NCBI GenBank assembly: GCA_026004675.1
Contig: BPJP01000001.1
Span: 186,001-250,000 of the forward strand
DNA length: 64,000 nucleotides
DNA from: Gemmatales bacterium
GTDB taxonomy: Bacteria > Planctomycetota > Planctomycetia > Gemmatales > Gemmataceae
Reading direction: 5' to 3'
Below are positions 1-64,000 of the stretch, piece after piece. A model generated the notes under the pieces. It made no database searches. It saw only the letters and a program-made list of their open reading frames with translations, and was not told the DNA's origin. How positions within the stretch are numbered: the first letter of the stretch is position 1; the number at the start of each line of letters is the position of its first letter. The position numbers and the translations under genes were made by a program.

Positions 1-334
1 ACACTCGTGTCAAACCGGCCGGAGCCAGTTCCACCAGACGTCGCGCCAAACGAATGGCCGGTACGTTCCCCAGACCCAACAGCGTGCTATGGGCGACCTT
101 GTCCAACTGCTCACGAATCGCCGAATCCAATGCCTCGACACGATGACCATGAACATTGCACCATAAGGACGAGACACCGTCGAGATATTTCCTGCCATCC
201 TGGTCAACGAGAAAGCAGCCATGGGCCTTTTCGATGATAATCGGCCGGTTGTCGGCATAGACCTGCATCGGTGTGAAAGGATGCCATAAATGGTCACGAT
301 CCCATCGTTCGAGTTCCTGGGGTGTGTCGTTCAT
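1..334 (-). CDS. bioA: adenosylmethionine-8-amino-7-oxononanoate aminotransferase, 5' part only
   Basis: Only the first 111 residues are in the window; the rest runs off the left edge. The product is the PLP-dependent aminotransferase that makes 7,8-diaminopelargonate from 7-keto-8-aminopelargonate in cytoplasmic biotin synthesis, with S-adenosylmethionine as amino donor. Reading from the ATG at 334, the family's opening motif WHPFTPMQ stands at residue 17, followed by DGVSSLWCNVHGH and a helix that fits class III aminotransferases. The PLP lysine lies outside the window. It sits 12 bases downstream of the secreted M14-like gene on the same strand, so the two may share a transcript, although nothing links their functions. 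The identification rests on the N-terminal motif and its spacing. Confidence 0.9.
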   Translation of the reverse strand, partial: MNDTPQELERWDRDHLWHPFTPMQVYADNRPIIIEKAHGCFLVDQDGRKYLDGVSSLWCNVHGHRVEALDSAIREQLDKVAHSTLLGLGNVPAIRLARRLVELAPAGLTRV

Positions 335-346
335 AAGACAAGAGAG

Positions 347-1555
347 CTATTTCCGGGCTTGGGTTTGCAGGTAACGTACCATCGCCTTGCCCAATTGCTC
401 GCCGACAGTGCGGTAATTTTCCATCGTGCTGTTCTTGGTATTCCAGGAAGTTTCCAGGCACGCGGCCACAGCACCGGTGTGCGCCACAACCCAATTGCAG
501 CTGATCTTGCGCCAGTTGCGATCGTAATTCGCCCCGGTCTCCTTGGAGACGAATGAGGCCAGCTTCAGCGGACCGGTGATTTCTTTTCGAGCAGACTGCA
601 GGAAGAGGTCGAGGTTCTGCCGTTGTTCGACGGACATCAATTCGGTAGCCGGGACGAAAAAGAAGGGGCTGCGATCGTTCGCCGCTGGATTGTGCAAATC
701 GACAAACAGATCAAACGATCCGCCGTCCTTCAGTTTTTTTATTCGACTGATGGCGGCAGCCACCTCCGGCCAAACAGGATTGTCGGACCAGTCCCTGTTG
801 TGATCGTGAGGTTTTTGGTTTTTTCCGCCGGCGCCGCGCTCGACATTATCGACGTCCATGATCGGCACGACGATGACGGTGGCATGGTCGCGTAGCCATA
901 CAGCATCAGGATCCTTCGACACGAGCCAGTCGATGAAGCCCTGGCAAACCCAACTCGAGCCGGCTTCCCATGCGTGTTGGCGAGCGTTCACCCAGATGCC
1001 AAACGGTTTTTTCTCCGGTGACATGGGGGCAACCACAAGTGCCGGCACGGCATGGCCGTCTTTGCTTCGGCATAAGGTAAATGCCCTGGCTTGAACGCAT
1101 CGTTTGCTTGCCTCTTTGACGGCGGCGTTCGCATGGCTTAGCGTGTACGGCGGCCCCCACGCGAACCACGCCTCAGACGCATCGACCTTTTGTTGATAGA
1201 TGATCCGTTTCCCAGCACGTTTTCCTGGACTTGTTTGACTCCAGGTCTTGTTGTCAGTGCTGAAGACCGCCTGATCGGGAGTCGCCCAGACACCTTCGCC
1301 GACGTCCAGGGTCAAAATTTCGCCGGGACGAATACCTTCCACTTTGAAATACCACCAGCAGACAAAACCACGGTTCAGGTGGGGAAAAGGTGAAATTCGC
1401 AGACGGCGCTTCTGCTGGTCGATGTGCTCGACGCGAACCGACCCCCCAGCGAAGTCGGCGCGAATCTTCAGTTCGGAACCGTAGAGCGGACCAGCGACCA
1501 GTCCGCCGAAGAAAAAGACGCAAACGCTCGCGATACGCATTGGAAAAGCCGGCAT
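347..1555 (-). CDS. secreted M14-family zinc carboxypeptidase-like protein
   Basis: About 402 residues. I chose the ATG at 1555 because AGGA lies a few bases upstream; a longer frame to 1660 adds an unlikely leader. A hydrophobic segment (about residues 6-25) is a probable signal peptide, pointing to the periplasm. Residues 35-140 form a beta-rich domain resembling the N-terminal domain of cytosolic carboxypeptidases. The catalytic domain follows. H194 and E197 (NARQHAWE, replacing the usual HPGE) and H288 (DLHNP) are the expected zinc ligands, N253-R254 (HNRDW) the substrate-carboxylate site, and E368 (CLETSW) the general base. All key residues are present, so activity is likely. Known relatives remove C-terminal residues or side-chain glutamates from proteins; the substrate here cannot be told. 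Confidence 0.75.
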   Translation of the reverse strand: MPAFPMRIASVCVFFFGGLVAGPLYGSELKIRADFAGGSVRVEHIDQQKRRLRISPFPHLNRGFVCWWYFKVEGIRPGEILTLDVGEGVWATPDQAVFSTDNKTWSQTSPGKRAGKRIIYQQKVDASEAWFAWGPPYTLSHANAAVKEASKRCVQARAFTLCRSKDGHAVPALVVAPMSPEKKPFGIWVNARQHAWEAGSSWVCQGFIDWLVSKDPDAVWLRDHATVIVVPIMDVDNVERGAGGKNQKPHDHNRDWSDNPVWPEVAAAISRIKKLKDGGSFDLFVDLHNPAANDRSPFFFVPATELMSVEQRQNLDLFLQSARKEITGPLKLASFVSKETGANYDRNWRKISCNWVVAHTGAVAACLETSWNTKNSTMENYRTVGEQLGKAMVRYLQTQARK

Positions 1556-1677
1556 GGCATGATCCTGAAAAGCAAATGGAATCATTGAGGGGTACGAACT
1601 GGACACAATGATCGCGGAGAGGAGCCATATGGGGATCCTCTCCGCAAGTGAAAAGCTCACGCGATGTCGACTGCGAG

Positions 1678-4233
1678 TTAGCCGGCTCTCTTGGATTTGT
1701 CGGCCATTTGAATTTGTTTACGGAGATATTCCAGTGCCTTGTTCAGCTGGATATCTTCGAACTTGTCGTTCGGCTTCTTCTTGGAGCCGATGATTTCGAT
1801 TTCGTGCAAATGATCTTGCAGTTCCTGCCGCTGTTTGGCGGTCAATTCGACAAGGTAGTTCTTGTCCGGAATGACCCCCCATTCATCTTCAGGTCGGCCT
1901 TTCGTGCTGGCGCGATTGAGGTTTTTGCCACTAGGCCGCCAGAAGGTCGCGGTGGTGAGCTTGAGCTGGCCACCTTCGAAATTGCGGATATTCTGCACGC
2001 TGCCTTTGCCGTAACTGCGCTCCCCGACAATGAGAGCCCGGTTGTGGTCTTGCAAACAAGCGGCGACGATTTCGCTGCCTGACGCACTGCCGCCATTGAC
2101 CAGGCACACCATCGGGAAATCGAGCAAACTGCGATCGTGCTCGCCGTTCAAAAAGCGTTCGTTGGCGCCCCGAGGGCGAATGCTCACGATGCGCCCGTCG
2201 TCGATGAACATATCAGAAATGATGACGGCGCTGGACAAGAGGCCGCCGGGATTGAAGCGGAGATCGAGAATGAAACCTTTGATCCCTCGCTTTTGCAGTT
2301 TCGCCAACACCTCGTCAAGGTCTTCCGCAGTGCGGTTGGCGAAACTGGTGATGCGCACGTAGCCGATCCGATTGGCGTGGTCGATGAGATAGTCCCAGGT
2401 GTCGTCGTCCTTGCGACGAGCGCCGAGCACGGTTTCGACCTGCACGAGGCCGCGAGTGATTTCGACCTCGAAGGGTTTTTCGACGCCTTCTCGTTTGATG
2501 AGCAAGCGGACTTGGGTTCCCTCTCGGCCGAGGATTTTCTTGACCGCATCGGACAGCGGCAATCCCTTCGTAGGTATGACCTCTGTCTGGGGGAGCTTGT
2601 TACCTTCACTATCCACGTCGCGACGGATCTCGACGATCAAATCGCCGGCTTTGATCCCCTTCTTGTAAGCGGGGCTGTTGTACAACGGGGTTACGACGAG
2701 CAGTTGGTCGGTGTTGAGGTCTTTGCGAATCTGGATACCGACCCCCGTGAAGCGGGCCTCGGTTTCCTGGCGGAAGCGGGCCAGGGTTGCCGGATCGATA
2801 TAGGTGGTATATGGGTCGAGGTTGGCCAGCATCCTTTGCAAGGCTACGTCGATATCTTTGTGTTCATCGAGGTCTTCGCGTTTGCCGAGATGTTGCCGCA
2901 CATCGGCCAGCAACTTGAGCAGTTCCTCCTGGCTCAGCTCTTTCACTTTCTTGAGCCGTTCCTTGAACTCCTTGGGAATGTTTTGATTCACATAACGGAA
3001 GAGCCCTTCGATGGCCCAGCCGACCATTTCGCCCTGGTTGAGTTTTTCAACATAATCGTCTCGGACCTGGTTGATCCCCTCCATGATTTTTTCAGCGAAC
3101 GTCTCGGCGTCGTCACGAGTGATCTTCATGCCGGCCAGAATCTTGTCGCGTGCTTTGAGGAAATCATCCACAGCGAGTTTGCCTTCCACGAGGGCCTGGA
3201 ATTGCTTGCGCAGTTCCTGGCGGGCTTTGAGGCGAGGCATCTGATAGAGTAGGTGTCTTCCTTCCTCGGCGACTTCTTCAGAGATCGCTTTTTTCTTGGC
3301 CAATTCTTCCAGTTTTTGCAATCGCTCGTTCACCTTGGCCGTAACGGCTGGATTGTGCGTGACGGCGAATTGCCATTGTTGGGTTCGCAACACCAGATAA
3401 CGCTGCCTCTTGTCTTCTTCCGTTTTGCCGTGCGTGCGGATCAGTTCAGGCAGATGGTCTTCAAAATATTCAATGATTTCTTCGGTGGTCACCAATCCGT
3501 CTGGTTCGTAGCCGGCTTTATCCGCCTTTCCGCGCAGAGCATCGAGCAGCACTTGAGCGAACAATCCATGCTCTTCGCCTTCCAGCGACTGCCGAGTTCC
3601 CGAATTGGCGAGTAGAACGAATCGACCCAGGTTCGTTCCTTTATCTTCATCTCCCAGGAACTCTTGATAGTACTCGGCGAGATTGATGCCGGGCGGTTTC
3701 TCCTTGCCGCTATCGAAGCCGTTGAAGTTGACATCGACAAAAACGACCACTCGCTTGCATTTCAAGGTATCGAGTTCGTGCTTGATTTCCGCAGCCGACA
3801 CGGCATCCTTATTGCGATTCTTATAGGTCGAGTCGGTCGCAAAGTAGCATCCGGTCGTTCCCAAAGGGGCCCCTTGCATGAACATGGCGATCACGACCAT
3901 GTCGTCGCTGCCCGCTTGCGCCACCCATTTGAACCCTTTGACGATGTTCTCGTGGGTCGCAGGCTGGCTGTTGCGTTTGGCGTCCTCTGTTCCCAGAAGG
4001 AGGCGGCTTTCGACTTGCGTGCCCCCCATGAATTTCGCCTGGCTTAAAACGTCATAAAGAGCCTTGGCATCCGCTTCGGCATGCGTTCGCGGTTTGATTT
4101 GCTGGTCTGCGTATTTGTCGATGCCGATTACCAGTACATAGGCCTTCTTGGCCTGATCTTCGTCCGCGCGCAGCGGCACGACCGCCAACAGTAACATGAG
4201 CACAACAGAAATTCTTGTCAGCACCGTGTTCAT
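1678..4233 (-). CDS. secreted pseudocaspase-PDZ-S41 (CTP) protease fusion
   Basis: About 851 residues from the ATG at 4233, which has AAAGGA upstream; a TTG 18 bases earlier is less likely. A signal peptide spans residues 1-23. Residues 30-290 follow the caspase-like (C14) fold: VLVIGIDKY at the first strand, an AT/H-N-I block near 93, and LLDALRGKAD with a vTxxEl block later. The SGHG histidine site reads MQGA (residues 119-122) and the DaCHSG cysteine site reads DVNFNG (167-172), so both catalytic residues are lost. A helical linker (about 300-480) leads to a PDZ domain (TGVGIQI onward) and a C-terminal processing protease domain with intact S718, D729 and K743 (SASGSE, LQD, SYGKG). The live activity should be S41 proteolysis in the periplasm, and the dead caspase fold is probably a binding or regulatory module. 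It runs alone on its strand. Confidence 0.85.
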   Translation of the reverse strand: MNTVLTRISVVLMLLLAVVPLRADEDQAKKAYVLVIGIDKYADQQIKPRTHAEADAKALYDVLSQAKFMGGTQVESRLLLGTEDAKRNSQPATHENIVKGFKWVAQAGSDDMVVIAMFMQGAPLGTTGCYFATDSTYKNRNKDAVSAAEIKHELDTLKCKRVVVFVDVNFNGFDSGKEKPPGINLAEYYQEFLGDEDKGTNLGRFVLLANSGTRQSLEGEEHGLFAQVLLDALRGKADKAGYEPDGLVTTEEIIEYFEDHLPELIRTHGKTEEDKRQRYLVLRTQQWQFAVTHNPAVTAKVNERLQKLEELAKKKAISEEVAEEGRHLLYQMPRLKARQELRKQFQALVEGKLAVDDFLKARDKILAGMKITRDDAETFAEKIMEGINQVRDDYVEKLNQGEMVGWAIEGLFRYVNQNIPKEFKERLKKVKELSQEELLKLLADVRQHLGKREDLDEHKDIDVALQRMLANLDPYTTYIDPATLARFRQETEARFTGVGIQIRKDLNTDQLLVVTPLYNSPAYKKGIKAGDLIVEIRRDVDSEGNKLPQTEVIPTKGLPLSDAVKKILGREGTQVRLLIKREGVEKPFEVEITRGLVQVETVLGARRKDDDTWDYLIDHANRIGYVRITSFANRTAEDLDEVLAKLQKRGIKGFILDLRFNPGGLLSSAVIISDMFIDDGRIVSIRPRGANERFLNGEHDRSLLDFPMVCLVNGGSASGSEIVAACLQDHNRALIVGERSYGKGSVQNIRNFEGGQLKLTTATFWRPSGKNLNRASTKGRPEDEWGVIPDKNYLVELTAKQRQELQDHLHEIEIIGSKKKPNDKFEDIQLNKALEYLRKQIQMADKSKRAG

Positions 4234-4516
4234 AAATCGGGATCCTTTCAACTAGGGAGGCAGGTACGTTCCCTGACATTCTCTACGCTCCCTGCCCCCA
4301 TTTGGATCGACATTCGCGAAAAAGTTCCCACGTCCTGCTATTGTTATGACTGCCCATTCGGCTGATGCTAACAACCGCCGCGCTCGTTGAGCAGACTGCC
4401 TACGCTGCTATTGTGACGCGAAACGAAGAAACGTGCAAGACGGGGAAAAGAGATTTCGCCTTTGGTCCGAACCAGGCGAGGGGCTGCTTACCGAATTGGT
4501 TGCTCACGAGGAAAAA

Positions 4517-4602
4517 TGCCGGAGACAGGACTTGAACCTGCACGGGATAAAACTCCCACCAGGCCCTCAACCTGGCGCGTCTGCCAATTCCGCCACTCCG
4601 GC
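4517..4602 (-). tRNA. tRNA-Leu (anticodon GAG)
   Basis: An 86-nt class II tRNA on the minus strand. The acceptor arms GCCGGAG and CTCCGGC pair fully, the anticodon arm is CCAGG-TTGAGGG-CCTGG giving anticodon GAG, a long variable arm (GGGAG...) follows, and the T arm is CAGGTTCAAGTCCTG. The discriminator is A and no CCA is encoded. A short T run follows directly on the transcript side. Gly-Gly in the D loop and the long variable arm both fit tRNA-Leu. Accessory material begins on its left-hand (3'-proximal genomic) neighbour side after about 80 bases, though the accessory material lies to the right of the gene in window coordinates. Confidence 0.95.
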
Positions 4603-4680
4603 ATCTTTCTTAACGATATCCGAGTACTAACTTAGATATCAAGTGCGCACGCGAATTCAAGCAGCAATATGATGAGCGGG

Positions 4681-4934
4681 TTAACGGGGGGCATTGGCTG
4701 GCACGGGAAACACCTGCCCTGAACTGAGTTTTTGGTATTCTTCGGCCCTCGTCAAAAACCTAGCAAGGAATTGAGCCTGTCGTCTTCCTCCAATTTTGCG
4801 CTGCCTGTTCACAAATGTCTTCAGATCAAAAACCCTCCGCCCAGCCGTTGTCCTCCACGGCTCAAACAGGACGTCAAAGCGCCTTGGATGTGCTTGGCGA
4901 ATTGTCAAAGAGCTGAAGGTTCGCTTTCCGCTAA
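4681..4934 (-). pseudogene. fragment of a polymorphic-toxin-like C-terminal domain (copy 1)
   Basis: An open frame of about 84 codons that begins just after an in-frame TGA and has no convincing start codon. It contains DVLFEPWRTTAGRRVFDLKTF and a basic tail, closely matching the frame at 8166-8657 (DVLFEPWTTTAGRRIFDLKTF). At the DNA level 4797-4875 and 8243-8321 are nearly identical. Only the last half of the domain survives and the C-terminal tail differs, so it is a decayed duplicate. The domain's biochemical activity is unknown to me. The toxin reading rests on its small size, its decay, and neighbouring immunity-like genes rather than on a recognised family. Confidence 0.55.
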
Positions 4935-4943
4935 TTCACCGGC

Positions 4944-5040
4944 GAAGCCTTTCCTCTCCCGTTATGGCTCTCGCGCCCTGCTGCGACCGGCTCGATTCAT
5001 GGGTATCGGTTCACGGGATTGAGTTTTCGGTATGGACAGC
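4944..5040. repeat. ~97-bp dispersed spacer repeat, copy A
   Basis: This stretch aligns along its whole length with 6913-7008. The shared core ACCGGCTCGATTCATGGG is identical, GGATTGAG follows it and GGACAGC ends both copies; I estimate roughly three quarters identity. Both copies lie just downstream of an immunity-like gene on the minus strand. I see no conserved reading frame, so it is more likely a non-coding boundary repeat between toxin/immunity cassettes than a gene. Confidence 0.6.
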
Positions 5041-5132
5041 GTAAGGTCGCTCACCGCCAAGGCGATGACCTCCGCCTGCCCGCATCCCAACCCACCGTCC
5101 ACCCTGCACTTGGCGGAACGGATACACAGGTT

Positions 5133-5381
5133 TCACTTTTGCGGTTTCAGTGCTCGCGCAAGTTTCAATGCTTCGCGCGGGTTTTTCGCTTTCTCTGCAA
5201 TCGTTTCCGGATTCTCTTGCAGCCACTTCTCCCATTTCGTTACATCTTTACCGAAGTCCTGTCCAGTTCGTTGCTTTAACTCCAAAAGCGCATCGTCTTC
5301 AGTTTGATAACCTACGGCACCAGGCGGAAAATCACCTCGTAGATTTGCGATGCAAAGTTCAATCGGTGTCATTCGTGGCAT
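5133..5381 (-). CDS. small hypothetical protein, candidate immunity protein
   Basis: 82 residues with an excellent ribosome site (TAGGAG about 9 bases before the ATG at 5381). The protein is soluble, helical and slightly basic at the end, with no signal peptide. It carries a GDFPPGAVGYQTEDDALLEL block and a TGQDFG-W-WL segment. I do not recognise a named family. It starts 15 bases after the stop of the metallopeptidase fragment at 5397-6110, the usual place for an immunity gene of a toxin/immunity pair, and is followed by the dispersed repeat at 4944-5040. The immunity role is inferred from position only. Confidence 0.65.
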   Translation of the reverse strand: MPRMTPIELCIANLRGDFPPGAVGYQTEDDALLELKQRTGQDFGKDVTKWEKWLQENPETIAEKAKNPREALKLARALKPQK

Positions 5382-5396
5382 AATTTATCTCCTAAT

Positions 5397-6110
5397 TTAT
5401 GGTAGCCAACTGTTTATGTAACGCATTGAATCTGCGATCTGTTGCGGTGTGAGACCACCGAGATAGCGCTCAACAGTACGCAGTGCCCGTGACTCAACGA
5501 GTACCTCAATGCGACCGCGCTGCGTTGCATATAGCTGCAGGTAATTCGAGTGTCCGAGCCGCGCCGAATGGCGAGCGTGGGACAACTCATGAACCGCGGT
5601 TATCAATTGTCCGGCTTTCGTCTTGCGAAGCGTGTTCGCCGGAAGTGCAATCGTTCGGCGACTGTTCACGACGCCAAACCACGGAGACCTTCCAGTCGTA
5701 AAGACCACATCATCAACGTAGTCAGCCAACCGGACCCGAGCAGCTTGGGCAGCTTCCTCAACGATTGCTTGGGCACGTGCTTGCCGAACGCCGTTGTAAA
5801 ACAACCTCTGGTTACCCCATTGCTGAACATTCAATGAACGAGGCGGTACACTGTTTGAAGCACCACCCCGCGGCCCCTGCCGCCAGCTCCTCAATCTATC
5901 TATACCAGCCCTGGCGCGTTGTGTGAAGCCGCGGCGAAGCTGGCCAGCGAGTTGACCGGTTCGCCGAAAGGCGCCGCCAAGCGACCGGCCCACATCCTCG
6001 ACGAAAATTGCCGTTGGCCGAATGCCCGATCCCGCCCCAAAAACGCCAAGACCGCCAAGCGTGACGTTGAGCGGAGGTGTTGCCTGAACTTGGACGTTGA
6101 TGACGTTTAC
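5397..6110 (-). pseudogene. 5'-truncated HExxH metallopeptidase domain, toxin-like
   Basis: The open frame runs from an in-frame stop at 6111-6113 to the TAA at 5397, about 237 codons. A GTG at 5993 could begin a 198-residue protein, but the frame stays protein-like upstream of it (VTLGGLGVFGAGSGIRPTA), so the true N-terminus has probably been lost. The C-terminal part is a zincin-like domain: HELSHARH about 55 residues before the end supplies two zinc histidines and the catalytic glutamate, and a glutamate in IEVLVESRAL is a plausible third ligand. The frame breaks within 60 bases of the 54-bp hairpin array at 6161, as if the array or its carrier replaced the 5' end. The layout (toxin end, then a small gene 15 bases on) resembles polymorphic toxin cassettes; secretion modules are missing. 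Confidence 0.55.
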
Positions 6111-6160
6111 TCAGCCTGGCCACGTTCTTCGCTTCGCTCAGAGCGTGCCACCCAAGAAAC

Positions 6161-6501
6161 ACCGTTTGTTGACGGTTCGCTTGTCGCGCTGACGCCACGA
6201 TGCTCGCTGAAACCACCGTTTGTTGACGGTTCGCTCGTCGCGCTCACGCCGCGACGCTCGCTGGAAACACCGTTTGTTGACGGTCCGCTCGTCGCGCTGA
6301 CGCCACGATGCTCGCTGAAACCACCGTTTGTTGACGGTTCGCTTGTCGCGCTGACGCCACGATGCTCGCTGAAATCACCGTTAGTTGACGGTCCCGCTCG
6401 TCGCGCTCACGCCGCAACGCTCGCTGAAATCACCGTTAGTTGACGGTCCGCTCGTCGCGCTGACACCGCGACGCTCGCTGAAACCACCGTTAGTTGACGG
6501 T
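6161..6501 (+). repeat. 54-bp tandem hairpin repeat array, 7 copies (array 1)
   Basis: Seven copies of ACCGTTTGTTGACGGT or ACCGTTAGTTGACGGT start at 6161, 6215, 6269, 6323, 6377, 6432 and 6486, a steady 54-bp period with one inserted C near 6393. Each unit can form two hairpins: ACCGT/ACGGT around a 6-base loop, and CGTCGCG/CGCGACG around a short loop in the better-kept units. The intervening sequence is nearly identical between units, so this is a tandem repeat rather than a CRISPR array. The translated frame is a repetitive VDGSLVALTPR string with no sign of being a real protein. The same repeat occurs at 19268-19446 in reverse orientation and singly at 62306-62565. Confidence 0.9.
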
Positions 6502-6660
6502 GAACCAGATAAGCTAGATAAACTAGTCGGCTATTTCCTCAATAATTCCAACCGCGCCCTCGCGCGCACCAAAACGACCTTTGAAGCCCCGCCTCGCTCG
6601 ACGCGTCGCTTCCACCGACCACGTCGCAGCGCTTCTCCAGAATTTTCAGCAATTCGGCAA
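6502..6660 (+). repeat. flank shared by 54-bp arrays 1 and 2
   Basis: Directly after array 1 comes about 150 bp that matches, in reverse complement, the sequence beside array 2 (19129-19267). The shared blocks include GACGCGTCGCTT, the string around CGCACCAAAACG, and GCGCC/CGCGC runs. Array and flank therefore travel together in the same relative orientation at both sites. I see no gene in it. The rest of the space up to the next repeat, 6661-6912, shows only short overlapping frames and no recognisable feature. Confidence 0.65.
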
Positions 6661-6912
6661 AACCGGCCCGAAAGGGCCAAAATCCTTACTGCGTGATTTT
6701 GGGAAAAAATCTGATCAGAATTCGGTGCGGGGCCCGTGGGCCGCGATGTTGAGCTGCCCGACAAAGGCCGCGTTGTTGCGATCCCGCAAGCTGGCGGCTT
6801 GCATCATCGGTATATGCTGGCGGGGTAGGTTCGGCGTTTTGATCGATTGCCGCGATCAGGGTATGCGCGTGCCCGCGATTTCGACTGATGCTCGCCCGGC
6901 AGTGCTGTTTTT

Positions 6913-7008
6913 GACCCCTTTCGTCTCCCTTTATTGGTCTGGCAACCTCCTGCAACCGGCTCGATTCATGGGCATTGGTTGACTGGATTGAGTCGTCGGG
7001 ACGGACAG
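6913..7008. repeat. ~97-bp dispersed spacer repeat, copy B
   Basis: Second copy of the repeat at 4944-5040, in the same orientation. It lies 7 bases after the stop codon of the immunity-like gene at 7016-7429. The strongest match is the core ACCGGCTCGATTCATGGG and the GGATTGAG block. As with copy A, an immunity-like gene precedes it on the minus strand, which suggests a cassette boundary. Confidence 0.6.
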
Positions 7009-7015
7009 CACAATT

Positions 7016-7429
7016 CTACGACTGGACTTCTTCAATGCATTGCCTGATTTCCGCAAGCAACGCATCCAAGTCGTCATACGGTGCATCTTCAAAACAAACG
7101 ATCGCGCCAAGCTTTTTGGCTAGAGCATATCCGGAAATCAACGCTGCCGCGCAATCAGCCATACTCGATCCAAAAACAAAAGACACGCAGGCATCCCGTT
7201 CCATGGCAATGTCAGCAAACTCGCTGAGCATCTCCTCTGAATCATCGAAGTAGAACTCAAAACCCGCATCGGTTCCCATGAGCTTGCACGGAACATATCC
7301 CGTCGTCTCGAACGGCATTAATTGCGGGTGTAGCTGGAAATCGAAACCAGCTTCGTCAATCGCGGCTTGCCAAGCCTCGGTGGTCGGCATGTCAGCTTTC
7401 ATCAAAAACGCGTGCAACTCATTCGCCAT
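7016..7429 (-). CDS. hypothetical protein, candidate immunity protein
   Basis: 137 residues, strongly acidic and soluble, with no signal peptide. The ATG at 7429 has a strong GGGGAGG site. The sequence opens with a helix (MANELHAFLMKADMPTTEAWQAAI), then a mixed alpha/beta body with FEFYFDDSEEML and an alanine-rich helix, DCAAALISGYALAKKLGA, near residue 95. I do not recognise a family. It follows the DUF4304-like gene by 11 bases and so is very likely co-transcribed with it. Small acidic proteins in tandem behind a toxin-domain remnant are typical of immunity arrays, which is the only basis for that suggestion. Confidence 0.65.
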   Translation of the reverse strand: MANELHAFLMKADMPTTEAWQAAIDEAGFDFQLHPQLMPFETTGYVPCKLMGTDAGFEFYFDDSEEMLSEFADIAMERDACVSFVFGSSMADCAAALISGYALAKKLGAIVCFEDAPYDDLDALLAEIRQCIEEVQS

Positions 7430-7440
7430 GTTACCTCCCC

Positions 7441-8154
7441 CTACAATCGACTCACCTTGCCAACGTCCCTATTGCCGCCCAATGGTTCAATCTGTGGATA
7501 AAAGCCGAGCTTCTCCTTGTATTCGGCGCATTTTTCGGGTTCCTTGCCTAACTTTGTAGCAACGAAAATAAACTGCCGTCCGGATTCTTCGAGAAATTTT
7601 TTCTCTGTTGCCATTCCACGAACAATCGTTAGTCTACGCCACATTTCTTCATAAAACTCTCTCGCCTTTTCCAGGTTTCCCGCAACCTCGTGAGCGATGG
7701 CAGCACCCAAGGCCGCGACCGGATCGATATTCTCGGCGAAAACGACTGGATCACGCAGCGTCTCCAGCCAAGGCAAACCTGCATTTTTCAGACACTCCAA
7801 TACATGAGCCAATGAGCGATCGAGCGCTTCTGGCGTCCGGTGCGACCAGTACTTCGGATTCCGGGTTGCGCCGACTGGAGTCAGATAGGGACCGCATGGA
7901 AAACCTTTCTCCTCATTCTTCGCCGCTTTTGGATGGAGCGTGGCGAGAATGTTTAGGTAATCTGGATAATAGGACATAAAGACGGCAAAATGCGTTGCCG
8001 CTTTACTCGGCGGTCCAATGCCGACGGCGATTCGATCCTCTCCGCCTTCAACCCGGCGCAGGTATTCGCCAGATTGCCGGATCTCAAATCCATGTTCTTG
8101 CAAGAACGGACCAAGTATCTCATCCGCCCGCTTGTAGATTTGTTTCTCTTTCAT
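7441..8154 (-). CDS. DUF4304-like protein, candidate immunity protein
   Basis: 237 residues, soluble, from an ATG at 8154 with a purine-rich GGTGGCGG before it. Residues 5-50 follow the pattern common to DUF4304-type proteins: a helix ending LGPFLQEHGF, a short strand, then YLRRVEGGEDRIAVGI. The middle holds YYPDYLNILATLHP and a tryptophan-rich turn, and the C-terminal half is helical (LEKAREFYEEMWRRL). The family match is tentative. The gene begins 11 bases after the end of the toxin-like fragment at 8166-8657 and runs into the acidic gene at 7016-7429, giving a toxin end / immunity / immunity order. Its partner toxin appears decayed. Confidence 0.65.
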   Translation of the reverse strand: MKEKQIYKRADEILGPFLQEHGFEIRQSGEYLRRVEGGEDRIAVGIGPPSKAATHFAVFMSYYPDYLNILATLHPKAAKNEEKGFPCGPYLTPVGATRNPKYWSHRTPEALDRSLAHVLECLKNAGLPWLETLRDPVVFAENIDPVAALGAAIAHEVAGNLEKAREFYEEMWRRLTIVRGMATEKKFLEESGRQFIFVATKLGKEPEKCAEYKEKLGFYPQIEPLGGNRDVGKVSRL

Positions 8155-8165
8155 GCCGCCACCAA

Positions 8166-8657
8166 TTATTGCTGTACAAAAAGTTCTTCGGCTTTGGCGC
8201 CAAAGCGGATCACAAATCGTCTTTGCCTAGTGCCTCCAATCCTGCGCTGCCTGTTCACGAATGTCTTCAGATCAAAAATCCGCCGCCCAGCCGTTGTCGT
8301 CCACGGCTCAAACAACACGTCGGCGCCGATACTGTCAAGTGAACTCGGTCGAACGACAAAGCCGTCGGCATCCCTAAACTGCTCCACCGCAACACGAAAG
8401 GTACCGGTCGAACGGTTTGCCAGTCGATTATTCAACCGGGCAAAGAACCGATGCGCTCGGGTTCCAAAGACGCGTGGCGGGCGGCCGGCTATACTCCTCG
8501 GGTTTCCAGTCGGCAAGCGGGCATCGAGTCGCGCAAAATCAACGGCAAGCTGTGCATTCGCACGTATCGCATTCTCAATGCCTCTTGCATTGATATCTGC
8601 ATGGAGGTCGCCGCTGCGGCCGAACTTCCGGTTGAGGTAAGCCCGCCGCGCTGCGGC
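8166..8657 (-). pseudogene. polymorphic-toxin-like C-terminal domain (copy 2), 5' truncated
   Basis: The open frame begins after an in-frame TAA at 8658-8660 and gives about 163 codons with no good start. It reads AYLNRKFGRSGDLHADINARG, then GTRAHRFFARLNNRLANR, then VAVEQFRDADGFVV, then ADVLFEPWTTTAGRRIFDLKTF and a basic C-terminus, a coherent folded domain. About 40 codons upstream of the stop in the same frame are also glycine-rich and protein-like, so the stop may be a disabling mutation in a once longer gene. The second half is duplicated at 4681-4934. The enzymatic nature of the domain is unknown. It lies directly upstream of two immunity-like genes and faces away from the HEAT-repeat gene. 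Confidence 0.55.
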
Positions 8658-8870
8658 TTAGCCGCTCGGCAGTTCGCCGAATCGCTGATGAACACCGCGA
8701 ACGCGCCTGAGCAATCGGCGAACGCCAAGGCTGCCCACCTCAAGTGTACCGCCAAGCCCAGCAGCCCAGCCTGTTGACTTGCCGCCGAGTGGTGGTTAAC
8801 CTAACTTTCATTGGCCTTTCATGAGCCGGCAAAGTGCTCGTTTCGGACCGGCAAATTCAGGGAGAACCCG

Positions 8871-11288
8871 ATGAAGAAGCGTGCCTTTCTCTTCGTGGCG
8901 GTGGCCCTTTACAGCGTCTCGTCGTTTTCGGTTCGGGGCGACGAAGTCGACGACCTGTTGAAGAAGCTAGATGAACCAAATGCAAAAATCCGCGACCAGG
9001 CCGTTGCGGAGCTCGCCAAACTCGGCAAGCAGGCAGTCCCGAAGGTCGTAGCCGAATTCAAGAAAAAGCAAGGTTCACAACGCTACCGCGAGCAATTGCT
9101 TAAGGTGCTGGGCGAGTTGGGACCGGAATTGGGCGAACAAGGGGTGGAGTTGCGCGGTGAGTTGCTAACCTTGATCGCAAAAAATGATCCGAAACTAAGC
9201 CCATTGGCCGCACAAGCCCTTGGCAAATTCGGCAAGTCGAGCGCCCAGGTGTTCGCCAATTTTTATGGCAACTTCAAGAACAATCCAACGGTTCGTCGCT
9301 ACGTGATCGAAGGGATAGGATACATCGGCTCGGAGATGCCGGTGGAGGTGGCAACAAAATTCTTTCGCGCTGCGTTGAAATCCGAGACCGATCCGGCTGC
9401 GGGAAATGCGCTGCTGGAAACGATCGCAAAAGTCGGCAAACCAGCCGCTGGAGTCGCCGATATCCTGACCCAGTTCCTGGTTAACGACAAGCTACCGCTG
9501 GATACGCGTTTGCGTGCTGCGGTGGCATTGAGGCGCGTGGCGCCAGAAAACAAAGAAGTCCGTCTTGCGATTGATGCCTGGTTCGCCGATCAGAATCTTC
9601 GCAAGCAAATCACCGACGGCCTTGGCAAACTCGGCGATAATGGCCTTGAGTTGCTGCTTTTTGGAGTCGAAAGCCCTGACAAGGACATTCGCTATGCGGC
9701 GTTAGAGGCGATCAAACGTCAGCGCACCGTTCCTGGCTTTGTCGTCAAAGGTGTTCTGCCCGTTCTAAAAGATGAAAATGTGAGCAACCGCCAGCTGGCT
9801 GCGGAAATCATCGCCAAGGTGGACACGAAGTCGCCGGATTCCGCCGGTCCCCTCGGTGAGGCCTTGGAGACCAAAGATGCTGCTGCCCGCAAGCTGGTTC
9901 TTAACCTTCTTAACAGGATGGGTACCAACGCCAAGGGTGCCGCCGAGCATCTTGGCAAACTCCTTTTGGCGGGCGACGCAGACGAACTCAAGTTAGCGTT
10001 CGGCATCCTGACCAAGCTGAAAGCGGACGCCGCTCCCGCCACCCCCTACCTGCTTGAATTGCTCAAGGACGAGGGAAGAGAAGCTTTCCATCCGCAAGCC
10101 ATATCGTTGATCATTGAAATCGGCAAACCGGCAGCGCCAGGTCTCATTAAGGGATTGAAGGATCAAAATGTTAGCGTTCGGCGAACGTCGGCCCAATTGC
10201 TCGGGCACATCCCGGGCATCGTCGAAGCACCGAAGAACCTGGCTCAAGCCTTGAACGACGAGGATGAAATCGTTCGTAGCAACGCGGCCAATTCGCTGAT
10301 CCGGCTCAATTTCGGCGTCAAGATCATTTTCGGGAGAATGCTGTCATCGGACGACCCGCAGGATCGATTCAAGGCGGTCCAGGCCATCGCCAAACTGAAA
10401 CTTGACGGAGAAAAAGCTCGGGAAACGATCCCTTTGATGATCGACCTGTTGAAAGACAAAGCTGCGCCGATCCGCCAGCAAGCCCTTTTGACCTTGAAGA
10501 ACATCGGTCTGCCGGCGACGCCTGCTATCCCTGCCATAACCGATGCTTTGCTCGATCAGGATATGGGGGTGAAACAGGCGGCCATCGAGGCTTTGGCCGA
10601 ATATGGGCCACAATCAATGGAAGCCGTTCCCTACCTGGGGGAAATCTTTTTGACCGGCGATCCGCGGCTGCGTCCGGCATCGAGCAACGCGCTATCGAAG
10701 ATCGGAACCCCTTCGTTACCGGTGCTGGTGGCAGCACTTGGCAGCAAGGACAAGACTATGCGCCGGGACGCGGCCTTGGCGATGGGAGGCATGCAACTGA
10801 AAGCCAGACCTGCTGTCGCCATTCTGGCCAAATCGCTTGCCGATCCCGACGACGACGTCAAAAAGGCGGTACTGATCGCGTTGAAGGAAATCGGACCGGC
10901 TCCGGAAGCCGTCCCTGGGCTGGCACAAGCCTTAGCCACCAGGAATGCTGAAATCAAGACTCAAGCCTTGCTCGCTCTGGCCAACTACGGTGCCGCCGCC
11001 GGCCCTGCTGTCGATGCCATCGTCCAATGCTTCAAAGACAATGACAAGAACGTCCAATCCACCGCGTCAACGGTGTTGTTCCAAATCCGGAATGCGGCAC
11101 TCAACGGACTCATCAAGGGGCTGAAAGATCCGAACAAGCAGGTTCGTCTGCATTGCTGTAAGACGCTCGCCCGATTTCCCAAAGCGCAGGCAGGTCGGGC
11201 AGTCAAACCATTGGAAGCCCTGGTCAAAAAAGAAAAAGACGATGAAGTCAAAAAGGCTGCCCAAGACGCAGTGAACAAACTGAAGTAA
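8871..11288 (+). CDS. secreted HEAT-repeat protein
   Basis: About 805 residues from the ATG at 8871, preceded by AGGGAG. Residues 1-23 are a signal peptide ending before GDEVDDLLKK. The rest is a solenoid of roughly twenty HEAT or PBS-lyase-type repeats of 35-40 residues, each with a pattern such as AVxALAKLG--A-PALxxxLKD, for example PVLVAALGSKDKTMRRDAALAMGGM near residue 620. There is no catalytic motif. Such repeats act as protein-binding scaffolds, here probably in the periplasm. It ends 12 bases short of the convergent LptE-like gene and appears to be a single-gene unit. The repeats are well kept and full length. Confidence 0.85.
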   Translation: MKKRAFLFVAVALYSVSSFSVRGDEVDDLLKKLDEPNAKIRDQAVAELAKLGKQAVPKVVAEFKKKQGSQRYREQLLKVLGELGPELGEQGVELRGELLTLIAKNDPKLSPLAAQALGKFGKSSAQVFANFYGNFKNNPTVRRYVIEGIGYIGSEMPVEVATKFFRAALKSETDPAAGNALLETIAKVGKPAAGVADILTQFLVNDKLPLDTRLRAAVALRRVAPENKEVRLAIDAWFADQNLRKQITDGLGKLGDNGLELLLFGVESPDKDIRYAALEAIKRQRTVPGFVVKGVLPVLKDENVSNRQLAAEIIAKVDTKSPDSAGPLGEALETKDAAARKLVLNLLNRMGTNAKGAAEHLGKLLLAGDADELKLAFGILTKLKADAAPATPYLLELLKDEGREAFHPQAISLIIEIGKPAAPGLIKGLKDQNVSVRRTSAQLLGHIPGIVEAPKNLAQALNDEDEIVRSNAANSLIRLNFGVKIIFGRMLSSDDPQDRFKAVQAIAKLKLDGEKARETIPLMIDLLKDKAAPIRQQALLTLKNIGLPATPAIPAITDALLDQDMGVKQAAIEALAEYGPQSMEAVPYLGEIFLTGDPRLRPASSNALSKIGTPSLPVLVAALGSKDKTMRRDAALAMGGMQLKARPAVAILAKSLADPDDDVKKAVLIALKEIGPAPEAVPGLAQALATRNAEIKTQALLALANYGAAAGPAVDAIVQCFKDNDKNVQSTASTVLFQIRNAALNGLIKGLKDPNKQVRLHCCKTLARFPKAQAGRAVKPLEALVKKEKDDEVKKAAQDAVNKLK

Positions 11289-11299
11289 TCCTCAGGCGA

Positions 11300-11992
11300 T
11301 TACCACGGTTTTTCCATCATGGAAACGATCTGAACAGCCAGCTTGTCGACGTTGCCTTGAAAAGCGGTCGTAATCGACTGGCCCAACTCGGGAATAAAGC
11401 TGCTCGCTGAGGTTACGCGGGCTGGCGGAACGGGTGCTTGCGGAGCGGCATCCGCGAGGACGGGCGTGTCCAGCGGCACGACAGTACCGTCCTGGGCATC
11501 ACCGGCTGGCAAGGTCACCGAACCGCCCGGAGCTGGCAAAGCCGGAGCTACAGGCAAAGGACCCTGACGCGGCGTCGGAGCGGAAAGGATCTTTCCCGTG
11601 CGCAAATCACGCCAAACCACCTCGACGCTCAAGACGGTGTCTGCCTGGCGAACCTCATTGAGCTGGTTGACATTGACCACATTCTTCGAAACCGCCACGA
11701 TGGTTCCTCGCAATTCGGTGTCAGCCAGTGCAGGGTCTGATACCACTTTATAGGGGGTTTTTTGCTGAATCTGTTCGACAACCGCTCGTGTCAAATCGAA
11801 TTCGAGTCGTTTGCGAAACGTGCGGTTTTCGAAGATCGGCACGTAGACGGTGCGGATATCGGTGTCGTAGAGAGGGGCGGTCGAATATCCGAAAAGGGAG
11901 AAAGTATGGCTGGGCGTTTCGCAGCCGCACGCTGCCAAAAAGGCGATGGCAGCAGCCAAGTACGATGGAAGACGTAGATGAAAACGAAACAC
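11300..11992 (-). CDS. LptE-like outer-membrane LPS-assembly lipoprotein
   Basis: About 230 residues. I chose the GTG at 11992 because GGGAGG lies about 8 bases upstream. The N-terminus is a lipoprotein signal, with the lipobox LAAC giving the lipidated cysteine near residue 22. The core matches the LptE pattern: a short beta segment (IRTVYVPIFENRTFRKRLEFDLTRAVVEQIQ) and a TELRGTIVAV strand. A proline/alanine-rich linker and a helix (GNVDKLAVQIVSMME) end the protein. LptE plugs LptD and helps insert lipopolysaccharide in the outer membrane. It is the last gene of the aroF-recO-BamD-like operon, 26 bases after the TPR lipoprotein, so two envelope-assembly genes stand side by side. LptD is not in the window. 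Confidence 0.75.
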   Translation of the reverse strand: MFRFHLRLPSYLAAAIAFLAACGCETPSHTFSLFGYSTAPLYDTDIRTVYVPIFENRTFRKRLEFDLTRAVVEQIQQKTPYKVVSDPALADTELRGTIVAVSKNVVNVNQLNEVRQADTVLSVEVVWRDLRTGKILSAPTPRQGPLPVAPALPAPGGSVTLPAGDAQDGTVVPLDTPVLADAAPQAPVPPARVTSASSFIPELGQSITTAFQGNVDKLAVQIVSMMEKPW

Positions 11993-12018
11993 GATGACTA
12001 CCTCCCTTGCGGATGATT

Positions 12019-13278
12019 TCAACGCCAGAAGGGCAATTTCCGAGGTTTGGGCGCGGCTTCGGGCGATGCGTCGGTGCCGTTTTTCGCTGGCGATGCCAGG
12101 TCTGGTGCTTTGTCAAGCGGCGCGGGCATCGGCGCCGGCATGGGAACGGGGGACGGCTGCGCGTCTTTGTTGGCGGACGCATCCGCAACGCTGTTGCCAT
12201 ATTTTCGTTTCAACTCAGCCATCCGTTGCGTCGCTTTCTCGGCCAGAGGCGATCCCGGATAACGCCGACGAACGATTTCATAGTAGAAATAGGCCGATCC
12301 CGGATGGCCGGTGCGGCGATAGAACTCGGCCTTGTGGAAGTCCTTCTCGGCTTGCTGCCGATTGATGCCCGCCAGCTGGCGCTCCAGAAAATCCCGTTTC
12401 TGGGTAGCCAATTCCGGATAATTCAACATCGCTGTCTGCACCAGTTTCCTGGCTTCCGCTACTTTGCGACCATCGTAGAGCGGCCCTCCTGTACTCATGT
12501 GCTTGCAGATGATCGCCAATTCGATCGCCCGCTGGGCGTATTCGCTGTCCGGGTAACGCTCGACGATCTGGCTGAAGTAATAGTCGGCTTCACGATAGTT
12601 TTCCCGATAAAACATCACGCTGCCGATCATGAACAGGGCATTGTCGGCCAATGGCCCATTGATACTGCTGTAACTGACCTGCTCCAGTTTCGCGATCGCC
12701 CGCCCTTCCTGATCAAGGAAAGGTTTGCTCTTGTCGAATCGGGGAACCGGCCCGGACCAGACGAACCAGCGCTTGCCTTCGCGTTTCTCTTGATAGGCCT
12801 TCATTTCAGCGCGGGTGTCGTCCAACCAATAGTTGGCGATATCAAAGAGGTGGCGGACGGCTTGTTCGCGATGGACGCCGCCGGGGAAATCATTGAGCAG
12901 CTTGGAATAGACATCCGCTGCCTTGGGATAGCGACCCTGATGTCGCAAGCATTCGGCTTGAAAATAGCGTGCTTCTTCGGCGATGCGTGGATTCTGCTTC
13001 TTGTCGTCGGCGATTTTTTCGAACAAGGTCTCTGCTTTGCGGTACTCGCCACGACGGTAGAGATCATGCGCGGCTTCCAATTCCGCGGAAGCGGTATTCA
13101 AATTGGGTGTCTCGACGACGTCCAGGCGGTCGCCGCGAAGCACCAGTGTTTCCGCGGGCGTCTCCACTTTCGGCTTTTGCCGCAGCACCTGCCAGCGTTC
13201 CCACACGCATCCCGGCAGGCATGCCGAGGCCAGGATCGCCGTCACCAAAGTTGTCAAGCTTCCATGCTTCAATGCCAC
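12019..13278 (-). CDS. TPR lipoprotein, BamD-like outer-membrane assembly factor
   Basis: 419 residues from the ATG at 13278. A lipoprotein signal with LPGC gives the lipidated cysteine at about residue 24. TPR-like helical pairs follow, such as AHDLYRRGEYRKAETLFEKIA, EARYFQAECLRHQGRYPKAAD, and FYRENYREADYYFSQIVERYPDSEYAQRA, then KAEFYRRTGHPGSAYFYYEIVRRRYPGSP, the pattern seen in BamD and YbgF. The tail is rich in proline and alanine. BamD is the essential lipoprotein of the BAM complex that folds beta-barrel proteins; this protein is longer than E. coli BamD (245 residues), so it may be a planctomycete variant or another TPR lipoprotein. It starts 3 bases after recO and precedes the LptE-like gene. 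Confidence 0.7.
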   Translation of the reverse strand: MALKHGSLTTLVTAILASACLPGCVWERWQVLRQKPKVETPAETLVLRGDRLDVVETPNLNTASAELEAAHDLYRRGEYRKAETLFEKIADDKKQNPRIAEEARYFQAECLRHQGRYPKAADVYSKLLNDFPGGVHREQAVRHLFDIANYWLDDTRAEMKAYQEKREGKRWFVWSGPVPRFDKSKPFLDQEGRAIAKLEQVSYSSINGPLADNALFMIGSVMFYRENYREADYYFSQIVERYPDSEYAQRAIELAIICKHMSTGGPLYDGRKVAEARKLVQTAMLNYPELATQKRDFLERQLAGINRQQAEKDFHKAEFYRRTGHPGSAYFYYEIVRRRYPGSPLAEKATQRMAELKRKYGNSVADASANKDAQPSPVPMPAPMPAPLDKAPDLASPAKNGTDASPEAAPKPRKLPFWR

Positions 13279-13281
13279 AAC

Positions 13282-14031
13282 TCAGCTCCGCAAGTAAGGC
13301 AATAGTTTCGCCGGCTTGCCCCTCAAGTAGGTCACATAACGGTTGAGAACCTGACGTAATTCCACCCGAACCTTGTCTTCCAGGTCGCGGCGCCATGCTT
13401 CCGGGTTCTCGCTCAATTCGCGCAAAGCCGCCAATCCTTTTGGCGACAAGAAATCATCTTGTCCCCTGCGCGTTTTCTTCTGACACGTTGTACAGACAAT
13501 GCCTCCTGCATCCGCTCGAAACACGAGGCCGTCTTTTTCCTCGACCTCCGCAGCGCAAACAACGCATTGGCGAAGTTCCGGCTGGTAGCCCAATTCGCGC
13601 AGCCAAACCAGCTCGAAGCGGGCCAGACGCAAAGGCGTGCTGACGCCCGTCGTGCCCAGTGCGGTCAAGGCTGCAACCGCCTCGTCGAATAATGCCGGAT
13701 GCGGATCGTAATCTTCGGTCGAGTCCGCCAGCAACTCCGCAATGTAGTATCCAGCATAAAGCGCCGGCAAATCCCGACGCAATTGCGGAAATCTTTGGGC
13801 AACCTGTGCCTCCGTTAACAGGTCCAATCCACCTGAAGATTTGCGGAGGAGGACTATACGGCAAACAGTCAACAGGTCAAGAGCAGATTCGAAATTCGAT
13901 TTCAGTCGCCGGCCGCCCTTGGCCAGAACCCTTACCTTCCCCAGCTCCCGCGTCCACAACGTCGCAATTCGGCTGGTTTCGCTCCAGTCAACCGTCCGCA
14001 CCACCAGCGCCAGGGCTTTTTCGGCTGCCAT
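13282..14031 (-). CDS. recO: DNA repair protein RecO
   Basis: 249 residues, the usual RecO length. The N-terminal OB-fold (residues 1-80) opens AEKALALVVRTVDWSETSRIATLWTRELGKV, the recognisable start of the family, and reaches KGGRRLKSNFESAL. The helical part continues with LYAGYYIAELLADSTED, and four cysteines (CVVC near 155, CTTC near 180) form the zinc site. RecO with RecR loads RecA at gaps by displacing SSB. It lies in a tight minus-strand operon, 25 bases after the zinc-ribbon gene and 3 bases before the TPR lipoprotein. Nothing is missing. Confidence 0.93.
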   Translation of the reverse strand: MAAEKALALVVRTVDWSETSRIATLWTRELGKVRVLAKGGRRLKSNFESALDLLTVCRIVLLRKSSGGLDLLTEAQVAQRFPQLRRDLPALYAGYYIAELLADSTEDYDPHPALFDEAVAALTALGTTGVSTPLRLARFELVWLRELGYQPELRQCVVCAAEVEEKDGLVFRADAGGIVCTTCQKKTRRGQDDFLSPKGLAALRELSENPEAWRRDLEDKVRVELRQVLNRYVTYLRGKPAKLLPYLRS

Positions 14032-14056
14032 ACCCGAAGACGTTTAGAGAATTTTC

Positions 14057-14281
14057 TTAGCCCAGTCCAAGCCACCACCATGGCCAAAACACGACCTTAA
14101 GGATGGTTTCCCAAATTCGTCGGAGCCGACGCGGGGACAAGTCCACTTGCCAGTTCGGCTGGTCGCGCGGGCCTGTCGCCAGCAAGAATTCCTTGCCGCA
14201 CACCCGGCAAGCAACCATTGTGTCCACATACAGAATGGAAACACGCTGCTTCTCACCGCACCAGGGGCATTCCGAGTGCAT
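14057..14281 (-). CDS. small zinc-ribbon protein
   Basis: 74 residues from the ATG at 14281, one base after the stop of aroF. Two CxxC knuckles (CPWC near residue 5, CRVC near 25) about 17 residues apart form a zinc ribbon. The C-terminus is basic and then very hydrophobic (ILKVVFWPWWWLGLG), ending in a tryptophan cluster that could lie in or on the membrane. I do not recognise a family. It sits between aroF and recO, all on one strand with minimal gaps, so it is almost surely co-translated with aroF. The function is unknown. Confidence 0.8.
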   Translation of the reverse strand: MHSECPWCGEKQRVSILYVDTMVACRVCGKEFLLATGPRDQPNWQVDLSPRRLRRIWETILKVVFWPWWWLGLG

Positions 14282-14282
14282 C

Positions 14283-15296
14283 CTACATCTCCCGGCCGAT
14301 GGCCTCGGCGACTCGCCGGCAATCGGCCATCAATTCCCGGAAAGCGTCGAAACGCAAAGCTTGAAACCCGTCACTCATAGCCTTTTCCGGATTGGGGTGG
14401 ATCTCGATCATGAGCGCGTCGGCTTCCGCCGCCACCGCCGCCCGCGCCATGACCGCGACCAGGTCCGCCTTGCCCGTGCCGTGGCTGGGATCGACGACGA
14501 CCGGTAAATGCGTCGTCTGATGCAGATACGGCACGGTAGCCAAGGGCAATGTAAACCGCGTGTGGTCTTCGAACGTGCGGATGCCTCGTTCGCAGAGCAT
14601 CACGCGCGTATTGCCCGTTTTCAGAATATACTCCGCTGCGAGCAGGAACTCTTCGATCGTCGCCGACGGCCCGCGTTTGAGCAGCACAGCCCGATCGGTT
14701 TCACCGACAGCTTCCAGAAGCGGGTAATTCTGCATGTTGCGGGCACCCACTTGCAAAACGTCAGCATAACGGGCCACGAGAGGGACCTGGTCCGGGGCCA
14801 TCACTTCCGTGACGACCGCCAACCCCGTCTCCTCACGCGCCAGGGCCAGAAGCTCGAGTCCTTTTTCTTTGAGTCCCTGAAAGCTGTACGGACTGGTCCG
14901 AGGTTTGAAAGCACCACCACGCAAACCACTGCCGCCGGCTTCTTTCACGAAATGGGCGATCTCCAGAATCTGGGCCCGGCTTTCCACCGAACAAGGACCT
15001 GCAATCACGCTGACTTTTTTGCCACCTACTCGCAAAGCACCGCTGGCCACTTCCGTTCGTTCGCGCTTGACTTCCGTGCTCGCCATTTTGAACGGCGCCA
15101 AGATCGGAACAACTTTGTCCACTCCGGGAACACGTTCGAGCGATTGTTTGGCGCCGTCTCGCTTTTCTCCCAAGGCCGCGATCACCGTTCGTTCGGTGCC
15201 GACAATCACGTGACTTCGCAATCCCAACTGCTCGATGTTCTCGACCACGCGATCGATCTGTTCCTGGCTCGCTCCCGACTTCATCACCACGATCAT
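14283..15296 (-). CDS. aroF: 3-deoxy-7-phosphoheptulonate synthase, AroF/KDO8P-synthase type
   Basis: About 337 residues from the ATG at 15296, chosen because AGGTGG lies just before it and because [14 protein letters not shown] is the usual start. Residues 1-70 are the ferredoxin-like regulatory domain found in the short DAHP synthases; the rest is the TIM barrel with GPCSVES near 99, [34 protein letters not shown], and VDPSHGTGK. The enzyme condenses phosphoenolpyruvate with erythrose 4-phosphate, the first step of the shikimate pathway, in the cytoplasm. It is the first gene of the operon running through recO to the LptE-like gene. Length and motifs are complete. Confidence 0.95.
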
Positions 15297-15537
15297 AATA
15301 CCACCTGTTCCAAGCATTCCTTCTGCGTTTCGCTGGCCCACTGACATTGTAGCTGCGAGACAAATGAACGTTCGCACCTGGCCGAGAAATCCTTTCGCCG
15401 GTTGTTTTCGGCCTTCAGGCCTGTCATCTCCGTTCCGTTCTCGGTTTCCCGATGATCTTTGCGATTAGCGTTTGACCTGGGCTTTCGACTGCGGCAAACT
15501 CGTGACCGGATCCGAACTTCAACCGGGAGTTTCAATA

Positions 15538-17583
15538 ATGGAAAACGCTTCGAAGTTTCTCTTGACGGTCGCTCTGCTATTTTGGTCCGCTTGCCTTGCT
15601 GCCGCTGATCCCCGCTTCACGCTCGGCGATGTCTTCAAGCTCGAATTCGCTTCCGATCCGCAAGTGTCGCCGGATGGCGAATGGGTGGCATACGCGCGAA
15701 ATTTCATGGACATCATGAACGACGAACCCCGGTCGAATATCTGGTTGGTGCGAACAGACGGGCAGAAACATCGCCCCTTGACTGCCGGGGATCAGAACGA
15801 CGCCTTGCCCAGATGGTCACCCGACCAGAAACGCATCAGCTATATCTCGAAAAAGGGAAAAGCCATTGCCTTGATGTGCCGCTGGCTTGAAACGGGAGAG
15901 GTCGGCCGATTGGCCAGGCTGAACAGCGTACCCGATGATGTCGCCTGGTCGCCGGACGGCAAGTATTTGGCATTCTCCATGTTTGTACCCGAAAAGGTCG
16001 AGCCGTACGTCGAGATGCCCGAGAAACCGGCCGGGGCCAAGTGGGCGGCTTCACCGAAAGTCATCGACCAGATGATTTATCGCTTCGATGGCAAAGGTTA
16101 TTTGAAAAAAGGATATCACCACATTTTTGTCCTTCCTGCCGAGGGGGGTTCGCCTCGGCAAGTCACCTCCGGCCCTTATCATCATCAGGGTCGGCTCTCG
16201 TGGACGCCCGACGGCCGATCCCTTATCTTTTCCGCCAACCGCAGCAAGGACGCCGACTTCGAACCCAGGCGATCCCATCTTTACGAAGTCGCGGTCGCCG
16301 ACGGCACGATCAAGCAACTGACCAACCGCAACGGCCCGGCCAGGCAGCCCACCGTTTCACCCGACGGCAAGCGTATCGCCTATGTCGGTTTTGAGGACAA
16401 ATTGCTTGGCTATCAGGTCATGCAGCTCTACGTCATGAACCGCGATGGCAGCAACCACCGGCTCATCTCAGCCAGATTCGACCGCGATGTCGAGCAGCCC
16501 ATCTGGAGCCGCGACGGCAAAGGGCTGTTCTTCAGCTTCGACGACCAGGGACATACCAAGATCGCATACTTTCCACTTGCAGGAAAACCGAAAACGCTTG
16601 CCTCCGGCGTCGGCGGTACGACTCTGGGGCGCCCTTATGCCAGCGGCAGTTTCTCGGCCAGCGGCACCACGATCGCTTTCACCTATACCACCCCTTTCCG
16701 CCCTGCTGACGTGGCTGTCTTCTCGCTCGAGAATCCTCAGCCAAAACGCATCACCACTTTGAATGAAGACCTCTTTGGTCAAAAAAAACTCGGTCAAGTT
16801 GAAGAATTCTGGTTTACCTCGTCGTTCGACCGGAAAAACATCCACGGTTGGATCGTCAAACCACCCGATTTTGATCCCAAGAAGAAGTATCCATTGATTC
16901 TGGAAATCCACGGCGGACCGTTCGCCAATTATGGTTCGCGATTTTCTGCCGAGATTCAGCTGTATGCCTCCGCCGGGTATGTCGTTGTTTACATCAATCC
17001 TCGTGGCAGCACAAGTTACGGCCAGGATTTCGGCAACCTCATCCATCACAATTATCCAGGCCAGGACTTTGACGATCTGATGTCGGGCGTCGACGCCGTC
17101 ATCAAAAAGGGATATATCGACGACCGCAATCTGTTCGTGACTGGTGGCAGCGGCGGCGGCGTGCTGTCCAGTTGGATTGTCGGCCATACCGATCGTTTCC
17201 GGGCCGCGGTCGTCTGCAAACCGGTTATCAACTGGTACAGTTTTGCCCTGACGGCGGATGCCTACGGCTTCTTCTACAAATATTGGTTTGCCGATTTCCC
17301 ATGGAACAAACCCCAAGCCTATCTCAAACGCTCGCCCATTTCCTACGCCGGCAACGTGAAAACTCCTACCATGATCCTGACCGGCGAACAGGACCACCGT
17401 ACACCGATCTCTGAATCGGAACAATTCTACCAGGCATTGAAGCTGCGCAAGGTCGATACGGTTCTGGTGCGGGTGCCGGGAGCGTCGCACAACATTGCCC
17501 GCCGACCCAGCCAATTGATTGCCAAGGTGGCACATGTGCTGAAGTGGTTCGACTCCCATCGAGCCGGAAAGGACCAACAATAG
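15538..17583 (+). CDS. secreted S9 prolyl-oligopeptidase-family peptidase
   Basis: About 681 residues from the ATG at 15538. A signal peptide occupies residues 1-22 (ending ACLAAA). Residues 30-430 are a seven-bladed propeller with repeated SPDG and W(S/T)PDG strands such as VSPDGEWVAYAR, WSPDGKYLAFS and VSPDGKRIAYVG. The alpha/beta hydrolase domain follows, with the nucleophile in GGSGGG, the acid in EQDHRTP and the base in ASHNIA, so the triad is intact. Relatives (acylaminoacyl peptidases and dipeptidyl peptidases) cut short peptides, here probably in the periplasm. It stands alone between the divergent aroF operon and the tmRNA gene. Confidence 0.9.
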   Translation: MENASKFLLTVALLFWSACLAAADPRFTLGDVFKLEFASDPQVSPDGEWVAYARNFMDIMNDEPRSNIWLVRTDGQKHRPLTAGDQNDALPRWSPDQKRISYISKKGKAIALMCRWLETGEVGRLARLNSVPDDVAWSPDGKYLAFSMFVPEKVEPYVEMPEKPAGAKWAASPKVIDQMIYRFDGKGYLKKGYHHIFVLPAEGGSPRQVTSGPYHHQGRLSWTPDGRSLIFSANRSKDADFEPRRSHLYEVAVADGTIKQLTNRNGPARQPTVSPDGKRIAYVGFEDKLLGYQVMQLYVMNRDGSNHRLISARFDRDVEQPIWSRDGKGLFFSFDDQGHTKIAYFPLAGKPKTLASGVGGTTLGRPYASGSFSASGTTIAFTYTTPFRPADVAVFSLENPQPKRITTLNEDLFGQKKLGQVEEFWFTSSFDRKNIHGWIVKPPDFDPKKKYPLILEIHGGPFANYGSRFSAEIQLYASAGYVVVYINPRGSTSYGQDFGNLIHHNYPGQDFDDLMSGVDAVIKKGYIDDRNLFVTGGSGGGVLSSWIVGHTDRFRAAVVCKPVINWYSFALTADAYGFFYKYWFADFPWNKPQAYLKRSPISYAGNVKTPTMILTGEQDHRTPISESEQFYQALKLRKVDTVLVRVPGASHNIARRPSQLIAKVAHVLKWFDSHRAGKDQQ

Positions 17584-17626
17584 ATTTCGAAAAAGAACAG
17601 TGAACTTTTTACGGCGAGCGTCGTAC

Positions 17627-17657
17627 TTGATTTTGGGTAGGGGGTGGCCGATATAAT
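17627..17657 (+). promoter_or_regulatory. sigma-70-type promoter for tmRNA
   Basis: TTGATT at 17627-17632 and a perfect TATAAT at 17652-17657, spaced by 19 bases, lie 40 bases upstream of the mature tmRNA end. A start near 17664 would leave a short 5' leader to be trimmed, as expected for a tmRNA precursor. The spacing is slightly long. Confidence 0.6.
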
Positions 17658-17696
17658 AGAAACGCAGGACTGTGAACAACAAAGGCGTGAAAGAAA

Positions 17697-18107
17697 GGGG
17701 GCGATCTGGTTTCGACCGGGCAAGTTGACGTGTTTGGCTGCGTGTCGTGGTTGATCAGAGGGCCACGTAAAAATCTGATCACACCCTAAACTGCCGAACC
17801 GCAGTTTTCTTTGGCTGCCTAATTGAAAGGCAACCCCGGGTCCGGAAGCTTAGCCTGAGAGCATCCGGCCTGGTCGTTAAATCAGGCTCGCTGTTGCCGG
17901 ATACCGGTTTCGGCCGGTGCGCCGGGGGAGGCAACAGCTAAATCTCACACCCGGATAGCTGACGCCGAGCCCTGCTTGCCGGGAACGACGTTGGCGAACG
18001 TGGCAAGCGGCGTCCTCGGACACCGGCTTGCCGAAATAGACAAGCTACACACGTAGACGCCGGCACGGAAGTGCCTCGGGACGCGGGTTCGATTCCCGCC
18101 GCCTCCA
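17697..18107 (+). ncRNA. ssrA: transfer-messenger RNA (tmRNA)
   Basis: The 5' end GGGGGCG pairs with CGCCTCC at 18100-18106, and A at 18107 is the discriminator; CCA is not encoded. The 5' side carries GATCTGGTTTCGACCGG, the classic tmRNA start, and the 3' side a T arm GCGGGTTCGATTCCCGC. The open reading frame at 17793-17822 encodes AEPQFSLAA then TAA, with the LAA end that directs tagged proteins to proteases. Pseudoknot-forming segments lie between. It rescues ribosomes stalled on broken mRNAs together with SmpB, which is not in the window. It is a one-piece tmRNA. Confidence 0.96.
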
Positions 18108-18114
18108 TTACGGA

Positions 18115-18145
18115 CCGGATTGCGGCTGCCGCAATCCGGTTTTTT
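18115..18145 (+). terminator. rho-independent terminator after tmRNA
   Basis: CCGGATTGCGG and CCGCAATCCGG form an 11-bp perfect stem with a 3-base loop, followed by six T residues. It begins 8 bases after the tmRNA 3' end and is well placed to end its transcript. Confidence 0.9.
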
Positions 18146-18456
18146 CGTGGACTTGGCACCCTTTTGCCGTGATGTGCTTATGATAAAACTCGATGCTGCC
18201 GCTTCGATGACCAAAGAACAGGAACTTACCATCATCACAAAAACCTACGACCTGATTTTGTGGTCGTGCCAGCATGTCAGCAAGTTTCTCCGCAGCATCG
18301 CTTTGTCTTGGGCGAGCGGATCGAACGAAACCGCTATGATTTGTTGCAAACATTGCTGGCCTGGCAGGTCTGGTAGGCCGTAAGGCTCGAAAGCCGTGCC
18401 GGTCTTTTCATTGCCTGTTCTTCCCCCCTGTATAATCAAAGAAACGAGGCACCGCC
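18146..18456. other. intergenic stretch, 311 bp
   Basis: No reading frame here looks real. The right end holds the probable promoter of the HTH-like gene (see 18411-18436). Otherwise I see nothing that can be named. Confidence 0.5.
18411..18436 (+). promoter_or_regulatory. candidate promoter of the HTH-like gene
   Basis: A perfect TATAAT at 18431-18436 lies 20 bases before the ATG at 18457. The best -35 is TTGCCT at 18411, spaced only 14 bases, so the -35 is doubtful. A start near 18443 would give a very short leader. Confidence 0.4.
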
Positions 18457-19032
18457 ATGACCCATCTCTCCCGATATTTTGAAACCAAACGCAAAGCTAA
18501 GCAGCTTTCCCCCGGCGAGCTCGCTCGCCTTGCCGGTTGCCAAAACATCTCAAAATCAGGCAACAAAATCCGCCAGTTCGAAATGCATGGCACGATCAAC
18601 CGAGAACTCTTCGAAAAGATCGCAGCGGTTTTGGAAGTCGAGCAGAACGTGATCGAAAAGCTCGTGGAACAAGATCGGCAAGAACAATTCGCAGCATGGC
18701 TGGAATGGGTTAACACGCCGATCAAACCCTACCTCGTCATTCGCTTGATGGCGGCGGTCTATAGCCAACGGGCAGTGCCTTCGTCGATCACGACGCAGGA
18801 AGAAGCGGAGAAGTGGGCTGCTGGGGTTGCCGTTGAGATCAAGAGGCGATGCTGCTTGGTTTGGAATCGGCGTGTGTCGATTTGGTTTGCCGAAGATGGG
18901 TCGCTGGAACAAAGGACGGAGACCGGCATGGGCGAGCCGAACATGCCCTACGTTCAAGTGGGCGGGAAAAAGTTTTTGTTTGGGGAGGGGTTGGGGTCGG
19001 CTGTGGTGGTTGATTTAAGGCCGGAAAGATGA
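18457..19032 (+). CDS. HTH-like DNA-binding protein of unknown role
   Basis: 191 residues. The N-terminal 70 residues look like a lambda-repressor-type helix-turn-helix: FETKRKAKQLSPGELARLAGCQNISKSGNKIRQFEMHGTI, followed by LFEKIAAVLEVEQNVIEKL. The rest is a mixed domain with CCLVWNRRVSIWFAEDGSLE and a glycine-rich end, GGKKFLFGEGLGSAVVVDL; I cannot name it. There is no signal peptide or membrane segment. It stands alone between the tmRNA terminator and hairpin array 2. It may be an accessory regulator, but no target site or partner is evident. Confidence 0.75.
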   Translation: MTHLSRYFETKRKAKQLSPGELARLAGCQNISKSGNKIRQFEMHGTINRELFEKIAAVLEVEQNVIEKLVEQDRQEQFAAWLEWVNTPIKPYLVIRLMAAVYSQRAVPSSITTQEEAEKWAAGVAVEIKRRCCLVWNRRVSIWFAEDGSLEQRTETGMGEPNMPYVQVGGKKFLFGEGLGSAVVVDLRPER

Positions 19033-19128
19033 ACGACTCCCAACGAATTCAACTCATCTTGGAAACGATTTCGTTTTGCCATCGTGCCAAAACAATGGGA
19101 ATGCCAAGGGCAGTCTACGATTCGTGAG

Positions 19129-19446
19129 AGTCTGGAGCAGTGGTGCGACCCAGGCAGTGTAAGCGACGCGTCGAACGAAGAGGGGCGCCAGAGGACGTTT
19201 TGGTGCGCGAAAAGGCGCAGTTGGGATCCGACACATAAGTTTTAGCTATCTTGTGCAGTTTGTCTCCACCGTCAACTAACGGTGATTTCGGCGAGCGTCG
19301 CGGCGTCAGCGCGACGAGGGGACCGTCAACTAACGGTGTTTCCAACGAGCGTCACGGCGTCAGCGCGACGAGCGGACCGTCAACTAACGGTGTTTTTGGC
19401 GAGCGTCACGGCGTCAGCGCGACGAGCGGACCGTCAACTAACGGGG
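19129..19446 (-). repeat. 54-bp hairpin array 2 with shared flank, reverse orientation
   Basis: Copies of ACCGTCAACTAACGGT start at 19268, 19322, 19376 and 19430 (the last ends ACGGGG), again with a 54-bp period. The unit is the reverse complement of that in array 1, and the same GCGACGAGCGGACCGTCAAC joining sequence recurs. To the left, 19129-19267 matches the flank of array 1 (6502-6660) in reverse complement. The right end abuts the stop codon of the SDR gene (19447) with no gap, so the last partial copy may supply or border that gene's 3' end. No protein is encoded. Confidence 0.85.
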
Positions 19447-20223
19447 TTAAATCGCATAGCCGGCGGTGATGTCGATCGTTTGGCCAGTGATGGCATCTCC
19501 CGTTGGCGCCGCGAGGTAGGCTACCATATTAGCGATGTCTTCGGGCATGATGAAACGTTTCAGCAACGTCGTTTCCAGATAGGTGCGTTCCACTTGTTCA
19601 GGAGTCTGTTGAAGCTCGGCGGCACGTGTTTCGATAATGCGTTTCATGCGTTCGCCGCTTACAGGTCCCGGGCAGATGGCATTGACCTGGATGCCATACT
19701 GGCCGACCTCTTTCGCAAGGGTCATCGTGAAACCGATAACTCCCCATTTGGAGACGGCATAGGGACTTCGCAACGGGTACGCGATCTTGCCGGCGATCGA
19801 GCTTATATTGACGATTTTACCGGAGCGGTGCCTTATCATGGCGGGCAAAACCGCCTTGCAACAGAGGAAGGTTCCGGTGAGGTTGACCGCCAGCACTTCA
19901 TCCCAATCGGCGCGACTGGTTTCGATGACGGGGCAAGTCGGACCGATGATGCCAGCGTTGTTAACGAGCAGATCGATCGTGCCGAAGGTGTCGAGAGCCC
20001 GTCGCACCATGTTTTGCACGTCATTTTCGTGAGAGACATCGGTGAGGACGGCGCAGGCCCGGCGGCCCATCTGTTCGATTTCGTAAGCGGTTTGTTCCAG
20101 ATCCTGTTTTTCCGGGGCAGCGAGAACAACGTTATAGCCTTGGCGTGCGAGAGTAAGCGAGATGCACTTGCCAATGGCCCGGGCGCCACCGGTAACGATG
20201 GCCGTTTTCGTGGATGGATTCAT
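19447..20223 (-). CDS. SDR-family NAD(P)-dependent oxidoreductase
   Basis: 258 residues, the typical length of classical SDRs. The nucleotide motif reads TGGARAIG near residue 11, NNAG near 88 supports the central sheet, the catalytic serine is in NISSIAG, and Tyr/Lys are in YAVSK. The end (GDAITGQTIDITAGYAI) fits the family's dinucleotide-binding C-terminus. The closest general types are 3-ketoacyl-ACP-reductase-like and sugar or alcohol dehydrogenases; the substrate is not told by the sequence. It lies 57 bases downstream of putA on the same strand and may be co-transcribed. The stop codon touches the edge of hairpin array 2. Confidence 0.88.
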   Translation of the reverse strand: MNPSTKTAIVTGGARAIGKCISLTLARQGYNVVLAAPEKQDLEQTAYEIEQMGRRACAVLTDVSHENDVQNMVRRALDTFGTIDLLVNNAGIIGPTCPVIETSRADWDEVLAVNLTGTFLCCKAVLPAMIRHRSGKIVNISSIAGKIAYPLRSPYAVSKWGVIGFTMTLAKEVGQYGIQVNAICPGPVSGERMKRIIETRAAELQQTPEQVERTYLETTLLKRFIMPEDIANMVAYLAAPTGDAITGQTIDITAGYAI

Positions 20224-20280
20224 GGCGTGGCCTCTTGGTCATCGCGAAGGTATCGAGTCGGTACTGCTGCCGACCGTATT

Positions 20281-23259
20281 TTAGTCGTGGTTTTTCGCAG
20301 GTGCAAAACCGCGGCGAATCGTGTTCTCCGTGATGGTGCGAGGCTGAAGGAATTGGAGCAGGTAATCCGGGCCGCCTGCTTTGGAACCAATACCGGACAG
20401 TTTGAAGCCGCCGAAAGGCTGCCGATCGACCAAAGCTCCTGTGATTTTGCGGTTGATATAGAGGTTGCCGACACGGAATTCGCGTTTTGCCCGTTTGATA
20501 TGTTCTGGGCTTCGGGAATAGATGCCGCCCGTCAGCGCGTAGCGGGTGCCGTTGGCAATTTCGAGAGCGTGGTCGAGATCACGGGCTTTGATGACCGCCA
20601 AAACGGGGCCGAAGATTTCTTCTTGAGCGATGACCGCGTGGGGGTCGACATCGGCAAAGATATGGGGTCCGACGTAAAAGCCTTCATCCGAAAGCGAACC
20701 AAGGTCGGCGGCGTAGACGAGCCTGGCTTCAGCTTTTCCTCTATCGATAAACTCATGAATCCGCCGTCGGGCTTCGTCATCGATGACGGGTCCGACAAGG
20801 TTTTCCGGTTCTTCGGCGGGACCGATGCGAATGCTCCGGGTGGCTTCGACAAGACGTGTCACGAACGTGTCATAGATGGCGTCCAGCACAATGACGCGCG
20901 AACAGGCGGAACACTTTTGGCCGGCATAACCGAACGCACTGACCACGGTGCCATGCACCGCTTCGTCGAGGTCAGCATCGTCGTCGATGATGATGGCGTT
21001 CTTGCCTCCCATCTCGGCGATTACACGTTTAACGTGGTCTTGCTCTTCCGGCGTTTCCGCGGCAACCTGATTGATAAGCAAACCGACTTGTTTGGAGCCG
21101 GTAAAAGCAATGACGGCGACATCGGGGTGTCGAGTCAGCGTTGGACCGATTTCCTCACCGATGCCTGGGAGAAAATTGACCGTACCTGGGGGGAGTTCTA
21201 TCTCCTGGAAGATTTCCATCAGCTTGGCGGCGACGACCGAGGATTGCTCTGCCGGTTTCATCACGACAGTATTGCCGGTGACTAGTGCGGCCGTCGTCAT
21301 GCCACAGAGAATCGCCATGGGAAAATTCCACGGCGCGACAACCACGGTGACGCCGCGCGGCTCGTAAAAATATTCGTTGTCTTCGCCCGGAACATCTCGG
21401 CGGCGGGGGTGGGCCAAACGCAACATTTCTTGGGCATAAAACTCGCAATAGTCGATCGTTTCGGCGACGTCGGCGTCAGCTTCGCGCCATTGCTTGGCAC
21501 ATTCGTAGACCTGCCAGGCGGCAAGTTCAAAACGGCGTTGCCTCAAAAGATTCGCAGCCCGCCTCAGATAGTCAGCGCGTTCTTTGGCCGACGTGTCGCG
21601 CCAGGCGGGAAAAGCGTCGCGAGCGGCTTTGATGGCCTGCTCCGCCTGTTCGACGGTGGCTTTGCCGACGAGACCGACTATCTGGCTCGCATGCGACGGG
21701 TTGACGGATGCCATCGTCGGACCATCGATTCGACGATGGTTGATAATGATCGGGAATGTCTGCCCCAATTGGCCTGCTACATCGGCTAGCGCGGTTTTCA
21801 TAGCCGAGCGTGCCTCGGCGCGGCTGAAGTCGGTCAAAGGTTCGTTATGGAAGCCGACTTCGGCATCATCATTTCTTCCCGGCGGATGATTCTTGAGGAC
21901 TTCGACAGGGTTCATGAGCAACTGCTCCTCGGGCAGATGTTCGCTGAAGCCTGCCCGCAAGAAAGAGACATTGGATGTGTTCTCCAAAAGTCGGCGAACC
22001 AAATAGGCCATACCAGGCAGCAGTTGGCCAAAAGGCGCGTAAACTCGAACGCGCTGGCCCAGCGAAACCAGCGCCAGCTTCACCGGTTTGGCCATGCCGT
22101 AAAGCATCTGGATTTCGTAGCCGTTGGCGGGAATGCCCAGCATTTGCGCAAGAGCGATTGCATAGGCCAGGTTACGAATGTTATGACTCCCGAATGCCGG
22201 CCGAAGTAGAAATCGGTTCTTCAGCAAAAACCGGGTGCAACGCTCAAACGACGCATCGCTTTCCGGTTTGCGCGTGAAGACTGGGATCGGCCACCCTTCC
22301 TGCTGGGCCAGAATCGTCTCGTAATCCCAATAGGCGCCTTTGACCAATCGAACCCAAACCGGATGTCCTCGACGTTCGGCCCAACTCGCCAGTTTCTGCA
22401 AATCGCCTTCGCTCTCTTTCAGGTAGGCCTGGATGGCAATGCCGACGTCGGTCCAGTCACGAAACTCGTCCTCCATCAGCACCCGCTGGAAGATTTCAAT
22501 CGTGAGGTCCTTGAAGGCATATTGCTCCATGTCGACATTCACGAAGGCACCGCGCTTTTGGGCCAGACGAAAGATCGGCAGCAGGCGCCGCCTCACTGCG
22601 CGGAAAGTTTCCTCCGGCGCGATGGGATCGAATTGGCTGAACAACGAAGAAAGTTTCAAGGAGACGTTGACCCGAGGCAACGGGCCGCGATCGTCGAAGT
22701 CTAGCAGCTCGTTGGTCGGCCAGATGACAGCTTCATCGCTCAATTCATCGATGAGCCGACAATATTCGGCCTGATATTGGTCGGCTTCGATTTCGGTAAT
22801 CGTAGCTTCGCCGAGCAGATCGACGGTGAAGGCGAGCGAATGCCGGCGGATTCTGGAAAGAGCGACGAAAGCTTCCTCGACGGTGGCACCAGCAATGAAA
22901 CGGCGGGCCAATCGGCGAGCGCCAGCATAGGCTGTTCTGGCCACGACTCGGCCTGGCCAACCGTGCTGCGGAAGGCGGCGTACCAGCCGCGTCAGCCAGC
23001 GCGGCAAGTGCGATTCCGCCTCCAGAAAATATTCCCGCAAATGTCGCGTTACCGAGGCTGAGGTCCGCAATGTCGGCAACACGTCGATAAAGCGGAACAG
23101 CTGGAACTTGACCGCCTCGTCCTCCATGGTACATTCCATAAGGCGCTCGTCGAGCCAGTCCGCCGTCAGGAAAAGGGTCCGGTCGTCACTGGCACGAGCG
23201 AAGATTTCCCGGCCATAGTTTTGCACCAATTCTTCCAGGTCTTGGTCATTGATGTTCAT
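20281..23259 (-). CDS. putA: bifunctional proline dehydrogenase / glutamate-semialdehyde dehydrogenase
   Basis: 992 residues. The enzyme oxidises proline to glutamate in two steps at one protein. Residues 1-130 are an alpha-helical arm; about 130-470 is the FAD-dependent proline dehydrogenase barrel (VSLKLSSL, VNVDMEQYAFKDLT, VRLVKGAYWDYE, YGMAKP). About 510-970 is the aldehyde dehydrogenase, with VVAPWNFPMAI, the GSKQVG coenzyme loop, EMGGKNA, and the catalytic cysteine in GQKCSACSR. No ribbon-helix-helix domain is present at the N-terminus, so unlike E. coli PutA it should not repress its own operon; the known short-type PutA proteins are built this way. The SDR follows on the same strand. 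Confidence 0.95.
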   Translation of the reverse strand: MNINDQDLEELVQNYGREIFARASDDRTLFLTADWLDERLMECTMEDEAVKFQLFRFIDVLPTLRTSASVTRHLREYFLEAESHLPRWLTRLVRRLPQHGWPGRVVARTAYAGARRLARRFIAGATVEEAFVALSRIRRHSLAFTVDLLGEATITEIEADQYQAEYCRLIDELSDEAVIWPTNELLDFDDRGPLPRVNVSLKLSSLFSQFDPIAPEETFRAVRRRLLPIFRLAQKRGAFVNVDMEQYAFKDLTIEIFQRVLMEDEFRDWTDVGIAIQAYLKESEGDLQKLASWAERRGHPVWVRLVKGAYWDYETILAQQEGWPIPVFTRKPESDASFERCTRFLLKNRFLLRPAFGSHNIRNLAYAIALAQMLGIPANGYEIQMLYGMAKPVKLALVSLGQRVRVYAPFGQLLPGMAYLVRRLLENTSNVSFLRAGFSEHLPEEQLLMNPVEVLKNHPPGRNDDAEVGFHNEPLTDFSRAEARSAMKTALADVAGQLGQTFPIIINHRRIDGPTMASVNPSHASQIVGLVGKATVEQAEQAIKAARDAFPAWRDTSAKERADYLRRAANLLRQRRFELAAWQVYECAKQWREADADVAETIDYCEFYAQEMLRLAHPRRRDVPGEDNEYFYEPRGVTVVVAPWNFPMAILCGMTTAALVTGNTVVMKPAEQSSVVAAKLMEIFQEIELPPGTVNFLPGIGEEIGPTLTRHPDVAVIAFTGSKQVGLLINQVAAETPEEQDHVKRVIAEMGGKNAIIIDDDADLDEAVHGTVVSAFGYAGQKCSACSRVIVLDAIYDTFVTRLVEATRSIRIGPAEEPENLVGPVIDDEARRRIHEFIDRGKAEARLVYAADLGSLSDEGFYVGPHIFADVDPHAVIAQEEIFGPVLAVIKARDLDHALEIANGTRYALTGGIYSRSPEHIKRAKREFRVGNLYINRKITGALVDRQPFGGFKLSGIGSKAGGPDYLLQFLQPRTITENTIRRGFAPAKNHD

Positions 23260-23402
23260 TCGAAAATCGCACGGAACCGACAGCGAGCGAAAACGTCTAA
23301 GGATCGAGGCGCTTTCGACGTATCTGACGGACCACTATTTGCGCAAAGAGATCAGAACTTTATCCTTTTGTGAATCGTTGCTGCTTGGGAATCGTCGCAT
23401 TC

Positions 23403-24269
23403 ATGTCCACAAACTTCCAGATCGGCAGATTTCAAATACTGAAAACTCTCGGAACAGGCGCCCACAGCACCATCCTGCACATCCGCCGAGTTCAGGACGC
23501 CAAACAATATGCCCTGAAGGTGGTCCCGATCGACGGTTCCGAGGACTTCAAATATCGTGAGCAGGCGGAGCACGAATTCGCCATTGGGCGGATGCTGAAT
23601 CATCCGAACCTGATCAAGATTTACGCGCTCGAAGTACAGCGCGACTGGCTCTTTCGCGTCCGCAAACTGCATCTGTTGTTAGAGTATGTCAACGGACGGA
23701 CGCTGGACATGCTGCGGCGCATGCCGATTCCGGTGCTTTTGCAAATCTTTGCAAAGGTCGCTGCTGGGATGGTCCACATGCACCAAAAACAGATTTGCCA
23801 TGCGGATCTGAAACCGAACAACGTCATGCTCAGCGTCACAGGCGAGGTCAAGATTCTCGACTATGGGTTGGCGTGGCGCAAAGGCGAAAACAAAAACCGC
23901 GTGCAGGGAACGCCGGAATACATGGCCCCCGAACAGGCTCGCAAGAAAATCGTCAACGAGCTGACAGATATTTACAACTTCGGCGCCATGATGTATCGCC
24001 TGGTAACATGGAGGCACCCGCCCAGCGTCATTGCCCAGCCCGGAGGCATCTCTCTCGATGCCAAAACTTGGGACCAGGCCATCAAGCCCGTCCGGGAATG
24101 TTGCGCGGATGCACCGCCGCAACTTTGCGATTTGATCCAACGTTGTCTTTCCTACAAACCCTCTCGTCGGCCGCAACAGATGCTCGAACTCAAGGAAACC
24201 CTCGACCTTTTGGTTCGCAAGTGCGTCCCTTCGGGCAAACGGCTCGAGGAAATCGACATCCAGTGGTAA
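23403..24269 (+). CDS. eukaryotic-like serine/threonine protein kinase, kinase domain only
   Basis: About 288 residues from the ATG at 23403; a GTG at 23370 would add 11 residues. The single kinase domain has a P-loop variant LGTGAHSTI, the ATP-binding lysine K39 in YALKVV, the catalytic loop HADLKPNN (H133, D135), and the metal site as DYG (D153) instead of DFG. GTPEYMAPEQ and the closing R in PSRRPQQML are normal. There is no transmembrane segment or sensor domain, so it should act in the cytoplasm and depend on a partner for input. HAD for HRD removes the arginine that coordinates activation-loop phosphate, which suggests constitutive activity. It is upstream of rpsU but 160 bases apart. 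Confidence 0.9.
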   Translation: MSTNFQIGRFQILKTLGTGAHSTILHIRRVQDAKQYALKVVPIDGSEDFKYREQAEHEFAIGRMLNHPNLIKIYALEVQRDWLFRVRKLHLLLEYVNGRTLDMLRRMPIPVLLQIFAKVAAGMVHMHQKQICHADLKPNNVMLSVTGEVKILDYGLAWRKGENKNRVQGTPEYMAPEQARKKIVNELTDIYNFGAMMYRLVTWRHPPSVIAQPGGISLDAKTWDQAIKPVRECCADAPPQLCDLIQRCLSYKPSRRPQQMLELKETLDLLVRKCVPSGKRLEEIDIQW

Positions 24270-24429
24270 AGCAAGCGGTCAGGCTAACAGCAACATCTCA
24301 TTTGGTGCCACGTGTTAGCATCTGCCAATTTTCTGGGGCATTTTCCGAGATTTTCCTCTGGCAGGATTCCCCGATTCCCGATTTAATAACCGATTCAATC
24401 ATGATGAACCTCGAAACACAGGAGAACCG

Positions 24430-24627
24430 ATGTCATTGAAAATGCGAATTCATGATCGCGAACCGATCGCCCTGGCATTGCGCCGCTTCAAGAAGCTGCT
24501 GGAGCGCAGCGGCATGCAAAAGGAGCTGCGCAAGCGAAAGCATTATGAAAAGCCCTCCGAACTTCGCCGTCGCGCCAAACTGCGCAAAGAGGCTGCGATT
24601 CGTAAGGCCCGCAATCTGGGCAAGTAA
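24430..24627 (+). CDS. rpsU: ribosomal protein bS21
   Basis: 65 residues, the usual bS21 size. It begins at the ATG at 24430 with CAGGAG at ideal distance. The sequence shows the typical features: EPIALALRRFKKLLERSGMQKELRKRKHYEKPSE and a very basic C-terminus ending RKARNLGK. bS21 binds the platform of the small subunit near the Shine-Dalgarno helix and helps start translation. It is followed after 64 bases by a pseudouridine synthase, another ribosome-related gene, and may share its transcript. Confidence 0.95.
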   Translation: MSLKMRIHDREPIALALRRFKKLLERSGMQKELRKRKHYEKPSELRRRAKLRKEAAIRKARNLGK

Positions 24628-24691
24628 AGGCGCTTGTCGTCCGCCGTCATGGCGCCGGCGCATCCGGTTTTGCCCTTGCTAGAATGCTGAC

Positions 24692-25525
24692 ATGGAACGT
24701 TTGAACAAGTTTCTGGCGCACGCGGGGGTTGGGTCGCGACGTTACTGCGACGAACTCATTGCTGCTGGACGCGTCAAGGTGGACGGTGTTGTTGTCCGCG
24801 AGTTGGGCAAACAAGTCGAGCATAACCAAACTGTCTGCGTGGACGACGTGCCGGTCAAGGCGGAACGACTCGTCTATTGGGTAGTCAACAAACCAAAAGA
24901 CTATCTGTGCACAAATTACGACCCAGCCGGTCGCCCACTGGCGGTCGATCTCGTGCCCTATGCGGGACAAAGGCTCTACACCGTGGGCCGACTCGACGAA
25001 GCCAGTGAGGGGCTGTTGTTGCTGACAAATGACGGCGACCTTGCCTATCGTCTCATGCATCCCCGATTTGGGATCGAAAAAACGTATCTGGTACAGGTTG
25101 CGGGCTGGCCGAGCGATGAGGATTTGGCGAGGCTGACGAGCGGTATTTGGCTCAGCGATGGCCGAGTTCAAGCCAAGCATGTCAAGCGAGTCAAAAAGCA
25201 AGGAGCCAGCACCTGGCTGCGGATCGTGCTTGCCGAGGGACGAAATCGCGAAATTCGTCGCATGCTCGCCCGCGCTGAACACAAAGTCTTGAGCCTTAAA
25301 CGGATCGCCATTGGACCGATCAAGCTAAAAACGCTTGCCGTCGGCAAAGCACGCCGCCTTACCCCGCAGGAAGTCTGCCAGCTGCGGCAGGTAGTGGCAC
25401 AAGAGGGTGTGGCGACATCACGGCGAGCGCGGCCGGCCGCTTCCAAAAAGAACTCAAAACACCGATCGAGTCGCGACAGCAAACACCCAAAGGCAGGAAA
25501 AAGAAAGCGGGTTCGCGAAGGATAG
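24692..25525 (+). CDS. RluB/RsuA-type 23S or 16S rRNA pseudouridine synthase
   Basis: 277 residues. An S4 RNA-binding domain (MERLNKFLAHAGVGSRRYCDELI onward) comes first, then the synthase domain with the catalytic aspartate in GRLDEASEGLLLLTNDG (about residue 107) and the later EGRNREIRRMLAR, both hallmarks of the RsuA/RluB/RluE/RluF family. The C-terminal 45 residues are a lysine- and arginine-rich tail, which fits RluB. The enzyme turns a specific uridine in rRNA into pseudouridine. Which site is targeted cannot be decided here, so no gene symbol is given. A perfect hairpin overlaps its stop codon (25507-25536). Confidence 0.9.
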   Translation: MERLNKFLAHAGVGSRRYCDELIAAGRVKVDGVVVRELGKQVEHNQTVCVDDVPVKAERLVYWVVNKPKDYLCTNYDPAGRPLAVDLVPYAGQRLYTVGRLDEASEGLLLLTNDGDLAYRLMHPRFGIEKTYLVQVAGWPSDEDLARLTSGIWLSDGRVQAKHVKRVKKQGASTWLRIVLAEGRNREIRRMLARAEHKVLSLKRIAIGPIKLKTLAVGKARRLTPQEVCQLRQVVAQEGVATSRRARPAASKKNSKHRSSRDSKHPKAGKRKRVREG

Positions 25526-25622
25526 TGCGAACCCGCAGTTTCGTGCAAAAAAAAGAGTCGAGGTAGTGGCTCCCAGCGCGAGACGACAACTCACCGTGAG
25601 TGCCGCCCAGCCATTACCTCGA
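25507..25622 (+). other. two consecutive strong hairpins at the end of the pseudouridine synthase gene
   Basis: GCGGGTTCGC (25507-25516) and GCGAACCCGC (25527-25536) form a perfect 10-bp stem around the stop codon. Next, TCGAGGTAGTGGC (25558-25570) and GCCATTACCTCGA (25610-25622) form a 13-bp stem with one G-U pair, enclosing a further ACTCA/TGAGT hairpin. No T run follows either stem on the plus strand, so neither is a standard terminator. A structured 3' end or small RNA is possible. Confidence 0.5.
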
Positions 25623-25976
25623 CGAATCGCCATGGAGAACCACAGCAATTCAAACTTAACCAACTTTGGCTGGCTCGGCAAGATCGAGAGTTGTTGATAC
25701 GCCGATTTTTTGTCAATAGCATGCCGCTCTTAGCGAGTTACGCGAAAACAACGATCGCACCAGTTGCGAGTTCGTTCAAGGACAACCTTGTTCATGAACG
25801 GGTTGTCAGTAATCGCCTTCGACCATAAGGTAAATCGACTTCCCCGAAGAAATCAGGTCGGCGGTCGCAAAATTTACTCTCGCCTGGTTTGGGAAAAAGC
25901 TATAATAGGAGCGACATCCTGCCTTATCCCCCTCGACCGAAAAGAAGGGGTCAACTGCACACCGAATGGGGGCCTT
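25526..25976. other. intergenic stretch, 451 bp
   Basis: It holds the second hairpin described at 25507-25622. A frame open from 25764 runs into the DUF1552 gene, but this is an untranslated extension: it has no ribosome site and no protein-like sequence. I see nothing else. Confidence 0.5.
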
Positions 25977-27323
25977 ATGAAGAATCTGCAAATTTCCCGC
26001 CGAACAGTGCTCAAAGGGCTTGGAACAGCCATTGCGTTGCCATGGCTGGAGGCAATGGCACCTTTATATTCGATCGCCGCCGGGTCGGAAAAACAATCCG
26101 GCAAGCCGCCGCGGCGCATGGCATTTTTCTATGTGCCCAATGGCGTCCACATGAAAGAATGGACGCCTCGGGCAGAAGGAAGTCGATTTGACCTGCCATC
26201 GATTCTGCAACCGCTCGCTCCAGTGCGGGACGAACTGCTTGTCCTGACTGGCTTGACCTGTGACAAGGCACGTCCCAACGGTGACGGTCCCGGAGATCAC
26301 GCACGGGCAATGGCCGCTTTCCTCACTGGCTGCCAGGCGAAAAAAACGCACGGCGCCGACATTCGTGCGGGCGTCTCGGTGGACCAGGTTTGTGCGATGG
26401 CCCTTGCCGGGCAAACCAGGTTCGCTTCGCTCGAACTGGGCTGCGATCGCGGCCTCAATGCCGGAAACTGCGACTCTGGCTATAGTTGTGCGTACTCGAA
26501 CAATCTGTCCTGGCGCACGCCGTCGACGCCGATGTCGAAAGAGGTCAATCCGCGGGCTTTGTTCGATCGATTGTTCGGCAACGGCGAGAAAAGGGAAACG
26601 GCGGCCTCCCGCGCCAAACGCGACCTCTACCGCAAGAGCATTCTAGACTTTGTCGCCGACGACGCCAGACGCCTGAAAGCCAGGCTCGGCAGCAACGATC
26701 AACAAAAACTCGAAGAATATCTTACCGGCGTCCGCGAAATCGAACAACGGATTGCCCGAACTGGCGAACCAGAGAAAGGCCCCGACGGCATAGTCCGGCC
26801 GAGCGGCATCCCGCAGGATTATGCCGAGCATATCCGCATTCTCGAGGACCTTCTCATTCTCGCCTTCCAGGGCGATCTTACCAGGATCGCTACGTTCGTC
26901 TATGCCAACGAAGGCAGTAACCGTAGTTACCGCATGATCGGCGTTCCCGAAGGGCACCACGATCTGTCACATCATGGCGGCAAACCCGAAAAACTCGAAA
27001 AAATTCGCAAAATCAATCATTTCCACATGCAACAGTTCGCCTATTTCCTGAAAAAACTGAAATCCATCCGCGAAGGCGATGGCACCTTGCTCGACAATTG
27101 CATGATCCTTTACGGCAGTGGCAATAGCGACGGCAATCGCCACAATCACGACGACTTGCCGATCCTTCTTGTCGGCAAAGGCGGTGGAACGCTTCACACG
27201 GGTCGCCACGTCTGCTACCCGCGAAACACCCCCCTCACCAATCTCTATCTCGCCATGCTCGAACGTATGGGAGTGCCGCGCGATTCCTTCGGGGATAGCA
27301 CCGGCAAGCTTGAAGGGTTGTAG
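25977..27323 (+). CDS. DUF1552 Tat-exported protein
   Basis: About 448 residues from the ATG at 25977. The twin-arginine signal (ISRRTVLKGLGTAIALPWLE) is followed by PRRMAFFYVPNGVHMKEWTP, the conserved start of DUF1552, and by TGLTCDKA, DHARAMAAFLTG, a CAYSNNLSW block, RLFG, and SYRMIGVPEGHHDLSHHG further on. The protein is expected to be folded before export to the periplasm. DUF1552 proteins are abundant in planctomycetes and usually paired with a DUF1592/DUF1587 cytochrome-like partner gene; no such partner is next to this one. The biochemical role of the family is unknown to me. Confidence 0.93.
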   Translation: MKNLQISRRTVLKGLGTAIALPWLEAMAPLYSIAAGSEKQSGKPPRRMAFFYVPNGVHMKEWTPRAEGSRFDLPSILQPLAPVRDELLVLTGLTCDKARPNGDGPGDHARAMAAFLTGCQAKKTHGADIRAGVSVDQVCAMALAGQTRFASLELGCDRGLNAGNCDSGYSCAYSNNLSWRTPSTPMSKEVNPRALFDRLFGNGEKRETAASRAKRDLYRKSILDFVADDARRLKARLGSNDQQKLEEYLTGVREIEQRIARTGEPEKGPDGIVRPSGIPQDYAEHIRILEDLLILAFQGDLTRIATFVYANEGSNRSYRMIGVPEGHHDLSHHGGKPEKLEKIRKINHFHMQQFAYFLKKLKSIREGDGTLLDNCMILYGSGNSDGNRHNHDDLPILLVGKGGGTLHTGRHVCYPRNTPLTNLYLAMLERMGVPRDSFGDSTGKLEGL

Positions 27324-27379
27324 TAACCCATTCCGTCATGACCACGCACAGCTCGCGGCGCGCACGTCCCGCGCCGCAG

Positions 27380-27853
27380 CTAATGAGACGACGCGGCCAA
27401 CTCGTGTTTTTGCAGAGGAACCTCGATGTATTCCAGCGCCCATTCGCGCATGAAACGAACCCGCGTCGGTCTGATGCAATAGATGATCAATTCCGGATTG
27501 TCCAGAGACCCAAGAAATTGACGCATCAACGGGTTGGCATCCCAGATTTCCTGGAGAAGTCGCGGATCGGTCACCACCTCAGCAATGCCAGTCAGTCGAA
27601 CCTGATCGTGCTTGAGGTCCAGGTAGCATAACTCGACCTTTGGATTCGTTTCGATTTCCACTGTCTTGTGATAGCGGCGCAAGCTGGCCACGTAGATCGT
27701 GAAGCCGTCGCTTCGCACTGGTGAAACTGGCCGGACCCTCGGCTGGTCTTTGTCGACTGTAGCCAAATGCGGAAACCTGTCGGCTTCGATCACCCCAAGG
27801 GCCAATTCGCGAACACGATCCACATCAACAGGCTCGGGAACCGGTTTAGTCAT
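27380..27853 (-). CDS. pyridoxamine-5'-phosphate-oxidase-fold protein
   Basis: About 157 residues; the ATG at 27853 has GAAGGG before it, whereas the longer frame to 27931 has no such site. The split-barrel flavin-binding fold shows as FPHLATVDKDQPRVRPVSPV, then GFTIYVASLRRYHKTVEIETNPKVELCYLDL, then VRLTGIAEVV, a pattern typical of general-stress PNPOx-like proteins and F420/FMN reductases. The specific substrate is unknown. It lies 74 bases after the DRG-like GTPase on the same strand. Confidence 0.8.
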   Translation of the reverse strand: MTKPVPEPVDVDRVRELALGVIEADRFPHLATVDKDQPRVRPVSPVRSDGFTIYVASLRRYHKTVEIETNPKVELCYLDLKHDQVRLTGIAEVVTDPRLLQEIWDANPLMRQFLGSLDNPELIIYCIRPTRVRFMREWALEYIEVPLQKHELAASSH

Positions 27854-27927
27854 ATTCACCCTTCTTTGCACAGGGAGTTTATCGACGCCTTTTCGTCCGT
27901 TCGAAGGCGCAATGGAATTCATCTTTC

Positions 27928-28917
27928 TCAAATATGCAACTCAACGATATCCTTGTCGTGCAGGACATGGTCTCGGCTAACGCTCTGACCGTCGTAAACG
28001 CCGGTCCCCCAAATGCGCGCCGACTTCAAGTTCTCGGCGAAATCGCGATGAACCAGCGCCGCAAACTCCAGAACGGTACTGCCTCGAGGGCAAGTAAATG
28101 GCGACTGCAAGTCTGGCGGCTTGCCCGGTTGCTTCGTATATACCCGAATCACATCCAGAAAGGCAAACATTGCGTCCCGCAACTGCTCCATTCCCGTTCC
28201 CGTCTCTGCCGACACAACATGAATCGGAAAACGCTTGCCGAACAGTTCGCGGACGATTTCCAAACGTTCCGAGGCTCCTTCGGTATCCACTTTGTTGCCG
28301 ACCAGCAGGGTTTTGACGTAGTGCCGGTTCGGCTCGGGATTCTCCGGCTTGGCACCTACCAGAATCGTTTTTGTTTGTTCAAGCCGATCGATGACCGCCT
28401 GAGCCGCGAAGGGCCCGTCGTCATCGTCCAAAGCAACCATCAATAAAGCTGCATCGGCGTTTTGCACCATGCTCGATAGATAGCTTTCCAGATAATCAGA
28501 GGTGATCGGCGGCGTGTCAATCAATTGAATGCGCGTGTCTTGCCAGTCCATCATGCCGGCACGCGGCTCGTGGGTCGTGAAAGGATAGGGTGCGACTTCG
28601 GTATTCGCTCGGCTAAAGTAGGTGACCAATCGGCTTTTTCCCACGTTCGGACCGCCAATTACGATGTATTGTCCCGCTCCTTGCTTTGGAATCTTGTAGC
28701 TGTGGCCCTTTTTCTTGGGTGCTTTTCGTTCCCGCTCGATTTCCGCCTTCACTTCGCTGATGCGACTTTTCAGGTCGGCTTGCAGCTTCTCGGATGCTTT
28801 GTGCTTGGGCAAAAGCGCGTACATCCGTTTCAGGCATTGCAGACGCTCCTCGTTCGTCTGTGCCTTTTTGTACTCCGCTTCCGCTTCCAGATACTGCGGT
28901 GTCAAATTCGCTGCCAT
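27928..28917 (-). CDS. DRG/Obg-type GTPase with C-terminal TGS domain
   Basis: 329 residues. Residues 1-75 form a charged helical region. The GTPase shows G1 GGPNVGKS near 88, the TT of PFTTHEP as switch I, DTPP as G3 in place of DxxG, and NKVD as G4. A TGS domain (SPFTCPRGSTVLEFAALVHRDFAENLKSARIWG and DHVLHDKDIVELHI) closes the protein. This domain order matches DRG proteins of archaea and eukaryotes more than bacterial Obg, which has an N-terminal glycine-rich domain instead. The role is probably in translation. The DTPP motif lacks the usual glycine, so hydrolysis may differ. It is the first gene of a two-gene unit with the PNPOx-like gene. Confidence 0.85.
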   Translation of the reverse strand: MAANLTPQYLEAEAEYKKAQTNEERLQCLKRMYALLPKHKASEKLQADLKSRISEVKAEIERERKAPKKKGHSYKIPKQGAGQYIVIGGPNVGKSRLVTYFSRANTEVAPYPFTTHEPRAGMMDWQDTRIQLIDTPPITSDYLESYLSSMVQNADAALLMVALDDDDGPFAAQAVIDRLEQTKTILVGAKPENPEPNRHYVKTLLVGNKVDTEGASERLEIVRELFGKRFPIHVVSAETGTGMEQLRDAMFAFLDVIRVYTKQPGKPPDLQSPFTCPRGSTVLEFAALVHRDFAENLKSARIWGTGVYDGQSVSRDHVLHDKDIVELHI

Positions 28918-28997
28918 TGTTGACCTCGCCGTTTCCGGACGTCGATCTCTTCCTGCGGATCATTTTAGATCATGCCTGTCGCCGGATGAACCCTAGG

Positions 28998-29064
28998 GAC
29001 CAAACAAAACAACAAGCTTCTTTGACCTGGGCAAAAAGAAACGATCTCTTCAGGTTGTTTGGTC
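28998..29064. repeat. 10-bp inverted repeat upstream of asnB
   Basis: GACCAAACAA (28998-29007) and TTGTTTGGTC (29055-29064) are perfect inverted copies 47 bases apart. They lie about 135-200 bases before the asparagine synthetase start in an otherwise featureless intergenic stretch. They could be arms of a leader RNA structure or two half-sites, but nothing more can be said. Confidence 0.35.
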
Positions 29065-29199
29065 GTAGCGGTTGCCGACAGGACCAACGAAAAATATGAG
29101 TCATTCGTTGTCGGTTAGCCAGGACAACACATAGCATTAAGCGTAAGTTTAATCTGCGGCCTTGGCCGGAGACCAATCGAAGATCGGAGACGAACATTC

Positions 29200-31164
29200 A
29201 TGTGTGGGATCGCCGGGATTGTTGATTTGCAAGGAGAACGGCCGGTAGACCCTGCCGTTTTGGAACGAATGGCCGATGCGTTGTTCCACCGTGGGCCAGA
29301 CGACGAAGGCTACTTTTATCAGCCCGGCATCGGATTGGCTTCGCGCCGTCTGAGCATCATCGACCTGGCCGAAGGAAGCCAGCCCGTCTTCAACGAAGAT
29401 CGTTCTGTTGTCGTTGTTTATAACGGCGAGTTGTTCGATTATGTCGAAAAACGCCGAGACCTGGAGCAACGAGGCCATCGATTTCGGACCGACTGCGATA
29501 CCGAGATTCTCGTTCATCTCTGGGAGGATTACGGCATGCAGATGTTAGAGTACCTGCATGGCCAATTCGCTTTTGCCCTTTACGATCTCCGCCAGCGCCT
29601 GCTGCTCCTCGCTCGCGATCGGGTAGGCATTTGTCCGTTGTTTTATAGCTTGCGAAACGGGACTTTGATGTTCGCATCCGAAATCAAAGGGCTATTGGCC
29701 GCCGGGTTGGAACCAAAGTTGGATCTGGGCGGCTTGGACAATATCTTCACTTTTTTCGCTTTACCCGGTCGGCGAACGATGTTCGAGGGAGTTTCTTCCA
29801 TTCCCCCAGGTTTTTGCTTGCGCATCCAACTCGGCAATAACCCGCATATTGAAGAACGGTGCTATTGGGATTTCGATTTCCCTGAGCGTGGCGACGAACG
29901 CAATCCGAAGAATGCGCAGGAACTCGTCGAAGAATTGCGAGTTTCGATCAATCGCGCCGTAGGCCACCGGATGCGTGCTGATGTTCCGGTCGTTTCCTAT
30001 CTCAGCGGCGGCGTCGACTCAGCTTTGATCGCAGCGCTTGCTGCCAGATCCCAACCAGGGGCTTTCGAAACGTTTACAGTCAAATTCACTTCTGCCAGAC
30101 ACGACGAATCCGACAAAGCCAGGCGAATCGCTGACTTCATTGGCTGCCGAAACCATTTCGTGGAATGCGACCACCGTCTTTTATGCGACAGCTACATCGA
30201 CCTGATCCGCACGACCGAGTCGCCGGTTGTCCATGTCGCCTGCGCCGCTGTCTATCGGTTGGCTAAAACGGTGCACGAACACGGCTACAAGGTCGCTCTT
30301 TCCGGCGAAGGCGCAGATGAAGGGTTGGGCGGGTATCCCTGGTTCAAAATCAACAAACTCATCAATGTATTGGACTGCGGGCCGATTCGATGCAGCAACC
30401 TGGTACGTCATGCCATCTTGAAGGCTGCCGGAAGCCTGACGCCATTGCAGCAACTGCTGAACAGCCAGAACCAAGTAGGCGGCAAACTCGCCCCCGTCGA
30501 CATCTACACGCTTTACAGTACGAATCGCTATTATTTTTATCATCGCGACACGCTAGCCAGGCTTGGGGATTTTTCAGCCTGGGACGACCTCGTCCTCGAT
30601 GTCGACCGCGCTCGCCGATGGCATCCCTTCAACCAATCGCTCTACCTGGGATACAAAACCATTCTGCCCGGCATGCTCATCAGCCAGAAGGGAGATCGGG
30701 TTGCCATGGCACATTCCGTGGAAACGCGCTACCCCTTTCTCGATGACGAAGTGATTGCCTTCTTTTCCCGCTTGCATCCCCGATGGAAGCTGCGTGGCTA
30801 CCGCCGTGACAAGTTCATTCTGCGACAACTGGCGGAAGAGTACCTGCCGCGTTCAGTCGCCCGGCGACCAAAAGCCATGTTTCGCGCGCCGGTGGATACT
30901 CCCTTTCAACAGCAACCGCCGCGCTTCATTCAGCAGCTATTGAGCGAGGAGTCGCTCTGCAAAACAGGCTATTTCGATGTTGAGCGTGTCCGTGATTACT
31001 GGTTGCGACCAGGCCGAAAGTCCTGGCGTCCGGGATGGCGGACTTATCTCGATCTCGGCTTGGTGGGCGTCATCGCGACGCAAATCTGGCACCATCTATT
31101 CCTGGGAGACGAATTGTGCGAGTTGCCGACCGGTCTCCCCTCGCCGACTTCCGCTCTCGCTTGA
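29200..31164 (+). CDS. asnB: asparagine synthase (glutamine-hydrolysing)
   Basis: 654 residues. The N-terminal glutaminase domain begins with the catalytic Cys2 (MCGIAGIVDLQGE) and has RLSIIDLAEGSQPVFNED, YNGELFDY and RVGICPLFY. The C-terminal synthetase has the ATP-pyrophosphatase motif SGGVDSAL near residue 270 and SGEGADEGLGGYPWF. Free amidotransferase of the AsnB family makes asparagine from aspartate; several planctomycete copies sit in exopolysaccharide or exosortase clusters and amidate other molecules. The surface-glycan set lies about 5 kb downstream, beyond clpB, so a direct link is weak. The intact Cys and motifs mean it should be active. Confidence 0.9.
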   Translation: MCGIAGIVDLQGERPVDPAVLERMADALFHRGPDDEGYFYQPGIGLASRRLSIIDLAEGSQPVFNEDRSVVVVYNGELFDYVEKRRDLEQRGHRFRTDCDTEILVHLWEDYGMQMLEYLHGQFAFALYDLRQRLLLLARDRVGICPLFYSLRNGTLMFASEIKGLLAAGLEPKLDLGGLDNIFTFFALPGRRTMFEGVSSIPPGFCLRIQLGNNPHIEERCYWDFDFPERGDERNPKNAQELVEELRVSINRAVGHRMRADVPVVSYLSGGVDSALIAALAARSQPGAFETFTVKFTSARHDESDKARRIADFIGCRNHFVECDHRLLCDSYIDLIRTTESPVVHVACAAVYRLAKTVHEHGYKVALSGEGADEGLGGYPWFKINKLINVLDCGPIRCSNLVRHAILKAAGSLTPLQQLLNSQNQVGGKLAPVDIYTLYSTNRYYFYHRDTLARLGDFSAWDDLVLDVDRARRWHPFNQSLYLGYKTILPGMLISQKGDRVAMAHSVETRYPFLDDEVIAFFSRLHPRWKLRGYRRDKFILRQLAEEYLPRSVARRPKAMFRAPVDTPFQQQPPRFIQQLLSEESLCKTGYFDVERVRDYWLRPGRKSWRPGWRTYLDLGLVGVIATQIWHHLFLGDELCELPTGLPSPTSALA

Positions 31165-31252
31165 TTTTTCTGGCTTTTGCTCGCTGACTGCTTTCCACCC
31201 TTGGCTGCATCGGTTACGATGGTTGCCATTGCTGCCAACCGAGGATCCTGCC

Positions 31253-32503
31253 ATGTCCCTAATCCGCTTCGTGTCTCGACGTCATTTTCTGGCGACCGCA
31301 GGTGCTGCTGTTGGCACGGCCTGTTTTAGCCGCGCCGAACCCAGAATGACGAACATCGCCGCCATCATTACCGAATACCGCCGCAATTCCCATGCCGATG
31401 TCATCGCTGGTCGATGGCTCGAAGGATTCGATCTGGATGGTAAGAGTGCCAAACCAAAATCCAAGCTGGTCTCCATGTACACCGATCAGTTGCCGCCTAA
31501 TGACATGAGCCGGAGTCTGGCCAGAAAGCATGGCTTCACGATCTACAAGTCGATTCGCGAAGCCCTGTGCTGCGGCGGTGATAAACTCGCCGTCGACGGC
31601 GTGCTTCTGATCGGCGAGCACGGTAACTATCCCGTGAATGAAAAGGGACAAAAACTGTATCCTCGACGTCGTCTTTTTGAGGGGATCGTCGATGTCTTCC
31701 GCGCCTCGAAGCGTTCTGTCCCGGTCTTCAATGATAAGCATCTATCCTATAGCTGGGAAAACACGAAGTGGATGTACGACCGGGCTATCGAGATGAAGAT
31801 TCCCCTGATGGCCGGTTCAAGCCTACCGACTACTTGGCGTTTGCCTCCGCTCGAATTGCCTGGCGGCGTCGAAGTCGAAGAAGCGGTTGTAACTTCGTAT
31901 GGTGGTCTGGAAAGCTACGGCTTTCATGCCCTCGAAGCCTTACAGTGCGTACTTGAACGCCGAAAGGGAAACGAAACCGGCGTCCAGGCAGTGACCTGCC
32001 TCGAAGGCGACCAGGTCTGGAACTCGGCTAAAAAGCTGTGGTCACCCGCGCTTCTGGATGCCGCTTTGGCCAAGGGGATGGCGGTCCGAAAGGGTACTCC
32101 GCGTGACAATTGCAAAAAGCCGGCCGCCTTTGTCATCGAATACCGCGACGGCTGCCGGGCTACACTGCTCCACCTCAGTGGCCATGTTCGCGAGATGATC
32201 GTTGCCGCCAGGATCAAAGGTGAGAAGCAGCCGTTTGCCGTCAACTTCTGGCTTCAGGATGGGCGACCATACGGCCATTTCACCATGCTTTGCCAGGGGA
32301 TCGATGCCATGTTCATGACCGGCAAGCCTACCTGGCCGGTCGAACGAACCCTGTTGACAACAGGCATCCTCGACGCCGCCCTGACCTCGCGATTCAAGGG
32401 GCATGTTCGACTCCAGACACCACACCTGGCCATCTCCTACCAGCCTGGACCGGCCTGGAAGCAGCCACCACCGCCACGAGTCGGACCTGCCTTGCCGAAG
32501 TGA
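31253..32503 (+). CDS. exported conserved protein of unknown function
   Basis: About 416 residues from the ATG at 31253, with GAGGATC before it; a longer open frame from 30977 overlaps asnB and is unlikely. Residues 1-30 are a Tat-like signal (SRRHFLATAGAAVGTACF). The mature part begins with an oxidoreductase-like strand (MTNIAAIITEYRRNSHADVI) and continues HGFTIYKSIREALCCGGDKLAVDGVLLIGEHGNYP, then IPLMAGSSLPTTWRLPPLELP and LTTGILDAALTSRF. The pattern hints at a Rossmann-type dehydrogenase of the Gfo/Idh kind, but the nucleotide loop GxGxxG is not visible. The function is unknown. It ends 87 bases from the convergent clpB. Confidence 0.8.
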   Translation: MSLIRFVSRRHFLATAGAAVGTACFSRAEPRMTNIAAIITEYRRNSHADVIAGRWLEGFDLDGKSAKPKSKLVSMYTDQLPPNDMSRSLARKHGFTIYKSIREALCCGGDKLAVDGVLLIGEHGNYPVNEKGQKLYPRRRLFEGIVDVFRASKRSVPVFNDKHLSYSWENTKWMYDRAIEMKIPLMAGSSLPTTWRLPPLELPGGVEVEEAVVTSYGGLESYGFHALEALQCVLERRKGNETGVQAVTCLEGDQVWNSAKKLWSPALLDAALAKGMAVRKGTPRDNCKKPAAFVIEYRDGCRATLLHLSGHVREMIVAARIKGEKQPFAVNFWLQDGRPYGHFTMLCQGIDAMFMTGKPTWPVERTLLTTGILDAALTSRFKGHVRLQTPHLAISYQPGPAWKQPPPPRVGPALPK

Positions 32504-32589
32504 TTCTCCAGTCCTTGCGCCAAGCACCGGTTGTCAAGACATCCTCGTAGCGATGATCTCGCGTCGTTGTCGGTTATGGGGTTTGTCGG

Positions 32590-35187
32590 TTACCGGAACA
32601 CGATCTGCCCGTCTTGATAATCGACGGTCACTTCCTGCCCTTCGCGGACGTCGCCTTTCAGCAAGGCTCGGCCAAGGGCGGTTTCGATTTCTTTTTGGAT
32701 CAGCCGTTTCAGCGGGCGGGCGCCGAATTTGGGATCATAGCCCGTTTCCACCAGGTAGGTTTTTGCCGCATCGGTCAATTGCAACTTGATGTGCCGTTCC
32801 TCCAGTCGACGGCGCAGCGATGACAACTGGATTTCGACGATCTGCTTGAGATGGTCCATCGTCAGGGCGTGGAAAACGACGATTTCATCGACGCGGTTGA
32901 GGAATTCCGGCCGGAAGTGGTTGTGCAATTCTTCCAGGACGGCGTTTTTCATTCGCTCGTAGTTTGCGCCTTCGAAGGCTCCTTCGTATTGGAGGATACG
33001 CTGGCTGCCGATGTTCGACGTCATGATGATGATGGTATTTTTGAAATCGACGGTTCGACCATGGCCATCGGTAAGCCGGCCGTCGTCGAGAATCTGCAAG
33101 AGCAAATTGAAGACATCGTGATGAGCTTTTTCGATTTCGTCAAAAAGGATGACGCAATAAGGCCGCCGGCGGACCGCTTCGGTGAGTTGCCCTCCTTCTT
33201 CGTAGCCGACATACCCGGGGGGAGCGCCCACGAGGCGCGAAACATTGTGTTTCTCCTGGTATTCCGACATATCGATGCGGACCATCGCCTTTTCGTCGTC
33301 AAAAAGGAACTCGGCGAGTGCTCGGGCCAGTTCCGTTTTGCCCACGCCTGTCGGGCCAAGAAAGATGAACGAGCCGATGGGTCGATTCGGGTCTTTCAGG
33401 CCGGAACGGGCGCGGATGACCGCCTCGGCGACAGCGGAAACCGCTTCGTCCTGGCCGACCACTCGGCGGTGCAGTTCCTCTTCCAGATGCAGCAACTTCT
33501 GCACTTCCCCTTCCAATAGTTTGGAAACGGGGATACCGGTCCAACGGCTGACCACGGCGGCAATGTCTTCTTCGTCGACTTCTTCTTTGATCAATCGGCT
33601 GCCACCGTCTCGTTGTGCCAGCTTCTCCTCTTCCTCTCGAAGTTTCGCCTCCAGAGTGGGCAAGGTGCCGTTTTTCAATTCGCTGGCTTTGGCAAAATCG
33701 CCAGCACGCATGGCATGTTCAAGTTCGATCTTCGTCTTTTCGATGGCTTCACGCAAATTGCTCAGGCGGCGGATGGCTTCCTTCTCCGCCTGCCATTGGG
33801 CGGTCAGCGCTTTTTCCTGCTCCTTCAAGTCGGCCAGTTCCTTTTCCAGTTTGGCCAGCCGATCACGCGACGCCGGGTCTTTCTCCTTGACCAGTCCGGT
33901 GCGCTCGATTTCCAGTTGCATTACCCGGCGATGGATTTCATCGACTTCGGTCGGCATCGAATCGACTTCGGTACGTAATTTGGCGGCCGCCTCGTCGACC
34001 AGGTCGATGGCCTTGTCGGGAAGAAAACGGTCGGAGATATAGCGGTTCGACAGAACTGCTGCTGCCACCAGGGCAGAGTCTTTGATTTTGATCCGATGGT
34101 GCGTTTCGTATCGGCCTTTCAAGCCACGCAAGATGGAAATCGTATCTTCCACAGAGGGTTGATCGACGAATACCGGCTGGAATCGGCGCTCCAAAGCGGC
34201 GTCTTTTTCGATGTGCTGGCGATACTCATCGAGCGTTGTGGCGCCGATGCAATGCAGTTCGCCTCGAGCAAGCATTGGCTTGAGCAAGTTGCCGGCGTCC
34301 ATGGCACCTTCGGTTTTTCCTGCGCCGACGACGGTATGCAGTTCGTCGATAAAGAGGATGATTTCGCCCTGAGATTCGGCTACTTCTTTCAGCACAGCCT
34401 TGAGGCGTTCCTCGAATTCCCCGCGATATTTGGCGCCGGCGATCAATGCTCCCATGTCCAGGGCGATGATTCGTTTGCGTTTCAAACCTTCTGGCACGTC
34501 GCCGCGAACGATGCGCTGGGCCAAACCTTCGACAATGGCGGTTTTGCCAACGCCAGGTTCACCGATGAGTACCGGATTATTCTTTGTCCGCCGCGACAAA
34601 ACTTGGATGACCCGGCGGATTTCCTCATCTCGCCCAATGACCGGGTCGAGCTTGTCCTGCCGAGCCAACTCGGTGAGGTCTTTGCCGTAACGTTCCAGTG
34701 CCTGATACGTCGCTTCGGGATTGGGTGTTGTCACGCGTTGATGTCCTCTCACTTTCTGCATTCCCTGCAACAACCGGTCGCGGTTGATGCCTTGGTCCTT
34801 GAATAGCTTTCCCGTTGCTCCTTGATCGTCGGTCATCGCCAGGAGCAGATGTTCGACGGAAACGAAGTCGTCTTTAAGCCGCTCCGCCTCTTTTTCGGCT
34901 TGGCTGAGCAGGCTGTTGAGCCGACCCGCAATATAAACCTGTTCCGGGTTGCCGCTGACGTCGGTGACACGCGGCAGTTTGGCGAGTTCGTCTTCCAGTC
35001 GGCGTTTCAGTTCGGCGATGTTCACGCCAAGTTGCATAAGGATCGAAGGGGCCAGCCCTTGTTCCTGTTCCAGAAGGGAAAGCAGGACGTGTTCCACGTC
35101 CATCCGCTGATGCCCTAGCTGCGCTGCCCGTCGCTGCGCAGCCATCAAAGCTTCTTGAACTTTTTCAGTAAAACGATTGATGTCCAT
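32590..35187 (-). CDS. clpB: ATP-dependent chaperone ClpB
   Basis: 865 residues, close to the usual length (857 in E. coli). The N domain (residues 1-145) has the two Clp repeats; AAA-1 carries GEPGVGKT near 207; the coiled-coil middle domain spans about 410-525; AAA-2 carries GPTGVGKT near 610 and the C-terminus is basic and complete. ClpB is a hexameric disaggregase that threads aggregated proteins with DnaK. It stands alone on its strand, after an unrelated sialidase-like gene. No CIRCE or other heat-shock operator is visible in the short region upstream. Confidence 0.97.
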
Positions 35188-35248
35188 GATTGAATTCGCT
35201 TTATCTCCCTTCTGCTGCTCGCAATGTCAGGAAAAGAGGTCGGAAACC

Positions 35249-36295
35249 TTACCCCGGCCATCGGCCATCGTCGAAATCACGCAACTTCAATTTGGCTGGG
35301 TCGATGACAACGTGTTTGATCTTTCGTCGCTTCCAAGTATAGGTAATATGGACCAAGTTGTCGGGAGTTTGAATCACGGCAGGATAGGAAAATTCTCCGG
35401 GCTGATCCTCGAGTTTCAAGGCGGCGTGCCAGCGTATGCCATCTTTGGAAACCGCGACATGAAGCTGGTGCCGGCCGCGCTGGAGATGATTGTAAACCAA
35501 CAGATGCCGACCGTCGGTGAGGGTGACAGCGTCGATACCGGAATTTGGATTGGGCAGCGACGTCGCTTTCATCGCGGACCAACTCTTGCCGCCGTCTTCG
35601 GACCAGACTTCCGTGATGACACCCTGCCGGCTGCGGCAGAGGGCCTGAAAGCGGTTTTCACTGTGGCGCAACAACGTCGGCTGAATCGCGCCGAACTTCC
35701 TGCCGCTATTGAGCGGGCCAATTGTCTTCCATGTCTTGCCCAAGTCAGGCGTGGTCTGCATGAAGACCCGCCAGACTTTGACCTCGTCGCTGGTGCCGCA
35801 CAGAATCGTGCCATCTTTCAACTGGATCGGTTTATTCTTGATCGGTCCCCAGATCCCCTTTGGCAGTCGGTGAGGCTTCGACCACGTTTGGCCGCCGTCG
35901 TCTGAAGTCATCAGCATGCCCCACCACTCGCGAGGATTGGGGCCGACTTTGTAGAACAGCATCAGCGGCGCGGATTTCGGCTGAAACAGCACCGGGTTCC
36001 AACACGGATATCGCTTGTCTTGGCTTTCGACCCCGTTGGCCAGTTCGACCGGTTTGGTCCATTTGCCATTGACGTTTCGGCTAAACCAGATGCCAACATC
36101 GGGGTGTCCTTCACGCGTGCCGCCGAACCACGCCGCCACTAATCCGTGCCTGGCGTTCTCGATCGTCGACGCGTGGCATTGGGCAAAAGGAGCCTCTTCG
36201 AAAAGAAATTCCGCGCGCACAAGTCCTGGTGCAACGTTGGGACCGCCTGAAATCATCAGGCCTATCCCAACCCAAGTCAGCGAAGCCATGAGCAT
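35249..36295 (-). CDS. secreted sialidase-like (BNR-repeat) protein
   Basis: 348 residues from the ATG at 36295, which has CAGGA upstream. A signal peptide covers roughly residues 1-28. The propeller has BNR/Asp-box repeats, S-x-D-x-G-x-x-W, as in SDDGGQTWS, PDLGKTWK, SEDGGKSWS and SKDGIRW. The early HAST block and the FGGTREGHPDVGIW segment are typical of planctomycete exo-alpha-sialidase-type proteins. Such proteins remove sialic acids or act on related sugars, but many relatives lack the sialidase residues, so activity is unproven. It is unlinked to clpB, 61 bases away on the same strand. Confidence 0.8.
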   Translation of the reverse strand: MLMASLTWVGIGLMISGGPNVAPGLVRAEFLFEEAPFAQCHASTIENARHGLVAAWFGGTREGHPDVGIWFSRNVNGKWTKPVELANGVESQDKRYPCWNPVLFQPKSAPLMLFYKVGPNPREWWGMLMTSDDGGQTWSKPHRLPKGIWGPIKNKPIQLKDGTILCGTSDEVKVWRVFMQTTPDLGKTWKTIGPLNSGRKFGAIQPTLLRHSENRFQALCRSRQGVITEVWSEDGGKSWSAMKATSLPNPNSGIDAVTLTDGRHLLVYNHLQRGRHQLHVAVSKDGIRWHAALKLEDQPGEFSYPAVIQTPDNLVHITYTWKRRKIKHVVIDPAKLKLRDFDDGRWPG

Positions 36296-36430
36296 GAATC
36301 CATTCCTGTGTATAGAGTCGGGTCTTTGTCCTCATTATACGCCATTGGTCCAGCGGTGGACTCGGCATAGCCCAAGGAAAAGAAGTGCAGTCAGAGGCTG
36401 GCGAGAGGGCGACACTTCAAAGTAAAGCGA

Positions 36431-37678
36431 TCAAGCCGCACGCAGGTTCGCTGGAAATGCGGTCGGGCGGGCGATTACCTGATACTGCTCGATCAAGGAC
36501 GAAGCCAGGACGTCGTAGTCAAACTTTTCGACGGCATAGTTGCGGATAGCGTCGCGATCGAATTCCGGAAGCCGGGCGATGGTCTGAAGAAGACAATGGT
36601 AAAGCGCCCGGACGTCGTTTGGCTGACACAAGGTGCCAAGTCGAGGATCGGTAACGATGCTTTCCGGTCCGCCACAGCGAGAGGCGACCACTGGTTTGCC
36701 GCTGGCCAATGCTTCGATCAAGACGACGCCAAAGGTTTCGCTTCGACTTGGCAAGACGAGAACATCGCATTCTTCGCGGAGGAAACGGGCTGTTTGCTCT
36801 CGGTCGAGTCGGCCAAGCAAACGGACGGCTGAATCCAGACGCAGCCTGGTGATTTGTTTTTGGATAGAGGGATAGAGAGGACCTTCACCAACAAGGCTGA
36901 GCGTGGCCTTGGGCAATCGGCGACGAAGACGCGCGAATGCGTCGATCAAGACAGGCAAGTTCTTCACCGGTTCGAACAAGCCGACGAAGGCGAGACGCGG
37001 CGCATCGGGATTGGGTCGCCAGTCGACGGGCGGGCGAAACCGTTCGGTATCGACGCCGTTGTAAAGTGTCTGGACGCGGCAACGAACATCGGCAGGCAAA
37101 TAGGCGGCGACTTCCCGAGTCAACGAGTCGCTGACGCACCAAATGCGTTCGGCCCGGCAAAGTGCCGAGATCGTCTTGTAACGCAAATCGCGGCGACGAG
37201 TCAAAATCGAGAAAGGCCCAGTGTGTTCGGTAATGACAAAAGGACGAGAAAACGTCGTCGCCAGGAATAAGGCGGCAAAGCCGTCAGGATAGGCCGTGTG
37301 GGCATGGATCAGATCAAAGTCGAATGTGCCTCGCGCCCAGCAACCAGCATGAAAGACGGCATCGCGATATGGATCGTCCAAGCCCAACAGTCTGGCCGTC
37401 CAGCCGACGTGGTAGGGAACATAGACAACCGGCACGCCGTCGTATTCGGTCCAATCCAAATGGTCCCAGGCGTGTCGGAAATGCCGCCATCGTCTTTTCA
37501 CACCCCAGGGTCGCTTGAGAAAAAGGGGAAAAGCCCGACCACTGATCACGCGCACGTCCATCCCCTTTTGACGAAGCGCTTTGACCTGCTCGTGAACGAA
37601 CGGGCCATTGCAAGGCATGTCCGGATGCGGGTACATCCGCGATACGACCAGAATTCGGAGTTTGGTTTTTATCGGCAT
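36431..37678 (-). CDS. family 4 glycosyltransferase
   Basis: About 415 residues from the ATG at 37678. The N-terminal half has RILVVSRMYPHPDMPCNGPFVHEQVKALRQKGMDV, a standard GT4 start. The C-terminal Rossmann fold has LYNGVDTERFRPP, RLAFVGLFEPVKNLPVLIDAFARLRRRLP, GEGPLYPSIQKQI, the E-x7-E core LPSRSETFGVVLIEALASGKPVVAS. GT4 enzymes move sugars from nucleotide donors and retain the anomeric configuration. It faces away from the flippase-like protein and ABC transporter, which suggests a shared role in making and exporting a surface glycan. The acceptor is unknown. Confidence 0.88.
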   Translation of the reverse strand: MPIKTKLRILVVSRMYPHPDMPCNGPFVHEQVKALRQKGMDVRVISGRAFPLFLKRPWGVKRRWRHFRHAWDHLDWTEYDGVPVVYVPYHVGWTARLLGLDDPYRDAVFHAGCWARGTFDFDLIHAHTAYPDGFAALFLATTFSRPFVITEHTGPFSILTRRRDLRYKTISALCRAERIWCVSDSLTREVAAYLPADVRCRVQTLYNGVDTERFRPPVDWRPNPDAPRLAFVGLFEPVKNLPVLIDAFARLRRRLPKATLSLVGEGPLYPSIQKQITRLRLDSAVRLLGRLDREQTARFLREECDVLVLPSRSETFGVVLIEALASGKPVVASRCGGPESIVTDPRLGTLCQPNDVRALYHCLLQTIARLPEFDRDAIRNYAVEKFDYDVLASSLIEQYQVIARPTAFPANLRAA

Positions 37679-37931
37679 GGCAACGGATGGGCCTTTGTTT
37701 CGGAAAGGAGGCGGTCGCCGGACCGCCAGGTCGGCGGCAAAGTAGCGTAAGCAGCAAATGCTGTCAATTCGATAACGAGTTCGTCTTGAACCGAGTCTGG
37801 GGCTTTTGGTATTCGTCGTCCGCGAACAACACCCAGGCACAGCCCTTCTTGTAAACGCGACTTTCCCCGCCTGGTCAATCGATGCGATGTGCCCTGTTTA
37901 CCACGGCGGCAACGTCGATGGAGCGAGCTTC

Positions 37932-38900
37932 ATGACGAAATACCTGCGCCTGTTTGTCAGTTTTGGACTGCTGAGCTGGCTGGCCTGGCGGACGGATTGG
38001 GTCCAAGTGGGCGAGGTTTTCAGCCGGCTGCGGATCGAGTACTGGGTCGCCGCCGTCCTGATGTACGCCTTTATTCAAGTCATCAGCGGCTATCGCTGGC
38101 AGCGGATCGCCGAGCCACTCGGTTTCCGCATTCCCCTTTCGCGCTACGTGGGCTTTTACTACATCGGCATGTTTTTCAACCTCGTGTTGCCGACTTCCGT
38201 GGGTGGCGATGTCATTCGCGCCTGTTACCTCAATTCCCGATCAGGGAGACGTCGGTTCGCTTTTCTCAGCGTGCTGAGCGATCGCCTGAGTGGCTTCGTA
38301 GTGTTGTTCGGTTTGGCCGGCCTGGCGGTTTTGTTATGCCCTATCACGTTGCCCCTTTGGGTTACCTGGAGCGTTTTCGCTGCCGTCGTTGCTGCTTATT
38401 GTGGCTTGGCCTGTCTTCCTGTTTTCATTCGCCTTAATCGCCGTCTGCGTTTCAGTCTTGGCAGGCGTTTCGACAACCTCGGCAGCGATTTGCTTCATTC
38501 GCTGCGTTTTGCCTTTCGCCCAAGCATCCTCCTGCTCAGTCTTGTCATTCAAAGCGGCAATATTTTGATCGTCTGGTTGCTCGGGTTGTCCATCTCCGCT
38601 CCGATAGCATGGTGGTATTACTGGATCGTGGTACCAATGGTCGCTTTGTTGACACTTTTGCCGGTGAGCATCAACGGCATGGGAGTCCGCGAGGGCGGCA
38701 TGGTGTTGTTTCTGGCGCCGATGGCGGTTCGGGAAGGCATGGCCATGAGCCTGGCGTTTCTCTGGTTTTCCGTATTCACCGTGACATCGCTGGTCGCTGG
38801 CGGTCTGGTCTATCTCTTTGGCCGATTTCCTCCGGTGGAAGTCGAGGCAGATACCGCTGGGCGCACGTCGGAGTCGGTCGCCCACAGGCTGGCCGCCTGA
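37932..38900 (+). CDS. lysylphosphatidylglycerol synthase TM / flippase-like membrane protein
   Basis: About 322 residues from the ATG at 37932, preceded by GGAG. Some eight hydrophobic helices run through it. It shows the pattern of the LPG_synthase_TM (YbhN-like) family: LSWLAWRTDWVQVGEVFSRLR at the start, GYRWQRI, NLVLPTSVGGDVIRACYL near 90 and the second motif LLPVSINGMGVREGGMVLFL near 250. Proteins of this family are found in glycolipid and polysaccharide gene sets and probably help move lipid-linked molecules across the membrane. Placed between the GT4 gene and the ABC exporter, it fits a surface-glycan pathway. Confidence 0.85.
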   Translation: MTKYLRLFVSFGLLSWLAWRTDWVQVGEVFSRLRIEYWVAAVLMYAFIQVISGYRWQRIAEPLGFRIPLSRYVGFYYIGMFFNLVLPTSVGGDVIRACYLNSRSGRRRFAFLSVLSDRLSGFVVLFGLAGLAVLLCPITLPLWVTWSVFAAVVAAYCGLACLPVFIRLNRRLRFSLGRRFDNLGSDLLHSLRFAFRPSILLLSLVIQSGNILIVWLLGLSISAPIAWWYYWIVVPMVALLTLLPVSINGMGVREGGMVLFLAPMAVREGMAMSLAFLWFSVFTVTSLVAGGLVYLFGRFPPVEVEADTAGRTSESVAHRLAA

Positions 38901-38930
38901 TGAGGCAATTCAAAAAAGGGACAGAGGTTC

Positions 38931-39716
38931 ATGAGAGAGTATTTCCGGAGCATCTGGAATTTCCGTTACTTTTGGATGTCGCTGGTTCGCATGGATCTGC
39001 GGAGCCGATACCGCCGCTCGGTGATCGGCATGGGTTGGTCGCTTTTGCATCCCATCGCCCTGACCACGACGATTTGCGTCGTGTTCCATCAAATTTTTCA
39101 GGTCGACATTCGCCATTTCGCCCCTTACCTGCTGGCGGGAATCGCCACTTGGGGCTATATCGTCAGCTCGACTCTTTCGGGCTGCGAGAGTTATATCCAG
39201 GCCGAGTCATACATCCGCCAATGTCCCGCTCCTATGGCGATCTATCCGCTCCGCACAACGCTGGGAACCAGCATTCATTTCCTCCTGGCCATGTCGGTGG
39301 TCCTGGTAATGGCCGTGTTCTTCAAACCTGAAGTGTTCAACCTCGTGGCCCTGGCGACGCTGCCAGCAACGCTGGTGATGCTGTTCGCTTTTTGCTGGTC
39401 GCTGGCGGTTCTCGGCGGACTGATGAATGTGTTTTTTCCCGATACCAAACACCTGTTCGAGGTCGGCTTTCAGATACTCTTTTATCTGACGCCAGTGATG
39501 TGGGAGACGCGCATGGTATCAGACCCCTTCCTGGCACTGGCTCTGCAATGCAATCCACTGGTCCACGTGCTGGCGTTGATCCGAGAGCCAATCATCTATG
39601 GGCGTGTACCCTCGCTTATGAATTACTGCGTTTCCTGCGGCCTCGTTGCCTTTTTCCTGACATCGGCCTCGTACGCTTTATATCGGCTACAGCGCAAAGT
39701 GGTCTTCTATCTCTAG
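38931..39716 (+). CDS. ABC-2 type permease for polysaccharide export
   Basis: 261 residues with six hydrophobic helices. The start MREYFRSIWNFRYFWMSLVRMDLRSRYRRSVIGMGWSLLHP is the signature of the TagG/KpsM/Wzm class. The conserved end FYLTPVMWETRMV...NPLVHVLALIREPI is also family-typical. It follows the flippase-like gene by 30 bases and precedes the matching ATPase by 25 bases, forming one export system that would push an undecaprenyl-linked or lipid-linked glycan across the inner membrane. Confidence 0.92.
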   Translation: MREYFRSIWNFRYFWMSLVRMDLRSRYRRSVIGMGWSLLHPIALTTTICVVFHQIFQVDIRHFAPYLLAGIATWGYIVSSTLSGCESYIQAESYIRQCPAPMAIYPLRTTLGTSIHFLLAMSVVLVMAVFFKPEVFNLVALATLPATLVMLFAFCWSLAVLGGLMNVFFPDTKHLFEVGFQILFYLTPVMWETRMVSDPFLALALQCNPLVHVLALIREPIIYGRVPSLMNYCVSCGLVAFFLTSASYALYRLQRKVVFYL

Positions 39717-39741
39717 TCGGCTCCGTTTGGGGATCATCACC

Positions 39742-40500
39742 ATGGCAAAAATCGAACTCGAACGCGCGTGTCTGACGTTTCGGGTGCGCAAACACGACCG
39801 TATCACTTTCAAAGAGTTTCTCGTTCGGCAAATGTACCGCAAGTCGATCAATCCGGTGATGAAGGTTCGCGCTCTGCAAGACATTACGCTGCAAATCAAA
39901 GATGGCGAACGCATCGGCGTCCTCGGGCACAACGGCGCCGGCAAGAGCACGCTACTCAAGTTGCTCGCCGGTATCTATCCGGTTTCCCGAGGCCGACGTT
40001 ACGTCGAAGGCCGAATCAGCTCTCTTTTCGACATCGCCCTGGGTTTCGAATCAGACGCCACCGGCTACGACAACATCTATTTCCGCGGCTACCTTCAGGG
40101 AGAAACACCGGCCAGTATCCGCAACAAACTGCCGGCCATCGCCGAATTCAGCGAACTGGGCGACTTCCTCAATATGCCTGTGCGTTATTATTCCGCCGGC
40201 ATGATGGTGCGCCTCGCTTTCTCCATTGCCACCGCCATCGAACCAGAAATACTTTTGATCGATGAAGTTTTCGCCGCCGGGGACATGGCGTTTCAGCAAA
40301 AGGCCCGCCAACGCATGCGTGAGATGATCAACCAGGCTCAACTGCTCGTCTTCGTCAGCCACGACATGGAGTCGCTTGCCAGTTTGTGCCAGAAAGGGCT
40401 ATGGCTCGATCATGGCCGAGTCCGCCGGTTCGGTCCCATCGACGAAGTCATCCAAGCCTACCAGGCATCGGTGCTCGATTCGCAGCCACAAGCGGCTTGA
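39742..40500 (+). CDS. ABC transporter ATP-binding protein for polysaccharide export
   Basis: About 252 residues; the ATG at 39742 has GGGGA before it. Walker A is GHNGAGKST, the signature is YYSAGMMVRLAFSIA, which is the special form of the TagH/KpsT/Wzt group, and Walker B is ILLIDEVFAAGD. No C-terminal carbohydrate-binding domain is present, so the exporter is of the KpsT-like type where the end cap of the glycan is not read. It pairs with the permease just before it; energy from ATP drives glycan export. Confidence 0.93.
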   Translation: MAKIELERACLTFRVRKHDRITFKEFLVRQMYRKSINPVMKVRALQDITLQIKDGERIGVLGHNGAGKSTLLKLLAGIYPVSRGRRYVEGRISSLFDIALGFESDATGYDNIYFRGYLQGETPASIRNKLPAIAEFSELGDFLNMPVRYYSAGMMVRLAFSIATAIEPEILLIDEVFAAGDMAFQQKARQRMREMINQAQLLVFVSHDMESLASLCQKGLWLDHGRVRRFGPIDEVIQAYQASVLDSQPQAA

Positions 40501-40569
40501 AATTCGATCTGTCGGCTTCTAAATTCGAGCCGTGGCTTACACTTTCGAACTTCACTTGAGGCGCCTGCC

Positions 40570-41328
40570 ATGACCAGCAACAACAAGATCGCCATGGTGA
40601 CTGGAGCAGGGTCGGGTATCGGCCGCGCCGTGTCGATTGCTCTGCTTAGGGAAGGTTATTGCGTCGTCCTGGCCGGGCGCCGAGCCGAGGCATTGCACGA
40701 AACGGTGTCCCTTGCTGGTGCCGACGAAACTCGCACCCTGGTCCAACCTGCCGATGTCACTCAGCCCGATTCGGTCCGCGAATTATTTGCCAGGACGAAG
40801 GAGAAATTCGGCCGACTTGATTTCTTGTTCAACAACGCGGGCACAAACGTTCCCGGCACTCTTCTTGAAGACCTCCGCTTCGAAGACTGGAAAAAGGTGA
40901 TCGATGTCAACATTACGGGCGTCTTTCTCTGTACACAAGAGGCGTTTCGGCTGATGAAAAGCCAGAACCCGATGGGTGGCCGGATCGTCAACAACGGATC
41001 GATCTCGGCAACGACGCCCCGGCCAAACTCTGCCCCGTATACAAGCAGCAAGCACGCCGTCACCGGGTTGACGAAAGCTACAGCACTCGATGGCCGAAAA
41101 TATAACATTGCTTGCGGGCAGATCGATATCGGCAACGCTCTTACGCCGATGGCCGCACGCATGAAAGAAGGCGTCTTGCAAGCCAACGGGACCGTGGCCG
41201 TCGAACCAACCATGGACGTCGAGCATGTCGCCAGAGCGGTGGTCTACATGGCCAGCCTGCCCCTTGATGCGAACGTCCTGTTTATGACCGTGATGGCCAC
41301 CAAGATGCCGTTCGTCGGCAGGGGCTGA
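40570..41328 (+). CDS. SDR-family oxidoreductase
   Basis: 252 residues. TGAGSGIG near residue 11 binds NAD(P), NNAG near 88 and the Y-T-S-S-K active site (about residues 157-161) are in place, and [10 protein letters not shown] supplies the catalytic serine. The C-terminus ([12 protein letters not shown]) is that of a conserved planctomycete/proteobacterial subfamily of unknown substrate. It follows the ABC ATPase by 69 bases on the same strand, so a role in nucleotide-sugar or lipid modification for that glycan is possible but not shown. Confidence 0.88.
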
Positions 41329-41398
41329 GTCGACTCATGCTGCACGCGCCTGCTACGATTGTCGTGTTGCACGTTTCACCGCTAGCTGCGCATCAAAA

Positions 41399-42962
41399 GT
41401 GTCTTCGAATCTAACGACGCTCGATTACGCCGGCCTGGGAATCTACCTCGTTGCGATTCTCGCGCTCGGGCTGTGGGTGGGACGGCGCATCCGTACGGGT
41501 GCCGATTATTTCCTCGCCGGTCGCCTGCTGCCATGGTGGGCGGTCGGCATGTCCCTCGTCGCCACCGATATTGGCGGCACCGATATCATCGGCGTCGGCG
41601 GTGCTGCCTACCGCTATGGCCTGGCGGTTGGCAACTTCGAATGGATCGGCTGTGTGCCAGCCATGATCGTCGCTGCTTTCGTCTTCATTCCGCACTTCTG
41701 GCGGCTCGGCATCTACACCATTCCCGAATTCATGGAAAAGCGTTTTGATGCCCGTGTCCGCGCTGCTCTCGCTTTCTGTTGGCTCATCTTCATGGCCTGC
41801 AACCTGGGCGTTATGTTGCTGGCCTCTGCCAAATTGCTTTCCGTCCTGCTTGGCTGGAACCAGTCGGCGTGCATTTTGCTGACTGCCGCCCTGGTCGGCG
41901 TCTACACCATTGCCGGCGGTTTGGCCGCCGTCGTCTATACCGACGCGGTCCAATGCGTCGTCATGATCGTCGGCTGCCTTTTGATCGTCGCCTTCGGCCT
42001 GATCGATGTCGGTGGCATCGCCGCCTTGCAACAGAAAATTCATCAACTCGAACTGGCTCGCCAACAATCCGATGGCGGACAGATAGAAACGACTTCGCTG
42101 GTGCTGCCCGTCGACACGACGTCGCCATTTCCATGGCCGGGGATCCTTTTTGGCCTCGCATTGATTCTCAGTCCGGCTTATTGGATCGGCAATCCGGCCA
42201 TCGTCCAACGCGCCTTGGGAGCTCGGTCCGAATTCGAAGCCAAGGCATCCTATATCTGGGGCGCTGTTTTGAAGAACATCATTCCTTTCATTATTGTCGT
42301 CCCCCGGTTTGATTGCCATGGTCAAGTTCCCGCAGTTGAAAGACGGCGACGAGGCGATTCCAACCTCCGTGGCGGCGTTGTTGCCCACGGGGTTTCGAGG
42401 CATTTTCCTGGCTGCGTTTGTCGCCGCACTCATGTCCAGCATGGACTCTTACCTCAATTCCGCCGCCACGGTTTTCAGCAACGACTTCTACAAGCGCTTT
42501 TTTTCCCCAACGATCGATGAAAGGGAACTGCTTCTCGTTGGCCGAAGCACGACGATCGTCCTTGTCATCTGGGCGATCTTGTTCGCCTTCCTGCTGACCT
42601 ATCTCAAGGAAGGAGTCTACGCGATCTTTCAAACGATGATGGCATTCTTTCAAGGTCCTGCGCTGGCCATTTTGATGACCGGTCTTTTATGGCGACGAGC
42701 CACTGCCACTGCCGCATTCGTCGGCTTTCTGGCTGGAGTAACGATTGCCATCGTTTTGTTCGTTTTCAGCCAGTCGACGGTGTGTGAGCTTTTGGGCATT
42801 GCTCCCCTTTTTCAGATCTCCGAGCCGTTTCTTTACTTTTCCGTCTGGGCCTTTCTCGTCGCGCTTGTGTCGATCGTGGTGGTCAGCTGGTGCACGCCCA
42901 AGGAGCCGGAAGAAAAAACGGCATTGGTCGTGAGCTTGTTGAAGAAAGAACGAGTCGACTAA
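41399..42962 (+). pseudogene. sodium/solute symporter with a +1 frameshift in a C5 run
   Basis: Two overlapping frames together make one SSS-family transporter of about 520 residues. The first (GTG at 41399) gives helices 1-7: LDYAGLGIYLVAILALGLWVGRR, GADYFLAGRLLPWWAVGMSLVATDIGGTDIIG. It loses sense after IIPFIIVVP. The second restarts in a shifted frame with PGLIAMVKFPQLKDGDEAIP and runs to the end at 42962. Removing one C from CCCCC at 42301-42305 restores a smooth VVPGLIAMV junction, so a one-base insertion is the only defect. The gene would import a sugar, amino acid or organic acid with sodium. Whether the shift is real, a sequencing error or programmed slippage cannot be told here. Confidence 0.85.
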
Positions 42963-42966
42963 ACAT

Positions 42967-44016
42967 TCAAGGATTGTTGTTGTCGCCGCCGGACATCGTG
43001 GACAAGGCGCGATAGGCGCCTGGCGCTAAAGTCTGTTCGATAAAGCGGACGCTGCCGTCACAGAAGAGAAAATTGCACCCTCCCGGATGGGCACTGCGGA
43101 AGCCGGGCAACGTGTCCATTTTACCGGCGCTGGTTGCCGAGTTGGTGCAATCATTATTGAAATCGAAGGCAGCCAAACCAAGCGGATAGTTCATTGGTTC
43201 GTCGAAAGGCAGGCTGTGCCCGCCACGTTGAGCCGTGACTCCTAGCGCCGTGCCCCCAACCAGGCCAAGCGAATTGAGCTCTCGAGTGGCCATTGGCCCG
43301 GCGGACCAGCTTTGGTCGATGCGATCGGATTGGCCAGGAAACAAACCGGTCGCCGGGGTGGTGTCGGCATAATACCGGCGAATGCCATAAAGTCGGCTGC
43401 CGCCTGCCCCTTCTCCGACGGCAAAAGTATGACTCGTGCCGTCGGTGATGTCCGTGAAACGCGTATTGGAATTGACTTCGAAAACACCTCGCGCCGGCAT
43501 GGGAACTTCTACATCCTCGCAGAGTGCGGCGTTGGCTCCCTTGCATAGCAGGTAGTCACAAGCGGCAGGATTGGGCAAGGGCCGACCAGCCCGTGCTGCA
43601 AGAAACTGCACATCCAGAACCCCTCTCGTCCGATTGCTAGGACAGAAATAGACTGTGATCTGCGTCGAGACGAGTTGGAAGTTAATCCCTTCGTACCATC
43701 GCTTGCTCTGATCCCATTGGTTGAGCCAATTGTCCTGTTCCAGAAAAGCGACGAGGTTGACCAGGCCGACATGACCGGCGTGCTCGAGATTGTTGCCGCC
43801 TTCGGTGTACATTCCCGGCGGCAAGCCGCCGTGTGCGTCGTGGTAGGCGTGCAAGGCGATGCCGATTTGTCGTAAATGACTCTGACAGGCGGCGCGGTTG
43901 GCAGTTTCCCGTACCTTTTGCACCGCTGGTAATAAAAGGCCAATTAGCACGCCGACGATCGCAATGACTACCAGCAGTTCCAAAAGCGTCACGGCTTTTC
44001 GCTTGCTGCCAACCAA
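42967..44016 (-). CDS. DUF1559 prepilin-like protein
   Basis: 349 residues. The best start is a TTG at 44016, with AAGGAG about 8 bases upstream. The type-IV-pilin leader is short, KRKAVTLLELLVVIAIVGVLIGLLLPAVQKVRE, with Ala at -1 where Gly is usual. The body is the beta-rich DUF1559 domain that begins HLRQIGIALHAYHDAHGGLPPG. It ends with the H-x9-DG motif (HPGGCNFLFCDGSVRF). DUF1559 proteins are among the most expanded families of planctomycetes and are thought to be exported and assembled like minor pilins; their function is unknown. It is convergent with the frameshifted symporter. Confidence 0.93.
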   Translation of the reverse strand: MVGSKRKAVTLLELLVVIAIVGVLIGLLLPAVQKVRETANRAACQSHLRQIGIALHAYHDAHGGLPPGMYTEGGNNLEHAGHVGLVNLVAFLEQDNWLNQWDQSKRWYEGINFQLVSTQITVYFCPSNRTRGVLDVQFLAARAGRPLPNPAACDYLLCKGANAALCEDVEVPMPARGVFEVNSNTRFTDITDGTSHTFAVGEGAGGSRLYGIRRYYADTTPATGLFPGQSDRIDQSWSAGPMATRELNSLGLVGGTALGVTAQRGGHSLPFDEPMNYPLGLAAFDFNNDCTNSATSAGKMDTLPGFRSAHPGGCNFLFCDGSVRFIEQTLAPGAYRALSTMSGGDNNNP

Positions 44017-44208
44017 AGCGCAGCTCCTTGGAACATGGTTTGACTCACCTTCCTCAATTCTCAGCGCTGGGTCGTCGAAGTCAAGCGGACCGTGGCTGCC
44101 GAGGGCAACGAGACAGGTGATGAAATCAACTCCTGTCTGTTCAAACGCGTCGCTTCGCTTACAATGTCACCTCGTCCAGCAATCAGACAGCACATGCGGG
44201 GTGGAACG

Positions 44209-45195
44209 ATGGGCGTTGAAGTGGTGACGTTCGGAGAAGCGATGATTCGGCTCAGTCCGCCGAACTTTCGCCGGCTCGAACAGGCGCACAGCCTGGACGT
44301 CATGGTAGGCGGAGCAGAGTTGAACTCCGCCGTCGGTCTGGCCAGGTTGGGGCACGCAAGTGCGTGGGTTTCGCGTTTGACGAATAATCCCCTTGGTCGG
44401 TTGGTTGCCAACCACGCCCGCGAAGCAGGTGTGTTAACCGAACACATCGTCTGGACGAATGAGGATCGAGTGGGACTCTACTTCCTGGAATTCGGAGCGG
44501 CGCCGCGGGCCAGCAGCGTGCTCTACGACCGCAGGCATTCGGCCATCGCCGGTATTCAACCAGGGATGGTCGATTGGTCCAAGGTTTTCGCCGGTGTCAA
44601 ATGGTTTCACGTGTCGGGCATCACACCGGCGCTGAGCACGAGTGCGGCCGAGACGACGCGCGAAGCTTTGCAAGCCGCCCGAAATGCCAACGTGCAAATC
44701 AGCATCGATCTCAATTACCGAGCTAAACTTTGGAGCCAGGAAGAGGCTGGCCGTTGGATGAGCGAATTCATGAACCTCTGCGACGTTCTGATCACTACCG
44801 AAGAGGACACCCAACGCGTCTTTCAAATCAGCGGCGAAGACTACGAAGATGTCGCCGCGAAGTTAGCCAAACGGTTCCCACTGAAAATTGTTGCCATCAC
44901 CCTTCGCGAGAATCCGCTCGTTTGGAAGAACCAATGGACGGCTATTGCTTGGCGCGACGGCAAAGTCTATCGCACGCGCAGCTACGAAGTCGAAATCGTC
45001 GACCGTTTGGGTGCCGGCGACTCCTTTGCTGCTGGCTTGATTCACGGATTGCTCGAGGGCGACCTGCAAAAGGGAGTTGACTTCGGTGTGGCGGCCAGCG
45101 CGATGAAGCATTCGATCCCCGGCGATTTCGCCTGGATCACGCGCGAGGAAGTCGAAACCCTCATGTCCGGCTCGGGCTTGCGCATCAGCCGATAG
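44209..45195 (+). CDS. PfkB-family sugar kinase, 2-keto-3-deoxygluconate-kinase type
   Basis: About 328 residues from the ATG at 44209 (GGGGTGGA before it). The start GVEVVTFGEAMIRLSPPNFRRLEQAHSLDVMVGGAELNSAVGLARLG is the PfkB signature 1 region. The catalytic DRLGAGDSFAAGLIHGLL near 270 is signature 2 with the base Asp. The order and the DWSKVFAGVKWFHVSGI segment resemble 2-dehydro-3-deoxygluconokinase. The enzyme would phosphorylate a C6 sugar acid for the Entner-Doudoroff-like route. It is the only gene on this strand between the convergent DUF1559 gene and the esterase fragment, and the sugar specificity is an inference. Confidence 0.85.
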   Translation: MGVEVVTFGEAMIRLSPPNFRRLEQAHSLDVMVGGAELNSAVGLARLGHASAWVSRLTNNPLGRLVANHAREAGVLTEHIVWTNEDRVGLYFLEFGAAPRASSVLYDRRHSAIAGIQPGMVDWSKVFAGVKWFHVSGITPALSTSAAETTREALQAARNANVQISIDLNYRAKLWSQEEAGRWMSEFMNLCDVLITTEEDTQRVFQISGEDYEDVAAKLAKRFPLKIVAITLRENPLVWKNQWTAIAWRDGKVYRTRSYEVEIVDRLGAGDSFAAGLIHGLLEGDLQKGVDFGVAASAMKHSIPGDFAWITREEVETLMSGSGLRISR

Positions 45196-45206
45196 CATTC
45201 TGCTGT

Positions 45207-45476
45207 TTACTTGCGAAATCGAAACGAAAACACATCCGCGTCCTTGACGACAAAGCGCAATCGGATTGCTTTGCCTGCAAGCCCGCTCACGTCTCGGCCT
45301 TGTTTCCAGCGCACATCGATGGCGATGTGGTCTCCGTTGACGGGCAGGCAATCGTCGACGGTAAAGTTCCGCATCGGCCGGCCAGCACTATCCTGAATCT
45401 CCACACGCACACTGCCTCCTCGCTCATCCGTCGGCACTTTCAAAAAGGTCCAGCCGGACCAGCAGCCGAATGTCAC
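45207..45476 (-). CDS. orphan C-terminal beta-domain of larger planctomycete secreted proteins
   Basis: 89 residues. The GTG at 45476 overlaps the esterase stop codon by four bases (GTGA), and no ribosome site is strong, so translation by coupling is possible. The sequence (LKVPTDERGGSVRVEIQDSAGRPMRNFTVDDCLPVNGDHIAIDVRW, then GLAGKAIRLRFVVKDADVFSFRFRK) reproduces the tail region of large secreted glycosidase-like proteins of the phylum. It is too short to be the whole domain and has no signal peptide. It is probably the stump of a deleted gene, or a domain that once belonged to its upstream neighbour. Confidence 0.6.
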   Translation of the reverse strand: MTFGCWSGWTFLKVPTDERGGSVRVEIQDSAGRPMRNFTVDDCLPVNGDHIAIDVRWKQGRDVSGLAGKAIRLRFVVKDADVFSFRFRK

Positions 45477-47119
45477 CTTCTAGGCTTGTTTAATGCCTTA
45501 AGCAGTTGCGCAACGCTCTCTTCTTCCGGCTCCCACCAGGCGGTGTAGATCTGTATAAAAGGCTGGGTTTGGCGATAAAGCTCCAAAGCAGCGGCGACGC
45601 CACCGTAACGTTTGGCCGTGCCCAATTGACATCCCACCAGACATTTCGGGTTGGCTTTATGAATCGCTTTGCTGAGATCCTGTAAATGCTGCACGATCCG
45701 CTTTAACCGCTGCGGGTCTTTTTGCCAACTCTGGCATTGGAGGATGTATGCATCGCAATAGCTCGCGACTTTGGCTGCCAGCTCCAGGTTAAAATTGTCC
45801 TGAAATCTAGCGTAGATCGGTGTCATTCCCAATTTCAGCTTATTTTTGTTGCAGTATTCGCGGAGGGCCCTAGCGGCAGCGACGGGGTCGTCTTTCTCCT
45901 TTTTTGGCGTGTGTGCCCATGTTTCGAGATCGTACCATAGCCATTGACACCCCTTGGGTAGTTTCGCATCACCGTTCAGGACCGCTTCGGCGGATGGCGT
46001 AACCCATCCCGGCACGCCTTTGACCTTGGCCAAGCTGGCTTCACTCTGCCGCGGATCTTTCAAGTTCGAGGGCATGGAGACCACTAAATCGCCAGGACGT
46101 GCCAGACGCTGATTCCATTCCTCGACTAGCTTGTCGGATTTGCGCCATGCCGGCAGTATCAAGATAAACGGGACAGTTCGCGGTTGAACTTTTCGACCAG
46201 AATCTTCCTGGGGCCCTCGCTTGCCGGGTTGGCGCTCGGTCCCGGCTTGGTTCTTTAAATACTTTCCCAGGAATGCCAGCATGGCTTTCTGGGCTTGTTC
46301 TTGGTGCTTGCCTCGAAAACCATGTCCGGCCCCTTCCAGGATAACGAGTTCATTCGGTACCCCGCACGCTTGCAGCCGTTCGTGGAGCCACCGTGCTTGC
46401 TCAAGAGGGACATGTTCATCCTTAGTGCCGATGAGCGTCAAGACGGGGGCCGTTTTGGGAGTGATCCAGTACAGCGGACTAGCCTGGATGTAATCACGCC
46501 GACGATCTTGCAGCGTGCCCCCTAGGAAAGGTTCCAGGACCGGCTCTGACTTGCTCTTGCCCTGGATACGCGTGAAATCCGAAGGGCCGAAGGCATTCAC
46601 GGCGCAGGTAATGCGACTGGATTGATCGGCCAGACCTCCGTTTCCTTCGAATTCCTTGATGTCCGCCGTGGCAGCCAGAAACACTGACAGGTGTCCACCC
46701 GCCGACGTGCCCATCGCGGCCATGCGGTCCGGATCTAGATTGTATTTCTTGGCGTTCGCGCGCAACCAGCGCACAGCGGCCTTGCAATCCTTTACGCAAG
46801 CCGGAAAACGGTACTTCGGTGCCAAGCGGTATTGGATAGTAGCCGCGGCGTATCCTTCCGTGGCGAGGTTCACGCAGATCCAACGCATGGTTTCTCGATG
46901 GCCACCGACAAAGCCCCCGCCATGAATGCACACGACAACCGGAAACAGTCTGCCTTCCTTGGGACGATACAAGTCCAGCTTGAGGTGTTGATCGTCGGGA
47001 TTGGCATATTCTACGTTTTCTTCGGCAATCACTCCCGGCGGCAAGGTGGGCTTTTGCGCGAGGACGGATGGCGATGGGGTCAACCCTAAGAACAACACGA
47101 TCGTGTAGAGCTGTCTCAT
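45473..47119 (-). CDS. secreted esterase/lipase fused to a C-terminal domain of unknown function
   Basis: 548 residues from the ATG at 47119 (AAAGGAG upstream). Residues 1-22 are a signal peptide. Residues 40-290 form an alpha/beta-hydrolase of the hormone-sensitive-lipase/BD-FAE type: HGGGFVGGHR, catalytic Ser in GTSAGG near 138, Asp in GTKDEHVP, and His in GAGHGFRG, all present. After a basic linker (about 300) a second, separate domain of about 230 residues begins VPFILILPAWRKSDKLVEEWNQR and contains WLWYDLETWAHTPKKEKDDP and AYILQCQSWQKD; it looks like a TIM-barrel-type hydrolase remnant but I cannot place it. The fusion suggests joint action on an acylated polysaccharide. Confidence 0.8.
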   Translation of the reverse strand: MRQLYTIVLFLGLTPSPSVLAQKPTLPPGVIAEENVEYANPDDQHLKLDLYRPKEGRLFPVVVCIHGGGFVGGHRETMRWICVNLATEGYAAATIQYRLAPKYRFPACVKDCKAAVRWLRANAKKYNLDPDRMAAMGTSAGGHLSVFLAATADIKEFEGNGGLADQSSRITCAVNAFGPSDFTRIQGKSKSEPVLEPFLGGTLQDRRRDYIQASPLYWITPKTAPVLTLIGTKDEHVPLEQARWLHERLQACGVPNELVILEGAGHGFRGKHQEQAQKAMLAFLGKYLKNQAGTERQPGKRGPQEDSGRKVQPRTVPFILILPAWRKSDKLVEEWNQRLARPGDLVVSMPSNLKDPRQSEASLAKVKGVPGWVTPSAEAVLNGDAKLPKGCQWLWYDLETWAHTPKKEKDDPVAAARALREYCNKNKLKLGMTPIYARFQDNFNLELAAKVASYCDAYILQCQSWQKDPQRLKRIVQHLQDLSKAIHKANPKCLVGCQLGTAKRYGGVAAALELYRQTQPFIQIYTAWWEPEEESVAQLLKALNKPRR

Positions 47120-47582
47120 GCGGCATTCTCCTTTCTTTTCATCATTCGACCCTCAACTCGACCAACCGGAACGACTGGGTCATGATCCGGTAATGGTGTG
47201 GCCGGGCCGGGGTAACGGTTCGATTCAAAATAGAGGCACGTGGTGAACATGTGCGCAGAAGAAATCATCAGCACCCGCTGCAAACAACCAATCAATTTCA
47301 CCAGCATGCTCAATAATGAAACCTAAGCGGTTGCCGAAAGTTCCGCTATCTGTTGCCGAACTGCCATTCCATTTCATGGTGCGGCTCCCGTGGTGGCGGC
47401 AATGTTGACGAATATGGCAGATGGCAGCACCGCGGGCAACAAGAAATCCAGAACGACCATTGGCACCTTGTGTTATCACGCAAGATCCCATCGCGCAAGT
47501 CCGTCTGCGACAACCGTTTTTGGACAGGCATCCTTTCTTGATATACTGAGATCGTCGTCTCGGCACTCTTTGCGGTCCCTTT
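47120..47582. other. intergenic stretch, 463 bp
   Basis: The gap between the divergent esterase and the histidine kinase carries several short frames, none with a coherent protein sequence or start site. I see no RNA gene or clear promoter in it. Confidence 0.5.
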
Positions 47583-49208
47583 ATGACTGGCGAACAGCGA
47601 GGATTCTGGAGATCGATCCGGGCGTTGGCGGCACCGATGCTCTTGTGGGTGCTGTTTGTCGGTGTGCTCATCGACACCTTGTGGGTGCGCATGCAAAGCG
47701 GCGAACAGTACGACGAGGCGGCACTGATCGAGTGGGTCGATCAGACGAGGGTCTTTCGCGACACCTTGCCGGAACTGGTTCGCAAGTATCTCGAGGCGGC
47801 GGAGGCGGAGCCGACCGAAACCACGCTTTATCAACGAGATCTTCTGGCCGAAATCATCGCCGCCCAATTCGATGCTTTGGCCCATCCCGTGCGCAAATAC
47901 CAGGAAAGGCTGCCGCTATTTCCTTCGATCTACCGGCTGGAGCTGCGTTTTCCCGGCCATAACCGCCGATACCCGATGCAGAAGCTGGAGGCGATTGTCT
48001 GGGAGTCGGGTGTCCCTCGTCCCCGACACGGGACGTCGAGCCAGGTTCGCGAACTGGAACACCGCCTGCTGGGACCGAATGACGATCGTGCGATCTTGCG
48101 TTTTGAATACCAGCTGCACGCCTTTCAGAAAAGGCAGCACGACGAACAGGCAGCAATGGTTCGGCTTCGCTGGACGAGCGCGCTGGCAGTTATCGCCACG
48201 ATACTGGCATTTTTTTGGATCATGCTGGTGCAGCGCCAGGAGCGCGAACGGGAACGCCAACGGCAAGAAGTCCGCAGGCAAATCAGCGAGGCAGAACGGA
48301 TGGCACTCGAAGAAGAAGTCCGCAGACAGGAAGCCGAGCGACGCCAGCAAGAAGCCGAACGCAACCTGCTCGAACAAAAACTCGCCACTCAGGCCGCCGA
48401 ACAACGCGCTCTCGAATTGAAATCGCAACTGTATGCCAGTATCGGCATCATGGCCGGTTCGTATGCCCACAATATCAAGAACTTACTGGTCCGACCCAAT
48501 GATCTCCTCCGCCGTTGTCTCGAAAACAACAGTTTATCGCCCGAACAGAACCATATGCTCGCCGAGGTGAAAGACACACTCGGCACGGTGACCGAACGCC
48601 TGCAACAAATACTCCAGGCAGTCCGTCGCGATCCGAACCAATCGCAATTAGCGAAACTTGACCTGAACGTTTCCGTCAGACAAATCGTCGAGACGTGGCG
48701 TGATCTGGCCCGGGAAAAATGGAAGCTGCACTTGTGCGCTGAGATCGCATCGCAACCTCTTTGGGTGCAAGCGGATGCTTCCCATTTGCAACAGGCAATC
48801 GAGAATCTGTTATTCAACGCCCGGGATGCGACGTTCGAGATGCGAAGTGTCTTGCGTGAACAAGCTCGACAGCAACACCCCGACGGCGACCAACTCCGCC
48901 GGGCACTTATCGAAGCCGCGGCTTGGAAAGGAAACGTGACGCTTCGCAGCCGACGCGAAGGCGACCATGCCGTACTTGAAGTCGAGGACAACGGCATCGG
49001 TATGTCGGAGGAAGTCAAACAAAAATGCGTGGAAACGCACTTCTCCACCAAACGCGACAATGCCCTTTATGAAGGACACCACACCGGCATGGGATTGGGC
49101 TTGTCGTTCGTGGTCGTCGTGCTCGAACACCATCACGCCCAAATGGAGATCGACTCCGAGCCAATGAAGGGAACCCGGTTTCGCATTCGTTTTCCGTTAA
49201 ACCAATGA
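47583..49208 (+). CDS. membrane sensor histidine kinase
   Basis: 541 residues. TM1 spans about residues 13-33 and TM2 about 198-216, leaving a periplasmic sensor of about 165 residues. A highly charged coiled coil (220-280) follows. The phospho-acceptor is H296 in SYAHNIKNLL, an unusual H box; N box ENLLFNARDA, G1 DNGIGM and G2 GMGLGLSFV show an intact ATPase. The chemistry resembles NtrB-type kinases rather than HisKA with HELRTP. No PAS or HAMP domain is apparent. It ends 54 bases before the convergent fliN gene. Together with the sigma-54 response regulator at 55.8 kb it may control motility, although the two genes are separated by the flagellar set. Confidence 0.88.
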   Translation: MTGEQRGFWRSIRALAAPMLLWVLFVGVLIDTLWVRMQSGEQYDEAALIEWVDQTRVFRDTLPELVRKYLEAAEAEPTETTLYQRDLLAEIIAAQFDALAHPVRKYQERLPLFPSIYRLELRFPGHNRRYPMQKLEAIVWESGVPRPRHGTSSQVRELEHRLLGPNDDRAILRFEYQLHAFQKRQHDEQAAMVRLRWTSALAVIATILAFFWIMLVQRQERERERQRQEVRRQISEAERMALEEEVRRQEAERRQQEAERNLLEQKLATQAAEQRALELKSQLYASIGIMAGSYAHNIKNLLVRPNDLLRRCLENNSLSPEQNHMLAEVKDTLGTVTERLQQILQAVRRDPNQSQLAKLDLNVSVRQIVETWRDLAREKWKLHLCAEIASQPLWVQADASHLQQAIENLLFNARDATFEMRSVLREQARQQHPDGDQLRRALIEAAAWKGNVTLRSRREGDHAVLEVEDNGIGMSEEVKQKCVETHFSTKRDNALYEGHHTGMGLGLSFVVVVLEHHHAQMEIDSEPMKGTRFRIRFPLNQ

Positions 49209-49261
49209 GAAGTCGGCAAGCAAACGTGCCGGGGTGCATTCGGCAGAAGAATCGAGGCGTT

Positions 49262-49618
49262 CTAGCCCGGTTCTTTCGCCTTTTTCGGATCAATGACTTC
49301 TTTGATGCGGACTGCGAAGCGATCATCGACGACGACCACTTCACCACGTGCCAGGCGAACGCCCTGCACGACGAGATCGACCGGCTCGGAAACGGACCGG
49401 TTGAGCTGCAAGACCGAGCCGACACCCAATTTCAGGATGTCGCCGATGGTGAGAGTGGTCCGCCCAAGTTCCGCAGTAACGGAAACATTGACGTCGAGTA
49501 AGCGATCGAGTGACGCAGTCGCATCGGGCGCCGCCGACGAAGCGACTTCGGGAAAATCAGCAGCACGTGCTTCGATCTGCTCGGATTCGACTGTTTCTGT
49601 CTGTTGTTCTTCTGTCAT
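49262..49618 (-). CDS. fliN: flagellar motor switch protein FliN
   Basis: 118 residues, a common size for FliN. The first 35 residues are acidic and disordered; the rest is the SpoA domain, LDRLLDVNVSVTAELGRTTLTIGDILKLGVGSVLQLNRSVSEPVDLVVQG, then GEVVVVDDRFAVRIKEVI. FliN forms the C ring of the motor with FliM and FliG. The gene begins 3 bases after the stop of fliM, and closes the flagellar unit at this end. FliG is not in the window. Confidence 0.93.
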   Translation of the reverse strand: MTEEQQTETVESEQIEARAADFPEVASSAAPDATASLDRLLDVNVSVTAELGRTTLTIGDILKLGVGSVLQLNRSVSEPVDLVVQGVRLARGEVVVVDDRFAVRIKEVIDPKKAKEPG

Positions 49619-49621
49619 GAT

Positions 49622-50506
49622 TTAACCGTCTAGTCTGCTAATGCGAAAAGCTTGGCGCTGTCCGACTCGACCAGGCCAGCCCTCGAATTTTTTGATGCCA
49701 GCGATTTGCGCGGTTATCGGTTCGTTGATGCTTTGGTCGAGCATGATGAGATCGCCTGGCCGCAACCTTGACAATTGAGCTACAGGTACCTGCACTGATC
49801 CGAGTTGCACGACAATCTCCACGCGAATCCCGTTAACGAGTGCCTTCAGCCGGGCAAGCACGTCGGCGTTGTTCGCCACTTGGGCCATCGGCTCATTGGC
49901 CACGAGCTTCAAGAGTTCATCTTGCGGCAGAATCCATTTCCAGCTTGACTCGAAAGCGCCGATTTTTGCCACGAATGTACCCACCACAACTTTTTCGTCA
50001 GCAGCAAACACCTTACTCCATTTCGGGTTTGCTTCGCGAGCGGGATGGCCTAGCTCGAGTGGGGCGGTTTCCCGCCACGATTCCTGTAGGCTCGGAAGAA
50101 ACAATTGCTGAGTCACATAGTCAGCAACGGCTTCCTCGATCACCGTCAAGTCGCGGTCGAGAAGCTCTTCTTCAAGACTGCCACCGGTCACCAGGGCAAC
50201 CAGACGAATCGCCAGCGGACGGGTTAACACGAGCAGGCAATGCTTTCCCTCGGTGCCGTTGAGAGTGACGCGGTATCCCAGGTCGGTTTCTTCCAGATCG
50301 GCGAGAATATCTCCCGCACGTTGGTTGCTGAAGCCGTTGAATGCTGTTTCGAAGGGGGTGCTGGCAAGTTTCTGCCATTTCTTGGGTGCTAATTCGCAAG
50401 CGCTATTCCACCAGGCAACCAGCCTCTGTTCCATGTCGCTTGCGAGATGATCCTTCCCTTTGATAATACGGTCCGGTTTGCAAAAGTTATAAGCCTGGGG
50501 CGTCAT
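49622..50506 (-). CDS. fliM: flagellar motor switch protein FliM lacking the N-terminal CheY-binding segment
   Basis: 294 residues against about 330 in model bacteria. It starts straight at the core, AYNFCKPDRIIKGKDHLASDMEQRLVAWW, where the usual protein has about 35 more residues with an LSQxEIDALL motif that binds phospho-CheY. The start is fixed: the ATG overlaps the fliL stop by ATGA. The middle domain (LVTGGSLEEELLDRDLTVIEEAVADYVTQQL) and the C-terminal SpoA domain (VQVPVAQLSRLRPGDLIMLDQSINEPI) are intact. The protein links rod-ring and FliN in the C ring; direction control through CheY may work differently here. Confidence 0.9.
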   Translation of the reverse strand: MTPQAYNFCKPDRIIKGKDHLASDMEQRLVAWWNSACELAPKKWQKLASTPFETAFNGFSNQRAGDILADLEETDLGYRVTLNGTEGKHCLLVLTRPLAIRLVALVTGGSLEEELLDRDLTVIEEAVADYVTQQLFLPSLQESWRETAPLELGHPAREANPKWSKVFAADEKVVVGTFVAKIGAFESSWKWILPQDELLKLVANEPMAQVANNADVLARLKALVNGIRVEIVVQLGSVQVPVAQLSRLRPGDLIMLDQSINEPITAQIAGIKKFEGWPGRVGQRQAFRISRLDG

Positions 50507-50976
50507 TGCACTACGAATTCCTCGAACAAGACGTCGCTGATCTTTTCCGAACCGTCAGGGAACAACATGGCGTTGAATTGATCACGAATTTCCCGCCGCA
50601 GCCGATTCTGGCCGATCTTGCCGGTCACTTGTTTTAACGAAAGGTCCGCCAGGTGGCTGAGCAGCCAGCTTTTGAGATAGGGCTGTTTCTCCCGCAGCAG
50701 CGTCTCCACTTTTTCTTTATCGCGTGAATCGACCACCAGCACGACTTTGACTTTCAGGTAGCGACTGAGACGCACCTCCGCCAGGTTGACGACCACCGCT
50801 TCCATGGGAATCAACGCGGGCTTGGATTCGACTTTTTCCGATTTGGTTCCGAACAAAGGGTTGGGCAGCAACAACGGCATGGCAGCCCCACCGGCTGCTG
50901 CGACGATGCCCAAAAGTCCAAAAACCAAAAACTTCGGCCCCTTCTTCGCGGGAGCGGCTTTGTCGTCGGCAGCCAT
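50503..50976 (-). CDS. fliL: flagellar basal body-associated protein FliL
   Basis: 157 residues. A short lysine-rich cytoplasmic tail (AADDKAAPAKKGPK) precedes the membrane helix at about 15-38 (FLVFGLLGIVAAAGGAAMPLLL). The rest is periplasmic with the FliL pattern AVVVNLAEVRLSRYLKVKVVLVV and a C-terminal FEEFVVQ. FliL surrounds the stator units and supports the torque they deliver. The stop codon overlaps the start of fliM in an ATGA arrangement. Confidence 0.92.
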   Translation of the reverse strand: MAADDKAAPAKKGPKFLVFGLLGIVAAAGGAAMPLLLPNPLFGTKSEKVESKPALIPMEAVVVNLAEVRLSRYLKVKVVLVVDSRDKEKVETLLREKQPYLKSWLLSHLADLSLKQVTGKIGQNRLRREIRDQFNAMLFPDGSEKISDVLFEEFVVQ

Positions 50977-51054
50977 GATCTTCCCTCATCCCCTCGATTG
51001 CTGAATTATGGCACCTTTCTCTGTCGATTTCTACCCCTCAGCAGCAGTGCTTCG

Positions 51055-51561
51055 TCAGGGTTGGCGCGGCATATTGCCTGATTGAAGCATTCGTTCCAAT
51101 AGCCGGATCATCGATTCCATCGTCGCCTGGTTGTCTTTCTCCGCGCGTTCCAGCCGTTTTTTTAGCGCTTCAGTCTCCTTTTGCATCCTTAAAATCTTTT
51201 CCCGTGCTTCGGTAATTTCGTTCTTGGCCGCGATGATCTCGCTTTCCGCCAGTCCAAGAACCTGTTCGCGGTCTTCCACTTTGTTATGCAGTTGTTGCAA
51301 ATGCGCCCGCTCGATACGCGCCCGGTCCTGACTAGCCGCCAACTGCTGCGACATCAGCGAAATTTGCTCGTGGGGAGGCGGACCCTGTGCCGGCGGCGGC
51401 GGATTCGGCAGCACTGGCTCGCCTGAAATCCCTGGCTGACAACCGCCGTTGCAGCGGGCAAACGGATTCGTACAAGTTAATTGGATCGAGCATCCCGTGC
51501 CTACCAACAGAGGTAATACAAGCAAGATCCCCCGGCTACACTTCCTGATTTGCCTAGGCAT
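51055..51561 (-). CDS. coiled-coil lipoprotein within the flagellar cluster
   Basis: 168 residues. The lipobox LVGTGC gives the lipidated cysteine near residue 24. A proline-rich linker (NPPPPAQGPPPHEQIS) follows, then a long charged coiled coil from residue 70 to the end (QDRARIERAHLQQLHNKVEDREQVLGLAESEIIAAKNEI...). No named family is recognised. Genes of similar size and shape occur beside flagellar genes in planctomycetes in general knowledge, but the exact homolog is not known to me. It lies 78 bases upstream of fliL and 54 bases after the small gene at 51616-51858. Confidence 0.75.
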   Translation of the reverse strand: MPRQIRKCSRGILLVLPLLVGTGCSIQLTCTNPFARCNGGCQPGISGEPVLPNPPPPAQGPPPHEQISLMSQQLAASQDRARIERAHLQQLHNKVEDREQVLGLAESEIIAAKNEITEAREKILRMQKETEALKKRLERAEKDNQATMESMIRLLERMLQSGNMPRQP

Positions 51562-51615
51562 CCTTCACTCCCTCGTGTCGTTCGTTCGCCAAACCCGGAT
51601 CGTCTGCCCTCAAAT

Positions 51616-51858
51616 TCACTGATACTGGCAATCCAGCCGGATTTTCTCGCCACACGTGCAAGTCACCTCTATGGCGCGCACCACTGTTCCTTCCCGGATC
51701 AACTCGACAGTCGGGCGACAGGGACGTTCTTCCTCGTCCAAGGGCCGCAACTGAGTCTGGTTTTGGCCAACGACAACCGGTCCAAAGCGCTGGCTCAACT
51801 TGACTTGCCGTCCAGGAATAACTGCTTGTCGACCGTGGTGTCCGTTTCGATCGGTCAT
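51616..51858 (-). CDS. small conserved hypothetical with zinc-like CxC motif, in the flagellar cluster
   Basis: 80 residues from the ATG at 51858, with GCGAGGATAGCC-like purines a little upstream. The N-terminus is basic; the end reads IEVTCTCGEKIRLDCQYQ, in which the CTCGEKIRLDC block may bind a metal. No signal peptide. It is placed between fliA and the coiled-coil lipoprotein on the same strand. I do not know the function; its steady location in the motility operon is the only clue. Confidence 0.6.
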   Translation of the reverse strand: MTDRNGHHGRQAVIPGRQVKLSQRFGPVVVGQNQTQLRPLDEEERPCRPTVELIREGTVVRAIEVTCTCGEKIRLDCQYQ

Positions 51859-51905
51859 GGCTATTCTCGTTTGCGATCATCCATTGTGATGGTGGACTGT
51901 TCCTC

Positions 51906-52652
51906 TTAGATCGTTAGCTCCTCTATTTCCTCTCCTTCTCGGACCCGAATGTATTCGCGCAGGCGGAATAATGCTGTGCTCAACACCCGCGACACCCGCG
52001 ATTCGGAAAGCCCCAACAATTCGCCGATCTCCTTCAAGCGCAAGTCCTCCAAATAGTAGAGCGTGACTGCTAGTCGCTCCCGCTCGTTTAGGGCTTCGAT
52101 GCCTTCGCGAAGAAGATCGAGACGTTCTTTTTCTTCGGCAACGTCATCGGGCAAATCTTTTGTGGACAAGACAGAGTTTTCCCACGAATGATTTTCCGAT
52201 TCCCAGGAAAGCATCTTCGTCAGCCGCATCGCTGACAGGCAGTCGGCTACTTCGTCGACCGACAAGCCGGTTTCCTCAGCCAGGGCTTCCAAGGTGACGG
52301 TGCCGGATTGCAGTTTCTTATAAGCCGCATTCACCTTCGCCACCTGTTCCATCATGTGCTGGGGCAAAGGGCTATTCCGCCGTAATTCATCCAAGATGGC
52401 CCCACGAATACGCGTATAGGCATATGTCTTGAACTTCGTCCCCATTGTCGGGTCGTATTTGTTCGTCGCTTCGAGCAAGCCGAGGACGCCGGCAGATTCC
52501 AGGTTTTCCAAATCGACGCCACCCGGCAAATGCATCGCCAACCGCCGGACGATGTGACGAACCAACCACAAATGCGACGTAATCAATTCATCCCGCTGGT
52601 TCTTATCGGCACAACGCTGATAAGTGCGGGTGGCGACAAGCGTAGCTGTCAT
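51906..52652 (-). CDS. fliA: flagellar sigma factor, sigma-28 type
   Basis: About 248 residues; the ATG at 52652 has AGAGGA before it, whereas a longer open frame to 52715 looks untranslated. Region 2 runs LITSHLWLVRHIVRRLAMHLPGGVDLENLESAGVLGLLEATNKYDPTMGTKFKTYAYTRIRGAI, region 3 has LPQHMMEQVAKVNAAY, region 4 has LKEIGELLGLSESRVSRVLSTALFRLREYI. This is the FliA/WhiG class that normally reads late flagellar promoters. It follows fliP and may tie the expression of this cluster to filament genes located elsewhere. Confidence 0.92.
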   Translation of the reverse strand: MTATLVATRTYQRCADKNQRDELITSHLWLVRHIVRRLAMHLPGGVDLENLESAGVLGLLEATNKYDPTMGTKFKTYAYTRIRGAILDELRRNSPLPQHMMEQVAKVNAAYKKLQSGTVTLEALAEETGLSVDEVADCLSAMRLTKMLSWESENHSWENSVLSTKDLPDDVAEEKERLDLLREGIEALNERERLAVTLYYLEDLRLKEIGELLGLSESRVSRVLSTALFRLREYIRVREGEEIEELTI

Positions 52653-52838
52653 GATGCATGGTCCTCTGCTGGATCGACCAAACAAGCGTCGGAACTCCAG
52701 CAATCGCCATGCCAATAATTGTTTTTATCGCAATGTATTGCGTGTCATAGCGTTGTGCTAATTCGTCTCATCGTGGTACGGGAATTCACTCCTCTTTTCG
52801 TAGGGAAACGTTTACCTACCCCACCCTTTTTTCTACTG

Positions 52839-53516
52839 TTAACCGAAGCTCTGGCTCAACGCGTATGCCACGAGATGCCAGCCGTCAGCAACTACAAACA
52901 GCAGGACTTTAACCGGAGCCGAGATAATCACCGGCGGCATCATCACCATGCCCATCGACGTTAACACGCTCGCAACGACAAGGTCGATCAGCAAGAACGG
53001 CAACAAAAGGCAAACGCCCATCACAAACGCGGTTTTCAATTCGCTCACGACGAAAGCCGGAACCAAAGCCCGTAACGGAGTTTGGCTCGGAGTTTCGACC
53101 GATTTGATGTCTCCTAGATGCAGAAAAAGTGCCAGATCCTGTCGGCGTGTTTGCCTGAGCATGAATTCCCGCAGGTGGCCGATTCCCAGTTCGAACGCTT
53201 TGTTGCCGTCGATCTTGTTGTCGAGATACGGACGGACCGCTTCACGGTCGATCGCCTCCAGCGTCGGTCCCATCACGAAGAACGTGAGAAACAAGGCCAG
53301 CCCGATTATGACGGGGTTGGGCGGGATTTCCTGCGTCCCTACAGCTCGACGAATGAAGGACAAGACGATGACGATGCGTGTGAACGCCGTCACGGTGACC
53401 AAAAGCATCGGTACCAGGGCCAGGGCACCCAGAAATAATGCCGTCTGCACCGCCGGCGACAGGTTGTCGAACGCACCGCTTTTTGCCAGGCGTTCCGATA
53501 ACGGAATGAGGTCCAT
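52839..53516 (-). CDS. fliP: flagellar export protein FliP
   Basis: 225 residues. Four hydrophobic helices, with ALFLGALALVPMLLVTVTAFTRIVIVLSFIRRAVGTQEIPPNPVIIGLALFLTFFVMGPTL, a signature of FliP, and the C-terminal VPAFVVSELKTAFVMGVCLLLPFLLIDLVVASVLTSMGMVMMPPVIISAPVKVLLFVVADGW. FliP is the core of the export gate. There is no long cleavable signal sequence, in contrast to E. coli FliP. It starts 2 bases after fliO. The usual followers fliQ and fliR are absent; fliA comes next. Confidence 0.95.
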   Translation of the reverse strand: MDLIPLSERLAKSGAFDNLSPAVQTALFLGALALVPMLLVTVTAFTRIVIVLSFIRRAVGTQEIPPNPVIIGLALFLTFFVMGPTLEAIDREAVRPYLDNKIDGNKAFELGIGHLREFMLRQTRRQDLALFLHLGDIKSVETPSQTPLRALVPAFVVSELKTAFVMGVCLLLPFLLIDLVVASVLTSMGMVMMPPVIISAPVKVLLFVVADGWHLVAYALSQSFG

Positions 53517-53518
53517 GC

Positions 53519-54076
53519 TCAGACTCCTCCTGATATCGACTCGCCGTCTGGAAGTGCCGCGGAGTACGAGTTCGTCCTTTCATGCAACCCTTGAAGTTCC
53601 CGGCCAAACGACTCGGGAATGGGCACGATCGTCCGCAGCCCGGATGCATCGACGCCGACGAGCACGGGACGTTGGTCGGCATCGACCAGGTACAGGCAAC
53701 AGCGGTTGCCCAGGGGTAGCATTTCCACCAGTCGCATGCTTTTGTTCTGGCCAGTTGCGGTGGCCGGGTTGATTGTGAGCCATTTTCGGGCCAACACCAA
53801 ACCCAGAACGGTCATGGCGAGTAGTACCGCAGCGAACAGAAACAGCCGCAGGATCATGCCCTGCGGATCGGGCGCAGCTGGAATCGCTGGCGGCGTATAG
53901 CCGAGTTTCCCGTCGGCACTGCTTTTCGAAACAAAAGATGGCTGGGCGTTGGCATCAGGGGAATGCAAACGCAATTGCGGAACAAGAACGCCACCAAGGA
54001 CCGCCAGGCCGGCCATCAGCGCCAGAAGCAGCCAATTCTTTGTCCCGTATTGTTTTTGCCATCGAGCTGACATCAT
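53519..54076 (-). CDS. fliO: flagellar biosynthesis protein FliO
   Basis: About 185 residues; the ATG at 54076 has AGGA at a proper distance. A membrane helix spans residues 16-33 (WLLLALMAGLAVLGGVLV) and a second spans about 75-95 (LRLFLFAAVLLAMTVLGLVLA). The FliO domain follows: MRLVEMLPLGNRCCLYLVDADQRPVLVGVDASGLRTIVPIP. The protein helps FliP assemble. The identification is supported by the 2-base spacing to fliP. Two helices instead of one is unusual. Confidence 0.82.
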   Translation of the reverse strand: MMSARWQKQYGTKNWLLLALMAGLAVLGGVLVPQLRLHSPDANAQPSFVSKSSADGKLGYTPPAIPAAPDPQGMILRLFLFAAVLLAMTVLGLVLARKWLTINPATATGQNKSMRLVEMLPLGNRCCLYLVDADQRPVLVGVDASGLRTIVPIPESFGRELQGLHERTNSYSAALPDGESISGGV

Positions 54077-54185
54077 GAAGTCCTGATCGAAGCGCGCTAC
54101 GTGTCTACCGAGGTTCATATCGGCCAGTTGAGGTGGCAAACTGTAACGAAAAAATGGAATGTTCGCGTGGTTCCAAACGGGAAGA

Positions 54186-54899
54186 TTAGGGAGTTGGCAA
54201 GGCAGGGGTTTCAGGGCGTTTCAGGCCCTTGAGTTTTTCCAACAGTTGAGCCGCTGTCACCTTGCTCTGCATGGCCGACAAGAGCTTCGCCGCCTGTCGT
54301 TCGCGCATCCGTGAAAGGATTTTGACAGCCGTTTCCAGATTCCCCGATTCGACCATGGCCTCCAATAGAGGTGCCGCATCTTCCGCAGCCATCGCGTCAT
54401 AAATACTTGCCATCTGCTTGATGCGGTCGTTTTCCAGGTTTTCGAATTCCGTGATCTTGGCCTGCTTTTCCCTGATCTCCTGCTCGATCGCCTGGCGGCG
54501 CGCTTCCAGTTCCTTGGCTTGTCGTTCCAAGTCGGCCACCTTCTTTTCCGCCAGGGCCATCGCCTCTTCCGCTTTCTTGCGGAAATCTTGAATCGCTTGT
54601 CGTTCTTTCTGAATATCTTTCAGGATGATTTCGAGGTGTTTTTCGCGAGCCAGCAAGCGTTGCTCGCGAGCCCGCAGCGCTTCCTGCTGGTTGCGTAGGC
54701 GAGTGGACAATTGCGCCGATTTCTCGGCCTCGGGATCGTAAGGCGGTTGCAGACCACTCGGAGTCGTTTTGGCTTCTGTCGCTTCTTCGGTCGTGCTCTC
54801 TTCGGGTTTTTGCTGCTTCTTTTGCCACATATACGAAACAGTGGCGGAAGCCGCAAAGACAACCAGAACCACTCCGATCATGAGGATCAAGTTGCGCAT
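54186..54899 (-). CDS. MotE-like coiled-coil motility protein (MgtE N-terminal-like domain)
   Basis: 237 residues. A single membrane helix at residues 4-24 is followed by a long coiled coil (65-165: LRNQQEALRAREQRLLAREKHLEI...) and then a helical domain IYDAMAAEDAAPLLEAMVESGNLETAVKILSRMRERQAAKLLSAM, which is the MgtE-N-like domain of MotE. In other bacteria such proteins are chaperones that stabilise MotC or FliH-like partners during stator assembly. The gene lies 109 bases upstream of fliO and belongs to the same unit. Confidence 0.75.
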   Translation of the reverse strand: MRNLILMIGVVLVVFAASATVSYMWQKKQQKPEESTTEEATEAKTTPSGLQPPYDPEAEKSAQLSTRLRNQQEALRAREQRLLAREKHLEIILKDIQKERQAIQDFRKKAEEAMALAEKKVADLERQAKELEARRQAIEQEIREKQAKITEFENLENDRIKQMASIYDAMAAEDAAPLLEAMVESGNLETAVKILSRMRERQAAKLLSAMQSKVTAAQLLEKLKGLKRPETPALPTP

Positions 54900-55092
54900 G
54901 ATGCCCGACCTCGAGCGCGAAAACGGTCACGTCAGCCGATTATAGCAGCGCGAATGCGACGAGCAAACAACGGTGATCGACGTAATTCGGCTGGAACGAG
55001 CCAATACGCGGATCTGCCCAAAGTTGCGGCAAGACCGCCTGCCCTTGTTGACACTGCCTCGGCGTCCGCTTGATAGCCGACGACTGTCGGTG

Positions 55093-55452
55093 TCATCGGC
55101 CGGTGATGGCGCTTCGCATCATGCGCAGTTGCACAGCCAGAATCTGGCTCGCGGTCCGGAATAGGAGTGTGTTTTTTGTCAGGTTCGTCATCTCCCTGTC
55201 GATGTCCACGTTGTTGCCGTCCGCGCGTGTGGCTGTGCCGGTCCCGAAGACAATCTCCGGTTCGACGGCAAGAGCCGATCGCATATCGTCTTTGGCGATC
55301 GCTTTGGACAGCGCCTCTTCAAAGGCGACTTCTCGCTGGCGATAGCCCGGAGTATTGACGTTCGCCACGTTCGAAGCGATCACCATCTGGCGCAAGCTGG
55401 CGACATCCATCGCCTTCGCCAGAAGATCGGCTTGAGCACCTAATAGGACCAT
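55093..55452 (-). CDS. flgB: flagellar rod protein FlgB
   Basis: About 119 residues, short for FlgB. The ATG at 55452 was taken because it gives the correct N-terminus LLAKAMDVASLRQMVIASNVANVNTPGYRQREVAFEEAL, the family signature; no strong ribosome site is seen, so a start at 55506 remains possible. The C-terminal helix (NVDIDREMTNLTKNTLLFRTASQILAVQLRMMRSAI) is intact and pairs with the N-terminal helix in the rod. The normal partner flgC does not follow; a stretch of 193 bases leads to the MotE-like gene. Confidence 0.9.
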   Translation of the reverse strand: MVLLGAQADLLAKAMDVASLRQMVIASNVANVNTPGYRQREVAFEEALSKAIAKDDMRSALAVEPEIVFGTGTATRADGNNVDIDREMTNLTKNTLLFRTASQILAVQLRMMRSAITGR

Positions 55453-55810
55453 ATGCAAATTATCGGTAAGAAAGGCTGTCCGGATTGAACTTCCTTTGCG
55501 ATGCAATAGATGAGAGCATTATAAATGCAAGTAATTTGTGCAGAATTGCTAACAAATCGTCTGATGCCGACGCCGGGCAGCCACCTAACTGGTTGTGTGA
55601 AAACACTATAAAGCGTTGGCACGAGCAATGCTGAACGGAAGAGAGGAGGCGGCTTTTTGCCAGCGAACGCTGGTAAATCGCAAGGACGGGGGACGATTTC
55701 GGCGGAACCATTCGGGAGAACGCCAATAACCAGTCGAATCGCGGCATCAAGCTCTGGGTAGGGATAAACCAACCGGCGGATGGAAATTCCGCCCCAGCCG
55801 GAGTCGCCTC
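55453..55810. other. divergent intergenic region, 358 bp, with a sigma-54 promoter
   Basis: This region separates flgB (minus) from the sigma-54 response regulator (plus). It holds the -24/-12 site at 55617-55632 and a short GTGT/ACAC inverted repeat near 55595 that could be an activator site. No reading frame is believable. Confidence 0.55.
55617..55632 (+). promoter_or_regulatory. sigma-54 (RpoN) promoter, -24/-12 type
   Basis: TGGCACGAGCAATGCT places GG and GC exactly 12 bases apart, as the consensus TGGCAC-N5-TTGC requires; only one of ten conserved positions (A for T) differs. It points toward the response regulator 180 bases downstream, so an RpoN-dependent regulator may drive its own gene. 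No expression data are available. Confidence 0.6.
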
Positions 55811-57262
55811 GTGGATAGGAAGAAAATTCTCGTCGCCGACGACGATGCGGTACTTTTGTCATTCTTGGGTCAAGTCATCAGCGAGGGAGGTTACCAGCCA
55901 GTGCTGTGCCACAACGGCCAGGAGGCACTGGCTGAATTTCGCCGCCAGCGACCTGATCTTGTCGTGACCGATCTGGATATGCCGAATCTGCCTGGCATGG
56001 AATTGCTGGCTCAGCTCAAGGCCATCGATGAATCGGTTCCCGTCATTATGATCACCGGTTACGGCACGATTGAAACAGCCGTCGAAGCGATCAAGCAGGG
56101 AGCATTTGATTTCATCGCCAAACCGGTCCATCCCGACGAAATCTGCATGCGAATCGAGCGGGCTTTAGAAACCCGGCGCCTCCGCGACGAAAACCGCAAC
56201 CTCCGCAACAGGCAGATCAAAGAGATCGAAAGCCAATTGCTGGGAGATAGTCCAGCAATGACGCGACTTCGAGACGATATCCGCCGGGTGGCGCCGACCT
56301 CGTTCACAGTGATCATCCAGGGCGAAACCGGAACCGGCAAGGAACTGGTGGCCAACGCGATACACGCTCTCAGTCCTCGCTGGGCCAATCATTTCGTTCC
56401 GGTCGATTGTGGCACCGTTCATTCTTCTCTCGTGGAGAGCGAGTTATTCGGCCATGAGCGGGGTGCGTTTACCGGCGCGGATCGTGCCCGGGCGGGCAAA
56501 TTCGAGCTGGCCCAGGGAGGAACGCTTTTCCTCGACGAGGTGCAGAATCTTTCCCCGGAGATCCAAATCAAACTGCTTCGGGCACTGCAAGAAAGAAAAA
56601 TCTGCCGGGTCGGCGGCGACCGCTACATCGACATCGATCTCCGTGTCGTCGTCGCGTCCAACCAGAACCTTTCGGCGCTCTGCGACGAACAGTCTTTTCG
56701 GCTCGACCTTTTCCATCGGCTCAATGAGTTCATTATCCATGTGCCGCCGCTTCGTGAACGCGGCGAAGACGTCATTCTTTTGGCGAACCATTTCATGGAA
56801 CAAGCCGGGCGCGAGTTGAACAAAACGGTTCGCCGCCTTACCGCCTCCGCCCTGGACGCTCTTACGGAATACCGTTGGCCCGGCAACGTTCGTGAATTGC
56901 GCAACACCATTCGCCGCGCCGTTCTTTTGTGCGATTCCGTCATCGACGTGGAACATCTCGGCATCGCTCACAGCAGCGAACAACAAAGCACGACCGATAC
57001 GTCGATTATTCGCCGAACCGCGACCTTCGTCGCCGACCCGGCCATGTCCGACGACGACACCGCCTCGGATGACTTGCCGCTTAAAGAAATTGTCCGCCGT
57101 CACGTCGAACGACTGGAACGGGAAGTGATCTTGCGTACCCTGAAAAAGACAAACTTTAATAAAGCCCAGGCCGCACGACTCCTGCAAATCGACTATAAGA
57201 CCATGCAAACCAAGACGCGGGAGTATGGCTTGACACCTGCCGCCAACGGCAGCGAGCATTAA
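55811..57262 (+). CDS. sigma-54-dependent response regulator (NtrC family)
   Basis: 483 residues. The start is a GTG at 55811 with GGAG upstream. Receiver: [14 protein letters not shown] and the phospho-acceptor D54 in [10 protein letters not shown], with T/K further on. The AAA+ domain has GETGTGKE (Walker A), [27 protein letters not shown] including the GAFTGA loop that touches sigma-54, then the R finger region. The end is a Fis-type HTH ([31 protein letters not shown]). It activates RpoN promoters by ATP hydrolysis. With the histidine kinase at 47.6 kb it may form a flagellar two-component system of the FlgS/FlgR or FleSR kind. It ends 4 bases inside the end of the convergent motB-like gene. 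Confidence 0.93.
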
Positions 57263-57987
57263 GTTCCGGTCTTGGCGATGAAAAGCGACATCACCGGCCG
57301 CTGCAAGTCGGAATGAGGCCAGATTCGCCCCACAGGTACCAGGCGTTTGCGGTCCTTGTTCTCCAATCGGGCGAGCTTTGCAACCTGATCGCAGACAGCT
57401 TCCGCTTGTCGTAACGCGCGCAACCAGGCACTTTCGCTTGGCATGGTCGCCCAGACGACGACCTGAACCTGATAATCCTTACGCCGCAAAAGGGGCAGCA
57501 CCTGACTAATAAATTCGCGATGGTGCTCGGTCAAAGGAGCGGATCCTTTGTGCAATTTCTCGTAGAAATCGACCGTGGCCCGCCCAGTAATCGCCGGCAG
57601 TTTCTTGACACTGAACAATCGGTCGATTTCCGCTAAATACTTCTGCAAGCGTTCTTCTTCGCCGTCGATCGAGCGGGTTTCCGGTTCACCGTCGGCTCGA
57701 TCGGGCGTACCTCCTTGTTTCTCGCCATCCGGAGTTCCCATGGAATGTTTCGGTTTCGGCCGGCTCTTTTGATCGACTTGCTTCGATCCCGATAGCATGC
57801 CGAAAAACTGAAATTCGTGCACTTTGCGAAACGATTGCAGGCCTTCATACAATTTCAGTCCCGATTGATCCTGCACCAGGACGCTCAGAATGATAAAGAA
57901 ACACAAGAGCGTGGTGATGAGATCGCTGAAAGACACCAACCAGGAGTCCCCTTTGTTGATCTGTTCCCGTTTGGGTGCTCTCGGCAT
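57259..57987 (-). CDS. MotB-like stator protein, second copy
   Basis: 242 residues. The N-terminal membrane helix WLVSFSDLITTLLCFFIILSVLV contains the proton-path aspartate (residue 22 or so), the plug helix follows, then a charged linker rich in PKPKHSMGTPDGEKQGG. The C-terminal part matches the OmpA/peptidoglycan-binding fold only loosely (QVQVVVWATMPSESAWLRALRQAEAVCDQVAKLARL); the usual NN/D-R motif is not clear. It follows the first motB by 21 bases in the same unit as motA. Having two B subunits with one A is unusual. The C-terminus overlaps the regulator gene by 4 bases. Confidence 0.8.
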   Translation of the reverse strand: MPRAPKREQINKGDSWLVSFSDLITTLLCFFIILSVLVQDQSGLKLYEGLQSFRKVHEFQFFGMLSGSKQVDQKSRPKPKHSMGTPDGEKQGGTPDRADGEPETRSIDGEEERLQKYLAEIDRLFSVKKLPAITGRATVDFYEKLHKGSAPLTEHHREFISQVLPLLRRKDYQVQVVVWATMPSESAWLRALRQAEAVCDQVAKLARLENKDRKRLVPVGRIWPHSDLQRPVMSLFIAKTGT

Positions 57988-58008
57988 GGCAGGATTCTCT
58001 CCTCGCGA

Positions 58009-58653
58009 TCAGCGCTGACGAATGCACGTAAAAACCAGGTCTTGCTGGTTTGCTTTGCCGGGCGGCGCCAAACCAATTGCCAGTCGGCTTGGCACAAAAG
58101 AGCGCTCTTCCATGAAATAAAGAACGATTCGGTGAGCCTTGCCGAACAGTCCCTTATCAGAAACTTCGATTTGCATGTCGTACGGCAACGGCTCCAGATG
58201 CTGGCTCATCGTTTTGAGCAGGGTTCTGCCCGACTCGCTGAACTGCTCTCCGTCGAAAAGCATGGCCAGCGGTATGCGTATCGAATAGCTATCTTTCAAC
58301 GTAATGTTCTGGACTGCTTCGATGCGTGCCACTACTTCGTCTGTTTGTTCTTTAAGCGTTTCTCCATAAAGGGGCGGCATTTCCGATCCTTGATGTGACG
58401 TGTGCAGGGGTGGAGGAACCAGACTCCAGATAATCGAGTTCTTGTCACCAGCACGAACTTTTTCCGTGACCACGCCGGAGCCGCCTTCGCCGTCGATGAC
58501 CGTGGAGCGGCGGAGTTCGATTTTGTAGGGATTGTTCGTTGAAAAAGTGACGAGCAGAATGAAAAAGGTCATGAGCAACGTCATGGTGTCGCCGAAGGTG
58601 GCCGTCCATGCGGGAGCACCGCCGACGATTTCGGGTTCGGGTTTTTTGGCCAT
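58009..58653 (-). CDS. MotB-like stator protein, first copy
   Basis: 214 residues. The N-terminus MAKKPEPEIVGGAPAWTATFGDTMTLLMTFFILLVTFS is the MotB signature with the proton-carrying aspartate (residue 22). The plug and linker follow, and the C-terminal region (LFDGEQFSESGRTLLKTMSQHLEPLPYDMQIEVS, then the strand KAHRIVLYFMEERSF) looks like a trimmed OmpA-like domain. MotB anchors the stator to peptidoglycan and passes protons with MotA. The gene lies 18 bases after motA and 21 before the second motB. Confidence 0.85.
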   Translation of the reverse strand: MAKKPEPEIVGGAPAWTATFGDTMTLLMTFFILLVTFSTNNPYKIELRRSTVIDGEGGSGVVTEKVRAGDKNSIIWSLVPPPLHTSHQGSEMPPLYGETLKEQTDEVVARIEAVQNITLKDSYSIRIPLAMLFDGEQFSESGRTLLKTMSQHLEPLPYDMQIEVSDKGLFGKAHRIVLYFMEERSFVPSRLAIGLAPPGKANQQDLVFTCIRQR

Positions 58654-58671
58654 GACGCTCTCCCGGCCGCA

Positions 58672-59433
58672 TCAGGCGGCAACATCTCGTTGACGCGGAT
58701 GCAAGAACACTTTGAGCTTGGTTTCCACGGCACGCGGCGCTTCTCCTTCGACAATCGCGAGAATGCCGCAGATCATTAGCGTCCGCAGCTGTACCTCTTC
58801 TTTGTTGCGCAATTCAAGTTTTCCCGCCATCGGAATGCAAAACAGGTTGGCGATCAACGATCCGTAAAATGTGGTGAGCATGGCCGTAGCCATCCCGATG
58901 CCAATCTGGCTCGGATCGTCCATGGTTCGCAACATTTGGATCAAACCGATCAACGTGCCGATCATGCCAAACGCCGGCGCCAAAGAGGCCATCTGGTCGA
59001 GAATCTTCTTGCCCGACGAATGCCGTTCTTCGATTCCCTCCAGTTCGATATTGAGAACCTCGTCGATTTTTTCCTTGGGTGCACCGTCGATGACCATTTC
59101 CAGTCCGCGAAGAAGGAACGGGTCTTTGATGTCAGCGAGTTTCTTTTCCAGGGCCAAAAGGCCATCACGGCGGGCTGTCGTCGCCAGATCGGCGAGACGT
59201 TTGATCTCTTCTTTTGAATCAGGCAATTTGTAAAAGAAGCATTGTTTGACGACGCCGAGCATGCCGATGACGCTCCGCAGGGGGAAGTTGATGAGCAAGG
59301 CGGAGAAGCAACCGCCCACCGTAATCATCAACGACGGGACATTAATGAAATCCAGCATGTTCCCGCCCATCATGATCGACACCAGAATGAGCACGGAACC
59401 TGCGAACAAGCCAATCAATGTTGCGACGTCCAT
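58672..59433 (-). CDS. motA: flagellar motor stator protein MotA
   Basis: 253 residues. Four membrane helices (2-24, 30-50, about 148-168, 176-198), the pattern MMGGNMLDFINVPSLMITVGGCFSALLINFPL in the first pair and PAFGMIGTLIGLIQML...IGMATAMLTTFYGSLIANLFCIPMAGKL in the second, and the cytoplasmic loop with charged residues (RRDGLLALEKKL) that touch FliG. Length and motifs are standard for the MotA/PomA group. It is the first gene of a three-gene stator unit with two motB-like genes. Confidence 0.95.
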   Translation of the reverse strand: MDVATLIGLFAGSVLILVSIMMGGNMLDFINVPSLMITVGGCFSALLINFPLRSVIGMLGVVKQCFFYKLPDSKEEIKRLADLATTARRDGLLALEKKLADIKDPFLLRGLEMVIDGAPKEKIDEVLNIELEGIEERHSSGKKILDQMASLAPAFGMIGTLIGLIQMLRTMDDPSQIGIGMATAMLTTFYGSLIANLFCIPMAGKLELRNKEEVQLRTLMICGILAIVEGEAPRAVETKLKVFLHPRQRDVAA

Positions 59434-59644
59434 GGATAGCCCGCCGTAAGAAAGAAGGATGCATACGATTTTTCAGACTTATCGACGGCGAACCTGCAAA
59501 CTTGCGAGAAAATCGGCTGCTGTGCGAGAGAGGGAGATCACGACAGCGCCCCTGCTCGAGATGATTGTCGCGGTTGCTCCCTGCGCTTTTCCAACCTTTC
59601 CTGAACAGCTGGTGAACGTCGAAAAAGCCGCTGGCAGCAGGCAG

Positions 59645-60949
59645 CTACTTTTTGCGTGGATTGGGGATTTGGTGCAATGTCAACGGAGCCAGCGACAGAG
59701 CATAGACATTGCCGTCGAGTGCTTCACACACGCCAAGGATCGTGTAGTTGGTCGTGACGATACCGCCCTTCAACTTGCGAATGCCGTGATGCCAAGGCAG
59801 TTTCTTGCCATTCTTGTCCGTGAATTCCGTGTAATTCGGATTGCGAATGGCGACTGGCCCATGACAGGTCGTGGTCCGGTCGCTGGGATGGTAACTGACC
59901 AGATAGAAGATGGACGAGCCAAGCTCGGTCTGTGCTGTGACCGCAGCCCAAACCGTGCCCGTGGGTCCGACGCATAGTGCTCGGCAATCGGTTTTCTTCG
60001 CGTTCGGAACGAGCGGACCTAGGCGATGGCCCGAAAGGACCTTTTCCTCTCCGGTCAGATCATACCGGTACAGCTGATTCGCCGACATGGCGACGGCGTA
60101 AAGCGTCTTGCGGTCGGGAGAGATGTCCCAGTTGATGGGATGACTGTTCGGATGGGCGAGCAGCGAGTCGTCAGTCGGTGGCTTGCCATCGATCAACTGC
60201 TTGAGACGTTCGAGTTTACCCTCGGCGTTCGGCGAAGAAGGAGGCGTGTAGCGGGCGATGTCGCCGCCCAGAATGGGGTGATAAGCCCGGCCAAGATAAT
60301 CGACGACGATAAACGCATACATGTGCTGGCAATCCATCAGGTCGCGGTACTTGCCGGTTTTCAAATCGAGTACGAGAAAATGAGTGCTTTCGATCGGCCG
60401 GTTGTCGTCGCAGGTGGAGATATAGGCCACGCCACGTTTTTCATCCGGGGCGATGCTGATGATGCCGTGATGCTTGACCGGTATCGGATAGACGCGTGTC
60501 TTCCCGGTGGCAGGATCGTAGACCATGGGATAGCCGCCGGGATAATCGGTGCGTTTCTCGTTTTTTTCGGGATAACCCTGCTTGGTGCCGAAATAGATTT
60601 TGCCGCTTGCGCCGACGTTGTTCCGCGTGTGGATTTTCGACTGGGCAGCAAAGCCGGTCGCTTTGGTGCCGATTTCCTTGTGGCAATCGACCACGACTTT
60701 CATTGTCTTGGACGCCGGATCGAATTCGACCAGATAGGCATTGACCCCGTACTTGGCAGTGCCGATGTAGAGCTTGCCGTTCTTGCCGCAAACAATGCTG
60801 AAGTAACCCGATCCCTGATTTGTTGTCCATTTGGGGATGGCGTACGCAGTAGACCAAAGCCATTTCGTCTCGGCACCGGCGGAAACAGTCAGCGCCAGGA
60901 TCGCTGCTGAGGCAGCCGACCACGAGGAAAACAATCGATGTGCACTCAT
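59645..60949 (-). CDS. secreted beta-propeller protein of unknown function
   Basis: About 434 residues from the ATG at 60949 (GGAAG upstream). A signal peptide covers residues 1-27 (ending SAGAET). The rest shows seven or so repeated strand blocks such as SGYFSIVCGKNGKLYIGTAKYGVNAYLVEFDPASKTMK, GKIYFGTKQGYP and TVWAAVTAQTELGSSIFYLVSYHPSD, typical of a propeller. The family resembles planctomycete proteins annotated only as hypothetical. No catalytic motif is recognised; a binding role in the periplasm is likely. It is unlinked to its neighbours. Confidence 0.75.
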   Translation of the reverse strand: MSAHRLFSSWSAASAAILALTVSAGAETKWLWSTAYAIPKWTTNQGSGYFSIVCGKNGKLYIGTAKYGVNAYLVEFDPASKTMKVVVDCHKEIGTKATGFAAQSKIHTRNNVGASGKIYFGTKQGYPEKNEKRTDYPGGYPMVYDPATGKTRVYPIPVKHHGIISIAPDEKRGVAYISTCDDNRPIESTHFLVLDLKTGKYRDLMDCQHMYAFIVVDYLGRAYHPILGGDIARYTPPSSPNAEGKLERLKQLIDGKPPTDDSLLAHPNSHPINWDISPDRKTLYAVAMSANQLYRYDLTGEEKVLSGHRLGPLVPNAKKTDCRALCVGPTGTVWAAVTAQTELGSSIFYLVSYHPSDRTTTCHGPVAIRNPNYTEFTDKNGKKLPWHHGIRKLKGGIVTTNYTILGVCEALDGNVYALSLAPLTLHQIPNPRKK

Positions 60950-61236
60950 GTAAAACTTCCGTGACCAAAGGAAACGCGAACTTCGGGGAGGTGAGACCAT
61001 TCTCTCCTTTGCAACCGCAGGGGTCAACCGGCAACCCAGCTCAATCGCGACTACCAATTGTTCCTACGTGATTGCTGGCAAATGTCCGACATTTGTGGTG
61101 TTTCTTCAAGAATAATTTTTTGTCCGGTCTGGCGTTTGTAGGCTATGGTTTCCTATAGCACACGTTGCGCTGCTGGACTCGCGAACAGCCGCGGGCAGTC
61201 GATTGTTTTTGCGCCCGATATTAGATCGCGTAAACA

Positions 61237-61794
61237 ATGAAAAACAACCTAGATGCTGCTGCTTCCGCCGTTTTGGATCGGTTGAAGGCAGAAGGAGCTC
61301 TTTTGCCCAAGCAGATTCAAGCCCAATTGACCGATGCGGGGATTCCCGCTGATCGCTGGAAAGAAGTCGTTGCTCTGCTTAAACCGCGGATCCAGTTCCG
61401 CAAGGGGCGTTACGTCTTCGTCCCTCCCCTCAGCACTCGCGTTCGTGAAGAGAAAAAACGACGGCAAACGCACGTTAGAGCTGTGCGTGATTTGATCCGT
61501 GCTTATCAAAAAATCGTCGTCGCTCGCGAACGGCGGGAATTCAAACGTGTGCACTTCATCAAGCCCGTCACCTTCGAGTCGGATGACGGCCGGTCTTTCC
61601 AACTCCTCTCTCAGGATATTTCCTACAGCGGCTTGCGCTTGGTCGGGACAACCAATCTTCAAGGGTTGAAAGGCGCCGTCCACATTCCGCAAGAAGATAT
61701 GGGCGGCGGCCAATGGTCGTTTCGGTTGCACGTGCTATGGTCCGTTCCCGCAGGCGACGGCCTCATCGTCAGCGGCGCCGTCTTCCTTCCATAA
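61237..61794 (+). CDS. PilZ-domain protein with N-terminal helical domain
   Basis: 185 residues. Residues 1-70 are a helical, winged-helix-like segment (LDRLKAEGALLPKQIQAQLTDAGIPADRWKEVVALL). The PilZ domain begins near 100 with the RxxxR switch (RREFKRVHFIKPVTFE) and has the matching D-x-S-x-x-G (DISYSGLRL) near 128, both needed for cyclic di-GMP. It could thus bind c-di-GMP and, being about 2 kb from the motA gene, might tune motility or attachment, though this is only proximity. Confidence 0.85.
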   Translation: MKNNLDAAASAVLDRLKAEGALLPKQIQAQLTDAGIPADRWKEVVALLKPRIQFRKGRYVFVPPLSTRVREEKKRRQTHVRAVRDLIRAYQKIVVARERREFKRVHFIKPVTFESDDGRSFQLLSQDISYSGLRLVGTTNLQGLKGAVHIPQEDMGGGQWSFRLHVLWSVPAGDGLIVSGAVFLP

Positions 61795-61803
61795 ATGTCG
61801 CCG

Positions 61804-62247
61804 CTATTTTTCGCCCGACTCTTTCGCCAACAGTCTTAGCGTCTTCTCGTCTGGCTGGCCGCCATAATACTTTTCCAGTATCTGTTCAAAAACGGAACCT
61901 TTGCCGGCCACCTGGGCGAACAAGGTCGCGCACGACTGTAGCTTTAGATCGTCGGGGTAGCCGAATATCTCATGGGCTGTTCGCCCTTCCAGCGCTAACA
62001 ACGCTTCGCAACACTCCCTCAGCCGGGCACCGAGCACCGGATGATCCAGATAGGCCCGAGCCTCCTCCCGACTCTTGATCGAATAGCGCTTGGTCGTCGC
62101 ACTGAATCCGAGCCCATCGATCTGGGGAAAGACAAACCACATCCAGTGCGACCGCTTCCGCCCCTGCCGAATCTCGGCCAAAGCCTGCTCATACACGCCC
62201 TGCTGTGCTTCGATAAAACGATTCAGGCCATACGGGTCCGTTGCCAT
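61804..62247 (-). CDS. DUF1810 family protein
   Basis: About 147 residues from the ATG at 62247. The DUF1810 features are clear: DPYGLNRFIEAQQGVYEQALAEIRQGRKRSHWMWFVFPQIDGLG, then SREEARAYLDHPVLGARLRECCEAL, then FGYPDDLKLQSCATLFAQV. The family (calpastatin-like in some names) is small, soluble and of unknown function. It is convergent with the PilZ gene, 9 bases between the stops. Confidence 0.9.
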   Translation of the reverse strand: MATDPYGLNRFIEAQQGVYEQALAEIRQGRKRSHWMWFVFPQIDGLGFSATTKRYSIKSREEARAYLDHPVLGARLRECCEALLALEGRTAHEIFGYPDDLKLQSCATLFAQVAGKGSVFEQILEKYYGGQPDEKTLRLLAKESGEK

Positions 62248-62699
62248 TTCCCTTTCCCCTTTCCACACGGAACTCAAAAGTCCTCTCAAGAAATGATACC
62301 GTGCAACCGTCGGTTGACGGTCTCGCAGCAGCCGGTTTTCCGTAGCACTGCTAACCACGGTAGATGACACCGATAAAGCCGTTTGTTGACGGTGCTCTCT
62401 ACTTCGTTGTTCTCGATTCTGGCGTTCCGGTGGATTCCGGCACCGTCAGTTGACGGTGCGGAAAGCGGAGTGAGGCTCCGAAGCACCGTCAGTTGACGGT
62501 GCCCCGGTCGCTTGCCCTGCCAATCAAGAAACGCATCCTCAGCGGAAACACCGTTTGTTGACGGATGACGGCAATTTGGGAAAAATAGAGAAGATTTGTC
62601 TGGGTGATTGCGACCAGGCTTCGAAACGCACCAAGAACACCTCTAAGACACTCTCTCGACCCGTGTTCCTGCTCGACCAAAGCGCCTGAAACCAGTCAG
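62248..62699. other. intergenic stretch, 452 bp, with scattered hairpin repeats
   Basis: The region between the DUF1810 gene and xerD carries the scattered copies described at 62306-62565. Short frames here are not protein-like. Nothing else is seen. Confidence 0.55.
62306..62565. repeat. scattered single copies of the hairpin repeat (third site)
   Basis: Five copies of the 16-bp hairpin core: CCGTCGGTTGACGG near 62307, CCGTTTGTTGACGG near 62379, ACCGTCAGTTGACGGT at 62442 and at 62485, and ACCGTTTGTTGACGG at 62550. The two middle ones form perfect 6-bp arms ACCGTC/GACGGT around AGTT. Spacing is irregular (72, 64, 43 and 65 bases) and the 38-bp joining segment of the 54-bp unit is not kept, so this is a decayed or independent cluster. 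Confidence 0.75.
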
Positions 62700-63635
62700 T
62701 CACCCCGTTTGCTTTTTGCCTCGAGGATGGAATTGCTTGTGGATAGCTCGCAGTCGATCTCTATCGACGTGAGTATAGTGCTGGGTCGTGCGGATATTGG
62801 CGTGGCCTAGCAGTTCCTGAACCGTGCGAAGATCAGCGCCGCCGGCCAGGAGATGCGTGGCAAAACTGTGTCGCAGGGTGTGGGGGCTTACCTTGGTGTT
62901 CAACCCGGCTCGGAGCACGTATTTCTTTACAAGAATCCACAGCATTTCACGGTTGAGAGGCCGTCCTCCTCGGCTGACGAAGACGGCGGTTGCCTCCGGA
63001 TGGGCAAACACGAGTTGGGGGCGCAGGTCGCGCAAATACTCCTGTAACGCCTCCACAGCCGGTTTGCCCAAAGGAACCACGCGCTGTTTATTCCCCTTCC
63101 CCGTGCACTTGCAGAAGCCCGAATCCAGATGAAGGTCGTTCAACTGCAAGCCGACCACTTCGGACGCTCGGCTGCCGGTGGCGTAAAGAGTCTCCAATAG
63201 CGCCCGATCGCGTAGGTAAAAACGGTCTTCCGGAGACGGAGCCGCGAGCAGTTTATCAACGCTTTCCGGACTGAGCACCTGCGGGATTCGTTCCCAGAGC
63301 TTCGGTGAACTCAAATGCTCTACCGCCTGCTGGTTTGCCCGTTCCTCCAAACGCAAAAAGCGGTAGAACATCTTCAATGCTACCAGATGCCGGGCAACCG
63401 ACGATGGCGACAGACCCCGCTCGCGCAAAAAACTCAAATAATGGCTCAATTCCCGAACACCCGGGTGCAGGTAATCCTTCAGCCCGCCTTCCGCTACCCA
63501 CTCGGCAAAGGTCGTCAGGTCTCGACCATAAGCCAGCACGGTGTTGCGCGCCATGCCTCGTTCCGACTCCAGATAATGGCGAAAGGCGGCGATGTCCTGG
63601 TTCAGCTCAACATTTTGCTGTTCGTTTTTTGGCAT
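62700..63635 (-). CDS. tyrosine recombinase XerD/XerC type
   Basis: About 311 residues from the ATG at 63635; a GTG at 63674 would add 13 residues and has its own GGGGA. The SAM-like N-domain (NQDIAAFRHYLESERGMARNTVLAYGRDLTTFAEWV) and the catalytic domain match Xer: R in TGSRASEVVGL, K in GKGNKQR, H-x-x-R in HTLRHSFATHLL, and H, Y in LGHANIRTTQHYTHV. This is the chromosome dimer-resolution type, not a phage integrase. XerC and XerD cannot be told apart without the dif partner, but the sequence suggests XerD. No att site or mobile-element boundary is seen next to it. Confidence 0.92.
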   Translation of the reverse strand: MPKNEQQNVELNQDIAAFRHYLESERGMARNTVLAYGRDLTTFAEWVAEGGLKDYLHPGVRELSHYLSFLRERGLSPSSVARHLVALKMFYRFLRLEERANQQAVEHLSSPKLWERIPQVLSPESVDKLLAAPSPEDRFYLRDRALLETLYATGSRASEVVGLQLNDLHLDSGFCKCTGKGNKQRVVPLGKPAVEALQEYLRDLRPQLVFAHPEATAVFVSRGGRPLNREMLWILVKKYVLRAGLNTKVSPHTLRHSFATHLLAGGADLRTVQELLGHANIRTTQHYTHVDRDRLRAIHKQFHPRGKKQTG

Positions 63636-63934
63636 GGTCGCTAAAGACGCAATCGGAATCCGATCGATGGGCACGAGGCCAATTCCCCGGCTAAAAATTT
63701 GTTCGGCCAGACCTGCACGTAAAGTTAAGGTTCATCTCGCGTAGAACGCTTTTCTGCCGAGGCGCCTCGGCAATGAGGTTCCAACCGCTACTTCGACCTC
63801 CAGGCGAAAAACGCGGAACACATTTCGGTAGGAAACCGTCGGCTTTTTGCCGAACTCATGGCTCGAAGCGACCATGCCGACCCTGCGGAATATGAGAAGA
63901 CAGCGCGTGGAGCATCGACATCGCCTGGAACGAT

Positions 63935-64000
63935 TCACTTCGACTTCGCAAGGCGTTCGGCTTCTTCCTGTTTGATCATTCGGCGGAAGTTGAGGGCCAG
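63935..64000 (-). CDS. 3' end of an unidentified gene, cut by the window edge
   Basis: The last 21 codons read LALNFRRMIKQEEAERLAKSK followed by TGA (63937-63935). It is a charged helical C-terminus that could belong to many proteins, so no name is proposed. The 299 bases between it and xerD (63636-63934) contain nothing recognisable. Confidence 0.55.
   Translation of the reverse strand: MALNFRRMIKQEEAERLAKSK

Follow-up and report, generated by a model that had tools for sequence, protein, structure and literature searches.

Our analysis strongly indicates that a seemingly inactivated caspase domain, joined to an intact-looking C-terminal processing peptidase (CTP) in one exported protein, is a conserved trait of a planctomycete lineage. 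In the window, by which we mean the whole stretch of 64,000 nucleotides analyzed from a Gemmatales bacterium, this protein of 851 amino acids is encoded by a single open frame on the minus strand (1678..4233, with its ATG at 4233), assigned through Pfam and NCBIfam and shared as a fusion by many relatives. All features of the protein given below lie on the same strand. Residues 1-23 (4165..4233) form a putative Sec-type signal peptide, judged by eye and devoid of a lipobox Cys. The N-termini read in relatives are likewise hydrophobic, and no lipobox was seen in any N-terminus read, whether of the window protein or of its relatives. The signal peptide is followed by a C14 caspase-fold domain without catalytic dyad (residues about 30-285; 3379..4146), supported by Pfam, an AF2 model and Foldseek, and by an all-helical linker, delimited on AF2 secondary structure, which leads from the pseudocaspase to the CTP core (residues 286-440; 2914..3378). 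Next come the N-terminal region of the CTP and its PDZ domain (residues 441-610; 2404..2913), recognized through weak CtpB_N-like and PDZ matches in Pfam, alignments to CtpA and CtpB and the model. The S41 protease domain (residues 611-780; 1894..2403) was identified by Pfam and by Foldseek matches to CtpA-LbcA, H. pylori CtpA and Prc.

The Pfam Peptidase_C14 match spans residues 32-238 and profile positions 3-196 of 233, with 38.5 bits against a cut-off of 21.4 (E 1.4e-9), while Peptidase_S41 is matched at residues 622-775 with an E of 1e-46. The PDZ domain lies below the Pfam threshold, around residues 500-540, and the region is alignable to CtpA, CtpB and D1P structures in a PDB sequence comparison. 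NCBIfam TIGR00225 (C-terminal processing peptidase) scores 278 bits against a cut-off of 218.6, and the solved structures closest to the window protein in sequence are those of Pseudomonas CtpA, H. pylori CtpA, D1 protease, CtpB and E. coli Prc. Judged by its S41 domain, PDZ and Ser-Lys-Gln residues, the window protein is an S41A-type CTP with predicted C-terminal proteolysis. The description of an exported protein with a caspase-like N-terminal domain, a PDZ and a CTP, put forward in an earlier note on this DNA, was therefore borne out by Pfam, TIGR00225, the model and Foldseek.

Structure prediction, which had been suggested as a check, returned a caspase-like fold. The AF2 model of residues 26-300, built from 53 sequences, has a mean pLDDT of 93.3, and its top Foldseek match in the PDB is the MALT1 paracaspase (E 1.7e-11). 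Further matches include caspase-9, insect caspase-1, bacterial GSU0716, metacaspases and the zymogen caspase-8:c-FLIPL complex, and on this modeling the fold of the N-terminal domain is that of a caspase. A model of residues 26-851 (pLDDT 88.8) connects the caspase fold to the CTP core by a segment made up entirely of helices, and its best Foldseek matches are the CtpA-LbcA, H. pylori CtpA and Prc-NlpI complexes. The relative placement of the domains in this full-length model is uncertain, with a pTM of 0.70.

Both caspase sites are altered. By alignment, F118-M119-Q120-G121 (3871..3882) occupies the SGHG site, with Gln120 in place of the catalytic His, and D167-V-N-F-N-G172 (3718..3735) occupies the DACHSG site, where Cys has become Asn169 and the S1 Asp167 is kept. 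The earlier claim that both sites are replaced thus stands with respect to the residues, but not with respect to motif position, as SGHG corresponds to FMQG and MQGA is one residue off. On the protease side, the nucleophile Ser718 (2080..2082) is invariant in all homologues covering the site. Lys743 and Gln747 of GKGSVQ (1993..2007), the general base and its partner, are invariant where covered and nearly invariant, respectively. S718, D729 and K743 are intact, as had been stated, and the CTP triad partner is Q747.

A census of 94 fused Gemmatales domains, left once identical sequences had been removed, revealed that the dyad is gone from every one. Position 120 holds Gln in 38, Arg in 34, Glu in nine, Asn in seven, Ser in five and Ala in one, and position 169 is occupied by Asn, His, Gln, Ala, Asp, Ser or Tyr. 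No His occurs within residues 117-123 and no Cys at position 169 in any of the 94 domains; two of them have a Cys one residue before the latter site, as DCNFLG. A mis-aligned dyad, the error against which the earlier note had advised a check, was therefore rejected, since no His is found up to three residues to either side of the expected position. Two earlier, partially overlapping sets, of 43 fused relatives from whole genomes (window protein counted) and 56 from a scan of named genomes, gave a similar picture: His at 120 is absent from all members of both sets, and Cys at 169 occurs in a single diverged relative (L046), itself without the His. Among other C14 domains of the phylum, His was found in 37 of 45 and Cys in 37 of 45. 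The active C14 relatives examined are partnered with an FGE-sulfatase domain, WD40 repeats or a PEGA domain, and no C14-S41 fusion with an intact His-Cys dyad was found among the genomes fetched.

The same domain order was sought in relatives and found across Gemmataceae, a sister family and, in diverged form, a third family of the class. In Gemmataceae, the family of the window, the fused gene appears to be near-universal: the full-length profile finds a match at E <= 1e-100 in 91 of 95 genomes, some of these matches being S41-only. All 66 genomes of good quality (at least 90% complete, at most 5% contaminated) have such a match, which by reading of the listing is S41-only in just one of them, G448. 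The third family contributes three genomes (L046, L047 and L048), with SC, SS and RH at the dyad positions; the Cys without His in L046 is perhaps a trace of stepwise loss. Named records with the fusion are mostly Gemmataceae, Zavarzinella formosa DSM 19928 included. Many of the genomes are metagenome bins, and a few titles (e.g., Bacteroidales, Kuenenia) probably reflect misassigned bins. As the contig scan of named genomes used a single peptide pattern, it could have overlooked remote fusions present in other phyla.

Phylogenetic analysis of 96 N domains separated the fused proteins from the standalone planctomycete C14 domains, the majority of which have His-Cys, across a single branch (SH-aLRT 94). 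Four copies interrupted by contig ends, frameshifts or stops grouped with the fused proteins. This topology, whose root is a midpoint only, fits a single fusion with the dyad lost afterwards or at the same time. The genome of the window carries a second fused copy (L002 1303-4020, plus strand), which is 48% identical and has Ala and Asn at the dyad positions, as well as standalone S41 proteins. Many of the genomes likewise contain standalone S41 paralogues without the extension alongside the fusion. Three S41 proteins (G018:C526, G376:C197 and G427:C32) have part of the helical linker and no pseudocaspase match.

Pairwise dN/dS values (NG86, close relatives) are about 0.02-0.06 for the dead caspase domain and about 0-0.05 for S41. 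For the helical linker, most pairs gave about 0.05-0.1 and one pair 0.31. Compared with the window protein, relatives are on average 42% identical in the dead domain, 38% in the linker and 60% in S41, so that the linker is the fastest-evolving folded part. In addition, the fused domains have Arg at position 49 (4087..4089) in 86 of 94 cases and at position 140 (3814..3816) in 90, whereas Leu predominates at both positions in the other C14 domains of the phylum. The conservation of F131 and E243 is likewise specific to the fused family. Low dN/dS, along with arginines conserved where active relatives have Leu, argues that the dead domain has a function, without indicating which.

As regards the old S1 pocket, a basic P1 residue is bound in metacaspases and MALT1 by acidic side chains, namely Asp95 and Asp211 in TbMCA2 and Asp365, Asp462 and Glu500 in MALT1 (PMC4357240). 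The window protein retains Asp55 (4069..4071), the NDA-motif Asp of the metacaspase S1 pocket according to a profile alignment to metacaspase-1. This residue is kept in 94 of 94 fused domains and Asp167 in 93 of 94. Both S1-pocket aspartates are also kept in prokaryotic pseudo-orthocaspases (PMC6426788), and their conservation may be structural, since it is common to active and inactive domains. The position equated by alignment with TbMCA2 Ser156 is Ala or Ser in other C14 domains and Phe, Ile, Val or Leu in nearly all fused ones; because it has turned bulky, the pocket may be narrowed, filled or closed. A recognition surface could thus lie away from the old peptide pocket.

The age of the pairing and the strong selection acting on it throughout the group make it likely that the pseudocaspase serves as an internal regulator or as a handle for substrates. 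By analogy with known CTP systems, we lean towards its being part of a periplasmic CTP in which it would act as adaptor or regulator, and the role of sensor or substrate recruiter suggested in the earlier note is plausible. The protein would be a periplasmic S41A CTP with an N-terminal extension of about 410 residues, comprising the dead caspase fold and a helical connector that would run into the CTP's own N-terminal region. The pseudocaspase would no longer cut; it would bind substrate proteins or a peptide signal and either present the bound partner to the attached protease or switch the protease on. One chain would then do the job of the separate adaptors of Proteobacteria, NlpI for Prc and LbcA for CtpA. 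LbcA docks, through a helical adaptor domain, on the helices of the N-terminal dimerisation region of CtpA; this shifts the PDZ domain and realigns the catalytic residues, and substrate is likely bound by a distinct TPR domain of LbcA (PMC11021448). NlpI brings MepS to Prc (PMC12749690). The CTP core of CtpA-LbcA and Prc-NlpI is homologous to that of the window protein. The likeness to CtpA-LbcA in docking is one of arrangement only, LbcA attaching at the N-terminal end of the CTP, where the helical connector joins here; moreover, LbcA and NlpI are separate lipoproteins without a caspase fold, whereas here the extension is covalent and includes one. If the proposal is true, CTP control is possible without separate lipoprotein adaptors. 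More tentatively, a whole planctomycete family may possess a periplasmic tail-specific protease regulated in cis by an attached dead caspase that recognizes substrates or peptide signals, a claim to which we give slightly less than even weight. No description of a cis pseudo-caspase adaptor for a CTP was found in the open-access literature searched.

Other roles for the domain should be considered. A function in localisation or scaffolding, in which the pseudocaspase would tie the protease to a partner or an envelope structure without substrate contact or regulation, is somewhat unlikely. The strong constraint and the new conserved Arg residues would suit any binding surface, an anchor may be needed as the N-termini read show no lipobox, and the classical peptide pocket seems narrowed. 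However, a helical connector that leads into the N-terminal region of the CTP would suit regulation too. The dead caspase could also act as an autoinhibitory, zymogen-like prodomain that restrains the CTP until cleavage or a signal sets it free, which we regard as distinctly improbable. Its N-terminal placement, the uncertain and possibly flexible arrangement (pTM 0.70) and the existence of CTPs with inactive resting states (PMC11021448) agree with such a role, but the connector is predicted to be helical with no evident conserved cleavage loop, and CTPs already have PDZ-based inhibition. Catalysis through an altered chemistry of the substituted residues (e.g., Gln or Arg at 120 with Asn, His or Asp at 169) would be consistent with the strong purifying selection on the N domain; it is very doubtful nonetheless, because positions 120 and 169 vary without pattern among chemically unlike residues, as those of a new active site would not. 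Finally, that the domain is a disappearing relic, as the lost dyad and its faster evolution relative to S41 (42% versus 60% identity) might suggest, is hardly credible and was rejected on the dN/dS values of about 0.02-0.06, the near-universal retention in the family and the new specific positions, which point to constraint gained and not to decay.

Regulation of a protease by a catalytically dead caspase fold is known in animals from c-FLIP-L. That protein acts in trans on a caspase, whereas in the adaptor or regulator reading preferred here an unrelated serine protease would be regulated in cis, in the bacterial periplasm. Bacterial pseudo-orthocaspases have been catalogued by the hundreds and, to our knowledge, no mechanism has been settled for them. 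The near-universal, long-conserved fusion to an assayable class of enzymes makes the function of a bacterial dead caspase directly testable.

With its p20-type fold and substituted dyad, the N domain of the window protein appears to fall among the pseudo-orthocaspases; it shares the caspase fold of active C14 members, with Q120/N169 in place of their His-Cys dyad. The pseudo-orthocaspases of Cyanobacteria and Alphaproteobacteria are alike in their p20-type caspase fold, substituted dyad and retained S1 aspartates (here D55 and D167), but their dyads are mostly YS, YN, YA, FS or QC, in contrast to Q, R, E, N or S combined with N, H, Q, A, D or S here (PMC6426788). Neither planctomycetes nor S41 or PDZ domains are mentioned in the main text of that study. 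It does report an alphaproteobacterial fusion in which a pseudo-p20 domain also shares a chain with an intact protease; there, however, the protease is trypsin-like and N-terminal, the Cys is kept (QC) and a DUF4384 lies at the C-terminus, while here a CTP/S41 with PDZ is C-terminal (PMC6426788). In Planctomycetes, low conservation of His-Cys (64%) was noted in 2012 (PMC3501461). A caspase-S41 (C14-S41) fusion in Planctomycetes or Gemmata is not described in the limited set of open-access papers searched. The novelty of design claimed in the earlier note thus holds for the C14-S41 pairing within those papers, but not for a pseudo-caspase beside an intact protease as such, given the trypsin-like case (PMC6426788).

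Concerning the surroundings of the fusion gene, an M14 zinc carboxypeptidase gene (347-1660, minus strand) starts 17 bases downstream of it on the same strand, and its product bears a cytosolic-carboxypeptidase-like N-terminal domain. This adjacency was not seen in the flanks of relatives examined, and the M14 enzyme was rejected as an operon partner. Since the neighbours are not conserved in those flanks, genomics points to no partner or substrate. The protein encoded at 5397-5993 (minus strand) is small and weakly matches a zincin-like metallopeptidase, and a 54-base tandem unit in 6.4 copies, with a higher-order period of 163, was found at 6156-6501, in surroundings poor in genes.

Apparent dyad loss was also observed outside the fused family. 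In the genome of the window, a WD40-repeat protein (L139 938-3931, plus strand) ends in a domain that resembles C14 but is degenerate (FAGGGQ / DVRQIG), and the dyad seems to have been lost there as well. Six planctomycete C14 proteins without S41 (L117, L124, L127, L131, L138 and L142), in which Tyr, Leu or Asn replaces the His and the Cys position is mostly Ser, apparently form a separate pseudo-orthocaspase group. An intact His-Cys caspase domain was found in a Phycisphaerae protein, joined to an FGE-sulfatase (formylglycine-generating enzyme-like) domain (L107 5842-7935, plus strand).
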